A DNA stretch of 61,352 bases from Thermoclostridium sp. (GTDB lineage Bacteria; Bacillota; Clostridia; DSM-8532), in assembly GCA_017995215.1 (NCBI GenBank), contig JAGOJH010000003.1, forward strand, positions 1 through 61,352. Reading direction: 5' to 3'. The notes under the pieces are model-generated. The model made no database searches, was not told where the DNA came from, and was given only the letters and a program-made list of their open reading frames with translations. How positions within the stretch are numbered: position 1 is the first letter of the stretch; each line of letters starts with the position of its first letter. Of the stretch, positions 1 through 61,352 are shown one piece after another. The position numbers were made by a program, and so were the translations under genes.

Positions 1-10
1 GAAAAATTTT

Positions 11-54
11 TTAGGAAGCTGATCTGTATTTTTTTGTTACAGCTTCCTTTTTTC
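11..54 (+). terminator. Rho-independent terminator of a gene left of the window
   Basis: GGAAGCTG at 14-21 pairs with CAGCTTCC at 40-47, and a T-run follows at 48-53. The loop is long (18 nt). It probably ends a plus-strand gene lying outside the window. Confidence 0.7.
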
Positions 55-481
55 TTACCCATTTTATATAATGGAAATGTCAAAGTAAAGAAAAATTTAC
101 CGCCAAGTTAGACCGGGCTTAACAGTTGATAGACTCCAATCACTTTCCACGCTGGACACCAAGAGAAATATTTGTACTGAAGCATATTAAGGAAAAATTC
201 GGACTGTAAGTTCGCAGAGTGCCTTGTTCATTTTTCCGGCATCTTATCGATATTTCCACAGTATGCTAAAATATAAGCATATTTGGATAAATAAAGCTAA
301 TCTAGATAACGACACGAAAAAAAGGCTGATTTTACTGGAATGAATTATATCTCGTAGAAAATGAAGAGGGTCATAACCGGGTCGAAACAATTAAAGGTTG
401 TCAGGTTATATATCTGGGTAATTATATATCTGATAGATAGTACAAATATGCATATCACCTTTTCAGAAAGGCAGGTATCAT
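55..481. other. Gene-poor stretch, possible gene remnant
   Basis: No intact gene is seen. One short plus-strand frame at 126-209 reads like a protein end (it contains WTPREIFVLKHIKEKFGL before a stop), but it has no start or ribosome site and is not recognised. The open frame at 361-564 has no ribosome site and overlaps the better-supported start at 482. The stretch just before 482 is AT-rich and may hold a promoter. Confidence 0.35.
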
Positions 482-867
482 ATGCGAAAATCAAAGAGCG
501 CTATCTGCATAACCGCAACATTAACTATTCTTCTGGCAGTTTTTTTGGTTTCGTCAATTTATAAAGTTGCTTTGTGGGGCGGTGTTTTATCGCCTTTAAT
601 TGCTTTCTTTTCTGCAGGAATACTAATACTGCCTTATATAAGATCACAGCGCATAAAAACCATTATCACACAAAGCAATATTAACCCTGAGTGCTTGATG
701 CAGAAATAACCGAGAGCATTATGATGAATAAAGAAGACAACATCAATGATGTGTTCATGCTTTTTAATGATTTGGGTATTACAGTATCAATTGATGATTT
801 CGGATCCGTGTTATCAAATGAAACGGCCGTGTACTTATCCAAGAACATTAGCTGTTCTGGTGTATAA
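482..867 (+). pseudogene. Remnant of a membrane EAL-domain (c-di-GMP phosphodiesterase-type) gene
   Basis: The start at 482 has an AGGCAGG-like ribosome site. The first 55 or so residues give two hydrophobic segments, then a short stretch ending NINPECL, and the frame stops at 707-709. In the next frame, from about 697, the protein continues as DAEITESIMMN (703 on) and then LGITVSIDDFG (about 775-804), stopping at 865-867. These are EAL-domain motifs: the LELEITES-type motif and the IDDFG loop. The gene therefore has lost its GGDEF and most of its EAL domain by internal deletion, carries a one-base frameshift near 697, and is truncated after the DDFG loop. The EAL assignment is read directly from the motifs; that the membrane part belonged to the same gene is inference. 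Confidence 0.7.
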
Positions 868-930
868 AACCAGTTATAATAGAAAACCCTACACTGATTT
901 GTTATTATGGTAAACAATAATTAAAAAAGC

Positions 931-973
931 TCACACCGGTGTAATTCTTTAACCATGGAATGATGTGATAAAA
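931..973 (+). promoter_or_regulatory. Palindromic operator plus promoter of the NHLM exporter operon
   Basis: A perfect palindrome ACACCGGTGT lies at 933-942, inside TCACACCGGTGTAATTCT. A -10-like TGTGAT follows at 964-969 (then AAAAT), exactly 31 bp from palindrome start to -10 start. The place for a -35 box, next to the palindrome end, has no consensus hexamer, as is typical of an activator-dependent promoter. The same module with the same spacing occurs at 8711-8753. The expected transcription start is near 976, about 45 nt before the start codon at 1021. Confidence 0.75.
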
Positions 974-1020
974 TGTGAGATATATGACGATTAAAGTCGG
1001 ATAGCAGAGGGTGTATATGC

Positions 1021-1503
1021 ATGAAAGAAGGTATTTTCAGAAAGACAAGCCTGGACCGTATATCTTCACCTGAGCAGTTGACCGATTACATTAGAGTTAC
1101 AAATCCCAGCGTGTGGATTATTCTCGGTGCGATTGCGGTATTACTGATATCGGTTTTAATCTGGTCGGTATTCGGCGCACTGCCCAGCACACTGGAGGTA
1201 AATGCATTCGTGCGGGAGGGTGAAGCTGTCTGTTATGTAGACGGAGAAACCGCTGTTAAGCTAAAAGCAGGTATGCCTGTAAAAATGGGCGACTACTCCG
1301 GCGAGGTTGCAGAGGTTGCCGCTCTGCCCATATCCGCCGGCGAGGTTGGTGAGATGTTCGAGGATGAGTATATCGCGGAAAGCTTGACAGCCGGGCAATG
1401 GAACTATCCCGTTACGCTGAGTGTCCCAGGTGCTCCGGATGGGCTTTACAGCATCTTCATTACCACTGACAGCACAAAGCCCATTTCATTTATTTTGAAT
1501 TGA
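1021..1503 (+). CDS. Short HlyD-like secretion accessory protein of an NHLM-type exporter
   Basis: This 160-residue protein has a cytoplasmic start of about 30 residues (with SLDRISSPEQLTDYI), one membrane span at roughly residues 31-52, and an outside domain of about 105 residues with beta-rich, SH3-like character (KLKAGMPVKMG). It resembles the membrane-fusion subunits found next to NHLM/NHLP bacteriocin exporters, which link the ABC pump to the exterior. It is much shorter than a usual HlyD protein: the coiled-coil hairpin and lipoyl halves are absent. The stop lies 10 bases before the next start, so the three genes 1021-5929 are probably one operon under the promoter at 931-973. The exporter role rests mainly on the neighbours; the fold assignment is tentative. 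Confidence 0.65.
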   Translation: MKEGIFRKTSLDRISSPEQLTDYIRVTNPSVWIILGAIAVLLISVLIWSVFGALPSTLEVNAFVREGEAVCYVDGETAVKLKAGMPVKMGDYSGEVAEVAALPISAGEVGEMFEDEYIAESLTAGQWNYPVTLSVPGAPDGLYSIFITTDSTKPISFILN

Positions 1504-1513
1504 GGTGGCGGGT

Positions 1514-3703
1514 ATGAAAAAGACTGAAGTGCCTAAGCCTGTCACCAGGGGCGTGGCGAAAGTACCTGTTATCATGCAGATGGAAGCGCTTGAATGCGGC
1601 GCTGCTTGCCTTGCCATGATCATGGCCTATTATGGGAAATGGTTGCCGCTGGAACGTGTGCGGGCCGACTGCGGCGTATCACGTGATGGCTCCAATGCCC
1701 GTAATGTATTAAAAGCTGCCCGCAGCTATGGAATGAACGCGAGCGGCTATAAATACGAGACTGAGATGTTAAAATCAGATGGCATGTTTCCTTGTATCAT
1801 CCACTGGAACTTTAATCATTTTGTTGTATTATGCGGTTTTAAGGGCGAGTTCGCCTATCTGAACGATCCAGGCCGGGGAAATGTTCGCATTACGATAGAG
1901 GAGTTCGATCAGGCATTTACCGGTGTGTGTATCATGCTCGAGCCGACAGAAGGCTTTGAGCCCGGCGGCAGGCCCCGCTCTGTCTGGGCGTTTGCCAAAG
2001 AGCGGCTGCGCGGCACAGGTGTCGCTTTTGCCTTTGTCATCATAACAACCCTTATCAGCTCTGTTTTAGGTATTATCAACCCTGCATTTTCACGTATCTT
2101 TATAGACAGGCTGCTCACCGGGCAGAATCCCGACTGGCTCCATCCGTTTATCCTGGCATTGGCGGGGATAACTGTAATTTCTCTCATTGTCCAGGTGATA
2201 AGAACCACATACAGCTTAAAAATCGAAGGGAAATTGGCTATTGTTGCAAATGCTACCTTCATGTGGCATTTGTTCTGCCTGCCCATGGAGTTTTTCTCCC
2301 AGCGCATGGCCGGCGATATTTCAGGGCGTGCAAGCAGCAATGAGAGCATTGCATCCTCCATCATCAAACAAATCGCACCCCTGGTACTGGATTTTGCGAT
2401 GCTGGTTTTTTATCTGACTGTCATGATCCGATACAGTCTGGTTTTAACCCTTGTGGGTCTTCTTTCCATCATCATCAATATGTTTATTGCCCGGATGATT
2501 TCAAAAAGACGCGTCAACCTTACGCGCGTTCAGATGCGCGATGCAGGCAAACTTGCCGCTGCCACCGTTTCAGGCATTGACATGATTGAAACCATTAAGG
2601 CAAGCGGTGCAGAAAACGGTTATTTTGAAAAATGGTCGGGCTATCATGCCAGCGTCAATACCCAGTCGGTTCAGTTCACCCGGCTGAATCAATATCTCGG
2701 TGCAGTGCCGGGGCTTGTATCCTCTCTTGTAAATATTGTAATTCTCATGCTCGGCGTGCTGTTCACCATGCAGGGCAGCTTTACAGCAGGCATGATTTTA
2801 GCCTTTCAGGGTTTTATGGCGTCCTTTATGTCACCGGTGAAGAATTTTATCGAGGCCGGTCAGTCCATGCAGGAAATGCGTACCAACATGGAGCGCATTG
2901 AAGATGTGATGAAGTATCCGGTTGACCGTCTGCTGGCATGTAAACAGCAGGATCCCAAAACTGACGAGGAAGTCTGCACCAAGCTCACCGGAGAGCTGGA
3001 GATAAAAAACCTGGTCTTTGGTTACTCCCGCCTTGCCGAACCGATCATCAAAGACTTCAGCCTGAACCTGCAACCCGGAAAAAGCGTTGCGCTGGTGGGC
3101 TCGTCGGGCTGTGGCAAGTCCACGCTGTCCAAACTGATTTCAGGCCTGTACGCGCCCTGGAGCGGTGAAATACTGTTTGAAGGCAAACCTCTGGATACCA
3201 TCCGGCGAGAGGTCTTCACCGGTTCTGTCGCCGTTGTCGATCAGGATATCATCCTCTTTGAAGACAGCATCGCCAACAATATTAAAATGTGGGACAGCTC
3301 TATCGAAGACTTTGAAATGATCCTGGCTGCCCGGGATGCTCAGCTTCATGAGGACATCATGCAGCGGGACGGCGGCTATCGGTATAAAATCATGGAAGGC
3401 GGGCGCGACTTATCAGGAGGGCAGCGGCAGCGTATGGAGATCGCACGGGTACTGGCCCAGGATCCCACCATCATTATTATGGACGAGGCCACCAGCGCAC
3501 TGGATGCCAAGACTGAATACAATGTGACCCGTGCCATCCGGGACAGGGGTATTACGCTTATCATCGTGGCACACAGGCTGTCCACCATTCGTGACTGTGA
3601 TGAGATTGTGGTGCTGGACAAGGGAGAGGTCATGGAGCGCGGCACGCATGAAGAGCTGATTGTAAAAGGCGGCTATTACTCAATGCTTGTCACAAATGAG
3701 TAG
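1514..3703 (+). CDS. NHLM/NHLP-type bacteriocin ABC transporter with C39 peptidase domain
   Basis: A 729-residue fused peptidase-permease-ATPase. The start at 1514 is chosen over GTG 1505 because GAGGTGG lies just upstream. Residues 15-140 form a C39 leader peptidase with the triad Cys28 (ALECGAACLAMI), His102 (HFVVL) and Asp118 (NDPGRG). Six membrane spans follow (about 165-440), then an ATPase domain with Walker A GSSGCGKST, signature LSGGQRQR and Walker B IIIMDEATSALD. Such proteins cut a double-glycine-type leader and pump the core peptide out. All catalytic residues are present, so the enzyme looks active. No precursor peptide is found in the window, so the cargo is unknown. Confidence 0.9.
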   Translation: MKKTEVPKPVTRGVAKVPVIMQMEALECGAACLAMIMAYYGKWLPLERVRADCGVSRDGSNARNVLKAARSYGMNASGYKYETEMLKSDGMFPCIIHWNFNHFVVLCGFKGEFAYLNDPGRGNVRITIEEFDQAFTGVCIMLEPTEGFEPGGRPRSVWAFAKERLRGTGVAFAFVIITTLISSVLGIINPAFSRIFIDRLLTGQNPDWLHPFILALAGITVISLIVQVIRTTYSLKIEGKLAIVANATFMWHLFCLPMEFFSQRMAGDISGRASSNESIASSIIKQIAPLVLDFAMLVFYLTVMIRYSLVLTLVGLLSIIINMFIARMISKRRVNLTRVQMRDAGKLAAATVSGIDMIETIKASGAENGYFEKWSGYHASVNTQSVQFTRLNQYLGAVPGLVSSLVNIVILMLGVLFTMQGSFTAGMILAFQGFMASFMSPVKNFIEAGQSMQEMRTNMERIEDVMKYPVDRLLACKQQDPKTDEEVCTKLTGELEIKNLVFGYSRLAEPIIKDFSLNLQPGKSVALVGSSGCGKSTLSKLISGLYAPWSGEILFEGKPLDTIRREVFTGSVAVVDQDIILFEDSIANNIKMWDSSIEDFEMILAARDAQLHEDIMQRDGGYRYKIMEGGRDLSGGQRQRMEIARVLAQDPTIIIMDEATSALDAKTEYNVTRAIRDRGITLIIVAHRLSTIRDCDEIVVLDKGEVMERGTHEELIVKGGYYSMLVTNE

Positions 3704-3718
3704 AAAGGAACGGCATCT

Positions 3719-5929
3719 ATGAGCTGGTTTAACGATCAAATCAATGAACGGCTGAAAAACGATGACGAACGCTTTGCCCAGGCATTTGCCAATATGTCTT
3801 CCTCCGTCATGGGGAAGACCATATTGAACGCTTATACCGCGGATGATGAACGTGCAAGCGATGCCATTGCCGAAATACTCTCCTTTTATCATATTAAAAT
3901 GGAAAAAACAGACGAAGCCTTTCCGGACATGAATGAAAAGCTGGAGTTTTATATGCGTCCCCACGGCATTATGCGGCGCACGGTCAAGCTGAGCCAGGGA
4001 TGGTATAAGGACTGCGTTGGTGCACTGCTGGGCGAAACCACGGAAGGAAGCATCGTCGCGCTGATACCGGGCAGATTCAGCGGCTATACTTTTTTTGACT
4101 ATGCAACCGGCAAGCGCGTTAAGGTGACGAAGAAGAATGCTGAAACGCTTTCGGATAAAGCTATCTGCTTTTATAAGCCCTTCCCGCTCAGGGAACTGAA
4201 AATTTTCGACCTGCTGCTGTACATCTTCAGGACACTTTCGTCGGCGGATCTGGCCATGGTGGTTTCAGCAACCCTTGCTGTCACGTTCATCGGTCTTTTG
4301 ATGCCATATATCAATAATCTGATATTCAAAGCCCTGGTGCCAAGCGGACAGGTAAAGCTGATAGTTCCCATGGCGCTGTTTTTTGCCGGTGTGACGATCA
4401 GCCAGGCGCTGATTAAGATTACCCTTTCCCTGATTCAATCCCGCATCAGCACTAAAATAAACATTTCTGTGCAGTCGGCGGCCATGATGCGTGTGCTGGT
4501 GATGCCGGCGACCTTTTTCAAGGACTATGCTGCCGGCGAACTGGCTAATCGTGTGGGCTATATCAACAATCTGTGTAACATACTGCAGAACACTATTTTG
4601 TCGGTGGGCTTGTCCTCACTGTTTTCATTACTCTATATTACGCAGATTTTTGCCTATTCACCGGGGCTTGTCATACCGGCGCTATCAATAACACTGCTTT
4701 CCTGCATCGTAACCCTTGTTACCGCCCTGATGGGCATGAACCTGACAAAAAAGAACATGAAGCTTTCTTCGAAACAGAGTGGCTTACAGTACTCCTTCAT
4801 CTCCGGCATACAGAAAATCCGGCTGTCCGGCGCAGAAAAGCGCGCTTTCGGTCAATGGGCGGATATCTACTCCGAAATTGCGCGGCTGAGCTATGACCCG
4901 CCGGCAGTACTAAAATACAGCGGCGTGCTTTCGACGGCCATCCAATCGGTGGGAATGCTTGCGATTTATTACTCCGCGGTGGTGACCGAAGTGGGCGTTG
5001 CCGGCTATATGGCTTTTAACGTATCCTATGGTATGGTCAGCGGCGCTTTTGCTTCGTTGTTTGGTATTGTCACAACCATAGCGAGCATCAAGCCCACGCT
5101 GGAAATGGCGCTTCCCCTTCTTAAAACCCTGCCCGAGTCGGCGGACGGTAAAAAAATGATTACCAGAGTATCCGGCAATATCGAATTGTCCAACGTCACT
5201 TTTCGATACAACGAGAATATGCCGGTCATCATTGACAATCTCTCTCTGAAAATAAAGCCGGGGCAGTATATTGCCATTGTTGGGCAGACAGGCTGCGGAA
5301 AGTCGACGCTTCTTCGCCTGCTGCTAGGCTTTGAAACACCTGATAAAGGGGCGGTGTACTACGATAATAAGGACTTGTCGACCCTCGAACTCAAATCCTT
5401 ACGCCGAAGCATTGGCGTTGTCATGCAAAACGGCAGGCTTATGCAGGGTGACATTTACTCCAACATCGTTGTCGCAGCGCCATGGCTTACCCTGAAGGAG
5501 GCGTGGGAGGCCGCAGAAATCGCGGGCATTGCAGATGACATCCGCGCCATGCCCATGGGGATGCATACCCTCATCTCCGAGGGCTCGGGTGGTATCTCCG
5601 GCGGCCAGCGGCAGCGGCTGATGATTGCCCGGGCCATTGCACCGAAACCCAAAATCATCATGCTTGACGAGGCTACCAGCGCCCTTGACAATATCACCCA
5701 AAGCCACGTATCCCAGTCCCTCGATGCTCTGAAATGCACACGAATTGTCATTGCTCATCGGCTTTCCACCATCAGGAAATGCGATCGGATTATTGTTCTG
5801 GATAAGGGCAAAATCGCCGAGGACGGCAATTATGAACAACTGATCGCTAAAAACGGGTATTTCTCTGAGTTGATCGCCCGCCAAAGACTCGATGATACCG
5901 GCTCTGTAAATGTGACCACGGCATACTGA
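3719..5929 (+). CDS. NHLM/NHLP-type bacteriocin ABC transporter, second permease/ATPase subunit
   Basis: A 736-residue ABC exporter half with a start preceded by AAAGGA. Residues 1-155 are a soluble N-terminal region without a C39 cysteine motif, as in the second ABC protein of NHLM export systems. About residues 165-455 hold six membrane spans. The ATPase domain has Walker A GQTGCGKST, signature ISGGQRQRL and Walker B IIMLDEATSALD, and its switch histidine lies in VIAHRLST. It probably forms a heterodimer with the peptidase-bearing partner encoded 15 bases upstream. It is the last gene of the operon; the next gene is on the other strand. No clear terminator is visible in the 90-base gap. Confidence 0.88.
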   Translation: MSWFNDQINERLKNDDERFAQAFANMSSSVMGKTILNAYTADDERASDAIAEILSFYHIKMEKTDEAFPDMNEKLEFYMRPHGIMRRTVKLSQGWYKDCVGALLGETTEGSIVALIPGRFSGYTFFDYATGKRVKVTKKNAETLSDKAICFYKPFPLRELKIFDLLLYIFRTLSSADLAMVVSATLAVTFIGLLMPYINNLIFKALVPSGQVKLIVPMALFFAGVTISQALIKITLSLIQSRISTKINISVQSAAMMRVLVMPATFFKDYAAGELANRVGYINNLCNILQNTILSVGLSSLFSLLYITQIFAYSPGLVIPALSITLLSCIVTLVTALMGMNLTKKNMKLSSKQSGLQYSFISGIQKIRLSGAEKRAFGQWADIYSEIARLSYDPPAVLKYSGVLSTAIQSVGMLAIYYSAVVTEVGVAGYMAFNVSYGMVSGAFASLFGIVTTIASIKPTLEMALPLLKTLPESADGKKMITRVSGNIELSNVTFRYNENMPVIIDNLSLKIKPGQYIAIVGQTGCGKSTLLRLLLGFETPDKGAVYYDNKDLSTLELKSLRRSIGVVMQNGRLMQGDIYSNIVVAAPWLTLKEAWEAAEIAGIADDIRAMPMGMHTLISEGSGGISGGQRQRLMIARAIAPKPKIIMLDEATSALDNITQSHVSQSLDALKCTRIVIAHRLSTIRKCDRIIVLDKGKIAEDGNYEQLIAKNGYFSELIARQRLDDTGSVNVTTAY

Positions 5930-6019
5930 TTTTAGTAGCGATATCACTACACCATCAGAGCAGTAGAAAATTTAACCGCAACATGATAAAAATCATCCTG
6001 TAAAACGGACTTATGCCTG

Positions 6020-8587
6020 TTATTCTATAAGGCCCAGTCTTTTTGCTTCCAGAACCGCATCGGCCGCCCGGTTGACATTCAGTTTCAAATACACCTGCTT
6101 GGTATGCGCCTTGACGGTGTTGATCGTCAGCCCGGTCATGCTCACAACTTCCGCGTTTTTGTATCCTTGCGCCAACAGTGTAAGGATATGCTTTTGCTGC
6201 CTTGAGAGCTTGACGGGTTTATCTGCAAGATGCGCAGTAATTCCCCGATGCCTTTTAGAGACCTGATAGGCACAGAGGAATACCTGCTTTACATAGTGGC
6301 TGTCCAAAGTTCCCTGGTAATCGGCTCTTTCGGTTTTTGCGCTGATCTTTTTAAGGATAGGCAGCACCGCCGCGCCTTCATCGGCAATAATGCGAATGGC
6401 ATGGTAAGGCTGCATGGCCTGCAGGACACCCTCAATGGTTCGTTCGGCTTCCTTTTTCGCTCCGGTCGCCCATTCAAGCGCCCCCTGCAATACGGCAGCT
6501 TCGGCAGCATCGAGAGGACGATGATAATCCGCGCTGAGTTTTTTCAATTGCTCGATATACTCCAGGGCCTCATCGGGTTTCGACAGCACAATATAAGCCC
6601 GAACCGCCGTGAAATACTGATAAAGCTTATAAAAACGAAGAGACGGGTCATCGGTGACAAAATATTGCTCAAGCCATATTTTTGCGGCTTCCTTGTCGGC
6701 ATCCCATAACCTGTGTTTTGTGCTGACGGCTGAAAAATTAGCACGCAGGTAAAGGGCATTCTCCTGTTTGATTCGTTCGAAGAAATGAAGCTTTGCACTT
6801 TCCGATTCCTTCTTCTTTCCCATAGCGTATAATATCTGGGACAAAATCATAAAAACGCCAAACTGTATCTCAAGCCGTGTGTCCTTTCTGATGCTGCACT
6901 GAACCAGGGTGATTGTCTCATGGGCTTTTTCAAGTTCATTTTGCTCGTAATAAAGCCCTGCCTTCACGCAATCGCAAAACAAGTCGACTTCTTTACCCAA
7001 AAAAGGACCAAAGGCTTCTCTGATAGCCTGCAGGCGCTTGCCCATATCCGGGATTATCTCCAGACAGTCACAAATGGAACGATGAACCATGGGGAAATTC
7101 TGTGTGATCGTATTGGTATGCATGCGGATGGCATCGCGTTTTTCTTTGCTCATTGTTCTAACCTGTTCGGAAAAGGCTTGGGCATATTCATGGAGGCTGC
7201 GGCGGAAATCGGCGAACCGGATAATAGCAGCCGTACCGATGATGCTATTGTTTATCAGGGTGTTCTGGTTATGGGCGTAATTAAGATAATCATTTAGCAT
7301 ATCCATGTATTTCAGCGAGGTGTCCGCATTGCCGTTGATGAAATTTACCCACACATACTCCATGACCAGACGAATGTTTTCTTTGATAAAATCATCGGAT
7401 AGCTTTTCGAAGATAAAAACCGTATCATTGTTCAGCCATTCCTCGACGCTGATATCCTGATACATGGAGTTCAGTTCATCCATGCACCAGTTGATGCCGT
7501 CATGGTTTTCCGCTTTCACATAATAAACGAGAGCCGTGAAAAAATCTCCCCGTCCCTGATACCACCGGGCAACTTTCATATTTAGCAGCCGCACATTGAT
7601 GTCGGGATGTTCCTTTTGTTTGTCCCGCAAGAATTTTAATAGCAGGCGATGGTATTGGTAGGTACCGCCGGAGGATTTGGTTACGAAGGAGTTCTGTGTA
7701 ACAAGCCCGTCAAGAATCATGTTTGCGTTTTTTTTGCCAGTAAGGATGGCGCACAATTCAGCATCCATCTCGTCTGCCACAGCAGTCACAAGCATAAACT
7801 CCCGCAGCTCTTCGTTCCATTTCGCCCAAATCTTTTTATCAATATAATTTTCAAGGATATGTCCACCGCCCTGGGCAGGCTCACTGTCCCCTCCTTTCGA
7901 AAGAGCACTTATACCGATAGCCCAACCGCCAGTAGTGTTTAAAATATTCTGTGCCTGCACTTCGGTGATGTCAGTGCCCAGAGCACTGTAATACTTCTGT
8001 ATTTCCTCCATCGAAAAGGCAAGCTCTTTTTCTGTGATCATGACAGGGTTTCTGCTTTCGATCAAATCATTCAGTTCTTCAGGAAGAGCCCCCCGGCTTA
8101 ACAACAGGATATCAAAAGAATGGGGCAGACGTTTTAATATAAACGGCAGAGATCTTAAAATCTCTTTATTGGTGATGGCATGAAAATCATCAAGAATGAA
8201 AGTGTAAGACTGATCATCCTGAGTCCATCTCGATAGAAAATGGATGGTGTACTCAACGGGTGCAAATTGAAAGGCCTTGCTGTTTAATATTTCAGCCATT
8301 TTCAAATTGTCAGGCTGTGTCGACAAGATACCGGTGCAAAACAGCCGATAAAACACAAGAGGAGAATTGTCATATTCGTCCAACCCAATCCAGACCGATT
8401 TGCGTCCCATGCTTTTGACCCATAACAGGCAGGAAACGGTTTTACCATACCCCGGAGGCGCACAGACAACAGCCAGGCGGGTTTCAGATATCCTGTCATA
8501 CAGCTTTAACAGGTCGCGCCGCGGCATACACATTTCAGGCAGTGATGCGGGTTTAAACTTATCATTTGCAAAATTGATCGCAAGCAT
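6020..8587 (-). CDS. MalT/LAL-type ATP-dependent LuxR-family transcriptional regulator
   Basis: This 855-residue protein has the architecture of MalT-like regulators. An N-terminal STAND-type ATPase has Walker A APPGYGKT (residues 43-50) and Walker B FILDDFH (about 129-135). A long helical TPR-like region covers about 330-770. A C-terminal LuxR helix-turn-helix lies at about 788-850 (LSRQQKHILTLLAQGYKN, then NTVKAHTKQVYLKL). The family multimerises on binding ATP and an inducer and activates promoters lacking a good -35 box. The ATG has AAAGAGGG upstream. It sits between two operons that share one palindromic operator (931-973, 8711-8753) and is the obvious candidate to bind it; that binding is inference. 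Confidence 0.88.
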   Translation of the reverse strand: MLAINFANDKFKPASLPEMCMPRRDLLKLYDRISETRLAVVCAPPGYGKTVSCLLWVKSMGRKSVWIGLDEYDNSPLVFYRLFCTGILSTQPDNLKMAEILNSKAFQFAPVEYTIHFLSRWTQDDQSYTFILDDFHAITNKEILRSLPFILKRLPHSFDILLLSRGALPEELNDLIESRNPVMITEKELAFSMEEIQKYYSALGTDITEVQAQNILNTTGGWAIGISALSKGGDSEPAQGGGHILENYIDKKIWAKWNEELREFMLVTAVADEMDAELCAILTGKKNANMILDGLVTQNSFVTKSSGGTYQYHRLLLKFLRDKQKEHPDINVRLLNMKVARWYQGRGDFFTALVYYVKAENHDGINWCMDELNSMYQDISVEEWLNNDTVFIFEKLSDDFIKENIRLVMEYVWVNFINGNADTSLKYMDMLNDYLNYAHNQNTLINNSIIGTAAIIRFADFRRSLHEYAQAFSEQVRTMSKEKRDAIRMHTNTITQNFPMVHRSICDCLEIIPDMGKRLQAIREAFGPFLGKEVDLFCDCVKAGLYYEQNELEKAHETITLVQCSIRKDTRLEIQFGVFMILSQILYAMGKKKESESAKLHFFERIKQENALYLRANFSAVSTKHRLWDADKEAAKIWLEQYFVTDDPSLRFYKLYQYFTAVRAYIVLSKPDEALEYIEQLKKLSADYHRPLDAAEAAVLQGALEWATGAKKEAERTIEGVLQAMQPYHAIRIIADEGAAVLPILKKISAKTERADYQGTLDSHYVKQVFLCAYQVSKRHRGITAHLADKPVKLSRQQKHILTLLAQGYKNAEVVSMTGLTINTVKAHTKQVYLKLNVNRAADAVLEAKRLGLIE

Positions 8588-8666
8588 TCTGTTTTCCCTC
8601 TTTGCTTCATTATATCTCTAAAAAATTTCACAATCAAGAAGAAGGAAATCAGAAACAGAAAAATCT

Positions 8667-8693
8667 CCTCACACTTTTGAGTTTCGTGTGTAT
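8667..8693. promoter_or_regulatory. Imperfect inverted repeat between regulator and STAS operon
   Basis: CACAC at 8670-8674 and GTGTG at 8686-8690 form an inverted repeat with an 11-bp gap. The left half, CCTCACAC, is the same word that begins the operator at 8711. The repeat lies about 80 bp upstream of the regulator start on the minus strand and could be a weaker autoregulatory site. This is suggested only by sequence likeness. Confidence 0.35.
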
Positions 8694-8710
8694 AAACATA
8701 TGAAAAGACC

Positions 8711-8753
8711 TCACACCGGTGTAATTCTCCTGCCATGCAACAATATGATAAAA
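8711..8753 (+). promoter_or_regulatory. Palindromic operator plus promoter of the STAS-MATE-SpoIIE operon
   Basis: ACACCGGTGT at 8713-8722 is followed by a -10 box TATGAT at 8744-8749 and AAAAT. The start-to-start distance is 31 bp, identical to the copy at 931-973. The two modules share the first 18 bases without mismatch, the CCATG word, and the TGATAAAAT region. No consensus -35 is seen, which fits activation by a regulator bound next to RNA polymerase. Confidence 0.78.
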
Positions 8754-8792
8754 TATGACAAGAAATGCATTATCGACAAAGGAGACTTTGGC

Positions 8793-9095
8793 ATGAATAT
8801 TAACAAAACACAGGATGGAAGCAAATTAACCGTATCTCTGGAGGGCCGGCTTGACAGCAGTACTGCTCCACAGCTGGAGACGGAACTGAAGCAAGGCCTG
8901 GACGGCATCACCGAGCTGCGTCTGGATTTTTCAGAACTGAGCTATCTATCCAGTGCCGGGCTGCGCGTCATTCTTGCCGCCCAGAAGCAGATGAACAGGC
9001 AGGGCAGCATGGTGGTTGCCAACGTGAATGAAACCATTATGGAGGTTTTTACGATAACCGGCTTTACAGATATCCTGACCATTGAAACGGTATGA
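8793..9095 (+). CDS. STAS-domain anti-sigma factor antagonist-like protein
   Basis: A 100-residue single-domain STAS protein of the SpoIIAA/RsbV kind. The start at 8793 is set by AAAGGAG at 8778-8784. The key phosphorylation loop LSYLSSAGLRVIL is intact, with the serine pair that an RsbW-type kinase would modify and a SpoIIE-type phosphatase would reset. Both enzyme types are encoded in the same operon (14372-14773 and 10889-12937), so this is the switch protein of a partner-switching module. It overlaps the next gene by an ATGA, implying translational coupling. No sigma factor is encoded nearby, so the final target is open. Confidence 0.88.
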   Translation: MNINKTQDGSKLTVSLEGRLDSSTAPQLETELKQGLDGITELRLDFSELSYLSSAGLRVILAAQKQMNRQGSMVVANVNETIMEVFTITGFTDILTIETV

Positions 9096-10864
9096 AGGAT
9101 AACGATTCTCTTATTAAAAAGAGCTTCCGGGGGTATCTGGTTCCTTCCATACTGGCTATTCTTGGCGGAAACATCAGTTTTATGGCCGATCATATCATTG
9201 CGGGTAAGGTGCTCGGGGGTGATGCCCTTGCTGCGATGAGCATGGCGGGTCCACTGTTTTTCCTGTTCACAGCCATGGGAACGCTGATCTGTGTCGGTTC
9301 TTCCACCATGGCCTCTGTTTGTCTGGGTAAAGAGAACACGCAGGGAGCAAATAAACTGTTCACTCTGGCTGGCCTTCTGGTTTTGCTTTGCGGTGGATTG
9401 TTCACGATTGCCGGTTACGTATTCCTGGATCCCATAGTGGATTTTTTAAGCGGCGGCAGCGAGCTTCATGCCATGGTCCGTGATTATTGCCGGGGGCTTG
9501 TACCAGGTGCAGTCTGCATCATGGCTGTGTACCTCCCGCTGAACTTCTTCCGCATTGAAGGCAGAGGCCATCTTGGTATGATCATGTTTCTGATTCTGTC
9601 CGCACTGAACATTGCGCTGGACCTGTATTTTACCATCGGCCTGGGTATGGGGATGTACGGGCTGTCCCTGGCAACCGTTCTAAGCTCTCTAGTTGCATCT
9701 GCTGTTATGATACCCTTCCTTTTCTTCAAGGGGGGAGGCTACCGCTTCGTATCCGTCGGTAAAACCCTCCGGCAGGTAAATGGTATCTTCATTGTAGGGA
9801 GCCCGCCTGCACTGAATAATTTTTATTCTGTTATCAGGACACTGGTCTTAAATACCATCATTTTTTCAACGGGAGGGCCGGCAGCCGTAGCCGGTTTTGC
9901 CTTTACAAACAGTGTGAACACACTGGCTCAGGCTATTATTTCGGGGATGGCACAAACCGTGTCACCGCTGGTGGGAGTTTTGTTCGGTGAGCATGATGTG
10001 ATGAGCATCAAAAAAGTATGTAAACTGGCGGTCAGGCTTGGAATCGCATCCATGATCGTATTCGGCATCCTGTTATCTGTATTTTCAAGACAGCTGTGTA
10101 TCCTTTTCGGACTGACCTCCGCCGTCGAGCAGGCTGTCGCTGTGCCTGCCCTCATCCTGTCTGTCGTCAGCCTTTCGGGTGTGATGGTAAACCAGATACT
10201 GTGCTACTACTATATGACCATAGGCAGGACAAGGATTGCCAATCTGATTACCCTGTGCAGGGGAATTTTATTCATTCTGACAACAGCCTTTATCCTGTCC
10301 CGGATATTTGGGATCATTGGTATATGGATTAGCTTTTCTGTCAGTGAAGCTTTAACACTCATCATCACAGCCCTGATTGTGAAGAGGACGCTGCTCAAAG
10401 AGAAGAATTTGCGGGGAATGCTCCTGCTGGATCATCGGGATGTGGATGAAGGAAGATATATTTCTTTTACTGTAGATACCAATCAGGAGGCGGTGGTGGA
10501 AAGCTCAAGCAAAATCAACGACTTCTGTGACAAATGTGAGCTGAGCCCCAAACAATCCATGATCATCGGCCTTGCTATCGAAGAGATACTCCTGCTGATG
10601 GTTCAGCATGTTTTTCCAGATAAAATGAATGAAGCCATTGATGTAAAAATTTTCGTTCGGGATGAAAGCACCATCATGCGCTTTCGTTGCGGGGGCAGGA
10701 AATTCAACCCGCTGGCATATTATCAGGCGGAAATGAACCAGGATGGGGAAACCCGGAACATGAAGGCAGATGAAAGCATGGGGCTTCAACTCATCTCCAA
10801 AATGGCAAAGCAAGTGGACTATTCCACGAATCTTGGCATGAATAATATTGTAGTCAGGATCTGA
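9092..10864 (+). CDS. MATE-family transporter fused to a degenerate RsbW-like HATPase domain
   Basis: The protein has 590 residues, about 140 more than a usual MATE exporter. Residues 1-445 give the expected twelve membrane spans in two related halves. Residues 455-590 form a cytoplasmic tail with the order of motifs of RsbW/SpoIIAB kinases: LAIEEILLLMVQH, then CGGRKFNP, then SMGLQLI. In the first motif the Mg-ATP-binding asparagine (as in EACTNAVQH) is leucine, and the DNG motif is not kept, so kinase activity is doubtful. The tail may be a docking site for the STAS protein encoded by the overlapping gene upstream. MATE proteins export cationic drugs or metabolites by ion antiport; the substrate here is unknown. 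Confidence 0.85.
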   Translation: MKDNDSLIKKSFRGYLVPSILAILGGNISFMADHIIAGKVLGGDALAAMSMAGPLFFLFTAMGTLICVGSSTMASVCLGKENTQGANKLFTLAGLLVLLCGGLFTIAGYVFLDPIVDFLSGGSELHAMVRDYCRGLVPGAVCIMAVYLPLNFFRIEGRGHLGMIMFLILSALNIALDLYFTIGLGMGMYGLSLATVLSSLVASAVMIPFLFFKGGGYRFVSVGKTLRQVNGIFIVGSPPALNNFYSVIRTLVLNTIIFSTGGPAAVAGFAFTNSVNTLAQAIISGMAQTVSPLVGVLFGEHDVMSIKKVCKLAVRLGIASMIVFGILLSVFSRQLCILFGLTSAVEQAVAVPALILSVVSLSGVMVNQILCYYYMTIGRTRIANLITLCRGILFILTTAFILSRIFGIIGIWISFSVSEALTLIITALIVKRTLLKEKNLRGMLLLDHRDVDEGRYISFTVDTNQEAVVESSSKINDFCDKCELSPKQSMIIGLAIEEILLLMVQHVFPDKMNEAIDVKIFVRDESTIMRFRCGGRKFNPLAYYQAEMNQDGETRNMKADESMGLQLISKMAKQVDYSTNLGMNNIVVRI

Positions 10865-10888
10865 CCGTTCAACGCGAGGAGGTTTAGT

Positions 10889-12937
10889 ATGAGCATAGGG
10901 AAAAAAATCCTGTTTGCACTTCTGGGATTGGCCCTGCTGGTTACCATCCTGCTGGGGGTGGTTTCTTTTTACGGTTTTTTTGATATCCGGGCAACCTTTC
11001 AGAAGGAAAACAAGGCTGCCATTGACGAACTCTATAAGAAAAATGTCGCTGAGATAACCAGAAACAGCTCCAAGCTGGCCATTTCTCTGGCAAACTACAA
11101 TGCTCAAACGATTAATATTGATTTTGAAAGAATCATCGGAGAAATAAAAACCATGAAGGGGGATATCGAAACGCTCTATCGAAATGGCGGAACCAGCGAT
11201 TACACCCCCATCAGCCGATATGAGGAATATATTATTTCACAGGCGGCAAGCCCGAAAACGGAGGAGGTTGACCGGACACTGAAATATTTAAGCTCAGCCA
11301 CCTCTATGTTTGACAACATTCTTGACATTGAGCCAAAAATTTCTCTGGCTTACATCGTGCTTGAAAACGGGATGGTGATTTCCAGCACAGACACCTTTTA
11401 TGAGGCCGTCGAAAAGGCGGATATGCGCACAAGAGACTGGTACAAGGGTGCCGTGGCGGCAGGGGAGGTCAACTGGTCGGATCTATACAAGGGCACGGAT
11501 TCCAGAAGCTATATCACCTGTGCCACGCCGGTTTATGACCCGAATGGCGTTCTCTTCGGGGTGCTTGCCTTTGACCTTCGCGTATCTGAAATTTCACAGA
11601 AGGTGCTGGATACGGAAAACAGCTCCTACATCGCTTCTTTTATCATGAACAGAGACGGACATCTGCTGCTCGGATCAAAAGGGCTGGAGGAAATCGAAAA
11701 AGAGCCGTATTATCAAAAGCTGATTGAAAGCATTGATTTAAAAGCCGCCCAATCGGATTATTATGCCGACGAAAGCAGCATCATCGGTTATGCTCCGATT
11801 CAATCCACAGATTGGATTTTGGTGACAGTACTGGATTATGATCTGATGATGGCGCCGGTGCACTCCGTTGCCCAATCCGTATCCGATACAGGGACCAAAA
11901 TGGAGCAGGTGATTACAAATGAAACGCAAAAGGTGTTCCTGATTTTTCTACTTATTCTGCTGATACTGCTGCTCTTTGTATGGTGGTCTTCGACCCGGCT
12001 CAGCAAGTCCATCACCAAACCGGTGGAAGCACTGGCCGACGGAGCAAAGGTGATAGGGGGGGGAAACCTTGACTATGAATTCGCTAACCTGGGCCCAGAT
12101 GAGATAGGGATGCTGGCATCCACCTTTAACAGCATGACCATCCGTCTGAAGGAGTATACGGATCAGGTTGCCAGGGATGCAGCTGAAAAACAGAGGCTGG
12201 AGTCTGAACTTGACGTAGCCAGGAGCATACAGCTTGGTATACTGCCCGGGAAGATGGAATGTCCGGGTTATGATATCTCCGGCATGATGCTTCCCGCCAG
12301 GGAGGTCGGAGGCGATTTCTATGATTTCTTCCCGGTGGGCGAAGATAAGCTTTGCCTTGTGGTTGCCGATGTTTCCGGGAAGGGAATGGGTGCCGCGCTG
12401 TTTATGACCATCGCGAAGATTATCATCAAGACGGTGGCCCAGGCAAACAAAGTATCAGTGGACGAGCTGCTTCGTATAGCCAACAACCTGCTCTGTCAGG
12501 AAAACCCCGCAGAGCTATTTGTGACAGCCTATGTGGCAATCCTGGATATTGCTACAGGAACAGTTTCCTATGCCTGTGCAGGCCATAATCCCCCTGTGAT
12601 CGGCCACAGCGATGGCACGGTTGAGTTTTTACCCGTTAAGCACAAGCTTCCCCTTGCGGCGATGGAGGAAACCAAATATCCTATCATGCATGCGCAGCTT
12701 CTGGAGGGAGAAAGCTTTATTCTCTATACTGATGGCGTGACCGAAGCAACCAACGCAGAAAATGAACTATACGGAGATGCACGTTTGCTGGAGGCAGCAA
12801 GGAAGCTTCACGGGCACACGGCACACGAAATGATTGGCGGAATCAAGGCTAATGTGGACCATTTTGTCAGCCGGGCTCCACAGTTTGATGACATCACCCT
12901 TGTAGCAATCCGGAGAATCACAAAGGAAGGGACATAA
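10889..12937 (+). CDS. Cache-HAMP-SpoIIE (PP2C-type) protein phosphatase
   Basis: A 682-residue membrane phosphatase with GAGGAGG before its start. Membrane spans at about residues 7-29 and 348-370 enclose an extracellular dCache-type sensor domain. A HAMP linker (about 370-425) and a short coiled coil lead to the PP2C/SpoIIE domain. Metal-binding motifs are intact: GGDFYDFF (about 473), DVSGKGMGAALF (about 493), GHNPP, YTDGVTEA (about 613) and DDITLVAI near the end. It probably dephosphorylates the STAS protein of the same operon in response to an outside ligand. It joins directly to the next gene, whose ATG follows the TAA without a gap. Confidence 0.92.
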   Translation: MSIGKKILFALLGLALLVTILLGVVSFYGFFDIRATFQKENKAAIDELYKKNVAEITRNSSKLAISLANYNAQTINIDFERIIGEIKTMKGDIETLYRNGGTSDYTPISRYEEYIISQAASPKTEEVDRTLKYLSSATSMFDNILDIEPKISLAYIVLENGMVISSTDTFYEAVEKADMRTRDWYKGAVAAGEVNWSDLYKGTDSRSYITCATPVYDPNGVLFGVLAFDLRVSEISQKVLDTENSSYIASFIMNRDGHLLLGSKGLEEIEKEPYYQKLIESIDLKAAQSDYYADESSIIGYAPIQSTDWILVTVLDYDLMMAPVHSVAQSVSDTGTKMEQVITNETQKVFLIFLLILLILLLFVWWSSTRLSKSITKPVEALADGAKVIGGGNLDYEFANLGPDEIGMLASTFNSMTIRLKEYTDQVARDAAEKQRLESELDVARSIQLGILPGKMECPGYDISGMMLPAREVGGDFYDFFPVGEDKLCLVVADVSGKGMGAALFMTIAKIIIKTVAQANKVSVDELLRIANNLLCQENPAELFVTAYVAILDIATGTVSYACAGHNPPVIGHSDGTVEFLPVKHKLPLAAMEETKYPIMHAQLLEGESFILYTDGVTEATNAENELYGDARLLEAARKLHGHTAHEMIGGIKANVDHFVSRAPQFDDITLVAIRRITKEGT

Positions 12938-14290
12938 ATGAGCAGCAGAGCAGAGGAACTGATATATCGCTATTTTTTGAATAAGTTTTCCGAAAAAACC
13001 GAAACCTGTGGGGGCATGGAGATTGAAATGCCTGTGGTAAACTTGTCTAAAAAGCCTGTAGAGAGTGAATTTCTCGGGGCCATGCTCGAGCTGCTGCAAG
13101 ATGCTTTTGGTTTCAGACCCACGGAATTCACCATGGAGGGCTTTCCTGTGAAAGCAGTCAATGAAAATGGGGATGTTTTTTCCTTTGAAACCAGCTTTAA
13201 CACCCTTGAATTCTCCATGGGTCAAAAGAAGAGCATCATTGAGGTGGCCGACCATTTTTATCTGTATTTAAGAGCCTTAAAGAAGCTTGAGAAGCGATAC
13301 AATCACCTGATATGCGGGATGGGAATCAATCCCTATGCGCAATATGCCGACAGCAGGCCATTAAATACACCCTCCATGCTGGCAAAATCCGAGTTCATGA
13401 AAACCTTCACCACGCATCTCGACAGTGAGAGCTTTCATACGTTTTCGGCCTCAACCCAGACGCATATTGAAGTAAAGCTTCCAAAGCTGCCCGTATTTCT
13501 AAATCTACTGGAAAAGCTGTCTTTTGTCGATGCCATGCTTTTTGCGAATTCCCTGCCATTCCCTTACCAGGAGCCGGAATGGAAGGCAAAGCTTCCGTCA
13601 ACACTGCAAAGGGAGATGCACAAACCTGATCTGTGCTTTCGTGATACGTTGTGGAGGTTGTGTGAAGCGCCCAACACCGCAGCTTTAGATCGAACGTATG
13701 GTTCGGTTGATGATATTGCAGCTTACTTGATGGAACTGAAGGTTTTTATTGTCGGTGATGGCAGAGGCGGGCTACAGCCCATCCGCCCCGTAAAATTCTC
13801 CGATTATTTTCAGGATGGACGAAAACCGGAGGAGGACATCGCATACTTTCGCTCCCTGGCGCCTGCCGCCGTCAGCAAGTACGGAACCATAGAGATCAGA
13901 CAAACCTGCACCCAGCCGCTTTCGAAGGTTTTTATGCCGAGTGCTTTTTACGCAGGCCTGGTAGTGGATTATCAAAGTGCTTCAGATTTGGTTGATGAAT
14001 TTATGCGGGAAAACGGAATTCAGGCGGCCGGATCCATACTTCGGCATAAAGCTGCCCACCAGGAAACCATTGCGCCGCGGGAGAAAATCAATACCTTTAT
14101 CATGAACCTTTTGGAGGCTTCACGAAGGGGCTTGAAAAAAAGAAGCTTTGGTGAGGAGAAGTTCCTGGAAGGCGTGACCAGCCCGGAAGGCTTTATTGAG
14201 TGCCCCGCTGAAAAGCAACTCCACTTGCGGGAGCAAGGCTTGACCTGCGAGGAAATCATGTTTGCATTCAGCGAAGTGGGCGACTCCTAA
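12938..14290 (+). CDS. GCS2-family glutamate-cysteine ligase homologue
   Basis: This 450-residue protein resembles the GCS2 family of carboxylate-amine ligases that join glutamate to cysteine or a related amine using ATP. Visible family features are GGMEIEMPV (about residues 26-34), NPYAQYADSRPL, SASTQTHIEV (about 170) and GTIEIRQTCTQPL (about 318). Its start abuts the stop of the phosphatase gene, and AAGGAAGG lies upstream, so it belongs to the same operon. A glutathione-type ligase inside a partner-switching operon is unexpected. It may make a gamma-glutamyl compound that is the export cargo of the MATE protein or the signal of the system, but this is inference. The true substrate cannot be read from the sequence. 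Confidence 0.82.
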   Translation: MSSRAEELIYRYFLNKFSEKTETCGGMEIEMPVVNLSKKPVESEFLGAMLELLQDAFGFRPTEFTMEGFPVKAVNENGDVFSFETSFNTLEFSMGQKKSIIEVADHFYLYLRALKKLEKRYNHLICGMGINPYAQYADSRPLNTPSMLAKSEFMKTFTTHLDSESFHTFSASTQTHIEVKLPKLPVFLNLLEKLSFVDAMLFANSLPFPYQEPEWKAKLPSTLQREMHKPDLCFRDTLWRLCEAPNTAALDRTYGSVDDIAAYLMELKVFIVGDGRGGLQPIRPVKFSDYFQDGRKPEEDIAYFRSLAPAAVSKYGTIEIRQTCTQPLSKVFMPSAFYAGLVVDYQSASDLVDEFMRENGIQAAGSILRHKAAHQETIAPREKINTFIMNLLEASRRGLKKRSFGEEKFLEGVTSPEGFIECPAEKQLHLREQGLTCEEIMFAFSEVGDS

Positions 14291-14371
14291 TGGTGTCGTC
14301 AACAGGCAACACAACAAGTCAAGCTGAAATAGCAATGCCACAGCCTTAACAAGAAGCAGGGAGGTAATTGC

Positions 14372-14773
14372 ATGGAGTATCAATATAAAAAAGCAATCTC
14401 TGATTTTGATATGAAGCTTCTAAACGCGGAAATCGAAGCGCTTTGTGCTGACAATGAGCTTTTGTCAGCCAGACAGTTTACCATTGAGCTGATCCTTGAG
14501 GAGCTGATAACCAATATCATCAAATATGGCAGTAAAGCAGGAACAGATGGGATGATAGAAGTCCGGCTTCTTATAGAAAAAGATAGGGTCATCCTTGTCA
14601 TAGCCGATAATACAGATGCGTTTAATCCACTTGATGTAGATGCACCTGACATAAGCCTTTCTGCGGAAGAAAGGAAAATCGGGGGGCTTGGCATTTTTCT
14701 TGTGCGTAAGAAGGTTCAGTCTATCTCTTACGAATACAGTGACGGCATGAACATTGTAAAATCCGTCATCTGA
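14372..14773 (+). CDS. RsbW-like anti-sigma/serine kinase HATPase
   Basis: A 133-residue single-domain GHKL ATPase of the RsbW/SpoIIAB kind with GGGAGG before its start. The N-box is canonical (IELILEELITNIIKYG, with Glu and Asn), the G1 box is IADNTDAFNP, and the G2 box is IGGLGIFLV. It should bind ATP and phosphorylate the STAS protein encoded at 8793. It contrasts with the tail of the MATE protein, where the same motifs are decayed. It is the last gene of the partner-switching operon and follows the ligase gene after 81 bases. No partner sigma factor is present in the window. Confidence 0.9.
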   Translation: MEYQYKKAISDFDMKLLNAEIEALCADNELLSARQFTIELILEELITNIIKYGSKAGTDGMIEVRLLIEKDRVILVIADNTDAFNPLDVDAPDISLSAEERKIGGLGIFLVRKKVQSISYEYSDGMNIVKSVI

Positions 14774-14807
14774 TTTGTATAACGAGGCTGGCTGTTTCCG
14801 CGATACA

Positions 14808-14894
14808 GTAAACAATGTAAATGAAGTTGCAGAAAATGCAAATAAGGTATTATATAAAGCGCAACAAAGTGGAAGAAACAAAGTATGCCATTGA
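14808..14894 (+). pseudogene. C-terminal remnant of a GGDEF (diguanylate cyclase) gene
   Basis: One frame reads VNEVAENANKVLYKAQQSGR and then NKVCH before TGA at 14892-14894. This matches the very end of GGDEF domains (the consensus A-D-x-A-L-Y-x-A-K-x-x-G-R-N). Nothing upstream in the frame resembles the rest of the domain, and the preceding codons run into the end of the HATPase gene. It is a decayed fragment marking the right edge of the SpoIIE operon. Confidence 0.65.
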
Positions 14895-14945
14895 CGGCAG
14901 CTTATTTATAATTCGATGAGACAATGACGGGTAAGGAGAATGTAT

Positions 14946-16142
14946 ATGCTTTTCAGTCTTGCTTTGATGGTTCTTTGCGGCCTTGTTTTAAGTGGAGCCA
15001 TGCAAAAATTAAAATTACCGGGTCTTGTCGGAATGCTTCTAACGGGTATAGTATTAGGTCCATATGTTTTAAATAGAATAGCTCCGGAGCTTTTAAATAT
15101 TTCAGCTGATTTGAGAGAAATAGCTTTGATTGTTATTCTTACAAGGGCTGGGCTTGCACTTGATATAAATGATTTGAAAAAGGTTGGCCGTCCGGCGATC
15201 CTTATGTGCTTCATTCCGGCAACCTTTGAAATAGCCGCAACAACAATATTTGCACCGATGTTTTTTCCTATATCGTACCTGGAAGCTGCTATAATGGGAA
15301 CTGTCCTCGGCGCAGTATCACCGGCGGTTGTTGTTCCCAAAATGCTGAAGTTAATGGAGAGCGGTTATGGTAAATCACAGAGTATACCACAGCTTATTAT
15401 GGCTGGAGCTTCGGTAGATGATATTTATGTTATTGTACTTTTCACATCATTTATGGGAATGTATAGCGGTAGTAGTTTTGATGCTGGAAGTCTTGTTAAA
15501 ATTCCGATAGCCATTGTAGTCGGCTTATTGATCGGCATTTTACTTGGACTTGCTCTTGTTAAATTATTCAGGAAAATACACATGCGGGATACAGTAAAAA
15601 TTTTAATCCTGCTAAGTACTTCTTTCCTGGTCGTTTCTCTTGAAACTGCCGTTAAAGCTTATGTTCTTATGTCCGGACTGCTGGCTGTGATGGCTATGGG
15701 CGGCACTATCCTTAAACAATATGATATTTTAGCGAAACGACTGTCGGGTAAATTCTCAAAGATATGGGTTGCAGCTGAATTAATGTTGTTTGTGTTAGTA
15801 GGCGCAACAGTTGATATCAGCTATGCGGCGAAGGCTGGAATGGCAGCGGTCGTGCTTATAATCATTGTTCTCTCAATTCGTATTTGTGGTGTGTTTACTT
15901 GCACCGTCAGGACAAAATTGAATTTAAAAGAAAAGTTGTTCTGCGCTATTGCCTATTTACCTAAAGCAACCGTACAAGCAGCTATTGGAGGACTTCCTTT
16001 GGCAGCTGGTATTGCGGCAGGCAACACAATTCTAACTGTCGCTGTATTAGCAATTCTGATTACCGCTCCCCTTGGAGCAATCAGTATAGATGCTTCCTAT
16101 CAAAAATTGCTTACAAGGAGCGAGGGTAGTGCTAAACATTAG
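14946..16142 (+). CDS. Cation:proton antiporter (CPA family)
   Basis: A 398-residue integral membrane protein with about twelve hydrophobic segments. ATG 14946 is preferred to ATG 14940 because TAAGGAG at 14932-14938 is correctly spaced for it. The core ion-binding signature of the CPA superfamily is seen as MAGASVDDIYVIVLF, with the acidic pair at about residues 157-158, together with LPGLVGMLLTGIVLGPYVL near the start. Such proteins exchange Na+ or K+ for H+ and help with pH and salt balance. It lacks a C-terminal TrkA domain. It is probably transcribed alone or with the small membrane protein after it. It has no evident link to the operon before it. Confidence 0.85.
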   Translation: MLFSLALMVLCGLVLSGAMQKLKLPGLVGMLLTGIVLGPYVLNRIAPELLNISADLREIALIVILTRAGLALDINDLKKVGRPAILMCFIPATFEIAATTIFAPMFFPISYLEAAIMGTVLGAVSPAVVVPKMLKLMESGYGKSQSIPQLIMAGASVDDIYVIVLFTSFMGMYSGSSFDAGSLVKIPIAIVVGLLIGILLGLALVKLFRKIHMRDTVKILILLSTSFLVVSLETAVKAYVLMSGLLAVMAMGGTILKQYDILAKRLSGKFSKIWVAAELMLFVLVGATVDISYAAKAGMAAVVLIIIVLSIRICGVFTCTVRTKLNLKEKLFCAIAYLPKATVQAAIGGLPLAAGIAAGNTILTVAVLAILITAPLGAISIDASYQKLLTRSEGSAKH

Positions 16143-16221
16143 CCCTTAATTCTGTGCTATTCCTGGTTAATACCACGCAAACTCACCTTTCCTGAATATC
16201 AGCGCATTGGGGGAAATTCAA

Positions 16222-16536
16222 ATGATAACCTATAAGGGTTTAGGTTGGCTTAGTATTGTTTTTGTTTTTGCTCCCGTGCTTCTGATTTTTATACCCGGAG
16301 AACTTCTGTTAGGGTTAAGCGCTGAATACCGGGGTCTGCCAGCAGGAATAAGCATCATTGTTGGTTCGGTTATAAATTGGTTTATTGGCAGAAAACTCAA
16401 CAAAATAAGTACAGAACATTTCGTTGCTGGAATGAAAATGCAGAACGCCAGTTTCCTCTGGGGCGTATTGGGTATTGTTCTGATAATAATGAACCTTTTG
16501 CAACTGTTTTTATCCAAATATCGGGTTATCGGTTGA
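16222..16536 (+). CDS. Small membrane protein of unknown function
   Basis: A 104-residue protein with three hydrophobic segments (about residues 7-30, 35-55 and 75-95) and a short basic stretch GRKLNKIS between the second and third. The ATG at 16222 has GGGGGA upstream; TTG 16207 is an alternative start. It lies 79 bases after the antiporter and may share its transcript. The family is not recognised, and no function can be proposed. Confidence 0.6.
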   Translation: MITYKGLGWLSIVFVFAPVLLIFIPGELLLGLSAEYRGLPAGISIIVGSVINWFIGRKLNKISTEHFVAGMKMQNASFLWGVLGIVLIIMNLLQLFLSKYRVIG

Positions 16537-16625
16537 TAAGTTTCATCAGCTAAAATACCAGACTGCTGCTTGCCTGCTGCCAACCGGAAAGGTACTTTTA
16601 ATCCCCATGGATGATGATACCTATA

Positions 16626-16677
16626 GTAACTTACAGCTGTAAGTACCGATAATGGGTTGTGGGCGAAGCCCACTTTT
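16626..16677 (+). repeat. 52-bp intergenic repeat, copy 1, with terminator-like hairpin
   Basis: This stretch occurs again, inverted, at 35980-36031 with a single mismatch (51 of 52 bases). It contains CTTACAGCTGTAAG, itself a near-palindrome, and ends in the hairpin GTGGGCGAAGCCCAC followed by TTTT. It may work as a terminator, or be a short dispersed element. Flanking sequence is not shared between the copies. Confidence 0.8.
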
Positions 16678-16782
16678 GAATATGCTGGACACTGCATTCT
16701 TTATATGGTAATATGTGGGGTAAATTGTTTAAATTTTTGTGTATTGGACACGAAGGAAAACAAATAAGAAAGGAAAAGATAA

Positions 16783-17298
16783 ATGGAAATCTACGTTAAA
16801 CAATTTAATCTTACGGCAAAAATCGTAAAAATATTAGCGTTTATCGGAGTGCTCATCTGGGCTATATGGTCAGGGGTTTCGAAAGGAGACAGATTCGATT
16901 TCGGACTTGTATCAGCTGGAGTGGTGCTTGCTGTATTAGCGTATCTGTGTGTTGGTATGTTTATGTTTGTCCGCCGCAACATTACCGGAAGTATTCTTTT
17001 GTCCATTCTTATTTCCGTAGGGGTGATGATATTTTTAGCTTTTCTGATGGATAAGGCAACAAAGTCAATAAAATGGTTTACAGATGAATTGTCTTTCTAC
17101 GTGTTTGCAGCTATTGGCCTTATACTGTTAGTAATTGATATCCGTCAGGTGATCAATTACTATAAAGCGACCCGTGGTGGGCAGCAAATTATTATGGCTG
17201 CGCAGCAGGAAGCACCGGCCATGGAAGTTGTTCTTCAAGACGAACCACCTGTGCACCCTGATCTTTCTGCAAAGCTAAAATCAGCGAAAGACTTGTGA
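16783..17298 (+). CDS. Membrane protein of unknown function
   Basis: A 171-residue protein with four hydrophobic segments (about 12-30, 42-62, 68-88 and 103-120) and a soluble C-terminal tail of some 45 residues rich in Ala, Gln and Pro. The start has AAAGGAAAAG upstream. Its end faces the end of the next, minus-strand gene, with a strong inverted repeat between them. It is not recognised as any named family. Confidence 0.65.
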   Translation: MEIYVKQFNLTAKIVKILAFIGVLIWAIWSGVSKGDRFDFGLVSAGVVLAVLAYLCVGMFMFVRRNITGSILLSILISVGVMIFLAFLMDKATKSIKWFTDELSFYVFAAIGLILLVIDIRQVINYYKATRGGQQIIMAAQQEAPAMEVVLQDEPPVHPDLSAKLKSAKDL

Positions 17299-17307
17299 GG
17301 AATAAGA

Positions 17308-17355
17308 AAACAGGGACGGTTCATTTGTTACGTAACAAATGCCGTCCCTTTGTTT
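17308..17355. terminator. Bidirectional terminator-like palindrome between convergent genes
   Basis: AGGGACGG, then CATTTGTTAC, pairs with GTAACAAATG, then CCGTCCCT; the outer arms (AAACA and TTTGTTT) also pair. The nearly perfect 20-bp stem has A/T tracts on both sides. It sits between two genes that end toward each other, so it can stop transcription both ways. The word GGGACGGTTC resembles a dispersed repeat often seen between clostridial genes; a partial copy (GAGGACGGTTC) lies near 48,792. Confidence 0.7.
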
Positions 17356-17361
17356 CACCTG

Positions 17362-18459
17362 TCAGTACCCTGAAAGGTTAAGCAGCAAAGGGTGCTCAAA
17401 GTCCTCGTTCCAGTAGAAATTCATGGTTAACTTTGCAGGATTGTACACAATACTCCACATGGTTCTTTCATATTCTTCCTCCCCGGCATTGCGAAAATTA
17501 AGCTGTGCCACTGATTTCATCGCATCGCGTACTTCATTTTCCCCCATAACACCTCCGGTTTTGTAATATGCTTCAGTGAGTGTATCAAAGCGGATGTGTG
17601 ATTGATTGGAACCGATACCGTACTTTTCGCTGTCCGTGAGATAATGATTCGTAACTACTTTGGTTTCTGTCACATACATTTCATTTTCGATATATTCCAC
17701 TACGACGCTCTTTCCGCTGGCATCACAGATAGAAAAGTGATGTGCCGCTCCGATGGAAGAATTCATATCGTACTGTTCTAGAAGCGTGACAGCTTCATCG
17801 ACTGTTGCTGCTTTATCCAGGATCAGACGGATTGCAGTGGTGGTTGTCAGATCACACTTTTCCGTATCCTGATGGGTTTCAACCTTATCACCCGCCATCA
17901 GATCGGCAATCATCAGCCCTTTTTCATTCATCCCGTCAAGGCAGACATATATAGATGCAATTGCCATCATCCGATCCATCATAGAGCCGTCCGCCTGCCA
18001 GTTCTCATCAAACCCGAGAAAATCAAGGCAGCAGGTAGAGACGGATGCGTATCCGTTTTTGGGGATGGTATGTACGATCATCGCACTACATTTTTCCCAA
18101 TCGTAATTTCGCCCGAAAAGCACTTTGTCATCAGGTGTGTTGGCTGTGATTGTACTGCATCCAATATCTGTAGCATTGGGACTAGTGTCTGGCTTGTAAA
18201 AGCCATTGGACAGAAAGGAAACCAAATAGCACGCCACCGCTTCATCGTTTGATGCACCACCTTGAGCAATGAATTCATCAAACCCGTACTCACCCTTGAA
18301 GGTAAGCGAATAAAGCCCTTCATCCAGTTTTTCTATCGTATTCGCCGCTGAGATTGTTGTTCCAAACATCGACCATGCGCCAATAACAACAACCATTACA
18401 ATTACAAGCAGTGCAATAAAAATTATACTGATGACCTTTCTAGCTTTAGATTTCTTCAC
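17362..18459 (-). CDS. Membrane-anchored choloylglycine hydrolase/penicillin acylase-like amidohydrolase
   Basis: A 365-residue Ntn-type linear amide C-N hydrolase. A GTG start at 18459 is preferred because GGAG lies 7 bases upstream; ATG 18528 has no ribosome site. A basic start and one membrane span (about residues 10-30) anchor the enzyme outside the cell. The catalytic region reads DIGCSTITA (nucleophile Cys), followed by GRNYDWEKC with the conserved Arg and Asp, and then GMNEKGLMIAD. The family splits amide bonds of bile salts, penicillins or N-acyl amines. The nucleophile is internal, not exposed after a signal peptide as in bile salt hydrolases, so the true substrate is uncertain. The gene stands alone. 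Confidence 0.72.
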   Translation of the reverse strand: MKKSKARKVISIIFIALLVIVMVVVIGAWSMFGTTISAANTIEKLDEGLYSLTFKGEYGFDEFIAQGGASNDEAVACYLVSFLSNGFYKPDTSPNATDIGCSTITANTPDDKVLFGRNYDWEKCSAMIVHTIPKNGYASVSTCCLDFLGFDENWQADGSMMDRMMAIASIYVCLDGMNEKGLMIADLMAGDKVETHQDTEKCDLTTTTAIRLILDKAATVDEAVTLLEQYDMNSSIGAAHHFSICDASGKSVVVEYIENEMYVTETKVVTNHYLTDSEKYGIGSNQSHIRFDTLTEAYYKTGGVMGENEVRDAMKSVAQLNFRNAGEEEYERTMWSIVYNPAKLTMNFYWNEDFEHPLLLNLSGY

Positions 18460-18663
18460 ACTTTTTCTCCGTGTCAAGTTATATGAAACAATTCCTGTAG
18501 TTGTTCCATTGTTTGTATTATGAAACATTATCGTGCAAATAGCAACTGAAAAATATACTCAGACATATCATTTCGCAGTGCGTAAAAATAGTAGCAAGAC
18601 AATTTCTCAAACCCATTCTTTTCTGTTCAAGCGAAAACAGGAAGATAAAGAGGAGTGAAATAT

Positions 18664-21018
18664 TTGAACTGGTCAACCATAAAAAATGATTTTAAACGAA
18701 ACAAGGCTATCAATTTGGCACTGCTGCTATTCATGATGTTTTCGGCAATTCTTGCGGTCGCTTCCGTGATCATGGCCGTGCAAACCTTTAAATCGATTTC
18801 AGCATTATATGACAAAGCACAGCCGCCGCATTTCCTTCAGATGCATAAGGGGGAAATCGACGAAGAACAAGTCAACAAATTCATGGCGGAAAATGAATTG
18901 GTTACATACGCTCAAACGATCACGATGCTCGACATCTATGGTGAAAACCTTACTGTTGTGGGTAAGAAGGAGCCGTACACCCTTTCCGATCTCCGCCTCG
19001 ATATCGGTTTGGTCAGACAAAATGAGCAGAGGGATCTGCTTTTGAATTCCAGACATGAAAAAGTGATTCTAAATGAGGGCGAAATAGGCATTCCCGTCTT
19101 ACTAAAGGGAATGTATGAGATGAATATCGGAGACAAAATTATCTTAAACAATAACAGCATCGAGGCAGAATTTGTGCTTAAGGAATTCATTTTGGATTCA
19201 CAGATGAATTCCACCATGGCTTCCTCTACAAGAATCCTTTTAAGTGATGCGGATTTCGAAAGGCTTTATGGAAGGGTGGGAGAGTTTGAGTATATTGTAG
19301 AGGCCTATTTACACGATAAAGGTGATGCATTAACCTTTCAAACCGCTTATGAGAACGCAGGCCTTCCAACCAATGGCCAGGCGGTCATCTATACGATGAT
19401 ATTTTTACTAAGTGCTCTGTCAGACATTGTGACCGTGTTTGTGCTGCTGCTGGTGAGCTTGCTTTTAATCATCGTTTCCTTTATCTGTGTGAAGTTTACA
19501 ATCATGGCGGCGATGGAAGAGGAAGTCCGGGAAATCGGTACAATGAAAGCCATCGGAATTCCCTTTCGTGATATTCGGGATCTCTACCTGAACAAGTATA
19601 AGGTGCTGGCATTGGTGGGTGTTGTTTGCGGATATATCATCGCATTCTTTGGCAGCAATCTGATTACACAGCATATCAGTACCACGTTTGGAAATGTAGG
19701 TTTATCTCCGCTGACAATCCTGTTGTCCATCGCAGTTGCCGGTCTTGTATACTTTCTTATCAACCACTATTGCAGGAAGACCTTAAAGAAAATCAGGAAG
19801 CTTTCAGTGGTGGATGCGATTGTGAGTGGAAAAGGTTTTGAAAAAAACACAGGAGCTATTCAGGACGGATTGCATCAATCAAAGCAACTTTCAGTGAATT
19901 GGCTGATAGGAATCCGTGAGGTTTTCCATCAGTTTAAAAAGTGGATCGTTATTTCTGCTGTTGTGTTCATTGCCGTACTGATGATCATGGTACCGGTGAA
20001 CCTGTTGAACACTTTTGAAGCACCGGAATTCATCACCTTTATGGGTAGCTCCGTGGAAGATATCCTCATTGAAGTGGAAAATGGAGAAAACCTTGAAAAG
20101 AACTATATAAAGGTGAAGCAGCTCGTAGAAAATGATGCTGACATTTATAACTATTATGAGTTTGGAACGATACGCGTTCAAACAACCGATTCATCGGGTA
20201 TCGGGATGAATATGGACATTGATGTTAGCGCCAACGCGGGCACTGAGCTGCAGTACCTCTCAGGAAGCGCCCCTCAGGGCAACCATCAGATAGCCGTTTC
20301 TTTCGTCAATGCAGATGAAATGGGCATAGATACCGGCAGTACGATTACACTTTCATATGATGATAAGGTGCAGCAATTTATCGTATCCGGGGTGTATCAG
20401 GATGTTACCAGCGGTGGCAGGACTGCAAAATCACAGCATGCTTTTGAGGGAGCTGCAGCTCATAAATATTCATTCACAGTGAACCTGCATGAAAACATTG
20501 ATGTGAAAAACAAGGCGGATGAGTTGCAAAAAAACCTGGGCGCAGGCATAGCGGTCGATCCAATGGAGGAACTGCTTGATCAGACTGTAGGCGGTGTTTC
20601 AAAGCAGCTAAGGCTTATTGTTATTCCCATCATCATTTTGGGCGCAGGTCTGGCCATGCTCATCACGGTGCTGTTTTTAAAGCTTCGCCTTGCCAAGGAT
20701 TTATCCGAAATTGCGGCTCTGAAGGCAATTGGTTTTTCTATAAAGGATCTGTATCAGCAGTACCTGATCAAGATCGGTTCAGCCGCATTGTTTGGTATTT
20801 TAGCCGGAATGGTTGCAACACAGCTGCTCGGAGAAAAAATCGTGAACGCAGCATTGGGCATGGCAGGATTAGGGATTCGGCAGGTTTATCTGATTGCCAA
20901 TCCTGTAATGGGATATATGATTGTCCCATTGCTGTTGTTAGGCCTCACGCTGCTTGTAACACAAATTGTGATGAGAACCATTCAAAAATACAATATCGTT
21001 TCTGTCATTTATGAATAG
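18664..21018 (+). CDS. ABC transporter permease, FtsX/MacB-like with two FtsX domains
   Basis: A 784-residue protein. The TTG start at 18664 is chosen for its distance from AAAGAGGAG at 18647-18655; GTG 18655 lies inside that site. One membrane span near the start is followed by an extracellular domain, three spans with EEVREIGTMKAIGIPFRDIRDLY (shown only in part by family logic), another span with an outside domain, and three more spans containing EIAALKAIGFSIKDLYQQY. The duplicated FtsX signature (E-I-x-x-x-K-A-I-G) is typical of permeases that extract lipoproteins or peptides from the membrane face instead of importing solutes. The ATPase gene follows after 16 bases. Confidence 0.87.
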   Translation: MNWSTIKNDFKRNKAINLALLLFMMFSAILAVASVIMAVQTFKSISALYDKAQPPHFLQMHKGEIDEEQVNKFMAENELVTYAQTITMLDIYGENLTVVGKKEPYTLSDLRLDIGLVRQNEQRDLLLNSRHEKVILNEGEIGIPVLLKGMYEMNIGDKIILNNNSIEAEFVLKEFILDSQMNSTMASSTRILLSDADFERLYGRVGEFEYIVEAYLHDKGDALTFQTAYENAGLPTNGQAVIYTMIFLLSALSDIVTVFVLLLVSLLLIIVSFICVKFTIMAAMEEEVREIGTMKAIGIPFRDIRDLYLNKYKVLALVGVVCGYIIAFFGSNLITQHISTTFGNVGLSPLTILLSIAVAGLVYFLINHYCRKTLKKIRKLSVVDAIVSGKGFEKNTGAIQDGLHQSKQLSVNWLIGIREVFHQFKKWIVISAVVFIAVLMIMVPVNLLNTFEAPEFITFMGSSVEDILIEVENGENLEKNYIKVKQLVENDADIYNYYEFGTIRVQTTDSSGIGMNMDIDVSANAGTELQYLSGSAPQGNHQIAVSFVNADEMGIDTGSTITLSYDDKVQQFIVSGVYQDVTSGGRTAKSQHAFEGAAAHKYSFTVNLHENIDVKNKADELQKNLGAGIAVDPMEELLDQTVGGVSKQLRLIVIPIIILGAGLAMLITVLFLKLRLAKDLSEIAALKAIGFSIKDLYQQYLIKIGSAALFGILAGMVATQLLGEKIVNAALGMAGLGIRQVYLIANPVMGYMIVPLLLLGLTLLVTQIVMRTIQKYNIVSVIYE

Positions 21019-21034
21019 AAAGTTGGAGGCTAAT

Positions 21035-21784
21035 ATGAGAACAATCCTGGAAGTAAAGAATTTATGTAAAAGCTATGAAGATGCCAAGGTGCTGAATCAA
21101 ATAAGCTTTAAGGTTGATGAAGGCGAGTTCGCAGCGATTATGGGGCCGTCCGGTTCAGGAAAATCCACACTTCTTTACAGTATTAGCGGTATGGACCGAC
21201 CGGACTCCGGTGAGGTTGTTCTTTGTGATAAAGAGATATCAAAACTGCCAGATGATCAGTTGAGTGACGTGAGGCTAGAAAAGATGGGTTTTATTTTTCA
21301 GCATTCACATCTTCTAAAAAACCTGTCGATTCGTGACAATGTTATACTCCCTGGGTTTAAAGCAGACATTGTTTCGCGCAAACAGGTTAATCAAAATGCA
21401 GATGCTTTGATGGAAAAGACAGGGATATCCCACATCGCACATCATGATATCAGGAAGGTTTCAGGCGGACAGCTGCAGCGCGCAGCAATTTGCCGGGCGC
21501 TGATCAACAAACCTGATATCCTTTTTGGGGATGAGCCCACAGGCTCACTGAACAGCAGCACTACAGCCGAGGTGATGGATATTATCAATACTGCCAACGC
21601 AGAGGGGACAACGGTTATCCTTGTTACACATGACAAGAAGGTAGCGGCCAGGGCCAGCAGGGTGATATACCTCATCGACGGAAGCATTCAGGATGAACTG
21701 GAGCTTGGAAAATACGAGGACGATGACACAATATCATACCGCGAGAAAAGGTTAAATGAATGGCTGGAGAATCAGGGGTTTTAG
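21035..21784 (+). CDS. ABC transporter ATPase of the FtsE/LolD/MacB group
   Basis: A 249-residue ATPase. ATG 21035 is used because TTGGAGG precedes it by five bases; the frame is open back to 21011, inside the permease end. Motifs are Walker A GPSGSGKST, Q-loop FIFQHSHLL, signature VSGGQLQRAAICRAL, Walker B ILFGDEPTGSLN and the switch His in LVTHD. It powers the two-FtsX permease encoded just upstream. The pair may export a peptide or relieve antimicrobial stress. There is no histidine kinase or regulator adjacent to support a BceAB-type assignment. Confidence 0.9.
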   Translation: MRTILEVKNLCKSYEDAKVLNQISFKVDEGEFAAIMGPSGSGKSTLLYSISGMDRPDSGEVVLCDKEISKLPDDQLSDVRLEKMGFIFQHSHLLKNLSIRDNVILPGFKADIVSRKQVNQNADALMEKTGISHIAHHDIRKVSGGQLQRAAICRALINKPDILFGDEPTGSLNSSTTAEVMDIINTANAEGTTVILVTHDKKVAARASRVIYLIDGSIQDELELGKYEDDDTISYREKRLNEWLENQGF

Positions 21785-21860
21785 ATGGGTATCTCCTGCC
21801 AGGCGTTCAATGGATGCGAGGATCTGCCGGCTGATATAAATCGTGCAAATGGAAGCGAGT

Positions 21861-22076
21861 AAAACTTGAGTAAAGTACAAAGTCACTTAACCAAACGAGC
21901 AAAAACTTGAGTAAAGTACAAAAATGACCAATCGGCTGTGCAAAAACTTGAGTAAAGTGCAAATTTGCTTAACATAAACCTGCGGAATGACATAAATAAC
22001 CATATGTGTCATACTATACTCGAAATTTTGCACACTGGATTGAACCAAATGTGCAAAATCTTGAGTAAAGTACAAA
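21861..22076. repeat. Four copies of a ~22-bp direct repeat (ACTTGAGTAAAGTACAAA type)
   Basis: Copies lie at 21861-21881, 21901-21922, 21942-21963 and 22055-22076. The shared core is CTTGAGTAAAGTACAAA (the third has GTGCAAA, and the last has ATCTTGAG). The first three are spaced about 40 bp apart, so they fall on the same DNA face at about four helical turns. A piece of the flank, ATTTTGCACA, occurs inverted at about 22025 before TGTGCAAAAT at 22050. The stretch 21785-22208 holds no gene. The arrangement looks like repeated binding sites for a protein, as at ends of IS21/Tn7-like elements or iterons; no transposase is seen. Confidence 0.8.
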
Positions 22077-22208
22077 GGCACTCATTAAAATGTGCTAAAA
22101 CCCAATAAAGTATTAGTATAATCTCGAAACATATTAATCACAGTATAATTTGGAAGGAATGATTATCCCGTACTTGTAATTCTGTACAGTGTGTTATAGG
22201 ATATTTAC

Positions 22209-23072
22209 ATGAAAGATTATTATAGCCACTTTACGGCTGCCCAAATATGGAATATACCATATATTGAAGCTGTCCTTGGAGATAAATTTGGAGAAAACAA
22301 TAAAACGCATATAACAGTCTCCAAAAACAATACAAGGTTAAACCGGAGCGGGAAAATATATCATTCATGTGAACTTGCGTTACCACCAGAAGCCGTGTTA
22401 GTTCGCAAAGGCATAACGGTTGCGTCACCGGAATTATTATTTTTGGAGTTTGCATCTGAATTGGATCTTCATCGCCTTATCCTGTTGGGTCTCCAATTGT
22501 GTTCACATCCACCAGGATGTCCTTCGGTAGCAATCACGACAACGCAAAAGATTGATTCGTTCCTTGCCAGGATTGTAGGGCACAAAGGGCAAAGTAAAGC
22601 AATAAGAGCAATGAAGCATGTGAAAAACGGTTCTGCATCTATTATGGAGTCATTAGCCTATATGATATTGTCGCTACCAAACGCTTTAGGGGGTTATGGA
22701 CTTAATGGTTGTGACTTTAATTATGAAGTAGTCTTGAGAAGTGAAATGAAACAACGTCTTGGAAAACATCGCTGTTTTACTGATCTCTATTACAAAAAGG
22801 CTGGTTTAGCAATCGAATATGATAGCTTCACTTATCACAATAAACCATCAGAACAGGGCAAGGATTCCATGCGAGCGGCTGCTCTCGAACGACAGGGTAT
22901 TGATGTAATGCGCATGAGCACTATTCAATTATATGACGAAAATGCCTGCAGGGATTTTGCCTATAATCTTGCTGCTCGTGTCGGGAAACGTATACAAATC
23001 CGCACAAAAAAGTTTGAACAAATGCATGCTGTTTTAAGGCAATTGCTCCCGGCGAGGCCTGAAACAGTATAA
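22209..23072 (+). CDS. Predicted DUF559/Vsr-like nuclease-fold protein
   Basis: A 287-residue soluble protein. The C-terminal third reads FTDLYYKKAGLAIEYDS, then FTYH, then RAAALERQGIDVMRMST. This fits the endonuclease-fold pattern of DUF559/Vsr-like proteins: a D in the first strand, then an E-Y-D strand, then an R..L..G.x.V strand. The N-terminal part (LPPEAVLVRKGITVASPELL) resembles the middle region of AbiEi-like or transcriptional-regulator-like proteins in the same broad group. The ribosome site is weak. It is followed after 21 bases by another nuclease-like gene, so the two probably form a defence-type pair. The assignment comes from a motif reading only. Confidence 0.55.
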   Translation: MKDYYSHFTAAQIWNIPYIEAVLGDKFGENNKTHITVSKNNTRLNRSGKIYHSCELALPPEAVLVRKGITVASPELLFLEFASELDLHRLILLGLQLCSHPPGCPSVAITTTQKIDSFLARIVGHKGQSKAIRAMKHVKNGSASIMESLAYMILSLPNALGGYGLNGCDFNYEVVLRSEMKQRLGKHRCFTDLYYKKAGLAIEYDSFTYHNKPSEQGKDSMRAAALERQGIDVMRMSTIQLYDENACRDFAYNLAARVGKRIQIRTKKFEQMHAVLRQLLPARPETV

Positions 23073-23093
23073 CCATGATAGGGGTGTAATTGT

Positions 23094-24083
23094 ATGTATA
23101 ACATCAAAAGCAAGAAAGCTGTAAAGTTAGAAGCTCTAAGCTTTGCACAACTTGGCATGCAGGAGAATGATATAGAAGAAATTCTGAGAACCGGTATTGA
23201 TATGTTATGTGATGATGAAGAATCCATGCTGATTGTGGGGCGCCAGGTTAAAAATGAAAGGCTTGGCAGGAGCGACCTTACCGCTGTTGATAATAACGGT
23301 AACATTGTACTGATCGAAATCAAGCGGGATCGTAAGGATATTGAAAACCGTAAGGAAGCATTTGAGTTTCAAGCCATACGATACGCTGCAAGCTATGCGA
23401 CAATAGAAAATACTGATGAGCTCGTAAAAAAGGTATACGCTCCATATATTGAAAAATATCGCACTGAGTTTGAACTGAACGATCTGACATCATATGAAAT
23501 CGGAATAAGAAAACTAAATGAATTTCTGACGGTCAATGATGCAGATAGAAACTTTAACAAAAAACAACGGATTATCCTTGTTGCTTCAGATTATGATGAG
23601 CAAACATTGTCAGCAGTAGCCTGGCTGAATAGTAACAGTGTAGATATAAGCTGTTTTAAGCTAACACCGTTTTTTATCAATCAGGAAGTTTTTGTCAAAG
23701 CTGATAAATTGCTGCCACTAACTGAATATGATGATTATTATGTAAACTTACTAGACACGACGTCACCTGCAAGAAAACAAGGCAAGATTTTTACGCGTAA
23801 GTCGTTACCCAAAATTGATGCAATGCTGGATTGGGGAGTTGTTAAAGCAGGAGATGTTATCGTAGCGAAAGACCGCGAAAATCAAGGAATCCTTCTTGAG
23901 AACGGCAAGGTGTTAGTAGATGATAAAAAGCTATCCATGCAGAATTGGTTGAAAGATGTGTATGGATGGTCCAGTGTTCAGACATATAACTTTGCTGTGC
24001 ACAAAGACAGTGGTAAGACGTTATCTCAAATCCGTGAAGATTACATGAACCAACAAGCAATAGAAACCGATGATGATACCTGA
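23094..24083 (+). CDS. PD-(D/E)XK nuclease with C-terminal RAMA domain
   Basis: A 329-residue protein. Residues 1-110 contain a NucS/RecB-like nuclease core, with Asp61 in GRSDLTAVD and Glu75-x-Lys77 in IVLIEIKRD, followed by a helix with EAFEFQAIRYAASYA. The C-terminal 75 residues (GVVKAGDVIVAKDR, VLVDDKKLSMQNWLKDVYG, then a RED ending) look like a RAMA domain. RAMA is a small module associated with restriction and modification systems and predicted to sense modified DNA. Together these suggest a modification-dependent nuclease. It follows another nuclease-fold gene and the repeat cluster, all consistent with a small defence islet. Confidence 0.75.
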   Translation: MYNIKSKKAVKLEALSFAQLGMQENDIEEILRTGIDMLCDDEESMLIVGRQVKNERLGRSDLTAVDNNGNIVLIEIKRDRKDIENRKEAFEFQAIRYAASYATIENTDELVKKVYAPYIEKYRTEFELNDLTSYEIGIRKLNEFLTVNDADRNFNKKQRIILVASDYDEQTLSAVAWLNSNSVDISCFKLTPFFINQEVFVKADKLLPLTEYDDYYVNLLDTTSPARKQGKIFTRKSLPKIDAMLDWGVVKAGDVIVAKDRENQGILLENGKVLVDDKKLSMQNWLKDVYGWSSVQTYNFAVHKDSGKTLSQIREDYMNQQAIETDDDT

Positions 24084-24267
24084 AAAGCCAGGTAAACAAG
24101 TATACAGGTATATGAATCATATTTGATGACTGAGCTTTCCTAACGTTATTTGGGGTTTGCCCACGGTGGTGTGATGGTATACCTGAGCATGTCTTGTGTT
24201 ACATATCTTGCATTTTCTAATGTTTCCATTTGGTTGATTTTATTTCTTAATGTTTACTGTAAATCTC

Positions 24268-24297
24268 TTGTTAAACAGTTGTGTTTTGCGGTATAGT
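24268..24297 (+). promoter_or_regulatory. Putative promoter of the XRE-ABC operon
   Basis: TTGTTA at 24268-24273 and TATAGT at 24292-24297 are separated by 18 bp. They lie 65 bases before the regulator start in a 280-base gap that holds nothing else recognisable. Confidence 0.45.
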
Positions 24298-24362
24298 AAA
24301 GCTATATTACAAAGAAAAGGTATTCTTTTACATCCTTCGCTTTTTTCCCGGGGGTGAGAACA

Positions 24363-25490
24363 GTGATACAATTACACTTAGCGGCAAACATAGCGGAGTA
24401 CAGGCATCAGTACAAGATTACGCAGGAAGAGCTGGCTCAGTTTTTAGGGGTTACAAAGGCTTCGGTATCCAAGTGGGAAAATGGGCAGAGCTATCCGGAT
24501 ATCACACTTTTGCCAAGACTGGCATCCTATTTTAACATCAGCATCGATCAGCTGCTTGGTTACCACGCACAGATGACCAGGGAGAAGATTAAACAATGTT
24601 ATCATCAGCTAGCTTCGGATTTTGCCAACCTTCCCTTTGAACAGGTTATGACCAGAACGAAGGAGTTAATCAAAGAGTATTACTCCTGCTATCCGCTGCT
24701 GCTGCAGATAGTTATTTTATGGATGAATCATTTGAATATGGCCGGCAGCGAGGAAAGACAAAGAAAAATACAGCAGGATATTCGGCAGCTGTGTGACAGA
24801 ATCATTTCTGAAAGCGACCAGTCCATTCTTGTGAGTGACGCGGTTGTTCTTCGAGCCATGGTACAGATTCAACTGAAAGAAACGCAGGCTGCCATTGACA
24901 GCCTGGAAGAAATACTGGATCCAAAAAGGCTTACAAAGCAAAGCGACGGTTTATTGATCGAGGCATATCGATTGAACGGGGAGCCGGAAAAAGCTGAGAA
25001 AGCAATACAAATCAACATGTTGATGAATTTGCTGGGGCTATTTTCTAACGGCTCTCTATATTTGTCCATGCACCTGCAGAATGCCAGACTGGCGGAGCTC
25101 ATTATCAATAGGCTGGAAAAATTGATGAAGATCTTTGAAGCAGACAAACTACATAACAACACAGCCCTCGCCATCTACTATCAGGCTGCCATATTTTATT
25201 GCATGCAGGATAAGAAACAGGAAGCTCTGGAAAAAATGAAGAAGTATGCAAATTGCAGCATTGATATGATTGAACATGGTATTAAGCTGCATGGAGATGG
25301 TTTTTTTACAAAGGTAGACGAGTGGTTTAATGAACTGGATTTGGGAGCTGATCCGGTGAGAAACGTAAAGCTGATCGTTTCGGATATTCTGCGGATGTTT
25401 GAGAACCCCTCGCTTTCTGTTTTGTTTGATATGGAAGAGTATCAGCAGTTAAAGAAAACTTTACACAGGCGTTTGCAAAAAGAGAAATAG
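24363..25490 (+). CDS. XRE-family helix-turn-helix regulator with TPR-like C-terminal part
   Basis: A 375-residue protein. GTG 24363 is preferred to GTG 24354 because GGGGGTGAG then sits six bases upstream. Residues 8-62 form a Cro/cI-type helix-turn-helix (QEELAQFLGVTKASVSKWEN, then LLPRLASYFNISIDQLLGY). The remaining 310 residues are all helical with TPR-like pairs and contain no enzyme motif. It lies 42 bases before an ABC ATPase gene and is probably the regulator, or a co-transcribed controller, of the exporter. Similar XRE-ABC layouts are common in Clostridia. Confidence 0.82.
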   Translation: MIQLHLAANIAEYRHQYKITQEELAQFLGVTKASVSKWENGQSYPDITLLPRLASYFNISIDQLLGYHAQMTREKIKQCYHQLASDFANLPFEQVMTRTKELIKEYYSCYPLLLQIVILWMNHLNMAGSEERQRKIQQDIRQLCDRIISESDQSILVSDAVVLRAMVQIQLKETQAAIDSLEEILDPKRLTKQSDGLLIEAYRLNGEPEKAEKAIQINMLMNLLGLFSNGSLYLSMHLQNARLAELIINRLEKLMKIFEADKLHNNTALAIYYQAAIFYCMQDKKQEALEKMKKYANCSIDMIEHGIKLHGDGFFTKVDEWFNELDLGADPVRNVKLIVSDILRMFENPSLSVLFDMEEYQQLKKTLHRRLQKEK

Positions 25491-25532
25491 ATACGAAAAT
25501 GGGTGTGCTGTTTTACAGGAAGGATGAGGAAA

Positions 25533-26267
25533 ATGTTAAGTATTCAAAATCTCAGCAAAACCTATAAGGGCGGTAAAAAAGCTGTCGATAACATCAGTCT
25601 TCATGTTCAGGCAGGGGATATCTTTGGTTTCATTGGTCATAACGGAGCGGGGAAAAGCACAACCATCCGTGCGATAGTCGGCGTTCTCGATTATGAAGCG
25701 GGAGATATTTTAGTCGCCGGTCACAATGTGAAAACAGAACCCCTTGCCTGTAAGGAAGTCACCGCATATATTCCGGACAGTCCGGATTTATATGAACATT
25801 TAACCGGCATTCAATATTTGAATTTTATATCAGATATCTTTGGCATTCCTGCTGCCACCCGGGAGGAAAAAATCAAGAAGACTGCCGATACCTTTGAACT
25901 TACAGGAGACCTCGGAGATTTGATTTCCTCATATTCTCACGGTATGAAGCAAAAGCTGTCCATCATTTCCGCGGTCATCCATGAACCAAAGCTATTGGTA
26001 CTGGACGAACCCTTTGTTGGACTGGACCCAAAAGCATCGGTTGTGTTAAAGAAAATCATGCATGAACTCTGTGCATCTGGCAGTGCTATTTTCTTTTCAA
26101 CCCATGTATTGGATGTGGCAGAAAAGCTTTGCAACAAAGTAGCAATGATTCACCATGGAAAGCTTGCGTTTGCAGGGACGATGGAAGCGTTGCTGAAGGA
26201 GAAGGAAGGCGGATCTCTTGAAGGGATCTTCATGGAAATTGTGAACAACGGACAGACAGAAGCATAA
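25533..26267 (+). CDS. ABC-2-type transporter ATPase
   Basis: A 244-residue ATPase with Walker A GHNGAGKST, signature SYSHGMKQKLSII (a G-K variant typical of ABC-2 exporters of the YbhF/BcrA sort), Walker B LLVLDEPFVGLD and switch His in FSTHVLD. ATG 25533 fits AGGAAGGA upstream; in-frame starts at 25503 and 25524 are less well placed. It serves the large permease encoded 17 bases downstream. Confidence 0.9.
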   Translation: MLSIQNLSKTYKGGKKAVDNISLHVQAGDIFGFIGHNGAGKSTTIRAIVGVLDYEAGDILVAGHNVKTEPLACKEVTAYIPDSPDLYEHLTGIQYLNFISDIFGIPAATREEKIKKTADTFELTGDLGDLISSYSHGMKQKLSIISAVIHEPKLLVLDEPFVGLDPKASVVLKKIMHELCASGSAIFFSTHVLDVAEKLCNKVAMIHHGKLAFAGTMEALLKEKEGGSLEGIFMEIVNNGQTEA

Positions 26268-26284
26268 GGAGAGGTGGGGTTGAT

Positions 26285-27937
26285 ATGAGCACTATAAAAG
26301 CAAAAAATGCAGGACAAAACCTGTGCTGGCTCCTTGTGAAAAACCGCCTGACAGCTCAACTTGGCATGAATGTTTTTCGATATGAAAAAGATAAGCGCAA
26401 AAGAACCAATAAGATTGCAACCACTGTGGCCATTCTGGTTTGCCTGGTCATGGCTGCCGTTTACTGCAGTGCAATGGCCTATGGCTATGCTTATATGGGG
26501 TTGACAGAGCTGATCCCCGGAATTGCTTTGATGCTGAGCAGCCTGATGACGCTTTTTTTTACAATGTTTAAAACCAACGGAGAGCTGTTTGGCTTTAAGG
26601 ATTATGATAGGGTCATGTCTCTGCCGATACCGGTCAGAACCGTTATCAACAGCCGTTTCATAAACATGTATTTGTGGAATACCTTTTTCGCGCTGATTGT
26701 TATGGTTCCAATGGGCATTATATATGCCATCTTCGCAAAACCAACCCTTATCTTCTACCTCTTATGGTTTATCGGGCTCTTTTTATCCTGCTTGATTCCA
26801 ACCACTATTGCTGCCGTGTTTGGAGCGGTGATTACGGCGATTTCATCCAAGTCCAGATATGCCAGCGCAATTGCCACAACCCTTTCGATTGTTTTTGTGA
26901 TTGCTGTGATGGTATTACCCACGCTTGCCGGCGCTGGAGCAACAGGCCCCGGACAGTTGTTTGATGCTGAAACCGGAAATATTAACGAGGAAGCTTTTTC
27001 TGCTTTGGCTCCCATGCTCTCAGATACCATCAATAGGATATACCCTCCGGCAATGCTATTTACAAAGGCAGTTATTAACGGCAATATACTGTCTTTTATG
27101 CTGTTTACAGGGATTTCGGTGGGCTGGTACGCGCTTTTTATTCTTGTTTTATCGATGAACTACAAACAGATCAACACTGCATTAACCACACATCGCAGCC
27201 GTGCCGATTATAAACTGGAAACGCTGCAGCAGGGAAGTATGCGTTTTGCACTTTACAAAAAAACGATCCTGCGCATCCTGAAGTCAACCATATGTGCGAC
27301 AAACCTGTTGATTGGCTGTGTTCTTGCAGTGCTTTTAGCGGCAGCCATGTTGATCGTCGGGCCTGAAAAAGTGATCCAGGGCATGGAGATTCCAGGTCTG
27401 ATGGATATCGCCGGTAACGCGGCGGGTTATATCATTGCAGCCATCGTGGTTATGACCAATACAGCCGTAGTTTCACTTGCTCTGGAGGGGAAGAATATCT
27501 GGCTGATCAAATCCCTGCCGATCCCGCCGAAAACCCTGTATGACAGCTACCTGATGACCAACCTGACCTTCACGGTTCCAACCTCTTTGGTCTGCTCGTT
27601 GCTGTTCAGCATTTCTTTGAAAACAGGGTTTATAGGAACGGTGCTGATGTTCCTGACACCGTTATGCTTCTCACTGTTCACCGCAACAGCCGGCATTTTT
27701 ATCGGAAACCGGATGGCATATTATAATTGGCAGGATGTGACCCAGCTTGTAAAAGGCAGCCTGATGAGTATGCTCGGAATGCTTGGCGGTACGCTTCTGG
27801 TTGTGGTGTGTGGTGTAATTGCCAATAGCGGCATTCTTCCGATCTCTGCAACCCTTGTCACCTTTGTTTTAGATATTTTGTTCCTGGTATTGGCGGCAGT
27901 TCTTTATGTGAACGAAAGCAAGCGCCCGGTGAGATGA
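26285..27937 (+). CDS. ABC-2-type exporter permease
   Basis: A 550-residue integral membrane protein with roughly twelve hydrophobic segments arranged as two similar halves, each ending in LPIPVRTVINSRF- or LPIPPKTLYDSYL-like loops (about 116-128 and 411-423). The paired loop motif is characteristic of large putative ABC exporters linked to BcrA-like ATPases. GGAGAGG precedes the start. It forms the export complex with the ATPase encoded upstream. The cargo is unknown. Its final codons are part of a triplicated 38-bp sequence. Confidence 0.85.
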   Translation: MSTIKAKNAGQNLCWLLVKNRLTAQLGMNVFRYEKDKRKRTNKIATTVAILVCLVMAAVYCSAMAYGYAYMGLTELIPGIALMLSSLMTLFFTMFKTNGELFGFKDYDRVMSLPIPVRTVINSRFINMYLWNTFFALIVMVPMGIIYAIFAKPTLIFYLLWFIGLFLSCLIPTTIAAVFGAVITAISSKSRYASAIATTLSIVFVIAVMVLPTLAGAGATGPGQLFDAETGNINEEAFSALAPMLSDTINRIYPPAMLFTKAVINGNILSFMLFTGISVGWYALFILVLSMNYKQINTALTTHRSRADYKLETLQQGSMRFALYKKTILRILKSTICATNLLIGCVLAVLLAAAMLIVGPEKVIQGMEIPGLMDIAGNAAGYIIAAIVVMTNTAVVSLALEGKNIWLIKSLPIPPKTLYDSYLMTNLTFTVPTSLVCSLLFSISLKTGFIGTVLMFLTPLCFSLFTATAGIFIGNRMAYYNWQDVTQLVKGSLMSMLGMLGGTLLVVVCGVIANSGILPISATLVTFVLDILFLVLAAVLYVNESKRPVR

Positions 27938-28030
27938 ACTGGATTTCACAAAACAGCAAGCACCATGTGAAGTTATGCTGGGTTTCACAGAGAAGTAAGG
28001 ACCCGGTGATATGATTCGGGGTTCACAATA
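27917..28030. repeat. Three imperfect ~38-bp tandem repeats at the gene end
   Basis: Units start at 27917, 27955 and 27994, each beginning AGCAAGSRCC- or AGTAAGGACC-like and ending with a TTTCACA/GTTCACA word. The first unit overlaps the last six codons and stop of the permease; the third overlaps the end of the convergent kinase gene. The words GTGAA and TTTCAC inside a unit can pair, so the array may act as a terminator between convergent genes. Confidence 0.55.
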
Positions 28031-29114
28031 ATGCACTTTCTGGCTTTGTGTGTCGTATCATTATATCAGTCTTGCTTTGAATCTTCTCGGCCTGGAAGTA
28101 TTGTTCCTCCATGGGGATCCATCGTGATGCAAAGACCTGCGCCAACCCCGTGCCGTTTCTATTAACAATCCTGTTCATCTGCTCTTCCGGGGAAACGTCA
28201 CAAAAAATCCGGCAATCCATATAGTCACCAAAAGCGGGGTGGCAGCTGTAAGAGCCCTCGACGATACGCCACATGCCGTTTTGCATAAACCGGGGCTCAC
28301 CATAATCCATTGTATCGCAATTAAAGCGGCGATAAGAAAAGCTCTCGCTGTTCTTCAGATGCGGAAGCACCTCCAGCAGGAAACGTTCGTAATGGATGTT
28401 CCCGCCGCTTTGTGCAAGCCTTTCTTCGGTGCGAAGCTCCAATGGCAGAAAGAAATCATCCATATGGATAACACCCGCATCTAAAACCTGAGATAATAGT
28501 GTTGCCATTGTTGTTTTTCCTGCCGCTGCCCGTCCGTCGATTGCAATTACTATTGGCTTTTCCTTGTCGGATAAAGCAGCGAGCGTTTGCAGAACAGGTA
28601 GAAGCGTCACATACTCACTTCTTACAATACGATAAGCAGGATGCTCAGTTGCACGATAAATTTCGCTGTGGTGAACAGGACGTATGCTTTTGGTAATATA
28701 AGCATCCCTGTACTTCTGCCAGGCTTCGCTGCCGAAAGGCAGATGGTTGCTATTCACACAGGCAGTGACGATGTGGAGGTACTTAATAAAAAGTACCCCG
28801 GCATTATCTCTTTTTTCCAGTGCAGAATGGTAAAACATTTGAAACAGCCATTCGGGCGGCAAACTCAAGTGTTTCCACGCGGCAAGGTTACATCTGCAGT
28901 ATTCATCGCAAACTGGCTCGAACACCTGCATGCTTTGTGGTAAGGTTTGCTCAAACTCTTCCCACAGATATGCCCGTGCTTTATCCGGGTTCATCAGAAT
29001 ATGCTCTGCGCCAAAGGCTGCCTGAAAGCATAGCTTTACTGCATCCTGTGGTGTCATGGCAGGATGTAGTAAGGCTTGCTGCTTCAAGTATCTTTCAAAT
29101 GATTTATCGCTCAT
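28023..29114 (-). CDS. P-loop kinase of the uridine kinase/phosphoribulokinase type
   Basis: A 363-residue protein in two parts. The first 180 residues are helical and not recognised (AFGAEHILMNPDKARAYL). The second is a P-loop kinase domain with Walker A AIDGRAAAGKTT (about 191-202), IHMDDFFLP as the phosphate-acceptor loop, and VEGSYSCHPAFGDYMD like the substrate region of uridine kinases. The start overlaps the end of the ECF S-component gene by four bases, so the two are translationally coupled. The kinase may phosphorylate and trap the imported nutrient, or a nucleoside-like precursor. The substrate is not known. Confidence 0.75.
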   Translation of the reverse strand: MSDKSFERYLKQQALLHPAMTPQDAVKLCFQAAFGAEHILMNPDKARAYLWEEFEQTLPQSMQVFEPVCDEYCRCNLAAWKHLSLPPEWLFQMFYHSALEKRDNAGVLFIKYLHIVTACVNSNHLPFGSEAWQKYRDAYITKSIRPVHHSEIYRATEHPAYRIVRSEYVTLLPVLQTLAALSDKEKPIVIAIDGRAAAGKTTMATLLSQVLDAGVIHMDDFFLPLELRTEERLAQSGGNIHYERFLLEVLPHLKNSESFSYRRFNCDTMDYGEPRFMQNGMWRIVEGSYSCHPAFGDYMDCRIFCDVSPEEQMNRIVNRNGTGLAQVFASRWIPMEEQYFQAEKIQSKTDIMIRHTKPESALL

Positions 29115-29665
29115 GATTCAGCCCTGGCAGGATAACGCTGCGGTATCAGCCTTGCCTGCATCAGTGCATAGACAATGGTCGGAATAAGCACAAGCTGGAT
29201 AACGAGTGCCGGCCAGCAGGTGACAAAATAGCTGGTTACCCAAGCTGCGATTGAATACTTGCCGGCAGCAAAAATCAAAGCCTTGGCAAGCCCGGCAACT
29301 ATGCGTCCTGCAATCAGGGAAACAACCAAACTGATGTAGAGATCGGCATAGAGTTTTTTCGTGCGTACAACACTCATGACTAGTCCGCAAACCAGTCCAT
29401 AAATACCAAGCTCAATCATCATCGGCGGCAAATAGGCCATGGGAGGCATTCCCGCGATGAGGCTGGAGAGCAATGGTCCGGCAAGACCACAGAGCAGACC
29501 GAAAGGCCAGCCGCAGATAAGCCCGCATAAAAGAACAGGAATGTGCATCGGACTTAATATACTGCCTGCATTCGGAATGGAATGGAACAGCATGGGCAGA
29601 ACAACGCACAGTGCTGTACATACTGCAGTAATAATAGAGCGTTTTACTGAAGACATTTTTTGCAT
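29111..29665 (-). CDS. ECF transporter substrate-binding (S) component
   Basis: A 184-residue membrane protein with six hydrophobic segments. The start at 29665 is fixed by GGGGAGGAG five bases upstream. The N-terminal segment (ITAVCTALCVVLPMLFH) and loop PMHIPVLLCGLICG with TGMPP-like AGMPPMAYLPPM are typical of ECF S components. These proteins bind a vitamin or precursor and are driven by EcfT and the two EcfA ATPases, all encoded just upstream. It is coupled to a kinase gene. The ligand cannot be told from the sequence; no riboswitch of a known class is recognised to name it. Confidence 0.8.
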   Translation of the reverse strand: MQKMSSVKRSIITAVCTALCVVLPMLFHSIPNAGSILSPMHIPVLLCGLICGWPFGLLCGLAGPLLSSLIAGMPPMAYLPPMMIELGIYGLVCGLVMSVVRTKKLYADLYISLVVSLIAGRIVAGLAKALIFAAGKYSIAAWVTSYFVTCWPALVIQLVLIPTIVYALMQARLIPQRYPARAES

Positions 29666-29744
29666 TTTAGACTCCTCCCCGTAATTAGCAATTGTATCAA
29701 AGCTCCTGCTTTTTCGTAAGTTTTTAGCCATCAGGGTTAAAAAC

Positions 29745-29774
29745 CTTATAGCGGGTGCCCGATTCACTTAACAA
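29745..29774 (-). promoter_or_regulatory. Possible internal promoter before the ECF S component
   Basis: On the minus strand TTGTTA (29774-29769) and TATAAG (29750-29745) are 18 bp apart, 80 bases before the S-component start, within the 226-base gap after ecfT. The gap shows no gene. Confidence 0.35.
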
Positions 29775-29891
29775 AGCGTTTGGCCTGGATTTCAGAGATT
29801 GCTCGGCGCTCTTTATACCCCAGAACAATCCTATCAACGTGTTGATATATTTCATTCAATATTGCCACTCTGACGTAACATAGCAGTACCC

Positions 29892-30686
29892 TCATCGAAG
29901 CAGTAAAAACTGAATAAGGAAGACTGAAGCACATATTGCTAAACCGCTATAATCGTGCAGCACAAGGGGTTCTCTTTTCCGCCGGGTACGGTTTTTGGCA
30001 TTGCGATAGCCTCTGGCCTCCATCGCAAGGGAGAGTTCATCCGCCCTTCTGAAGGCTGCAATAAAAATGGGTACTATCAACGGAATATAGCTTGCTGCAC
30101 GCTCTGACAGCTTCCTGCTTTCAAACCGCGCGCCTCTGGCTGTTTGTGCCATTTTAATGGATTGCGTTTCTTCCATTAAAACAGGGATATACGTAATCGC
30201 TACGCTGATGATCATCGCTACATCTTCTGTCGGAACACCAATGAACTTTAGCGGTTTCATCAGGCTTCCCAATGCCGCTGTTATCTGCGTGGTCGAAGTG
30301 GTTGATGTCAACAGGTTACCAAGAAATAAAATGAGCGCCACATTTATCACCACGATGAAGCCCTGTCGAATTCCTCCCATGGACAGATGAAAGATCCACC
30401 ATGAAACCAATGCATTCCCGCTATTAAAGAACAGAGCGTTCATACAAAAAATGATAAGAAAGAAAAGCCACATTCGTTGAACTGAGCCAACAGCAGAACG
30501 TATGGGCAACCCTGACAGCAGAATGAACGCAAAGTTGACAGTAAGCATCAGGGCATATCCCCAGGCAGAGGATGAACCGACAACAGCGGCGATTAATATA
30601 AAAACACACACTATTTTAACCCTTGCATCCAGCCTGTGGATCAGCGAATTTCCCTGGATGTACTGACCTGCCGGAAGTGTTCTCAT
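29892..30686 (-). CDS. ecfT: ECF transporter transmembrane component EcfT
   Basis: A 264-residue membrane protein with about six spans. It carries the two coupling-helix motifs of EcfT, with Ala-Arg-Gly in AQTARGARFES and MEARGYRN (about 180 and 220), which grip the two ATPases. The N-terminal GQYIQGNSLIHRLDARVKI is also a family mark. Its start overlaps the end of ecfA2 by four bases. Confidence 0.92.
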   Translation of the reverse strand: MRTLPAGQYIQGNSLIHRLDARVKIVCVFILIAAVVGSSSAWGYALMLTVNFAFILLSGLPIRSAVGSVQRMWLFFLIIFCMNALFFNSGNALVSWWIFHLSMGGIRQGFIVVINVALILFLGNLLTSTTSTTQITAALGSLMKPLKFIGVPTEDVAMIISVAITYIPVLMEETQSIKMAQTARGARFESRKLSERAASYIPLIVPIFIAAFRRADELSLAMEARGYRNAKNRTRRKREPLVLHDYSGLAICASVFLIQFLLLR

Positions 30687-31543
30687 ACCAGGGCACCTCC
30701 GGTCAGTTCATCCTTTAACGCACTAAGTAAATCATCATAAGTAACGATATCAGGGGGTAAAGCAATATGGCGATCCAATAACAGCGATACGATTTTTTGT
30801 GATTTTGTTCTGCCAAATGTACCAGAACTCGTTTGATAAAGCCTTACAAAAACTTCTTTCGTTTCTCCGCTGTCTATCAACCTGCCGTTGTCAAGCAATA
30901 ACAGATGCTTTGTGTGCTCACAGAGTGCCTCAAGGTTGTGCGAAACCATCACAATGGTGGTTCCGGCCTGGTTCATTTGAGCCATAAAGTGTAAAAAACT
31001 TTGCCGTCCGTAAGGGTCAAGCCCTGCAATCGGCTCGTCAAGGAGCAGTATTTTCGGCTTTGTAGCTAAAACTCCGGCAATAGCAACGCGCCGTTTTTCA
31101 CCACCGGAAAGTGCGAGGGGAGACTGGTTGCAGATTTTCTCAAATTCAAAGCCCATGGTCTCAAGCGCCCACTGAACGCGTTCGGTTATATCGCTGCGAC
31201 TTAAACCGCTATGCTTAAGACCAAAAGCAACATCCTTTTCAACAGTGGTTTCAAAAAGCTGAACCTCCGGGTATTGAAACACTACACCGATGGTTTGCCT
31301 CAGGATGTTTCTGTCATAGCCCTTTGCATGGATGTCCTGGCCGTTCACACGGATTTGCCCGCCTACGGGGGACAAAAGCCCGGCGATCAGCTTCAGCAGT
31401 GTTGTTTTTCCACAGCCGGTACGACCCATGATGCCCACAAAATCACCATCATCAATGGAACAGGATACGTCTTTAAGTACATCTGTCTTTTCCCCGGAAA
31501 GCTGTATATATGAATAGTTCAAATTTTCTATCGTAATTGACAT
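30683..31543 (-). CDS. ecfA2: ECF transporter ATPase EcfA2
   Basis: A 286-residue ATPase with Walker A GRTGCGKTT, Q-loop VFQYPEVQLFE, signature LSGGEKRRVAIAGVL, Walker B ILLLDEPIAGLDP and switch His in MVSHNLE. The Q-loop and A-G-V-L signature are typical of the EcfA group. It overlaps ecfA1 by 16 bases, so the two are tightly coupled. Confidence 0.92.
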   Translation of the reverse strand: MSITIENLNYSYIQLSGEKTDVLKDVSCSIDDGDFVGIMGRTGCGKTTLLKLIAGLLSPVGGQIRVNGQDIHAKGYDRNILRQTIGVVFQYPEVQLFETTVEKDVAFGLKHSGLSRSDITERVQWALETMGFEFEKICNQSPLALSGGEKRRVAIAGVLATKPKILLLDEPIAGLDPYGRQSFLHFMAQMNQAGTTIVMVSHNLEALCEHTKHLLLLDNGRLIDSGETKEVFVRLYQTSSGTFGRTKSQKIVSLLLDRHIALPPDIVTYDDLLSALKDELTGGALV

Positions 31544-32352
31544 ATTTGTTCAGCAAGTTCCTCCTCTGTTAATGGACAGTGGCTTAAATGGATACCTGCT
31601 TGCAACAGGTCATAGTAGAGCCTTACCGGCATTGGCACCATCAAGCCTGCATCATACATCAGCCCGGGGTTGGTCAGAATGTCTTCAGGGCTTCCACAGG
31701 ATAAAACCCTGCCCTGATGCATCAGGATAATTTTATCTGCCGACACTGCTTCCTCTACATAATGGGTAATCGAGATGATGGTTTTCCCGGCTGCATGCAG
31801 CTTGTGCATGATATTCAACACTTCCTGCCTTCCATCCGGATCAAGCATGGCGGTAGCTTCATCGAATATGATGATATCAGGTTCAAGCGCCAGTACGCCC
31901 GCCACAGCAACGCGCTGTTTCTGACCTCCGGAAAGCGTATTCGGCGCGCGATTTTCAAAACCTGTCATATCTACAAGCTTCAAAACCGACTTTACCTTGC
32001 TCGGAATATCATTGCGTGGCACTTCATAGTTTTCCAGCCCGAAGGCTATATCTTCATCGACACTGGATGAAACAAACTGATTATCGGGGTTTTGGAAAAC
32101 CATTCCGCAGATGCGGTGCAAAAGCCAGATTTCCTTCTCATTGGAAACGTCAATCTGTGCAACGGTAAGCTGGCCGTGCTGAAGTTGTAACAGTGCATTC
32201 AGGTGTTTTACCAGCGTTGATTTGCCAGAACCGTTACAGCCGAGTATGACTGCAAACTCTCCTTTGTTGATTGAAATATCAACATTGTGCAGGGCAAAGG
32301 AATGGTCGTTATAATCATATGAAAACTGAATGTTTTTCCCATCAACAATCAC
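31528..32352 (-). CDS. ecfA1: ECF transporter ATPase EcfA1
   Basis: A 274-residue ATPase with Walker A GCNGSGKST, Q-loop VFQNPDNQFVS, signature LSGGQKQRVAVAGVL, Walker B IIIFDEATAMLDP and switch His in SITHYVEE. The GTG start at 32352 has TGAGGT upstream. It is the first gene of the ecfA1-ecfA2-ecfT-S-kinase operon and is preceded by a leader that contains a terminator hairpin, so expression is probably attenuated. Confidence 0.92.
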   Translation of the reverse strand: MIVDGKNIQFSYDYNDHSFALHNVDISINKGEFAVILGCNGSGKSTLVKHLNALLQLQHGQLTVAQIDVSNEKEIWLLHRICGMVFQNPDNQFVSSSVDEDIAFGLENYEVPRNDIPSKVKSVLKLVDMTGFENRAPNTLSGGQKQRVAVAGVLALEPDIIIFDEATAMLDPDGRQEVLNIMHKLHAAGKTIISITHYVEEAVSADKIILMHQGRVLSCGSPEDILTNPGLMYDAGLMVPMPVRLYYDLLQAGIHLSHCPLTEEELAEQICQLR

Positions 32353-32600
32353 AAAGTTACCTCACAAGCATAAAAACAAAAACCGCGGGGGCGACACCTC
32401 CTGCAGGAAGTTAAATCACCTTCGCGGTAATCAATTCAAAAATATTGGTTAGTCCCCCCAGCCAGCACCCTTCACCAGAGAAAACTGCGTATACAGAGGA
32501 TATGGGAGCCTTGATAAACAGCCTGACGGCTTTCTTATGACAGCCGGTATTCCATCGTGGAATGTGTAAAATATACCACATTTCAAGACAAAAAGCAATC
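32353..32600 (-). promoter_or_regulatory. Promoter and long structured leader of the ecf operon
   Basis: Minus-strand TTGCTT (32598-32593) and TATATT (32575-32570) are 17 bp apart, a good promoter. The leader from about 32563 to the start is some 210 nt. It holds several paired words, including GGCTG..AGCC and ATTCCACGATGGAAT (32567-32553), and ends in the attenuator hairpin. The TPP, FMN, cobalamin, preQ1, folate and purine riboswitch signatures that I know are not visible. ACCGCG followed by a terminator recalls T-boxes, but the T-box GGTGG is absent. Confidence 0.5.
32372..32428 (-). terminator. Terminator/attenuator hairpin in the ecf leader
   Basis: Read on the minus strand, ACCGCG (32428-32423) pairs with CGCGGT (32387-32382) and is followed by TTTTTGTTTTT. 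A second inner hairpin forms around CTTCCTGCAGGAGG. The T-run ends about 20 bases before the GTG start of ecfA1, too close to be the end of another gene, so it must act on the operon itself. Confidence 0.65.
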
Positions 32601-32773
32601 CTATCAATTTAGCCAGAGACCTAAAAAGAAAAGAGTGCAAGTTCAGTGCGAAATATGCTATAGTAGCAGTTATATGAGTATAATATCAATTATTTTGTTA
32701 TACACAAACGATGGATGTCAGGAGGATTTTTATACATTTCCTGACTTCAGCAACCAGAGGAGAATCAACTAGA

Positions 32774-34051
32774 ATGAAAGAGCTGCTGCTAAAGCATCCA
32801 TTACTGCGTTCTCTTGTAGAACTACGCGGAAACCCCCGCGCCTGTGTTTATACCGAACCCATGTGGGGACTTTCAATGAACCTGTGCCTGCCTTATGCTA
32901 CGGTATACATGCTGACCTTTGGCATGAGTGATGTTCAGGTGGGAATTGTCTCTTCAGTCTACATGTTTTCACAAATGATTTTTGCATTCCTTTCCGGTGC
33001 CATCGTTGATAAAATGGGGCGCAGGAAGAGCACAGCCATTTTTGATTTTCTGTCGTGGAGCCTTCCCTGCCTGATATGGGCATTCAGCCAGGGCTTCTGG
33101 TTCTTTGTTGTGGCCGCATTGCTTAACGGCATGATGAAGATACCCACTGTATCCTGGGATTGTCTTCTGGTCGAGGATGCCCCGAAAGATAAGATAACTC
33201 ATATCTATTCACTGGTGATGATTTCCGCGAACCTTTCCGCACTGTTTGCACCAATATCCTCGGTTCTGGTAGCAAAGCTGACACTTGCACCGGCTATACG
33301 GATACTCTATATTAATGCATTCATTATCATGACGGCAAAGATATTAATTCTATTTCGGTTTTCAACTGAAACAGCGGTCGGAAAAATCAGACGGGAGGCT
33401 ACCCGTAATCTGTCATGGAAAGAGATGCTGTCCGTATATAAAGGTGCACTCAGTAAAATCGCAACTTCCCCGGGGACAAAATTTGCAATCATCATCAGTA
33501 TTTTGGTAGAGATAGTAGCCATGCTGGGTATGACATTCTGGCAGATTATCGCATCACGGCGCATCGGTGTGCCCGATACTTTACTGCCAATCTTCCCGAT
33601 GGCAAGGAGCATTATTTCTATTGTGTTGTTCTTTACAGTCATCTCACACATCAGGCAAACGAAGCTGAAATGGCCGTTGTATGCAGGGTTCATCAGTTCC
33701 ATCATCGGTTGCATACTGCTCATTTCAATCACAAGGATAAGTGTTTGGGGATATGTCATATTATCGCTTTCATTAATTTTTGAAGCTTTGGGTGTGGCTG
33801 TTCTGGGAATGCTTCGGGAATCTCTGGTCGCAATTCATGTAGATCCTGCCCAGCGTTCAGGAATTATGGCTTTGCTTCAAACTACAGTGATGCTGGTGAG
33901 CGTACCCTTTGGATACATAGGCGGACTGCTGAGTGACATCTCAAAAGTATTACCCTTTGTCTTAAGCATTACGCTTCTGCTGCTGGGTATGTTGGCAACA
34001 GCGGTATTTTATCGTGAGACAAAGCAGACACGTACCTTGTCTCAGAATTAA
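32774..34051 (+). CDS. Major facilitator superfamily transporter
   Basis: A 425-residue membrane protein with about twelve spans. ATG 32774 is chosen because AGAGGAG lies upstream and it matches the usual MFS start; the frame is open back to 32711. The loop 2-3 signature is GAIVDKMGRRKS (about 79-90). The family exports drugs or moves sugars by proton symport or antiport; the substrate is not evident. It is followed by its own terminator at 34102-34146. Confidence 0.83.
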   Translation: MKELLLKHPLLRSLVELRGNPRACVYTEPMWGLSMNLCLPYATVYMLTFGMSDVQVGIVSSVYMFSQMIFAFLSGAIVDKMGRRKSTAIFDFLSWSLPCLIWAFSQGFWFFVVAALLNGMMKIPTVSWDCLLVEDAPKDKITHIYSLVMISANLSALFAPISSVLVAKLTLAPAIRILYINAFIIMTAKILILFRFSTETAVGKIRREATRNLSWKEMLSVYKGALSKIATSPGTKFAIIISILVEIVAMLGMTFWQIIASRRIGVPDTLLPIFPMARSIISIVLFFTVISHIRQTKLKWPLYAGFISSIIGCILLISITRISVWGYVILSLSLIFEALGVAVLGMLRESLVAIHVDPAQRSGIMALLQTTVMLVSVPFGYIGGLLSDISKVLPFVLSITLLLLGMLATAVFYRETKQTRTLSQN

Positions 34052-34101
34052 CAGGGGAAATTTTTAAGAACCCACAAATAATAAGCTGAAAATGTATAAG
34101 T

Positions 34102-34146
34102 AAAGCTCTCTATTGTTTTATTCCAATAGCAGGGCTTTGTTTTTTG
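34102..34146 (+). terminator. Terminator after the MFS gene
   Basis: AAAGCTCTCTATTG pairs imperfectly with CAATAGCAGGGCTTT across a TTTTATTC loop and is followed by GTTTTTTG. Confidence 0.75.
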
Positions 34147-34288
34147 CTGGAATGCCTGCACAGAAACCTGTACTTTTTGTCCATTCAGGAAATAGAGGAA
34201 ATCTATATTCTTCATAGAATTAATTTCATAGAGCAGAATCACGCATAGTAACAAGGGTACCCGGGTATGGAAAGATGATGTGGTATGA

Positions 34289-35887
34289 ATGTATAAGCTG
34301 CTCATCGCTGACGATGAAAAGATAGTTCTGGATTCAATCAAATTTATTATCGAGAAAAGCTTTATCGATGTGGTTGTTATCGGAACAGCAAGATCTGGAC
34401 GTGAAGCCATAGAAAAGGCTGAAACCTTAAAGCCTGACATTGTTTTCATGGACATCAGAATGCCGGAGATAAATGGTATAGAAGCTATACGGGAAATAAA
34501 ATCCAGAATGAATAATATCATGTTTACCATCCTGACAGCCTGCGATCAGTTTGATTGCGCCAAGGAAGCAGTTAAGCTGGAAGTTGTCGAGTATCTGCTA
34601 AAGCCCGTCAGCCGTGAAAAGATAGTAAAGACAATTAAAAAATCCATCGAGACAATAACCAGTAACAGGGAAAAATGGAAAAAAGAACTGGAGCTGAAGG
34701 AAAGGCTGGAATGCGTATTGCCTGTTCTTGAAAGCAGCTTTATCAAGTCTATGCTAGTTTATAAAGACCACAGCTGTGAGCTGGACAGGTACAGAAATGT
34801 CCTTGGGCTGGAAGAAGAGGGTGGATATATCATTACGGTTCAGTTCGGCGACACTGAAAATGGGGGCAATGTCCGCGATCGATTTGGATATAGTGTCAAT
34901 TGCCAAACCTTTTACTCTTACTTCAGGGACGTCTTCAAGGCGAAGTGCAAATGTCTTATAGGCCCATTCATGATGAACAGAATATTTGCCTTTATCCCTG
35001 CATCTGTGAAAGGGGATAAATCGACCATAAAGCTTGAAGCTAAGGGTATAGCGGAATATGTTTTCAACATACTGGCAGAAAAAATGGGAGTGGATATATT
35101 TATAGGAATCGGAAGGGCACATGACACACTGAAGAACATCTCCAGATCTTACGACGAATCTCTTAGAACTGTAAACTTTCTGGCGTACAGTGGGTTCATA
35201 CATATCATGGATGTTCCAGCTGAAACGGGTTCCGTATCAGAGTACCCTCAGGCAAAGGAAAAGCTGCTGCTGGACAAGGTGGCATCGGGTGATACGGAAG
35301 TATGTATCCAGGCATTTAATCACATTTATGACTGCCTGTTCAGGGTGTATCCCTCATCAGCACGAGGGGACAATGCCGAAGCAACCCAGGTACAGACAGA
35401 CAATGAGGTAACTTCGTTGAATCAGGCATTGCAAACCTTCCTGGGTTCAGTCATCACAGAACCGGTTGTAAACAAGGGTGCCCTGGCAGCGGCTATCAGT
35501 AATGCTGAGAACCTGTTTGAAGAGTCAGTGGTTGGCACACAGCCCGGACAGTACCCGCAGGAAGCGAAAGATGCATTCAATATGGCAATCAATGCTGCCA
35601 AATCGGTATACAACAGTTCGGATGTGACTCAGTCCCAGGTTGACAATGCTGCTACAGCACTGAACAGCGCCATGGATACCTTCAGGGCAGCAGTTAATGA
35701 AGAAGTGTCCGCAGACCTGAATCATGATGGAAGCATTGATGTTGGCGACCTTGCAATTGTTGCCTACTACTATGGCAAGTCTTCCACAGATTCAGGCTGG
35801 GATGAGGCCAGGATTGCGGATGTGGTAAAGGACAGTCAGATCGACATTTCCGACCTTGCTTATATCGCACAAAGTATACTGGAATAA
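34289..35887 (+). CDS. Chimeric response regulator fused to FIVAR-like and dockerin-like modules
   Basis: A 532-residue open frame that joins two unrelated kinds of protein. Residues 1-120 are an intact REC domain (ADDE at 7-10, phospho-acceptor Asp55 in FMDIRMP, Lys in LLKPVS). Residues 130-350 resemble the middle of YesN/AraC-type regulators (SRSYDESLRTVNFL). The C-terminal helix-turn-helix is missing. From about residue 355 the sequence becomes surface-protein-like: a FIVAR-type repeat (VDNAATALNSAMDTF) and a dockerin-type end with DLNHDGSIDVGDLAIVAYY and a weaker second repeat SQIDISDLAYIA. A cytoplasmic regulator and an exported cohesin-binding module do not fit together, and there is no signal peptide. 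It may be a deletion fusion. Confidence 0.7.
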   Translation: MYKLLIADDEKIVLDSIKFIIEKSFIDVVVIGTARSGREAIEKAETLKPDIVFMDIRMPEINGIEAIREIKSRMNNIMFTILTACDQFDCAKEAVKLEVVEYLLKPVSREKIVKTIKKSIETITSNREKWKKELELKERLECVLPVLESSFIKSMLVYKDHSCELDRYRNVLGLEEEGGYIITVQFGDTENGGNVRDRFGYSVNCQTFYSYFRDVFKAKCKCLIGPFMMNRIFAFIPASVKGDKSTIKLEAKGIAEYVFNILAEKMGVDIFIGIGRAHDTLKNISRSYDESLRTVNFLAYSGFIHIMDVPAETGSVSEYPQAKEKLLLDKVASGDTEVCIQAFNHIYDCLFRVYPSSARGDNAEATQVQTDNEVTSLNQALQTFLGSVITEPVVNKGALAAAISNAENLFEESVVGTQPGQYPQEAKDAFNMAINAAKSVYNSSDVTQSQVDNAATALNSAMDTFRAAVNEEVSADLNHDGSIDVGDLAIVAYYYGKSSTDSGWDEARIADVVKDSQIDISDLAYIAQSILE

Positions 35888-35900
35888 AATTGAATCATTG

Positions 35901-35949
35901 TTCACGGCGCGTTCATAAATATCACCAACAGTCATGAACGCGCCGTGAA
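35901..35949. terminator. Strong inverted repeat after the chimeric gene
   Basis: TTCACGGCGCGTTCAT (35901-35916) pairs perfectly with ATGAACGCGCCGTGAA (35934-35949) over a 17-nt loop. No T-run follows, but the 16-bp stem is very stable and can end transcription. Confidence 0.6.
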
Positions 35950-35979
35950 TATTCTAGCATGCCCGTTTTTTCATCTTGT

Positions 35980-36031
35980 AAAAGTGGGCTTCGCCCACAA
36001 CCCATTATCGGTACATACAGCTGTAAGTTAC
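35980..36031 (-). repeat. 52-bp intergenic repeat, copy 2 (inverted)
   Basis: Reverse complement of 16626-16677 with one mismatch. It again ends in GTGGGCGAAGCCCAC plus TTTT when read on the minus strand. The gap 35888-36303 holds no gene. On the minus strand, directly before this repeat, GAGCCGGTGCACGGTT (36049-36034) recalls a shortened group II intron domain V, and a further hairpin AGAATGTTGC/GCAACATTCT lies at 36191-36214. Confidence 0.78.
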
Positions 36032-36303
36032 AAAACCGTGCACCGGCTCCACCACTCAAACGTGATTCCTCGAATGGCCGGTACCAGGTGCTTTGCCAGG
36101 GAGTCAACAGGGATGTTTGCTTGAAGCTCTCCCTGTCGGACTCCTTTTTCAAATACTCAATAATATCTAAATAAAAGAGGAATGCCGGGGCAGAATGTTG
36201 CCATAGCAACATTCTGATGGGAGTTAAAATGGTATAATAGGGTAAACCTTACGAACAGAATGCAATTTCAGTTTGTAACAATAGGTGATAGGAGGCTGCA
36301 ATT

Positions 36304-36618
36304 ATGGTTGAACAGATATTTAACCTGGCCAGGGGGGATATAAAGGCGGTAGAGAAAGTAATATTCGATGAGAACGTTCATTACCTTCATATGGTATTTA
36401 ATCAGGGTGAAGGGCTTCCCGAACATTTTTCAAATTCCAATGTTTATATGACTGTTATCAGAGGTAAGCTGTCCATCGGGCTGAATGATCAGGAGGTTCA
36501 TGAGTATGAAGCCGGTACACTGCTGAAAATCCCGGTTCAGACAAAAATGAATGTCCGGAACTTATGTTCAGATACACTGGAGCTGATTATTGTAAAAGCT
36601 CCCGCGCCAAAAGGTTGA
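36304..36618 (+). CDS. Small cupin-domain protein
   Basis: A 104-residue single-domain cupin. The start has AGGAGG upstream. The beta-barrel pattern is visible as an HF..SNVYMTVIRGKLSIGLN stretch followed by YEAGTLLKIPVQTKMNV. The first metal-binding motif is reduced (one His) and the second lacks its His, so metal binding is uncertain. Similar small cupins sense or bind small ligands. It stands alone, with a terminator directly after it. Confidence 0.75.
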   Translation: MVEQIFNLARGDIKAVEKVIFDENVHYLHMVFNQGEGLPEHFSNSNVYMTVIRGKLSIGLNDQEVHEYEAGTLLKIPVQTKMNVRNLCSDTLELIIVKAPAPKG

Positions 36619-36643
36619 GAACAATAAAGAAATGGTGTGAACC

Positions 36644-36678
36644 AACGGGGATGATTTGAGAATTCGTCCCCGTTTTTT
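36644..36678 (+). terminator. Terminator after the cupin gene
   Basis: AACGGGGA (36644-36651) pairs with TCCCCGTT (36667-36674), followed by TTTTTT. Confidence 0.85.
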
Positions 36679-36844
36679 GTGCCTGTTCTGCTCCTGCTGA
36701 CTGAACAAGCTTTATTTGGGCAGAAAAAAACCTTATTCTATTCATTTCGACTGGTCGATATATATGATGGTATTCATCTCAAAAACCTTTGAAAAGGTTA
36801 AGTATAGAACAGAAGGAAACAGGGTTCATATTTGGGGGAACATC

Positions 36845-38872
36845 ATGGAGACAAACAGGACAGAAAAAATTGCTGAAGGGATATACTGGGTAGGCGGACA
36901 TGAGCATAACGGAGGGTTACACTGTAACCCTTACTTAATAATCGATGAAGAGGAAGCCGTTCTGATCGATCCGGGATCTGTACTGGACTTTGAGTATGTC
37001 TATGAGAATGTCTGCAGCCTGGTACCCCTGGAAAAAATCAAGTATGTCATTCTTCATCACCAGGATCCTGATTTTTGTGCCAGTGTGCCCTTGTTTGAGA
37101 AAAAAGGTGCAAGCTTTAAAATTGTAACCCATTGGAGGACACAGACCCTCGTAAAATATTACGGTGTGAAATCTGACTATTATATTGTGAATAAGAATGA
37201 TTTCAAACTAATGCTGAAATCCGGCAGAATTTTGGGTTTTATACAAACGCCATACCTGCATTTTCCGGGGGCAATCACCACATACGACTACCAGACAAAG
37301 ACATTGTTCTCAAGCGACCTTTTCGGTGCATTTTCTTATGAGTGGAAGCTTTATGCCTCAGAGGGATACATGGAAAAAATGAAAGCCTTCCATGAGCACT
37401 ATATGCCGTCAAATGATATCTTAAGACCTGTAATGGAGGTATTCCTGTCCATGGATATCTCCATGATCGCACCCCAGCATGGATCCATTCTGAATAATCA
37501 TATACGAGATTATATTAAAGCTTTAAGGGATCTGGAGTGCGGCACTTTTATGACAACAATCCGCAGAAACCTTGTTCAGTCGGGCGGATATAGCTTTGTC
37601 TGCAGTCTGGTTTTAAAGCGCTTTGTATCAATTTTCAACAGGGAGGAAGTTCTTGAAGCAGTTGAACAATTAGATATTACTTTAAACAAGGACACCATGG
37701 AAATCGTTGACTATAATTATCGGGGCAGTGTTTTTTGGGACCTGATGTTCGAACAGATCCTCATCCAAAAGGGCGTCCAGTGGTTAATCGTGATAGAACC
37801 GCTGGTTCAACGTTTATCGAAGGAATACGATATCCCTGTTCCGGAAGTATATAAGAACACGTTAATGAAGGCACAGGAGGAGGCAGCCTTTTTAAGCTCC
37901 GAGAACACCATGCTGAAAGAAATTAATGACAGGCTGCACAACAGCGTTCGGGAGGCTCAGGACAAGCTGACAAAGTGCCCGGTTACAGGGTTGTATAATA
38001 CTGAATTCTTCAAAAACTACCTTAACGACAATATAGGAACTTTGATAGCGGAGGGTTCGCAGCAGAACCCTGCCCTTGTGCTCCTCAGCGTGGACAATAT
38101 GTCAAAGATTAAGTTCTCCTATGGTGATGATGAGGCTGACGAGACACTAAAAAATATCGTATATACGATAAATAGCCTAAGAGAGGAAAATACGGTTCCA
38201 TTCATGCTCCGGGGAGAATCCCTTGCTTGCTATATCCCCCATACAACCAAAACAAAGGCGGTGGAATTTGCCGAGAACCTAAGAAACGCGATTCAGGGCT
38301 CGGGAAAGTTTATTGAAAAAATAACTGTTTCTTTAGGGGTGGTTTGCCTCGATGAGATCAGAGAAATGACTGCCGATGAAGGAAAGATTGCTGAAATGCT
38401 TTACAGCACAGCGATGATGCGGGTAAAGCTTGCAAAAAGCATGGGCATGAACATCGTATGCAGCAAATCCTTGGTGGAGAGCTATCAGGACGATGTTGGA
38501 AAAATCATGATAGCCGATACCGATGAAGTGAACCTGGATGTTTTAAAGACGTTTCTTGAAAACCTTCAATACAGGGTCTTTGCTGTAAAAGATGGGGAAG
38601 AAGCCATTGAAACCTGTGAAAGGGAAAATCCCGACCTGATCATTTCTGAAGTGATGCTGCCGAAATTTGATGGGTTTGTTGTCCGTGAGAAACTGTTGGC
38701 GCAATCGCTTACTAAAAATGTTCCATTCATTGTGGTATCTCACCTGAAGAATGATGATTCTGTACAGCGAGCGTCAGCACTAAAAATTGAGCATTATTTC
38801 AAAAAGCCCTATATGCTGTCCGAACTGCTGGGAGTGATCAGAAATAAAATAAAAGGGGATGTCTATCAATGA
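36845..38872 (+). CDS. ODP-type diiron sensor with degenerate GGDEF and receiver domains
   Basis: A 675-residue regulator. ATG 36845 has GGGGGA upstream; the frame is open back to 36716. Residues 10-230 are an FprA/ODP-type metallo-beta-lactamase fold with ligands His72-Gln-Asp74-Pro-Asp76, His139, Asp158 and His212 (PQHGS), as in oxygen-binding diiron proteins. About 395-555 is a GGDEF-like domain in which the active motif has become RGESL, so cyclase activity is not expected. About 560-675 is a receiver domain in which the phospho-acceptor aspartate is Glu602 (IISEVMLP), which can mimic a phosphorylated state. It overlaps the glycosyltransferase gene by four bases and probably controls it. 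Confidence 0.82.
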   Translation: METNRTEKIAEGIYWVGGHEHNGGLHCNPYLIIDEEEAVLIDPGSVLDFEYVYENVCSLVPLEKIKYVILHHQDPDFCASVPLFEKKGASFKIVTHWRTQTLVKYYGVKSDYYIVNKNDFKLMLKSGRILGFIQTPYLHFPGAITTYDYQTKTLFSSDLFGAFSYEWKLYASEGYMEKMKAFHEHYMPSNDILRPVMEVFLSMDISMIAPQHGSILNNHIRDYIKALRDLECGTFMTTIRRNLVQSGGYSFVCSLVLKRFVSIFNREEVLEAVEQLDITLNKDTMEIVDYNYRGSVFWDLMFEQILIQKGVQWLIVIEPLVQRLSKEYDIPVPEVYKNTLMKAQEEAAFLSSENTMLKEINDRLHNSVREAQDKLTKCPVTGLYNTEFFKNYLNDNIGTLIAEGSQQNPALVLLSVDNMSKIKFSYGDDEADETLKNIVYTINSLREENTVPFMLRGESLACYIPHTTKTKAVEFAENLRNAIQGSGKFIEKITVSLGVVCLDEIREMTADEGKIAEMLYSTAMMRVKLAKSMGMNIVCSKSLVESYQDDVGKIMIADTDEVNLDVLKTFLENLQYRVFAVKDGEEAIETCERENPDLIISEVMLPKFDGFVVREKLLAQSLTKNVPFIVVSHLKNDDSVQRASALKIEHYFKKPYMLSELLGVIRNKIKGDVYQ

Positions 38873-41800
38873 ACCTCAGTGTTACTGTTTATATTATCAT
38901 TGCAGCATTCCTCTTTTATTTAGATATTATTTTGATCTGCACCCTTTTGATCAATAGATTGAAGAGCGAGGAAAACACTCTCTTATCATCAAGAGAGAAA
39001 AATATTTTTCTGAGGATTCTCATGGGACTTGTCCCGGATACACAGCAAGACATCAAGAAAAGCAGGCAATCCCGCAGCAAATGGACTGCGGCAAAGGAGC
39101 GTTATTTTGAACTGAAACAGTCCATTCAACTGGACGGCGTGAAACGCAAGGAACTCGAAAGCCATATTGACATTCATAGACTGGAGAAAAAACAGATTAA
39201 AAAGCTAGAATCCGTTTTTGAAACAAGCAGGGCTCAAGCTGCCGTTTACCTTGGTTTCATTGGAACGGACAAGGCAAGGGCAGAGCTTGAAAAATCAATT
39301 ATCAGGGAAAAAAGCTATCCGGTAAAGCTTTATATGGCCAATGCATTATCTGATATCGGTCATCCTCAGTCCATTCCAGTTCTTACAGCTTCACTGTTAA
39401 ATTCCCATCGCTGGTACAGGGATCGCGTAAGCATGCTGATCGCTGACTTTGGTGAAAGCTTTAACGCATATCTGCCTCAAATACTTGAAAGCGATCGAAT
39501 CGAGATCATTGAACTGATTGTCGATTTTTCTTCGGTGTATTTTTCTGAGAAACTGAAGAACTATTTGATCCGTTTGATTGATGATAGACATGAAACGAAG
39601 AAACAGCTTGAAGAACAGTATGGAACCAATAAAGCGAAAAGCTGTGCTAACTGTGTCAACGGATTCGTGAAGGACGAAGGTGGAAATCGGGTCTGCAGAT
39701 ATAAGGGGGTAGTTGCCCCCAGCTATAAATGCTATCGATACAGGACCCTTCCGGTTAGCATGAACTATACTGAAAGCTTTTTTGCCTTGGTGTATAAGGC
39801 AGCAGACATATTGGCACAAATTTATCCCAAGGCTTTGGACGATCCCAAATATTTGAACTGTGAAGACATTCAGTTAAGAAATGCAGCTATCAAAGCGCTT
39901 TCAAGCTTTAACTCTGAGGAAGCAATCCGACGGATCGTTTCTTTTCTTGGAGAGGACGGTTCTTTCAAAACCGCCATCAGCACCATTTCCAAAATGATTG
40001 AAAAAAACCCGGAATTGATAAAAAACATCATAAGGATATTTGACGCTGAAAAAGAACTCAAGGTGAAGCAAAGGCTTGCAGGAATTCTTTCAGGAAGAAT
40101 AGAATACTTTATCATGAAGTTAGCCACAAAGAACATGAAATCTGCAGCGACTATTATTCGGGAGATACTTTTGCTGGGAAAAACCAGCGAAACGATTGAC
40201 TTTTTAAACAAAAACAAAGCTCTCGATATTGAAAACGAGCTGATTGCCATCGTTAAGGAAGTGATTCCTCAGTCTGATGCAATTGAGAATGAGTTTAGAA
40301 CCTACCTGAATGAACGGTTGGTGAAAAAGTGCGGTATGACCCGGTTGGAAGAAGCTCCTGCCAAAAAAGAAGAGAAGAAGGACAAAAAGCTGGTTCGTAG
40401 TCTTTATCTGATATTGGCTGCAACGATCATGATATTTCCAGTGATATACATGATCAGGCATTTTGATATTCTCCTGAAGCTTCCGTTCATCGAGCAGGCC
40501 AGGATATTTGTTGTTGATTTTAATTACTATCTTGCTTATTACTCAATTATTATCAATCTTATCTATCTTGGCCTTCTGGTGCTGTCATATTTTCAGCTCA
40601 GGCGGCAAATTGCACGCTGGAAAAACAAAAAAAGCTCCCTGCTGTTCAAAAAAAGGATGCTTCCCTCCATCACAATCATTGCACCTGCGTATAATGAAGA
40701 AAAGACCATTATTGAAAGTGCAAACTCGCTGCTGAACCTGAAGTACCCTGATTATGAGCTGATCATTGTCAATGATGGTTCCAGGGACAGCACTTTGGAG
40801 GTCCTTATCAAAACCTTTGATTTAACCAGGGTGAATCATCTGTTTCAGGACAGGCTGAAAACAAAGCCTGTTCGGGGTATTTATATGAACCGGTCCATGC
40901 CGAAGCTGGTTGTTGTCGACAAGGCCAATGGCGGAAAAGCTGATTCTTTGAATGCGGGGATCAATATCTCTACGAAAGAGTATTTCTGCGGGATTGATGC
41001 CGATTCACTGCTTGAGGAGGATGCGCTGCTGAAGCTGGCTTCGCTCACCTTGGATCAGGGGCTTGAAACACCGGCGATGGGGGGAAACATATTTCCTGTC
41101 AATGGCTGTACGGTGGAGCGGGGGCAAATTAAGAATGTTCAAATTCCCAAAAACAAGCTGGCCCGGTTCCAGACAATTGAATACATTCGTGCTTTTATGG
41201 CCGGAAGGCTGGGCTGGGCCTCACTGAACAGCTTACTGATCATTTCAGGGGCCTTCGGGCTTTTCAGAAAGGAACGTGTTATCAGCGTCGGCGGCTATTT
41301 GACAAGCAGCGGGAAATATGCGAAGGATACGGTAGGCGAGGACATGGAGCTGGTTGTGCGTATCAGCAGGCTGATGAGAGAACTGGGGCAAAAATACAGT
41401 ATTTGTTACGCGTTTAATGCCAATTGCTGGACGGAAGTTCCCGAAGACCTGAATAGCCTGAAAAAACAAAGGTACAGGTGGCATAGAGGGCTGATTGACA
41501 TTCTGACATTCCACAAAAGGGTGCTTTTCAATCCCCGTTATGGCCGTACGGGAATACTGGCCATGCCGTACTTTCTTATTTTTGAAATGATAGGTCCCAT
41601 CATTGAGATGCAAGGCTACCTGATGGTTATCGCAGCATTGCTCCTTGGGTTATTAAATGTTGAAATTGCGTTGCTGCTTTTTATAGCAACGATATTGATG
41701 GGAATGCTGCTGTCCATTTCATCACTTCTGATTGCAGAAAAGGATTTAAAGGTTTTCAGGCTGAAAGACATTTTAATTCTGGTTGGATATGCGTTTATTG

Positions 41801-41943
41801 AGAACTTTGGGCCGCGTCAGCTTTTAAGCTTCTGGCGCGTGGGGGGATACCTGAGCATGCTGCGAAAACCAAGCGGGTGGGGAAAGCCGGAAAGAAAGGG
41901 CTTTAGCGCTTCAAAACCTGCGAAAAAGGCGGAAAGAGTATGA
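38869..41943 (+). CDS. HEAT-repeat membrane glycosyltransferase (GT2, PgaC/BcsA-like)
   Basis: A 1024-residue protein. One span at residues 5-27 leads to a cytoplasmic region with HEAT-like helical repeats (AAVYLGFIGTDKARAELEKS, then a matching unit ANALSDIGHPQSIPVL). Inside it Cys259, Cys262, Cys276 and Cys288 form a possible metal site. Two spans near 505-575 precede a processive GT2 domain with APAYNEEKTI, VNDGSRDST, the DXD-like motif GIDADSLLE, GEDMELVVR and the QRYRWHRG motif typical of cellulose, poly-GlcNAc or hyaluronan synthases. More spans follow. It therefore makes and secretes a beta-linked polysaccharide; the sugar is unknown. The start overlaps the upstream regulator and the end overlaps the next gene. 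Confidence 0.88.
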   Translation: MNLSVTVYIIIAAFLFYLDIILICTLLINRLKSEENTLLSSREKNIFLRILMGLVPDTQQDIKKSRQSRSKWTAAKERYFELKQSIQLDGVKRKELESHIDIHRLEKKQIKKLESVFETSRAQAAVYLGFIGTDKARAELEKSIIREKSYPVKLYMANALSDIGHPQSIPVLTASLLNSHRWYRDRVSMLIADFGESFNAYLPQILESDRIEIIELIVDFSSVYFSEKLKNYLIRLIDDRHETKKQLEEQYGTNKAKSCANCVNGFVKDEGGNRVCRYKGVVAPSYKCYRYRTLPVSMNYTESFFALVYKAADILAQIYPKALDDPKYLNCEDIQLRNAAIKALSSFNSEEAIRRIVSFLGEDGSFKTAISTISKMIEKNPELIKNIIRIFDAEKELKVKQRLAGILSGRIEYFIMKLATKNMKSAATIIREILLLGKTSETIDFLNKNKALDIENELIAIVKEVIPQSDAIENEFRTYLNERLVKKCGMTRLEEAPAKKEEKKDKKLVRSLYLILAATIMIFPVIYMIRHFDILLKLPFIEQARIFVVDFNYYLAYYSIIINLIYLGLLVLSYFQLRRQIARWKNKKSSLLFKKRMLPSITIIAPAYNEEKTIIESANSLLNLKYPDYELIIVNDGSRDSTLEVLIKTFDLTRVNHLFQDRLKTKPVRGIYMNRSMPKLVVVDKANGGKADSLNAGINISTKEYFCGIDADSLLEEDALLKLASLTLDQGLETPAMGGNIFPVNGCTVERGQIKNVQIPKNKLARFQTIEYIRAFMAGRLGWASLNSLLIISGAFGLFRKERVISVGGYLTSSGKYAKDTVGEDMELVVRISRLMRELGQKYSICYAFNANCWTEVPEDLNSLKKQRYRWHRGLIDILTFHKRVLFNPRYGRTGILAMPYFLIFEMIGPIIEMQGYLMVIAALLLGLLNVEIALLLFIATILMGMLLSISSLLIAEKDLKVFRLKDILILVGYAFIENFGPRQLLSFWRVGGYLSMLRKPSGWGKPERKGFSASKPAKKAERV

Positions 41944-44039
41944 AAAGAAAAATTGGAATTCTGTTGCTATATATGGTCATGATTGCGGCCTCTGTTGCGA
42001 TGGTGGGGTTTGCTTTTGGTCTGATCAATTTTCAAGGTAAAAAAGCTATGGGAATGAGAATCTATGCAAACGCACAAAATGGAGGCTTTCAGGTACTTGC
42101 TGGAAACCGATGGGAAAGCTTCTTCGTAAAGGGCGTCAATATTGGTGCAGCACTACCGGGGAAATGGTTTACAGAGTTTCCTGAACAGGAGGAAGTCTAT
42201 CTGGGTTGGTTTGAGAAGATCGGGGAGATGAATGCGAATTGTATTCGTATTTATACGCTGCTGCCACCGCAGTTTTATTCCGCCCTGGCAAGCTATAACA
42301 GGAAACACGCAAAAGCACCTTTATGGCTTCTGCAGGAGATATGGCCGGAAGAAAGCCCGGAAGAACAGGACTATCTGAAAAGCGCATATGTTGACGAATA
42401 CTTTGGCGAAATTGAATATGTCGTCGATGCGATACATGGCAATGCGAATATTCCTGAAAGAAAATGGAGAGCCTATGGCACTTACAATAAAGATGTTTCG
42501 CGGTATGTTTTAGGCTATTTGGTAGGCAGAGAGCTGGAGCCGGATGAAATCATTTCAACAAATGAAAAGAACAGCGAGTTCACATTCACCGGAGAATACC
42601 TCAGTTCAGGAAAGGATGCCAGCCCAACCGAAGCATGGCTTGCGATGAACTGTGATTATGTTCTGAAATATGAAGAGGATAATTACAACAGCCAGCACCC
42701 GGTTGCTATTGTCAGCTGGCCTACATTGGACCCTCAGGAGCATGATTCGGAATGGAACCCCGAAGGGAAAAAATCCCTTGAATACAATGACAAAGTATCC
42801 ATTGACATCAACCATATTGAAACCGGTGCCAAAATGAAGGCTGGCTTTTTTGGAGCCTATCATATCTATCCGAATTATCCTGACTTCATGAACAATGAGA
42901 TCAAATATGACGAGTATCATGATGAAGTCGGAAGACTAAGGTATGGCGGGTATTTGAAGGAATTTATCGCCGGACATACCCGTTATCCGGCGCTGGTGGC
43001 AGAGTTTGGCCTGTCAACAGGCACGGGAAATGCCCACACCAGCCCGGACGGGCTTAACCATGGAGGCTTGACGGAGGAACAGCAGGGTATTGGGACTGTG
43101 AGAATGATGCAAGCCATCCGGAAGGAAGGCTACGCCGGGGGAGTTATTTTTGAATGGATGGACGAATGGGTCAAAAAGACATGGATCACCGAGCCTTTTA
43201 TCATCCCCTTTGACAGAAACGCTTATTGGCATAATGCTGTAGATCCTGAGCAGAACTACGGTTTACTTGCCATGGAGTCTGTTGTTCCGGAAGAGTATGA
43301 ACAGGTACAGCAGGGGAATGGAATCATCAAAAACATAGGCATTAAGCATGATGCCGCCTATTTATATTTGGATGTGGAATTAACCAAAGCTCTGGATGTT
43401 CAAAATGAAAAGCTTTTCATTGGCTTGGATACGTATAACAGGGATAAAGGAGAATTCAGGTTTACACAAGAGTCCATTATTGAAGCTCCGACGGGCATGG
43501 AATTTCTTCTGGAGCTTGGCAATGAGCAGAACTCAAGGCTTTTGGCACATCCGGGCTATAATATTGCAAATGGCAGGTATTCATCCTATAAAAGCTTTGA
43601 AGGTATATTTGAAGAGATCCATCAGCTAACGTCCAAAGAACGGGTCACCAAAGACGGGCGAAAGATTGATGCTGTTTATCAAAATGAAAGCAGGCTGAAG
43701 TTTGGAGAGCTTCAAGACAATTCCTATAACCAGCTTGATATTGAAAACAACAAGTTCCGTGTCAGAATACCATGGGGCCGGATCAATTTCACAGACCCTT
43801 CCACAATGACGGTGCTGGATGATACCAGCAATCCTGCTGAACTGACGAGGGACCTGTTGAAGACTGTTCAGTCTGATGGGATTTTGGTTTCAGTACTTCT
43901 GTATAACATTCAACTACATAGAAAGCTTGATTCACTAAACCTGGAAAAGCCCTATTCATGGGAAGCATGGGATGAGCCTGTATACCGGGAGAGGCTGAAA
44001 AAAAGCTATTATATCATTCAGGAGTATTTTAGCAGATAA
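41940..44039 (+). CDS. Secreted/membrane-anchored clan A glycoside hydrolase-like protein
   Basis: A 699-residue protein with an N-terminal membrane span (about 7-27). Residues 50-430 look like a TIM-barrel of the GH2/GH5 kind: FFVKGVNIGAALPGKW, NANCIRIYTLLPP, a strand ending in GRELEPD that would carry the acid/base Glu, and LVAEFGLSTG with a second Glu as nucleophile candidate. Residues 460-690 are beta-rich and may bind polysaccharide. It overlaps the glycosyltransferase gene by four bases, as hydrolases often do in exopolysaccharide operons, where they trim or release the polymer. The family number is uncertain. Confidence 0.72.
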   Translation: MKRKIGILLLYMVMIAASVAMVGFAFGLINFQGKKAMGMRIYANAQNGGFQVLAGNRWESFFVKGVNIGAALPGKWFTEFPEQEEVYLGWFEKIGEMNANCIRIYTLLPPQFYSALASYNRKHAKAPLWLLQEIWPEESPEEQDYLKSAYVDEYFGEIEYVVDAIHGNANIPERKWRAYGTYNKDVSRYVLGYLVGRELEPDEIISTNEKNSEFTFTGEYLSSGKDASPTEAWLAMNCDYVLKYEEDNYNSQHPVAIVSWPTLDPQEHDSEWNPEGKKSLEYNDKVSIDINHIETGAKMKAGFFGAYHIYPNYPDFMNNEIKYDEYHDEVGRLRYGGYLKEFIAGHTRYPALVAEFGLSTGTGNAHTSPDGLNHGGLTEEQQGIGTVRMMQAIRKEGYAGGVIFEWMDEWVKKTWITEPFIIPFDRNAYWHNAVDPEQNYGLLAMESVVPEEYEQVQQGNGIIKNIGIKHDAAYLYLDVELTKALDVQNEKLFIGLDTYNRDKGEFRFTQESIIEAPTGMEFLLELGNEQNSRLLAHPGYNIANGRYSSYKSFEGIFEEIHQLTSKERVTKDGRKIDAVYQNESRLKFGELQDNSYNQLDIENNKFRVRIPWGRINFTDPSTMTVLDDTSNPAELTRDLLKTVQSDGILVSVLLYNIQLHRKLDSLNLEKPYSWEAWDEPVYRERLKKSYYIIQEYFSR

Positions 44040-44106
44040 TGAAGCACTTTTAGCCTTCATCTACCCTGGAAAGCAGTGTACGATTGCTCAGATGGAAACG
44101 ATCGAG

Positions 44107-44550
44107 TTATATTTCGTCCTTTATAGTAGCCTTTTTATGCTCCAGCATCGTGTTGTATAGTTGAACCTGCCTGCGCCAAAAGTAGACGACAGGAAGGGTA
44201 AATGCTTCTGAAATGATGAAAATGATCAGCCATTTGAGATCCAGGGTCCAAATCCCAAAAGCCCAGCCGGTGTGGAGGTAGACACCCGCTAATAGCGTAG
44301 CAATTCCAAAAAAGCTTAACAGATAGCCAAAAAAAGGTTTTCTTTTAAATGCCATGGACAAAAGGTTTATCAAAACAACAGCAGTGCCGATAATCAACCC
44401 AATATGGAAGTTTGAGATAAGACCTCTGATGTGGATATACTCACGCATATCAACCAGCATCCATACAAACTCGATGGCAACACTGACAACCGCCGCTGTA
44501 ACCAGTATCATGATGACACTGTTCAACAAGATAAACTTTCCTTTGCTCAT
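44107..44550 (-). CDS. DUF3021-type membrane protein
   Basis: A 147-residue protein with four hydrophobic segments and a charged tail, in the size and layout of DUF3021 proteins. It follows a LytTR-type regulator gene after nine bases on the same strand, the usual pairing for this family, where the membrane protein is thought to modulate the regulator. Confidence 0.75.
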   Translation of the reverse strand: MSKGKFILLNSVIMILVTAAVVSVAIEFVWMLVDMREYIHIRGLISNFHIGLIIGTAVVLINLLSMAFKRKPFFGYLLSFFGIATLLAGVYLHTGWAFGIWTLDLKWLIIFIISEAFTLPVVYFWRRQVQLYNTMLEHKKATIKDEI

Positions 44551-44559
44551 TTTACCCTC

Positions 44560-45108
44560 TTATATTCCAAGGAATTCCTTGAAGCTTTTCACATAATTTC
44601 TGGAGACTTCAATGCCATTCTTTCCTTTTTCAAATTTTAAAAGAAGCTTCCTGCCAAACCAGGGTGTGATTTCAGTTACATGGGTGATATTGGCTATGAA
44701 TGATTTGCCGATGCGTATAAACCTGTCGTGCGGGACTTTTGCCTCAAGCTCGTACAGCTTGTCCTTCACACGGAATTCCCCGTTTCCTGTGATGCAAAAG
44801 GTATTGTTTCCCCTTGCTTCAAAATAGTAAATCTCATTATACGGAACCATCTTGAACCGTTCGTTGTCCGTTCTTCCGACAATCGTGCTTTTATCTTCAT
44901 CCGTTTGGGTCATATTCCCCAGAAGTTCCATCATGGTGAAAAGATTGCTGGAATGAAATAAAAGACAAAGCTTATCTGCAGGAGGCGGAAACCCGGATTC
45001 GACAATACAAATTTCCGCCTCCTCATCAATTGTGATTTTTCTGGCCGATAATAATTCTGTCAGCAACGGCTTTTTGTTTTCTGAACAGATAAGGCTTACT
45101 TTCATCAT
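44560..45108 (-). CDS. LytTR-family DNA-binding transcriptional regulator
   Basis: A 182-residue protein. Residues 80-182 form a LytTR DNA-binding domain (VPYNEIYYFEARGNNTFCI, ELEAKVPHDRFIRIGKSFIANI, and EISRNYVKSFKEFLG-like end). The first 75 residues are not a receiver domain, as there is no phospho-acceptor motif. In such LytTR-DUF3021 pairs the regulator usually controls its own operon. Two ATG codons at 45108 and 45105 are possible starts. Confidence 0.88.
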   Translation of the reverse strand: MMKVSLICSENKKPLLTELLSARKITIDEEAEICIVESGFPPPADKLCLLFHSSNLFTMMELLGNMTQTDEDKSTIVGRTDNERFKMVPYNEIYYFEARGNNTFCITGNGEFRVKDKLYELEAKVPHDRFIRIGKSFIANITHVTEITPWFGRKLLLKFEKGKNGIEVSRNYVKSFKEFLGI

Positions 45109-45220
45109 TTACACTCGCAACAGGTTGTTTCAATACATTGGAGAATAAGCTGTGTACCGTGTCGTTAGTTGAGAATGCTTCACTTTACCTTATTATACAT
45201 CTTTTTCAGGACAAAAAGAA

Positions 45221-46321
45221 TCATGGTTTTACAGCACGACAGATTTCTTTAACCATTTGCTGATAAGAGCACTGCATGTTATTCCCCAACACCACAACAG
45301 ATATATTTTGATCCTTCATTTTATACATTCCTGTGCTGATTCCTGGGCCGCCTCCAGTATGAAAATAAATCTTCCCCAGCTCAGGATTCTCTTCAAGCAT
45401 TAAACCATTCCCATAATAGTAATCCTCGGTGACATGTGCATTGGATTTTTCATTCAGGTGTTTTTCTTCATTGAGCCCCTGAAGGAAACGATAGATATCA
45501 CGGGTAGATGAGTATAGTCCGCCTGCCCCGTGGAAGTTTGACAAATTAAACCCGGTTACTTCCACAATCATTCCTGCACAGTAACCCATGGCCATATTTT
45601 GCATTTTCCAGGGATACTCCTGATACCCTGTGCTATGCAATTCCATTGGTTCAATCAAACGTTGGTTCAGAAAGTCAATGTAGCTTTCACCGGAAACTTT
45701 TTCGATGATATCGGTTAAGATGATATAGTTTGTATTACTATATTGATAATCTTCTCCGGCTTTAAACAGTAATGGTGCATTTTTCACTCTGGAAATTATT
45801 TTTTCAGGTGTTTGCCTGGCAATATAATAGCGCATAAAGTCCCAAGGCGTTTCATAATAATTTTTGATTCCCGAGGTATGATTCAAAAGGTTTTGAACTG
45901 TAATATCTTCCCACATTGCATAATCAGGATAAAACTGTGCCACTTTATCCTGAAGGGACAACAAACCCTGATCTGCCAGGTTTAGAATGGACCAGGCGGT
46001 AAAAGCCTTGGTCATGGATCCAATCACAAACTTTGAATCGGGGGTATTTTGCGTTCTGTTCAAGAAACGTCTGGCATATCCATAGCCTTCATTAAAAATA
46101 ATCTGATCCTCAAGTGCAACCAGAACCACTCCATTGAAATGATTTTCCTTTACATGCTTTTGAATGACTGCATCGATGTTTTTTTGCCGCTCATTGCTGT
46201 TTTCAGGTGTAAATGTGCTGATATACTGATTCGCGGTAATGTTCATCAGGGTTATTATCACAACCAGAATAATAATTGCCCCTGCCAATAGCCTTAAAAA
46301 CAAAACTTTGTTTATTTTCAT
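45221..46321 (-). CDS. Class C beta-lactamase-like serine hydrolase, membrane-anchored
   Basis: A 366-residue protein; the start at 46321 has GGAGGTCC upstream, and the frame is open further back. One membrane span (about 7-27) anchors a serine hydrolase of the beta-lactamase/D-Ala-D-Ala carboxypeptidase fold. The motifs are Ser102-Met-Thr-Lys105, then YSNTN (Tyr-x-Asn) and HTGGG in place of KTG. All catalytic parts are present. Such proteins act on peptidoglycan peptides, D-amino peptides or esters; resistance to beta-lactams is not implied. It is divergent from the C_GCAxxG_C_C gene. Confidence 0.85.
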   Translation of the reverse strand: MKINKVLFLRLLAGAIIILVVIITLMNITANQYISTFTPENSNERQKNIDAVIQKHVKENHFNGVVLVALEDQIIFNEGYGYARRFLNRTQNTPDSKFVIGSMTKAFTAWSILNLADQGLLSLQDKVAQFYPDYAMWEDITVQNLLNHTSGIKNYYETPWDFMRYYIARQTPEKIISRVKNAPLLFKAGEDYQYSNTNYIILTDIIEKVSGESYIDFLNQRLIEPMELHSTGYQEYPWKMQNMAMGYCAGMIVEVTGFNLSNFHGAGGLYSSTRDIYRFLQGLNEEKHLNEKSNAHVTEDYYYGNGLMLEENPELGKIYFHTGGGPGISTGMYKMKDQNISVVVLGNNMQCSYQQMVKEICRAVKP

Positions 46322-46541
46322 AACGGACCTCCTAAAAGTATTCTTTACTTTGAATATAGCATGGAGAGAAAGGGAACGAGGCATATTTCATGTAACAGGT
46401 ACGCAATTGTGGTGAATGAGCCATATTCGCATGTGAAATGCCAACTCTGAAGCCAGGAGGATTATCATTAAATTGAAAGGCGTTTAGGTTGCTCTGGCGT
46501 TCGTAGGATGCAGTTGTGTACATTCAGATTTCAAAAAAGTA

Positions 46542-46570
46542 TTGCATAAATATACGATAAGGCGTATAAT
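46542..46570 (+). promoter_or_regulatory. Promoter of the C_GCAxxG_C_C gene
   Basis: TTGCAT at 46542-46547 and a perfect TATAAT at 46565-46570 are 17 bp apart. AAGGAGG and ATG 46599 follow. Confidence 0.8.
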
Positions 46571-46598
46571 TATACAAAAACAACAAGGAGGGATTACT

Positions 46599-47042
46599 AT
46601 GAACAATAAGGTTGAATATGCAGGTGAATGCTTCAGCAATGGCTTTAACTGTGCACAGTCGGTGCTTTCTTCTTTTTGCGAGGATTTTGGTTTGGACAAA
46701 AGTCAGGCACTGAAGATTGCCTGCTCTTTTGGAGGCGGTATTGGTCATCTGGGTGAGGTTTGTGGGGCAGTTTCAGGTGCGTTCATGGTTTTAGGGCTGA
46801 TTTACGGGCAAAGTGAGGCCCATGAATCAGAGAGAAAGGCGCTGACCTATCTGAAAGTGAAGGAATTCGCAAGGCGATTCAAGGAAATCAATGGAACAAT
46901 TAACTGTACACAGCTTTTAAACTATGATTTAGGTGATAAGTCACAATTAAATGCTGCACGGCAGGCAGGTATATTCAAAACAAAATGTCCGAAATTTATA
47001 ACGGATGCAGTGAGGATACTTGAAGATATGATTGCTGAGTAA
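46599..47042 (+). CDS. C_GCAxxG_C_C family (probable redox) protein
   Basis: A 147-residue soluble protein with the family pattern of spaced cysteines: GFNCAQSVL (Cys18), SFCEDFG, KIACSFGGG with GEVCGAVSGA, then NCTQLL and TKCPKFI. The start at 46599 is set by AAGGAGG. The family is common in anaerobes and is thought to bind a redox metal or to pass electrons; its true function is not settled. It is transcribed alone from a strong promoter. Confidence 0.88.
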   Translation: MNNKVEYAGECFSNGFNCAQSVLSSFCEDFGLDKSQALKIACSFGGGIGHLGEVCGAVSGAFMVLGLIYGQSEAHESERKALTYLKVKEFARRFKEINGTINCTQLLNYDLGDKSQLNAARQAGIFKTKCPKFITDAVRILEDMIAE

Positions 47043-47695
47043 GATGCCCCAGCCTGTTACTGCAGGGATTATAATACTTTAAAAGGTATTATGTTTCATT
47101 TTTGTACTTGGGGGTTAATACAGATGGGCGTTGAAAATACATCAAACGGTAAAGAAGTTTCCGGTAAAAGAACTTTAGCGTCTAAATCGCTGGCCCTGTT
47201 ATTGTCATTCTATATTGCGGTTTCGCTTTTTCATCTTTAGTTCTGTTTTTTCCCCTTCCGATACCGATATCAGGGTTCTTGAAAAGACAGGCATGTAATA
47301 CATCAACATTATTGTCTGCATGCACAAAGAGAAAATACATACGATGAAGGACAATGTTTAGAATTTTCCCTGCGCTGCATTTTACTCTGCTCCTTATCGG
47401 TGCCTGGAGATTAGCCAAATTTTTGTAATATTTTTGATGGAGATGCCGATTTATATAATATTGGCTGATTTCTCTGCGAAACGATCAAGCAGAAAGGTAT
47501 CAAATCTGCTAAACAGCCGTCTGTTTATGAATAGTCGGCTGCATCAAGCTTATCAAGTGGCTTGCCACTTCAGCATGCATCACTGGTAAGTCGAATAGAT
47601 GTAAAAGCTGATTCAATACCTTTTTGCTGAATAGGTGGAATATATGTACGCATTTAGAAACAACGTTTTCTTAAAATCGAAGGAGGATTTCCCTA
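47043..47695. other. Gene-poor stretch with short decayed frames
   Basis: A 650-base gap. Besides the small frame at 47124-47240, one short plus-strand frame (ATG TTT AGA at about 47355 to TAA near 47428) gives another hydrophobic piece (RIFPALHFTLLLIGAWRLAKF). Both look like membrane-protein remains. A small inverted repeat AGTGGCTTGCCACT lies at about 47559-47572. No RNA gene is recognised. Confidence 0.4.
47124..47240 (+). pseudogene. Short hydrophobic reading frame, probable start of a lost gene
   Basis: A 38-codon frame with GGGGG nine bases before its ATG. It encodes a polar start (MGVENTSNGKEVSGKRTLASK in outline) followed by a hydrophobic helix LALLLSFYIAVSLFHL, then TAG. It reads like the N-terminal anchor of a larger membrane protein that is otherwise gone. 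A genuine small membrane peptide is the alternative. Confidence 0.35.
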
Positions 47696-48769
47696 ATGAG
47701 CACTGAACTGAATAAGGAACCAGACTATCTGGAGGAGTACAAGCAAAAAAGTGAGACAAAGAAAAAGAAAAGCTTTTTGAAACCGCTGTTGATTACCCTT
47801 TTAGTGGTTGTTATTTTGGGCGGACTGGCATTTGGATGTTATTATCTATTGAGTAATGGCATAGTTTCAATTAGCTTTGGTGAATCGACACAAACCAGAA
47901 GTACAGAAAACAAGACAGATGACGAAACAGATAAGCATTTTGACTTTATTGCCACCCAAATCCGATCGGGTAAAGTAAATGTCGAGGAAGTCACCATGTT
48001 CTTTTCAGAGAATGATGCTAAGACCATCAGAAAGAAAGCAGGGTTGGTGGATTTCGCAGACAAGAGCCTGGAGAGAATTGTAAGGCAAAAAATAGAAAAG
48101 TCGTTCGGGCATATTTTTATCGAAGATGTTCAATCGATTACCAGCTTGTCAGCTGAAAATGCAGAGATTAACAATTTGGATGGTATCCAATACTTCTCTG
48201 CCCTGACTGAACTGAATCTAAGTGGTAATGTGATTGAAAACCTGAGCCCATTATCTGAATTAGGCCAGCTTGAAATTTTGAATCTGTCCAATAACAAGAT
48301 TTCGAATATTGGCAGCCTTCAGAAATTAATGAAGCTCAGGCAATTAAACCTGAATAACAATTATCTTGTTGATGTGTATGCTCTCGGAACCCTGACGAAC
48401 CTTAATCAATTGTATTTGGGCGGAAATTATATTAAGGCCCTTGAGGGGCTCAGCAGCCTGAGCAGTCTGAAACAGCTTGAGCTCTTTGACAATTCTATTG
48501 AGGACATCAGTGCCATTGCAGCACTTGGCAGTCTGGAAAGCTTAAACCTCAATGATAATACAATCACTGATATCACTGCCCTTGGCACCTTGACAAGCCT
48601 GAAGGAATTGTATCTGGCTGATAACCAGGTTTCCAGCATCACCACCATTGGTACATTGACAGGATTAACCACCCTGGATGTTTACGACAACTTAATAACC
48701 GACATCACTGTGATTAAAAACCTGCGAAACCTGAAGGAAACCAAAACGGAAAGAAACCCGGTAAAATAA
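47696..48769 (+). CDS. Membrane-anchored leucine-rich repeat protein (internalin-like LRR)
   Basis: A 357-residue type II membrane protein. A lysine-rich cytoplasmic start is followed by one span (about 29-50). After a charged spacer, residues 150-350 form about nine 22-residue leucine-rich repeats of the internalin kind (LTELNLSGNVIENLSPLSEL pattern). The repeats are closely related and probably arose by duplication. AAGGAGG precedes the start. The LRR arc faces the outside and probably binds a protein or polysaccharide. No LPXTG or SLH anchor is present. Confidence 0.85.
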   Translation: MSTELNKEPDYLEEYKQKSETKKKKSFLKPLLITLLVVVILGGLAFGCYYLLSNGIVSISFGESTQTRSTENKTDDETDKHFDFIATQIRSGKVNVEEVTMFFSENDAKTIRKKAGLVDFADKSLERIVRQKIEKSFGHIFIEDVQSITSLSAENAEINNLDGIQYFSALTELNLSGNVIENLSPLSELGQLEILNLSNNKISNIGSLQKLMKLRQLNLNNNYLVDVYALGTLTNLNQLYLGGNYIKALEGLSSLSSLKQLELFDNSIEDISAIAALGSLESLNLNDNTITDITALGTLTSLKELYLADNQVSSITTIGTLTGLTTLDVYDNLITDITVIKNLRNLKETKTERNPVK

Positions 48770-48907
48770 GCAACAAAACAAAGTTGTGACAGAGGACGGT
48801 TCAATGTTGTGCAAGACATGGACCGGCATCAAACCATAATTCCGGGATTATTACAAATAAAAATTATTGTGAGGATTCAATACAGTTTTTCAACTGAACA
48901 GACAAAA

Positions 48908-48960
48908 CAAGGGGATGGCTTTTGTTTCACTGAAGTGATATAAAAGCCATCCCCTTATGT
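48908..48960. terminator. Bidirectional terminator between convergent genes
   Basis: ACAAGGGGATGGCTTTT pairs with AAAAGCCATCCCCTTATGT, and the inner CACT/AGTG also pairs. Located between the LRR gene and the oppositely directed protease gene, it can serve both. Confidence 0.75.
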
Positions 48961-48983
48961 ATGTCATGTGTGTATTTGTTTGA

Positions 48984-51900
48984 TTACTGGCCGGTTAATA
49001 CCCTCATCAACTCATTCAAAACAGCCTGAACTAATGACGCGGTGACATCGGCCTTCGGGTAGTAGTTTCCATTTTCATCAAGCTTTGCAACCCCGGATGC
49101 AACCAAAGCCTGAACACTGTTTTTTGCCCAGGAGCTGATGTCGGTTTCGTCGGCAATAGCGACGTTTTCACCACCGAGCTGCACACCATTCAAAACGGCC
49201 AGCCTATCAAGGATAACGGCAAGCTGCTCCATTGTCAGCTTTTCGTTTTCAAAATAGTTGCCTGCACCATCTCCCAGGAATAAGCCCATTTGTTTTGCAA
49301 CCGAAACCGGCTCGGGAACACCTGCCAGGATCAGTTCGAAGAACTGTGCTCTTGAGATAGGTTCATTGGATTGCTGCCCAAAGGATATGACTGTATCATA
49401 CAAATCCTTGCTGGCCTCAATCTTATCCACGCTGCCTATGGTTGACCATGAACCATCGGCAATAAAGCTTTCAAACATGGCGGCGGTATCTTTCAAATCC
49501 TGGACCGTTGTCGACTTGATTTCCTGTAAGATTTCCAACCTGTCTTCGGTTATTCTGCCCACTAAATAGTTGGACATTGTGCTCATGGCTCCGCTTAATT
49601 CACCTTCGGCTGCAGTGTATGAACTGAAAGCTTTGAGAATGTATCTGTCCAGTTCTTCCTGTGTAATTGTCAGGTTCCTGATGAAATCCGGCAGACCTTT
49701 GAACACCTCAAAGGTTTCATTGATGTTCGGGTCCCGATAGGAAACCAGCATGAAGGAGTCGTTGCTGAAGCTTGCGATGCTGTCATAAGCACCATTTTCA
49801 AACCTGATTTTCGGGGTGATGTAATTTTCTGAAATCACCAGCCCAATAGGGACATATTTGCCGTTGAAGGTGGTTCCCATAGCTTCATAATCTGCAGAGA
49901 TCATGTTGTACTGAACGGGAGTATCCATGGCTATCCCTTCTTTATGAGCCGGAAGCGGAATTTGGGTATAATCCTGTGATGCGATAGGATTTACCGGTAA
50001 GGCTTCGATGAACTTCTTGATTTCCGTTTCGTGTATTTCAATACTGGCTTCACTGCCTGCAAACAACGTGGTTAGGTTGGTTCTGTTAAGAATCAGCTGA
50101 TGGATGGCTTCAAGTTCAGCTAATACAATGCCCGGTTCAGACTGCAGCAGTTGTTCCAGTTGGGTAAGAAAACCAAAGTACTCCAGGCCGTAAAGGTAGC
50201 TTTCGTAATTATTGCTGGTTTTCAGGCTCGCCATATTACGGGTCATCAGCAGGCTTAACGGATTGGAGACAAACTGGTTTTGCATAGAGGATATTTGCTC
50301 TTTTACAATCGTCAGAATAGCATTTGCATCGTTAAATTGAGTATTTAGCAGTATTTCCTTTACAAGCTCAACCTGTTTGTCGTATTCACCAGACAAACCC
50401 ATCCATGACGCAACTAATACCGGAACAAACTCATCACTGTCTACCTGTGAAATGGTTGAAAGGCGGGTCGATAATCCATTCAGGTACCGAATTCTCAGGG
50501 TGCCAAGCTGATCCTTTGGATACTGTTGGGTATCCAGCCTTCCCAGCAAGCTTGCATAAAGACTTAGAAAATGCAGCTTTTCAATGGGTACTGCAGAGGT
50601 ATCCAGCATGAGTGTAGTAAACCCTGTTTCGGCAACATCCGCTGCCGAGGAAAGCATTCTAACACCATCTGATAGCTGGGTTTCATTAATGCTGTATTTT
50701 TTCACTTCTACGGGAAGATCAGCAACCTTCACTACCTGCAGCGCATCAACAATTGCCTGATCGGTTTCCTTGCTGTTCCACTCGCTGTATGACTTTGTTT
50801 GGTTGACAATATTTTCAAGCTCCTCTGCGCTCATTGAAGCTTTCAGGTTTACCAGGGTTGTCAACTGTTCTTCGGCCAATTTCTCAGTCAGTCCAGGCTC
50901 GGGAACTGTAGCCACCAAAGCGGCATGATTGTTGTTTTGAATGTACTTTGCAGTCAGCTCCTCCAGATAGTTATCATCAATCTTTTCTGAAACATTGTTT
51001 AAATTTTTAATCAGATTGCTGAAGTAGTCAATATTGCCGGTATTCGCCCACACCATGGCAGCGGATAAGGATATGCTTATCCCGAGATTACTCATCTCTG
51101 TCAGGTTTGAATAGCTTAACAGGGTAGAGGATATGGTTGCGTTCACCAATTCCCTGTCGTATCCGATTTTCACCAGATCCTCAAGGCAGCTGTCCACAAG
51201 AGCCATAAAATCATTCTTTTTTGCTGCATCTGCATTCATCGCTGTAAAAGTGAATATGGGCTGAACGTTTGAATCATTCATGCTTACAACGAGTTGCCCG
51301 CCGATTTGTTTCTCTGTAAAAGCACTTTTTAGGGGCGAAGAATCCTGATTCAGAATTGAAGCAAGGATGCCGAGACTGAGAGACTCCTCTTCAGTGACAT
51401 CTGTCAGCGCAAATGCATAATCTATTTGTGCAGCATTCACTGTATTGGCATTTGCATTCACGGCAAATGGATAAACAGCTTCAGTTTTTTGCTGCAATGG
51501 TTCGATTTTGCCATAGTCGATCTGTACATCCTTCTTTTCGTAGCCACTGAGAACTTCCTCATCGATCATTTTCAAAAACCTTGTATAATCAAGATTTCCG
51601 TAAAGGATCATCATGGAATTGGATGGATGGTAATAGTTCTGGTGGGTTTGAACTAGCTGTTCATAGGTTAAATCCTTAATTTTTTCAGGATCTCCGCCGG
51701 ATATATTGGACTGGATGCTGTTTGGAAACAATGCGTCCGAAACATTATAGCGTGCAGCGGTAGAAATGTTCCCCAAAGACCCCTTCATCTCGTTGTATAC
51801 AGTTCCGTTGATCAACAGCGGGGCATCAGCATCGGTCATTTCATATCTCCATGCTTCACGCAAAAAGATATTTTTATCTGAATAGACTGACGGGTTGTAT

Positions 51901-52382
51901 ACGCAATCCAGGTATACTTCCGACAGCTTCAGCAGCTGATCCTCACTCATTGAAGAAACGGGGTAAACGGTAGCGGTTGCGCTGGTAAATGCATTGATAA
52001 AGGTGCTGTAGGTTTGATTTGCTATGGTAAACAACACGTTTTTCAATGGATATTTCTGAGAACCCGATATGGTAATATGCTCCAGGATGTGGTTTACCCC
52101 GGTATCATTGACAGCCGGCGTCCTGAACGCAATTTCAAAAGAACGGTCGATATCCTTGCTTTGAATATAGTAAAGCATTGCGCCGGTTCTTTCATGTTCA
52201 AACAAAACAGTTTTTGCATTAACGATATCCATAAAACCAATTTCCACAGCCTTAAAGCCCGAAATGACCTGGCCAACTTCGGGAAGCTGCTGCAGCTGAA
52301 TTTCAGCCGCGCCGACTGTTGTGAGCATACACATGCTCATCAGTAAAGTGACTACCAATGTGAATGAAATGACCTTTTTCAT
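48984..52382 (-). CDS. Secreted M16C (PreP/insulinase-type) metallopeptidase with SLH-like cell-wall region
   Basis: An 1132-residue protein; the start at 52382 has GAAGGAGAG upstream. Residues 1-25 are a signal peptide ending TTVGAAE. The M16 zinc site is His98-x-x-Glu101-His102 (VNHILEHITISGS), with a later Glu in TVYNEMKG, so the enzyme looks active. The layout of four M16 half-domains and the length match the PreP/Cym1 group, which degrades unfolded peptides. The last 130 residues (ISRAQFFELILAGV, then EKLTMEQLAVILDRLAVL, then SWAKNSVQALVASGVA) resemble SLH repeats that tie proteins to secondary cell-wall polymers. A wall-anchored peptide-degrading enzyme is unusual for this family. Confidence 0.87.
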   Translation of the reverse strand: MKKVISFTLVVTLLMSMCMLTTVGAAEIQLQQLPEVGQVISGFKAVEIGFMDIVNAKTVLFEHERTGAMLYYIQSKDIDRSFEIAFRTPAVNDTGVNHILEHITISGSQKYPLKNVLFTIANQTYSTFINAFTSATATVYPVSSMSEDQLLKLSEVYLDCVYNPSVYSDKNIFLREAWRYEMTDADAPLLINGTVYNEMKGSLGNISTAARYNVSDALFPNSIQSNISGGDPEKIKDLTYEQLVQTHQNYYHPSNSMMILYGNLDYTRFLKMIDEEVLSGYEKKDVQIDYGKIEPLQQKTEAVYPFAVNANANTVNAAQIDYAFALTDVTEEESLSLGILASILNQDSSPLKSAFTEKQIGGQLVVSMNDSNVQPIFTFTAMNADAAKKNDFMALVDSCLEDLVKIGYDRELVNATISSTLLSYSNLTEMSNLGISISLSAAMVWANTGNIDYFSNLIKNLNNVSEKIDDNYLEELTAKYIQNNNHAALVATVPEPGLTEKLAEEQLTTLVNLKASMSAEELENIVNQTKSYSEWNSKETDQAIVDALQVVKVADLPVEVKKYSINETQLSDGVRMLSSAADVAETGFTTLMLDTSAVPIEKLHFLSLYASLLGRLDTQQYPKDQLGTLRIRYLNGLSTRLSTISQVDSDEFVPVLVASWMGLSGEYDKQVELVKEILLNTQFNDANAILTIVKEQISSMQNQFVSNPLSLLMTRNMASLKTSNNYESYLYGLEYFGFLTQLEQLLQSEPGIVLAELEAIHQLILNRTNLTTLFAGSEASIEIHETEIKKFIEALPVNPIASQDYTQIPLPAHKEGIAMDTPVQYNMISADYEAMGTTFNGKYVPIGLVISENYITPKIRFENGAYDSIASFSNDSFMLVSYRDPNINETFEVFKGLPDFIRNLTITQEELDRYILKAFSSYTAAEGELSGAMSTMSNYLVGRITEDRLEILQEIKSTTVQDLKDTAAMFESFIADGSWSTIGSVDKIEASKDLYDTVISFGQQSNEPISRAQFFELILAGVPEPVSVAKQMGLFLGDGAGNYFENEKLTMEQLAVILDRLAVLNGVQLGGENVAIADETDISSWAKNSVQALVASGVAKLDENGNYYPKADVTASLVQAVLNELMRVLTGQ

Positions 52383-52419
52383 GTTCCACTCTCCTTCAAA
52401 TAATTCGTTACACAAATAA

Positions 52420-52448
52420 ATAATACGTATATAAAGAGAGTTTGTCTA
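52420..52448 (-). promoter_or_regulatory. Putative promoter of the M16C peptidase gene
   Basis: Minus-strand TAGACA (52448-52443) and TATTAT (52425-52420) are 17 bp apart, 38 bases before the start codon. Confidence 0.5.
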
Positions 52449-52810
52449 CTCTGGAGAAAAAAATTTCCAATCACAATATTTTAACTCCCACTGCTTAATT
52501 TTATCCTGAGCAACGTGAAGGATCTTCCGGAGTAATGGGAAGAACCTTCATTTCGTTCAAGATAAGGGATGTGCCTGCTTACTCCTGAATAGTTCCTCAC
52601 GTCCCAGGTGAAACGACACGAAACCTTGAGCAGTTTCGCAGGAGCAGCACAGCCAACCGGCTGGTTTGCTGTTGCGTGCCCCACGGTTCATTGACAACGG
52701 TTCATATAAACATTAAAATAAAGTAAGTGGGTTTTTTATTTCCCTTGCAGACCGTTTTGTCTTGAGACAAGGCTCATACTACCATTATTAATTAGCAAAG
52801 AGGTGTTGGA
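52449..52810. other. Intergenic stretch with a possible dispersed repeat
   Basis: The part from about 52490 to 52690 is open in one minus frame, encoding words such as ERNEGSSHYSGRSFTLL, but the frame lacks a ribosome site. The phrase resembles frames produced by dispersed intergenic repeats in many genomes, and I read it as non-coding repeat. The last 100 bases before 52811 are AT-rich and should hold the promoter of the DUF1538 operon. Confidence 0.35.
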
Positions 52811-54316
52811 TTGGACGCTCTGAAAGACAAATTCAAAGAGGTTTTATTCTCTGTTTTGCCGATCACTGCGATCGTACTCATACTCCATTTTACCATCAGC
52901 CCGTTGAACCCTTCAATGCTGTATGCTTATCTGATAGGCTCGGTATTAGTCATCATTGGTTTAACTATTTTTCTGTTCGGTATTGATCAGGGGTTGGAAC
53001 CGATCGGTCATGGAATCGGTGATTCCATGGCACTTTCGAAGAGCTTTGCCGTTATCATCGCGGTTTGTCTGGTTCTCGGCTTTTTTATTTCATACGCCGA
53101 ACCAGATCTGCACATTCTGGCCGGGCAGGTGGATAGTGTCACTTCGGGTCAGTTTGGGCATACCATCATGGTGGTAGTAGTCTCTATTGGGATTGCGGTC
53201 ATGATGACCCTCGGAATGCTGCGCATACTGAAGAACATTCGGCTTAAATACATATTTACTGCCGCATATGGTCTGATTTTTATCCTTTCCATGTTCTCTT
53301 CACCAGACTTTATTGCGATTGCATTTGATGCTTCCGGGGCAACAACAGGTGCCATTACCGTCCCATTTATGCTGGCTTTGGCCGGTGGAATTTCAGCCAT
53401 TAAAAAGGACAGTAAAACCAACGAGGCTGATCACTTTGGGTTGGTTGGCATTTCTTCAACAGGCGCTATCCTTGGGGTATTGGTTGCGGGCCTTTTATTG
53501 GGCACAGACAAACTGAGCGGTTCTCTGCCCGAAGAAAACATTGCCTCCTCAAATTTGCTTGCCATGTATGGTTCCAAGCTTTGGCCGATTGCCTGGGAGT
53601 CATTTCTCTCGCTTTTGCCTATTATTATCGCATATGTCTTGTTTCAAGTGTTTTCTTTCAAACACAAGAAAAAACGAGTTATCGATATCAGTCGAGGTAT
53701 TTTCTTCACATTTTTCGGGCTGGTGGTGTTTTTGTTAGGTGTCAACGGTGGCTTTATGGCAGTTGGCACTCAGATAGGAATGCAGCTTGCAGCAATGGAA
53801 TCCAAAATTCCGGTTTTGGTGGTCGCTTTGCTGCTGGGGCTGTCAACGGTATTGGCAGAGCCTGCTGTCCATGTCCTCACCAATCAGATCGAAGATGTCA
53901 CCGGAGGTTCGGTCAGCCGCACACTGGTTCTAATCTTCCTTTCCATTGCGGTTGGGCTGTCCATTTTCATGTCAGCCTTACGCATTCTGGTGCCGAATCT
54001 GCAGCTGTGGATGTATTTGTTGCCTGGGTTTGGCCTTGCCGTAATCTTGGCATACATGGTCCCCGATTTGTTTGTGGGAATGGCCTTTGACGCAGGTGGT
54101 GTGGCTTCCGGGCCCATGACTGCCACTTTCTCGCTGGCTTTTGTCCAAGGTATTGCTGCCCAGGTTCCATCTGCAGATATCGTGGTGGATGGGTTTGGAA
54201 TGATTGCCATTGTCGCTATGATGCCCATTATTGCAATTGAATTGCTGGGCGCACTCTACCATCATAAAACGCACAAGGTTACGAAAGCTTCAGCAGTTGG
54301 AGGTAAGCATGGATAA
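52811..54316 (+). CDS. DUF1538 membrane protein (duplicated)
   Basis: A 501-residue integral membrane protein made of two similar halves. The halves share AEPDLHILAGQVDSVT / AEPAVHVLTNQIEDVT and AFDASGATTGAITVPF / AFDAGGVASGPMTATF, so the gene arose by internal duplication. This is the DUF1538 family, whose members look like secondary transporters but have no settled substrate. The TTG start has AAAGAGGTG seven bases upstream. The stop overlaps the start of a PII-like gene, which points to PII-type control of transport. Confidence 0.85.
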   Translation: MDALKDKFKEVLFSVLPITAIVLILHFTISPLNPSMLYAYLIGSVLVIIGLTIFLFGIDQGLEPIGHGIGDSMALSKSFAVIIAVCLVLGFFISYAEPDLHILAGQVDSVTSGQFGHTIMVVVVSIGIAVMMTLGMLRILKNIRLKYIFTAAYGLIFILSMFSSPDFIAIAFDASGATTGAITVPFMLALAGGISAIKKDSKTNEADHFGLVGISSTGAILGVLVAGLLLGTDKLSGSLPEENIASSNLLAMYGSKLWPIAWESFLSLLPIIIAYVLFQVFSFKHKKKRVIDISRGIFFTFFGLVVFLLGVNGGFMAVGTQIGMQLAAMESKIPVLVVALLLGLSTVLAEPAVHVLTNQIEDVTGGSVSRTLVLIFLSIAVGLSIFMSALRILVPNLQLWMYLLPGFGLAVILAYMVPDLFVGMAFDAGGVASGPMTATFSLAFVQGIAAQVPSADIVVDGFGMIAIVAMMPIIAIELLGALYHHKTHKVTKASAVGGKHG

Positions 54317-55028
54317 GTTATTGGAAGATCTGATTATTAGCAAAAATACAATGTTAACATTAATCCTCAGTGAGAATCAAAGCCATAAATGTATCCGTCT
54401 TGCAAGAGAGAAGGGCCTGCGGGGTGGGATGGTTACAATTGGAAAAGGGACAGTCAAAAGCACGGCTTTAAACTTACTGGGTATCAAGAGCCAGAAAAGA
54501 GAAGTTATTCACTTCTTGTTAACAAGTGAACAGGCAAACGAAATGCTGGACTATTTCAATGAAGAGCTCCAGCTAAAAGTGCATGGCCATGGCATTGCCT
54601 ATACAACCTTAGTGTTGCATGCAATTGGTTTGCCGGGTCAGAATAACGGAATGAAGCAGAATGCCATAGAAAGGGCACGGTACGCGGAGGGAGAAAGTAT
54701 GTTCAAGAAGCTGACAGTGATTGTTGAACGCGGGTTGGCGGATGATGTGATGGATGTCGCACGGGAGGCAGGTGTGCGGGGTGGTACGATTTTACACGGG
54801 CGAGGTGCCTGCGCGGAGATGGCTACAAAGCTGTTCGGTGTGGAAATTGAACCGGAAAGAGAACTCGTCATCATTCTTACACCAGATGCTTTAGCTGATA
54901 AGGTTGTGAATGCATTGACCAACGCTTTGAAACTGAATGAGCCCGGGAAGGGTATTTTGTTTGTAGAGCCGATTCTGGAAACCCGGGGGCTTCTCGAGAT
55001 GAATGACAAAGAAAACAAGGAGGCCTGA
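54309..55028 (+). CDS. Tandem PII-like (GlnB superfamily) signalling protein
   Basis: A 239-residue protein made of two PII-like ferredoxin folds. The first half (about 1-110) and the second (about 125-230) share a pattern: REKGLRGGMVTIGKGTV / REAGVRGGTILHGRGAC, followed by LLGIKSQKREVIHFLL / LFGVEIEPERELVIIL. ATG 54309 overlaps the DUF1538 gene end and has GGAGG upstream. Classical PII uridylylation tyrosine and the long T-loop are not seen. PII proteins bind ATP/ADP and 2-oxoglutarate or other effectors and gate transporters. Here the partner is probably the DUF1538 protein; the effector is unknown. Confidence 0.8.
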   Translation: MDKLLEDLIISKNTMLTLILSENQSHKCIRLAREKGLRGGMVTIGKGTVKSTALNLLGIKSQKREVIHFLLTSEQANEMLDYFNEELQLKVHGHGIAYTTLVLHAIGLPGQNNGMKQNAIERARYAEGESMFKKLTVIVERGLADDVMDVAREAGVRGGTILHGRGACAEMATKLFGVEIEPERELVIILTPDALADKVVNALTNALKLNEPGKGILFVEPILETRGLLEMNDKENKEA

Positions 55029-55076
55029 AATGCGCCCCCTGCCTGAGAAGGTGGGGGGTGTTTTGCTGGTATTGCA

Positions 55077-55952
55077 ATGAAACAGTTTAAGAAGATCTAT
55101 ATCGAAATTACAAATGCATGTAACCTTGAATGCGATTTTTGCCCAAAGACAACCCGCAAACTGGAATTCATGAACATTGACACCTTTGGCAAAATTTTGG
55201 AACAAGTCGAAGCGCACACCAGCTACGTTTATTTTCATGTGAAGGGTGAGCCACTGCTTCATCCCAATCTGGATAAACTGCTGGATATCTGCCATGCGCA
55301 GCATTTCAAGGTGAACATCACCACCAATGGCACACTGATTTACAGGATGAAGGAGATGCTTTTATCAAAACCCGCATTGCGGCAGGTTAATTTTTCCTTG
55401 CACAGCTTTGATGGAAATAAACGCATGCAAGGCAAAGAAGAGTATATTCACAACATTTTATCTTTTGCAAAAGAAGCTGCAGGCAGCACAAATATCATCG
55501 TTACTTTACGGTTATGGAACCTTGATGAGAACAACGAGATTTTGCTGGAGAGGGAGAAGAACAACGAGCTTTTGCGGGCAATTGAAAGAGAGTTTGACTT
55601 ACCATATAAAATTAATGAAAAAATAATGCCTGAGCGGGGCATTCAAATAACCAACAGAGTATATGTAAATGAGGAGCACCTGTTTCAATGGCCGGATATC
55701 AGGCTAGAAGAAAGCAATCCCCAGGGTTTTTGTTATGGGCTCCGAAGTCAGGCCGCCATTTTGGTAGACGGCACGGTAGTGCCCTGCTGCCTGGATGGAG
55801 ACGGTGTGATAAACCTGGGAAACATTCATCACACACCCTTCAGTGAAATCATTGAATCCGAAAGAGCATTGAAATTGATAAATGGTTTTAACCGGCGAGA
55901 AGCCGTAGAAGAGCTTTGCGGAAAATGCGGATACAGGAAGAGGTTCGGATGA
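55077..55952 (+). CDS. Radical SAM/SPASM protein
   Basis: A 291-residue radical SAM enzyme with Cys15, Cys19 and Cys22 in the CxxxCxxC motif (NACNLECDFC), followed by the glycine-rich SAM region (FHVKGEPLLHP, TTNGTL). The end has a SPASM-like cysteine set (GFCYG, PCCLDGDG, ELCGKCGYRK) that would hold a further iron-sulfur cluster. Related enzymes mature peptides or proteins, or belong to small uncharacterised groups. It lies 48 bases after the PII-like gene, with a GC-rich hairpin (CCCCC/GGGGG, 55034-55061) between; co-transcription is possible. No peptide substrate is seen next to it. Confidence 0.85.
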   Translation: MKQFKKIYIEITNACNLECDFCPKTTRKLEFMNIDTFGKILEQVEAHTSYVYFHVKGEPLLHPNLDKLLDICHAQHFKVNITTNGTLIYRMKEMLLSKPALRQVNFSLHSFDGNKRMQGKEEYIHNILSFAKEAAGSTNIIVTLRLWNLDENNEILLEREKNNELLRAIEREFDLPYKINEKIMPERGIQITNRVYVNEEHLFQWPDIRLEESNPQGFCYGLRSQAAILVDGTVVPCCLDGDGVINLGNIHHTPFSEIIESERALKLINGFNRREAVEELCGKCGYRKRFG

Positions 55953-56028
55953 AATGAATGAGTTACCTGACCCATTCAAGATCGTGGATGGTTCTGAACG
56001 GTCATTTGGTAACTCCGGCTCACCATCA

Positions 56029-58341
56029 TCAATCATCCAATTTTATATCCTGAATGCGTACCGGTTTTGAAAAATAATAGCCCTGTCCCATGGCGCACTT
56101 GTTCTTTTTCAGGTATTCCAACTCATTCACGGTTTCAATGCCTTCTGCAATAACCTTGTACCTTAAAGTTTTGCACAGGTTGATGATCGTGGCCACAAGA
56201 ACCTTAGCTTCGTGGCTTGTGCTCATGCTTTGAACAAATGATTTATCTATCTTGATGCTGTCGATGGGCAGCCGTATAATATAGCTCAGAGAAGAATACC
56301 CTATCCCGAAATCATCGATTGCAATATGAACCCCCATTTCACGAAGTTCATTCAGCTTTACGATGCTCTCTTCGATATTATGGATGATCATTCTTTCGGT
56401 GATTTCCAGCTGAAGCAGCTCTGGTTCAACATTATACTGCTTCAGGATATCCAGTATGTCCGGGACAAACCTTTTACCTTCAAAGGTTTTGGCAGAGATG
56501 TTCACAGAGACACCAGCAGGTTTTCTGTTCTCATCATGCCATGATTTAATCAGCTTGCATACCGTTTTGAACACCCAAAAATCAAGATTCACAATGGTTC
56601 CATTTTGCTCCGCCAGATCGATGAACTGATCCGGATACAATATTCCCCTTTTTGGATGATTCCAACGGATCAGCGCTTCCACACCAATCATTTTGTTGGT
56701 CTCCAGATCCATAATAGGCTGATATACCAGGAAGAACTGATCTTCCCTGATGGCACGGGGAATTTCTGCCTGCAGTTCTCTGATTCCCAACAGGTTGGCA
56801 TGCAACTGCGGATTATAAATTTGTATTTGATTGCTGCCCAGGTACTTCGCATAATTCAGGGCATGAGTCACCGATTTTAACGGTTCTTCCGCTTGAGTAT
56901 CTTCATTTGCATAAAATATCCCGATACTGATTTTTATTTCAATGTTCTTTCCCTTCAAATGATAGCTTTCAATCAGTACCGACAGTATTTTCTGAGCCAT
57001 GGATTTGATTTCACTGTCAGAACCATCCTTCACAAGGACAATAAACTCGTCACCCTTATAGCGATATAACTGGTAATTCGGGGTAATGCAGCTTTTTATC
57101 CGGTTCGACACCTCACACAGAACGGAATCTCCCATGGCATACCCATAAGTGTCATTGATATGGCTCAGCTTATCAATTGCAACCATAATCATTGAAAAAT
57201 TTTGTGACTGCTCCATATGGGTCAAGCTGTGAATTTCTTTTTCAAGGACATACTGATTCAATAAAGCAGTCAGTGGATCGTACTGGGTCAGGGTCTTGAT
57301 CTTATCCATCATCCGGTTAAAGCTTAAACCCAGCCTGCCTATCTCATCACGGGATTTCCCGGCGAATCTGACTGTAAGGTTCCCCATGGCGCCCTGCGAA
57401 AATAAATTATCAAGTTCCACAATCGGCTTCAATAGCTTTTGTACAATCACCCATGCCAGGATGGAGCATAAAATAAGAGAAATCAGTATAATAATATTAA
57501 AGGATTTCAACAGGTCATTCAGGCTTTCTAAGGCCTCATCTTCAATGGTTCCCACATAAACCTTCCAATTGGTATTGTCTACCGAAGCATACCCCATCAA
57601 GATTCGCTGCCCTTGAAATTCGAAGCTTCCTAAGCCTGATTCCAGCTGCCTGGTGGTGTGTACGAACTCTGAGAACTCTGCATAATTGTCGTCGTTGTAC
57701 ACAGCATCATGAATATTAAACATTTTGTTATCATTTTCCTGCTGTGATCTTGAAATAATTGCACCCTCGTCGCTAATGACGTAAGCCTTGCCATTTTCCC
57801 CATAACCACGGGTTGACGCGAAATCAGACAGAAAATCTTCATCCAGCCGTGCAATCATTGCCCCCTGAACAATATTGTTCCGGAAAATGGGAACGCTGAG
57901 CATGATGACATGTTCGCCAGTTTTCCGGCTGATGATGACATCAGAAAAGGAAATGTTACCGGCTAAAGCTCTCTGTATATAGTCTCTGTCGCTTAAATCC
58001 AGAATTGTACCATCAGTATAGCGCGCAACCCCATTTTGATCCACTACCGTAATTTGTAGATAGTTGGGATGAATTTGGGCTTCAAGAACATCCCTTTGCA
58101 TTGTCCAGTCCATACTGATAATTTTTTCATTTCTCGAAATTCCGACAAGAGGTGAAATAAACTGAGAAATGTAGCTGCTTAGATGGTCGGCGGTTTCTTC
58201 TGCAACCCTTACAACAGCCTCGTTTACCTCATTCACAAGTATCTGGCGAAACCGGTAATATCCCCCCATCCCCAGCGGTAAAACCGCAAACAGGATGATG
58301 CACAATGAATAAATGATCACTTTTGTTTTAATACTCTTCAT
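56029..58341 (-). CDS. Cache-HAMP-GGDEF-EAL c-di-GMP signalling protein
   Basis: A 770-residue membrane protein; ATG 58341 has GGGGGAG upstream. Two spans (about 8-30 and 275-297) flank an extracellular dCache domain. A HAMP domain follows, then GGDEF (about 365-520) with the motif KGDEF, whose first Gly is Lys, and EAL (about 530-770). The EAL part keeps its catalytic set: EALIRW, NISAKTFEG, QLEITERM, AIDDFGIGYSSL, KIDKSF and AEGIET. So it is probably a phosphodiesterase whose GGDEF domain may only bind GTP. The sensor suggests control by an outside small molecule. It is divergent from the GTPase-NYN gene. Confidence 0.9.
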   Translation of the reverse strand: MKSIKTKVIIYSLCIILFAVLPLGMGGYYRFRQILVNEVNEAVVRVAEETADHLSSYISQFISPLVGISRNEKIISMDWTMQRDVLEAQIHPNYLQITVVDQNGVARYTDGTILDLSDRDYIQRALAGNISFSDVIISRKTGEHVIMLSVPIFRNNIVQGAMIARLDEDFLSDFASTRGYGENGKAYVISDEGAIISRSQQENDNKMFNIHDAVYNDDNYAEFSEFVHTTRQLESGLGSFEFQGQRILMGYASVDNTNWKVYVGTIEDEALESLNDLLKSFNIIILISLILCSILAWVIVQKLLKPIVELDNLFSQGAMGNLTVRFAGKSRDEIGRLGLSFNRMMDKIKTLTQYDPLTALLNQYVLEKEIHSLTHMEQSQNFSMIMVAIDKLSHINDTYGYAMGDSVLCEVSNRIKSCITPNYQLYRYKGDEFIVLVKDGSDSEIKSMAQKILSVLIESYHLKGKNIEIKISIGIFYANEDTQAEEPLKSVTHALNYAKYLGSNQIQIYNPQLHANLLGIRELQAEIPRAIREDQFFLVYQPIMDLETNKMIGVEALIRWNHPKRGILYPDQFIDLAEQNGTIVNLDFWVFKTVCKLIKSWHDENRKPAGVSVNISAKTFEGKRFVPDILDILKQYNVEPELLQLEITERMIIHNIEESIVKLNELREMGVHIAIDDFGIGYSSLSYIIRLPIDSIKIDKSFVQSMSTSHEAKVLVATIINLCKTLRYKVIAEGIETVNELEYLKKNKCAMGQGYYFSKPVRIQDIKLDD

Positions 58342-58527
58342 CCAGGCTCCCCCGTGAGCATGTTTCAACATAACTATATCATTTATACCACGAAAAAGTA
58401 AACCATAACGATATGTTTCACAATCTTATCTGATACAATAGAAATTTTTATGATAAACAGATAGTTGAGGAAGAACCATATTTACTGTTATGATATATAC
58501 AGTTCGACACCAAAGGATAAGAAACGA

Positions 58528-61032
58528 ATGAAAAAGCTGGTCATTGGAATCCTGGCGCATGTGGATGCAGGTAAAACAACATTATCGGAGAGTTTGCTTT
58601 ATATAAGCGGAAAAATTAGAAAACCAGGCAGAGTGGACAGCAAGGATGCCTATTTGGATCACTTTAAGCTTGAAAGGGCAAGAGGAATTACGATTTTTTC
58701 CAAACAGGCGGTGTTTACTGCAGGGGATATACAAATTACACTGCTGGATACCCCTGGCCATGTTGATTTTTCCGCTGAAATGGAAAGAGCCCTGCGCATT
58801 CTGGATTATGCAATATTAGTGATAAGCGGTACAGATGGCGTGCAGGGGCACACCAAAACCCTGTGGCGTCTTTTGAGTACCTATCGAATCCCCGTTTTTA
58901 TCTTCGTCAATAAAATGGATCAAAATGAACCCGATCCCCAAAAGCTGATGGAGGAAATGAAGGAGCAGCTGGGTGATGGTTGCGTTCATTTCGCACAGGA
59001 TCATACAGCTGTTTTTTATGATCAGTTGGCCATGTGCGATGAATTACTGATGGAATCCTATCTGGAAACTGGACATGTGACCAATGTACAGATCAAAAAA
59101 TCGATTCGGGAATGCAAGGCCTTTCCGTGTTATTTTGGTTCTGCGTTAAAGCTTGACGGGGTTGAAGCCTTCCTCAAAGGAATTCTGAACTATGCCGAAA
59201 CGCCTGCCTGGCCGGAACAGTTTGGTGCCAGGGTATTGAAAATAAGCAGAGATGATCAGGGAAACCGCCTGACTCATATGAAAATTACAGGAGGAAGCCT
59301 GAAGGTAAAGGACTCTCTATCAAATGGAGTTTGGGAAGAGAAGGTTCACCAGATCCGAATCTACTCAGGGCATAAATTTGAAGCTGTGAATGAAGCTGAA
59401 GCAGGCAGTGTTTGTGCTGTCATAGGCCTAAGCTTGACAAAACCGGGAGAGGGCCTGGGGATGGAGGAAACCTCAGCATCGCCTCTGCTGGAGAGCGTAT
59501 TCACTTACCGAATTCGGCTTCCGGAGGGCTGTGATCCAAGGGCGATGCTTCCAAAACTGCGCCAGATAGAGGAAGAAGATCCGCAGCTTCATATTGTATG
59601 GGATGAGCAGCTTGCAGAAGTTCATGCTCAGATCATGGGTGAAGTACAGGTTGAGATTCTGCAAAGCATGATACAGGAACGGTTTGGTATCGATGTGGCC
59701 TTCGATGCAGGTAAAATCGTATATAAGGAGACTATTGCAAAACCCGTGGAGGGGGTGGGCCATTTTGAGCCACTGCGCCATTATGCAGAGGTTCATCTGC
59801 TGATGGAGCCCGGGGGACGGGGCAGTGGCCTTCTGTTTGCGGTAGATTGCAGTGATGATATCCTGGCGAAAAACTGGAAGAATCTAATCCTGTCTCATTT
59901 GGAAGAAAAGGTTCACCGAGGTGTTCTTACCGGGTCACCGATTACGGATATGAAAATAACGCTGGTGTCTGGCCGGGCGCACAACAAGCATACAGAGGGC
60001 GGAGATTTCAGGGAAGCAACCTGGCGTGCCGTGCGTCAGGGTTTAAAGGAAGCCGAGTCCATATTGCTGGAGCCCTGGTATACCTTTCAGCTGGAAGTTC
60101 CGGAAAAAATGGTGGGCCGCGCCATGTCCGACATTGAGCAGTTTCATGGGATATGCCATGTATCAAAAATAGAAGGGGAACTGGCTGTTCTTGAAGGGGA
60201 AGCCCCTGTTATTACCCTGCGCAATTATCAGAAGGATGTGATGGCCTATACGAAAGGTCAGGGCAGGCTTTTTTGCAGCCTGAAAGGGTACCAGCCCTGC
60301 CATAATTCAAAAGAGGTTATCGAAAGGTTTGGATATGATTCCGAAAGGGATTTAAACAATCCAACCAATTCGGTTTTTTGTGCCAATGGCACCAGCTTTT
60401 TAGTTGATTGGAACGAAGTAAAGGAATACATGCATCTTCCAGGCTGCTTTCAGCAAAAAACAGATATACAGGTAACGGGAACTGCGAAGGCTTCATATAG
60501 CATTCAAAATTGGCTTCCCCCGGAGGAGGTTGACAGAATCCTAAACCAAACCTCCTATGCCAATCAGGGAAGAAAATCTGTGTGGACGAAAAAAAGAACA
60601 ACAGCTGAAAGCTTTCATAAACCAGTTACGTACAAGGGAGAAATCAGAGCAGCCAGGGATCAATATCTACTCGTAGATGGCTATAATGCCATCTTCGCAT
60701 GGCCGGAATTGAAGGAACTCGCTGAAGAGAGCCTGGATGTCGCCCGCTCAGAGCTGCTCGATTCACTGATAAAATACCAGGGGGTTCGAAAGTGCCAGGT
60801 GATCGTTGTTTTTGATGCCTACCGTGTTCAGGGGCATGCCGAAGAAATTGTCGATTATGGAAGTATTCATGTTGTGTATACAAGAGAGGCACAGACGGCT
60901 GATCAATATATTGAAAGATTTGCTCATGACAACCAGAGAAAGTATGATATCACCGTTGCAACATCCGATGGATTACAGCAGATCATTATCAGGGGGGGCG
61001 GGCAGTGCGGTAATGTCTGCAAGAGAGCTTAA
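58528..61032 (+). CDS. TetM-like ribosomal-protection GTPase fused to a NYN (YacP/Rae1-like) nuclease, frameshifted at the end
   Basis: An 834-residue protein; ATG 58528 is preferred to TTG 58465, which lacks a ribosome site. Residues 1-650 match ribosomal-protection/EF-G-like GTPases (TetM group): G1 AHVDAGKTT, switch GITIF, G3 DTPGHVD, G4 NKMD, G5 GSALK, and domain IV-V segments. From about residue 713 a NYN/PIN-like RNase begins (LLVDGYNAIFAW, VVFDAY, TADQYIERF, TSDGLQQ), like YacP/Rae1, a ribosome-bound endonuclease. A TetM is normally about 640 residues. The frame ends early: after IIIRGGG a G7 run at 60992-60998 shifts out of the true frame, which continues as AGSAVMSAREL to 61171. The fusion links ribosome binding with RNA cutting. 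Confidence 0.85.
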   Translation: MKKLVIGILAHVDAGKTTLSESLLYISGKIRKPGRVDSKDAYLDHFKLERARGITIFSKQAVFTAGDIQITLLDTPGHVDFSAEMERALRILDYAILVISGTDGVQGHTKTLWRLLSTYRIPVFIFVNKMDQNEPDPQKLMEEMKEQLGDGCVHFAQDHTAVFYDQLAMCDELLMESYLETGHVTNVQIKKSIRECKAFPCYFGSALKLDGVEAFLKGILNYAETPAWPEQFGARVLKISRDDQGNRLTHMKITGGSLKVKDSLSNGVWEEKVHQIRIYSGHKFEAVNEAEAGSVCAVIGLSLTKPGEGLGMEETSASPLLESVFTYRIRLPEGCDPRAMLPKLRQIEEEDPQLHIVWDEQLAEVHAQIMGEVQVEILQSMIQERFGIDVAFDAGKIVYKETIAKPVEGVGHFEPLRHYAEVHLLMEPGGRGSGLLFAVDCSDDILAKNWKNLILSHLEEKVHRGVLTGSPITDMKITLVSGRAHNKHTEGGDFREATWRAVRQGLKEAESILLEPWYTFQLEVPEKMVGRAMSDIEQFHGICHVSKIEGELAVLEGEAPVITLRNYQKDVMAYTKGQGRLFCSLKGYQPCHNSKEVIERFGYDSERDLNNPTNSVFCANGTSFLVDWNEVKEYMHLPGCFQQKTDIQVTGTAKASYSIQNWLPPEEVDRILNQTSYANQGRKSVWTKKRTTAESFHKPVTYKGEIRAARDQYLLVDGYNAIFAWPELKELAEESLDVARSELLDSLIKYQGVRKCQVIVVFDAYRVQGHAEEIVDYGSIHVVYTREAQTADQYIERFAHDNQRKYDITVATSDGLQQIIIRGGGQCGNVCKRA

Positions 61033-61171
61033 AGCAGAAATTGAACGTGTGAATGATGGTATCATGCAAGCCTATCAGGAAAAGCAGGCGGCACTCCGGA
61101 ATTATTTACAGGATGCATTACCAGTTGAAACGAAACAACAGATAGAAGAATTTCTGAAGGAAGAAGAATAA
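60999..61171 (+). pseudogene. Out-of-frame C-terminal end of the NYN domain
   Basis: If one G is removed from the G7 run at 60992-60998, the GTPase-NYN protein continues as RGAGSAVMSARELKAEI and on through a 58-residue helical tail ending KEEE at TAA 61169-61171. The SA-R-E-L motif is the usual end of the YacP nuclease core. This tail therefore belongs to the upstream gene. A sequencing error, a recent mutation, or slippage-dependent reading are the options. Confidence 0.8.
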
Positions 61172-61352
61172 AGCTCTCAGGGCTTGACGCAAGACAGGGG
61201 ACGAGTCAGCGTCCTATCCCCACTGCGAGGGGAGAAGGCGCAGAAAAAGAATAGTTCTGCAGAAATAAAAGCCCGGTAAGCAATTAATATATATTTAAAA
61301 AAATACTATTTTATGTTATATTTGAATATAGGGAATATCTGAACTCTAGGGG

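Follow-up and report, generated by a model that had tools for sequence, protein, structure and literature searches.

A Rae1-like NYN domain carried on an EF-G-type GTPase across Clostridia, with a frame-broken copy in Thermoclostridium

Rae1 (YacP) of Bacillus subtilis is an endoribonuclease of the ribosomal A site that acts on mRNA (PMC6613710). It stands alone, at about 170 aa, whereas the NYN domain described here is joined to a GTPase. Tet(M) and Tet(O), like the protein studied here, have an EF-G-like five-domain GTPase and a C-terminal extension. Tet proteins that carry a YacP-like NYN domain were described from ten Clostridiales species by Atkinson 2015, with the suggestion that the RNase plays a part in resistance (PMC4342817). 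Those proteins have the same domain order as our gene: the GTPase-NYN fusion was already published in 2015 and was not discovered in our window (the whole stretch of DNA analyzed, 61,352 nucleotides of a Thermoclostridium sp. genome). Compared with that work on Tet resistance proteins of ten species, we find a distinct sister subfamily present in roughly one in three genomes sampled from the class, a fusion that by gene content replaces Rae1, and a frame-broken copy in the window. What is added here is the Rae1 replacement pattern, the sister-subfamily placement, the boundary where the unfused sisters end, and a predicted disordered linker.

At the level of the gene, a first-pass annotation had proposed a TetM-like ribosomal GTPase and a NYN nuclease in one chain, and the ORF and its Pfam domains bear this out (Table 1). 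The product has 834 aa and ends, as assembled, in ...IIIRGGGQCGNVCKRA before the stop. It is a translational GTPase of the EF-G/Tet branch, with the G1-G4 motifs and EF-G domains II to V all present. The G domain has a complete motif set (AHVDAGKT, RGITI, DTPGH, NKMD, and FGSAL), conserved or invariant in the alignment of relatives, and domain IV displays the highest conservation within the whole protein. Among the features of the C-terminal extension, two Cys and two His are kept at 60298-60447 (C591, H592, C618, and H636 in the numbering of L099, the intact L. phytofermentans protein), possibly a metal site.

The NYN_YacP domain (PF05991) lies at residues 714-825 of the ORF and scores 142.3 bits against a gathering score of 24.6. 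Its four acidic residues, in DGYN, FDAY, TAD, and TSD, are invariant over the aligned relatives, and the aspartates are the same as in B. subtilis Rae1/YacP (structures 5mq8 and 5mq9; sequence match E 6e-19). Intact fused relatives span the whole profile in a single frame; the window copy is broken at position 114 of 166. The predicted model of L099 (mean pLDDT 79, pTM 0.61) presents an EF-G-like body, with EF-G as the top PDB matches, a linker of ~70 residues, and a folded NYN domain. The linker is predicted to be disordered, with a pLDDT of 31-51 over residues 641-710.

Table 1. Features of the fused gene (positions in the window, residues of the ORF)
Feature	Position	Strand	Remarks
GTPase-NYN fusion ORF, frame-broken close to its end	58528..61032	+	At most 73% identity to intact proteins of ~880 aa
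G domain, residues 4-224	58537..59199	+	Pfam GTP_EFTU, E 6e-53
EF-G domains II and III	59221..59703	+	Pfam EF-G_D2 residues 232-308, EFG_III residues 323-392
EF-G domain IV, tip loop GRAHxKHTEGGDFR	59710..60054	+	Pfam EFG_IV residues 395-509, E 1e-19
EF-G domain V	60064..60312	+	Pfam EFG_C residues 513-595, E 2e-17
C-terminal extension, residues 597-640	60316..60447	+	Common to unfused sisters, which stop just past the YMH motif
Variable linker, residues 641-712	60448..60663	+	Low conservation; predicted disordered in intact homologue L099
NYN_YacP nuclease domain, first two thirds, with D717, D763, D792, D814	60667..61002	+	Profile 1-114 of 166, E 2.6e-42
G7 run, point of frame loss	60992..60998	+	Relatives in frame here, 12 with G6
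Remainder of NYN domain and tail, +1 frame (GAGSAVMSAREL...FLKEEE, then stop)	60995..61171	+	Profile 112-164

The same GTPase-NYN order was sought in other Clostridia and found widely, so the homologues are not all separate genes. Intact fused copies of 845-956 residues occur in dozens of genera, including Desulfosporosinus, Alkaliphilus, Acetivibrio, Oscillibacter, Anaerostipes, and Butyrivibrio, and in Lachnospiraceae, among many others. The fusion was present in 100 of the 291 genomes of the class, and none of these 100 had an additional standalone NYN_YacP, a mutual exclusion that partly reflects shared ancestry, which inflates the count, and to which we therefore attach no probability. 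One of the carriers had two NYN_YacP copies, both fused. Genomes lacking the fusion had a standalone NYN or none. NYN_YacP was found outside an intact fusion in 88/291 genomes; in a few of these cases, a contig end or a frame break had split a fusion. In the genome of the window (92% completeness), the fusion is the sole NYN_YacP locus. Judged by these gene contents, the fusion replaces standalone Rae1 in its carriers, which is good evidence that the NYN part retains the job of Rae1. The unfused GTPase occurs in 17/291 genomes, ten with NYN_YacP elsewhere and seven without any, and these seven indicate a separate function for the GTPase.

The fusion is common in Clostridia and old. It is nearly absent on plasmids: only 2 of 1324 matching plasmid records cover 80% of the query. 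There was no conserved gene neighborhood over 69 loci, with the commonest neighbor family at five. As far as its distribution tells, the gene behaves as a core gene, running through whole families and mostly chromosomal. Near the gene, we obtained no Rfam match for a regulatory RNA, and the promoter and terminator scan gave no more than shuffled sequence does.

In the GTPase tree, the fused proteins cluster together, sister to unfused proteins, and fused and unfused GTPases form a clade (support 0.96) separate from TetM, TetO, TetS, TetW, and OtrA. On this tree, the GTPase half is placed as a sister subfamily distinct from TetM. The unfused sisters have frames of 645-669 residues and stop right after the C-terminal extension, just before the linker. 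The fusion probably arose once; in the GTPase tree, the node uniting all fused proteins lacks a meaningful support value. In the NYN-domain tree, the fused domains mostly cluster; two standalone domains fall within this cluster, and the two most divergent fused domains lie apart from it. Those two standalone domains (L185 in G648 and L186 in G666) come from genomes that also have an unfused GTPase, and a secondary fission of the fusion is a possible origin for them.

Regarding function, our preferred reading is a Clostridial version of Rae1 (YacP) that rides on a translational GTPase and acts at A-site mRNA. We infer this function and hold it to be rather probable; the role at A-site mRNA is reasonable given what Rae1 does and that the fusion takes the place of the standalone gene. 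Atkinson 2015 leads to another reading: a ribosomal protection protein against tetracycline –or another A-site drug– that dislodges the drug and has an added RNase that aids resistance (PMC4342817). The fold and the G domain are indeed those of Tet proteins, and tet_protect (NF012153) is the best NCBIfam model for the GTPase. However, it scores 411 bits against an equivalog cut-off of 775, identity to TetM/O/S/W is about 30%, the branch falls outside the TetM/O/S/W/OtrA clade, and the gene has the core-gene behavior described above, through whole families, nearly without plasmids, and without conserved neighbors. The C-terminal extension also differs from that of Tet(M) and Tet(O). Loop III at the tip of domain IV reads GRAHxKHTEGGDFR, compared to YYSPVSTPADFR in TetM; it has the same length and lacks YSPVS. 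Since TetM retains activity with the S508A/P509A/V510A substitutions in this loop (PMC4750697), we grade tetracycline protection by the fused protein as unlikely and go no further, and a resistance protein with an added RNase seems improbable to us. Thus, "TetM-like" holds for the EF-G/Tet-type fold as a distant likeness, and is not supported in the functional sense. It is also quite unlikely that the nuclease cuts rRNA or tRNA, for maturation or inactivation, with the GTPase as the targeting part. This was the role first proposed for NYN domains (rRNA/tRNA maturation, cited in PMC4342817), but the closest studied relative, Rae1, cuts mRNA in the A site (PMC6613710), and the fusion sits in the place of Rae1 in genomes. 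NCBI labels WP_320690501.1, an intact homologue from Monoglobus, generically as 'translation factor GTPase family protein', which leaves the nuclease unmentioned.

The first-pass annotation had also placed a frame break at the GGGGGGG run, with a normal YacP ending beyond it, and both claims hold; the tail past the run is conserved among relatives. Positions 112-164 of the NYN_YacP profile fall at 60995-61153 in the +1 frame, with no stop until 61171. Chance is excluded, because two adjoining pieces of one profile in different frames join exactly at the G7 and intact relatives have one frame there. The frame is continuous at this site in all 80-odd intact relatives covering the position, and none is shifted. 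Twelve of them, mostly Desulfosporosinus-like, have a G6 with the same Arg-Gly codons, and the others have G2 to G5. The nearest relative (L097, same genus, 84% identity over this part) reads IIIRGAGSAVMSARELKAEIERVND in frame; the window spreads these residues over two frames.

For the out-of-frame tail, pN/pS was about 0.24-0.42 in comparisons with five relatives, in each case well below 1, so by this measure the tail is still under purifying selection. We saw no further decay in the gene 5′ of the run or in the tail 3′ of it. Judged from the alignments, the lesion is a lone extra G, either very recent or an error that came from the assembly or a minor strain. All four acidic residues lie upstream of it, and the last ~55 residues are lost, the conserved SA..L motif among them. 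In B. subtilis Rae1, R166P and a deletion at nt 469-473 act as loss of function (PMC6613710), and both sit later in the domain than the window lesion. By analogy, the gene as assembled would yield a GTPase that lacks a functional nuclease.

Is this a strain truly without the nuclease, keeping the GTPase function alone? The extra G stands in the assembled sequence, and other genomes have unfused GTPases without NYN. Moreover, there are eight runs of G/C of at least seven in 264 kb of the same genome, and besides this one, four are inside long ORFs, so the assembly has not broken such runs wholesale. Against this, the absence of other decay and the purifying selection on the tail mean that any loss must be very recent, and one homopolymer G in a draft assembly of 182 contigs, as this one is, is a common error. 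Altogether, we consider a true loss somewhat unlikely. A slippage site at the G7, setting the ratio of full-length to nuclease-dead protein, is far less probable still. The first-pass annotation had raised slippage, and homopolymers can slip; twelve relatives do have a G6 at the same place. However, run length varies from G2 to G6 among relatives, every one of them in frame, no other relative has a shift at this place, and access to the tail requires a +1 shift or the loss of one G. The lack of conservation of the run among relatives led us to reject programmed slippage at this site.

Two further fused genes are interrupted. One (L179, G473:C2:125900-129000) is split by a frame change close to an A7 run near residue 565; together with the G7 break at another place, it fits sporadic homopolymer indels and speaks against a conserved slippage signal. 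The other (L165, G627:C1:1370200-1373600) comes from a single-contig genome and carries an in-frame TAG at about residue 265. A hexamer-model scan over the 264 kb, meant to estimate the frameshift rate of the assembly, flagged 34 candidates; many were shadow frames facing real genes, and the known break was missed, which makes the estimate uninformative. In the window itself, a G8 at 12056-12063 lies inside a 682-aa ORF (10889-12937) and is a possible control for homopolymer errors. The frame-broken copy is only a caution on homopolymers in draft genomes.

Returning to the fusion as a carried Rae1, the GTPase half would bind ribosomes whose A site is empty, docking with GTP in the factor site in the manner of EF-G and Tet proteins. 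A flexible linker of ~70 residues could then let the NYN domain reach and cut mRNA within or close to the A site, and GTP hydrolysis would release the protein from the ribosome. Both the cut site and this order of events are proposed here, and stalled ribosomes would be the trigger. The weak point of the mechanism is that domain IV and the NYN domain cannot share the A site simultaneously, so a hand-over step is needed: either domain IV would have to move out before the cut, or the cut would be made on a different ribosome. The literature searched contained no experimental work on any fused protein.

More tentatively, and as a possibility we lean slightly away from, Rae1 may have become a GTPase-delivered nuclease across many Clostridia, in which recognition of the empty A site, hand-over of the tethered NYN domain, and GTP-gated mRNA cutting would make up a single-chain stall surveillance factor. 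If much of Clostridia has no Rae1 other than the fusion, A-site mRNA cleavage would be coupled there to a translational GTPase. This would offer a direct way to study the targeting of a ribosome-associated nuclease, and would correct the labeling of such genes as tetracycline resistance proteins.
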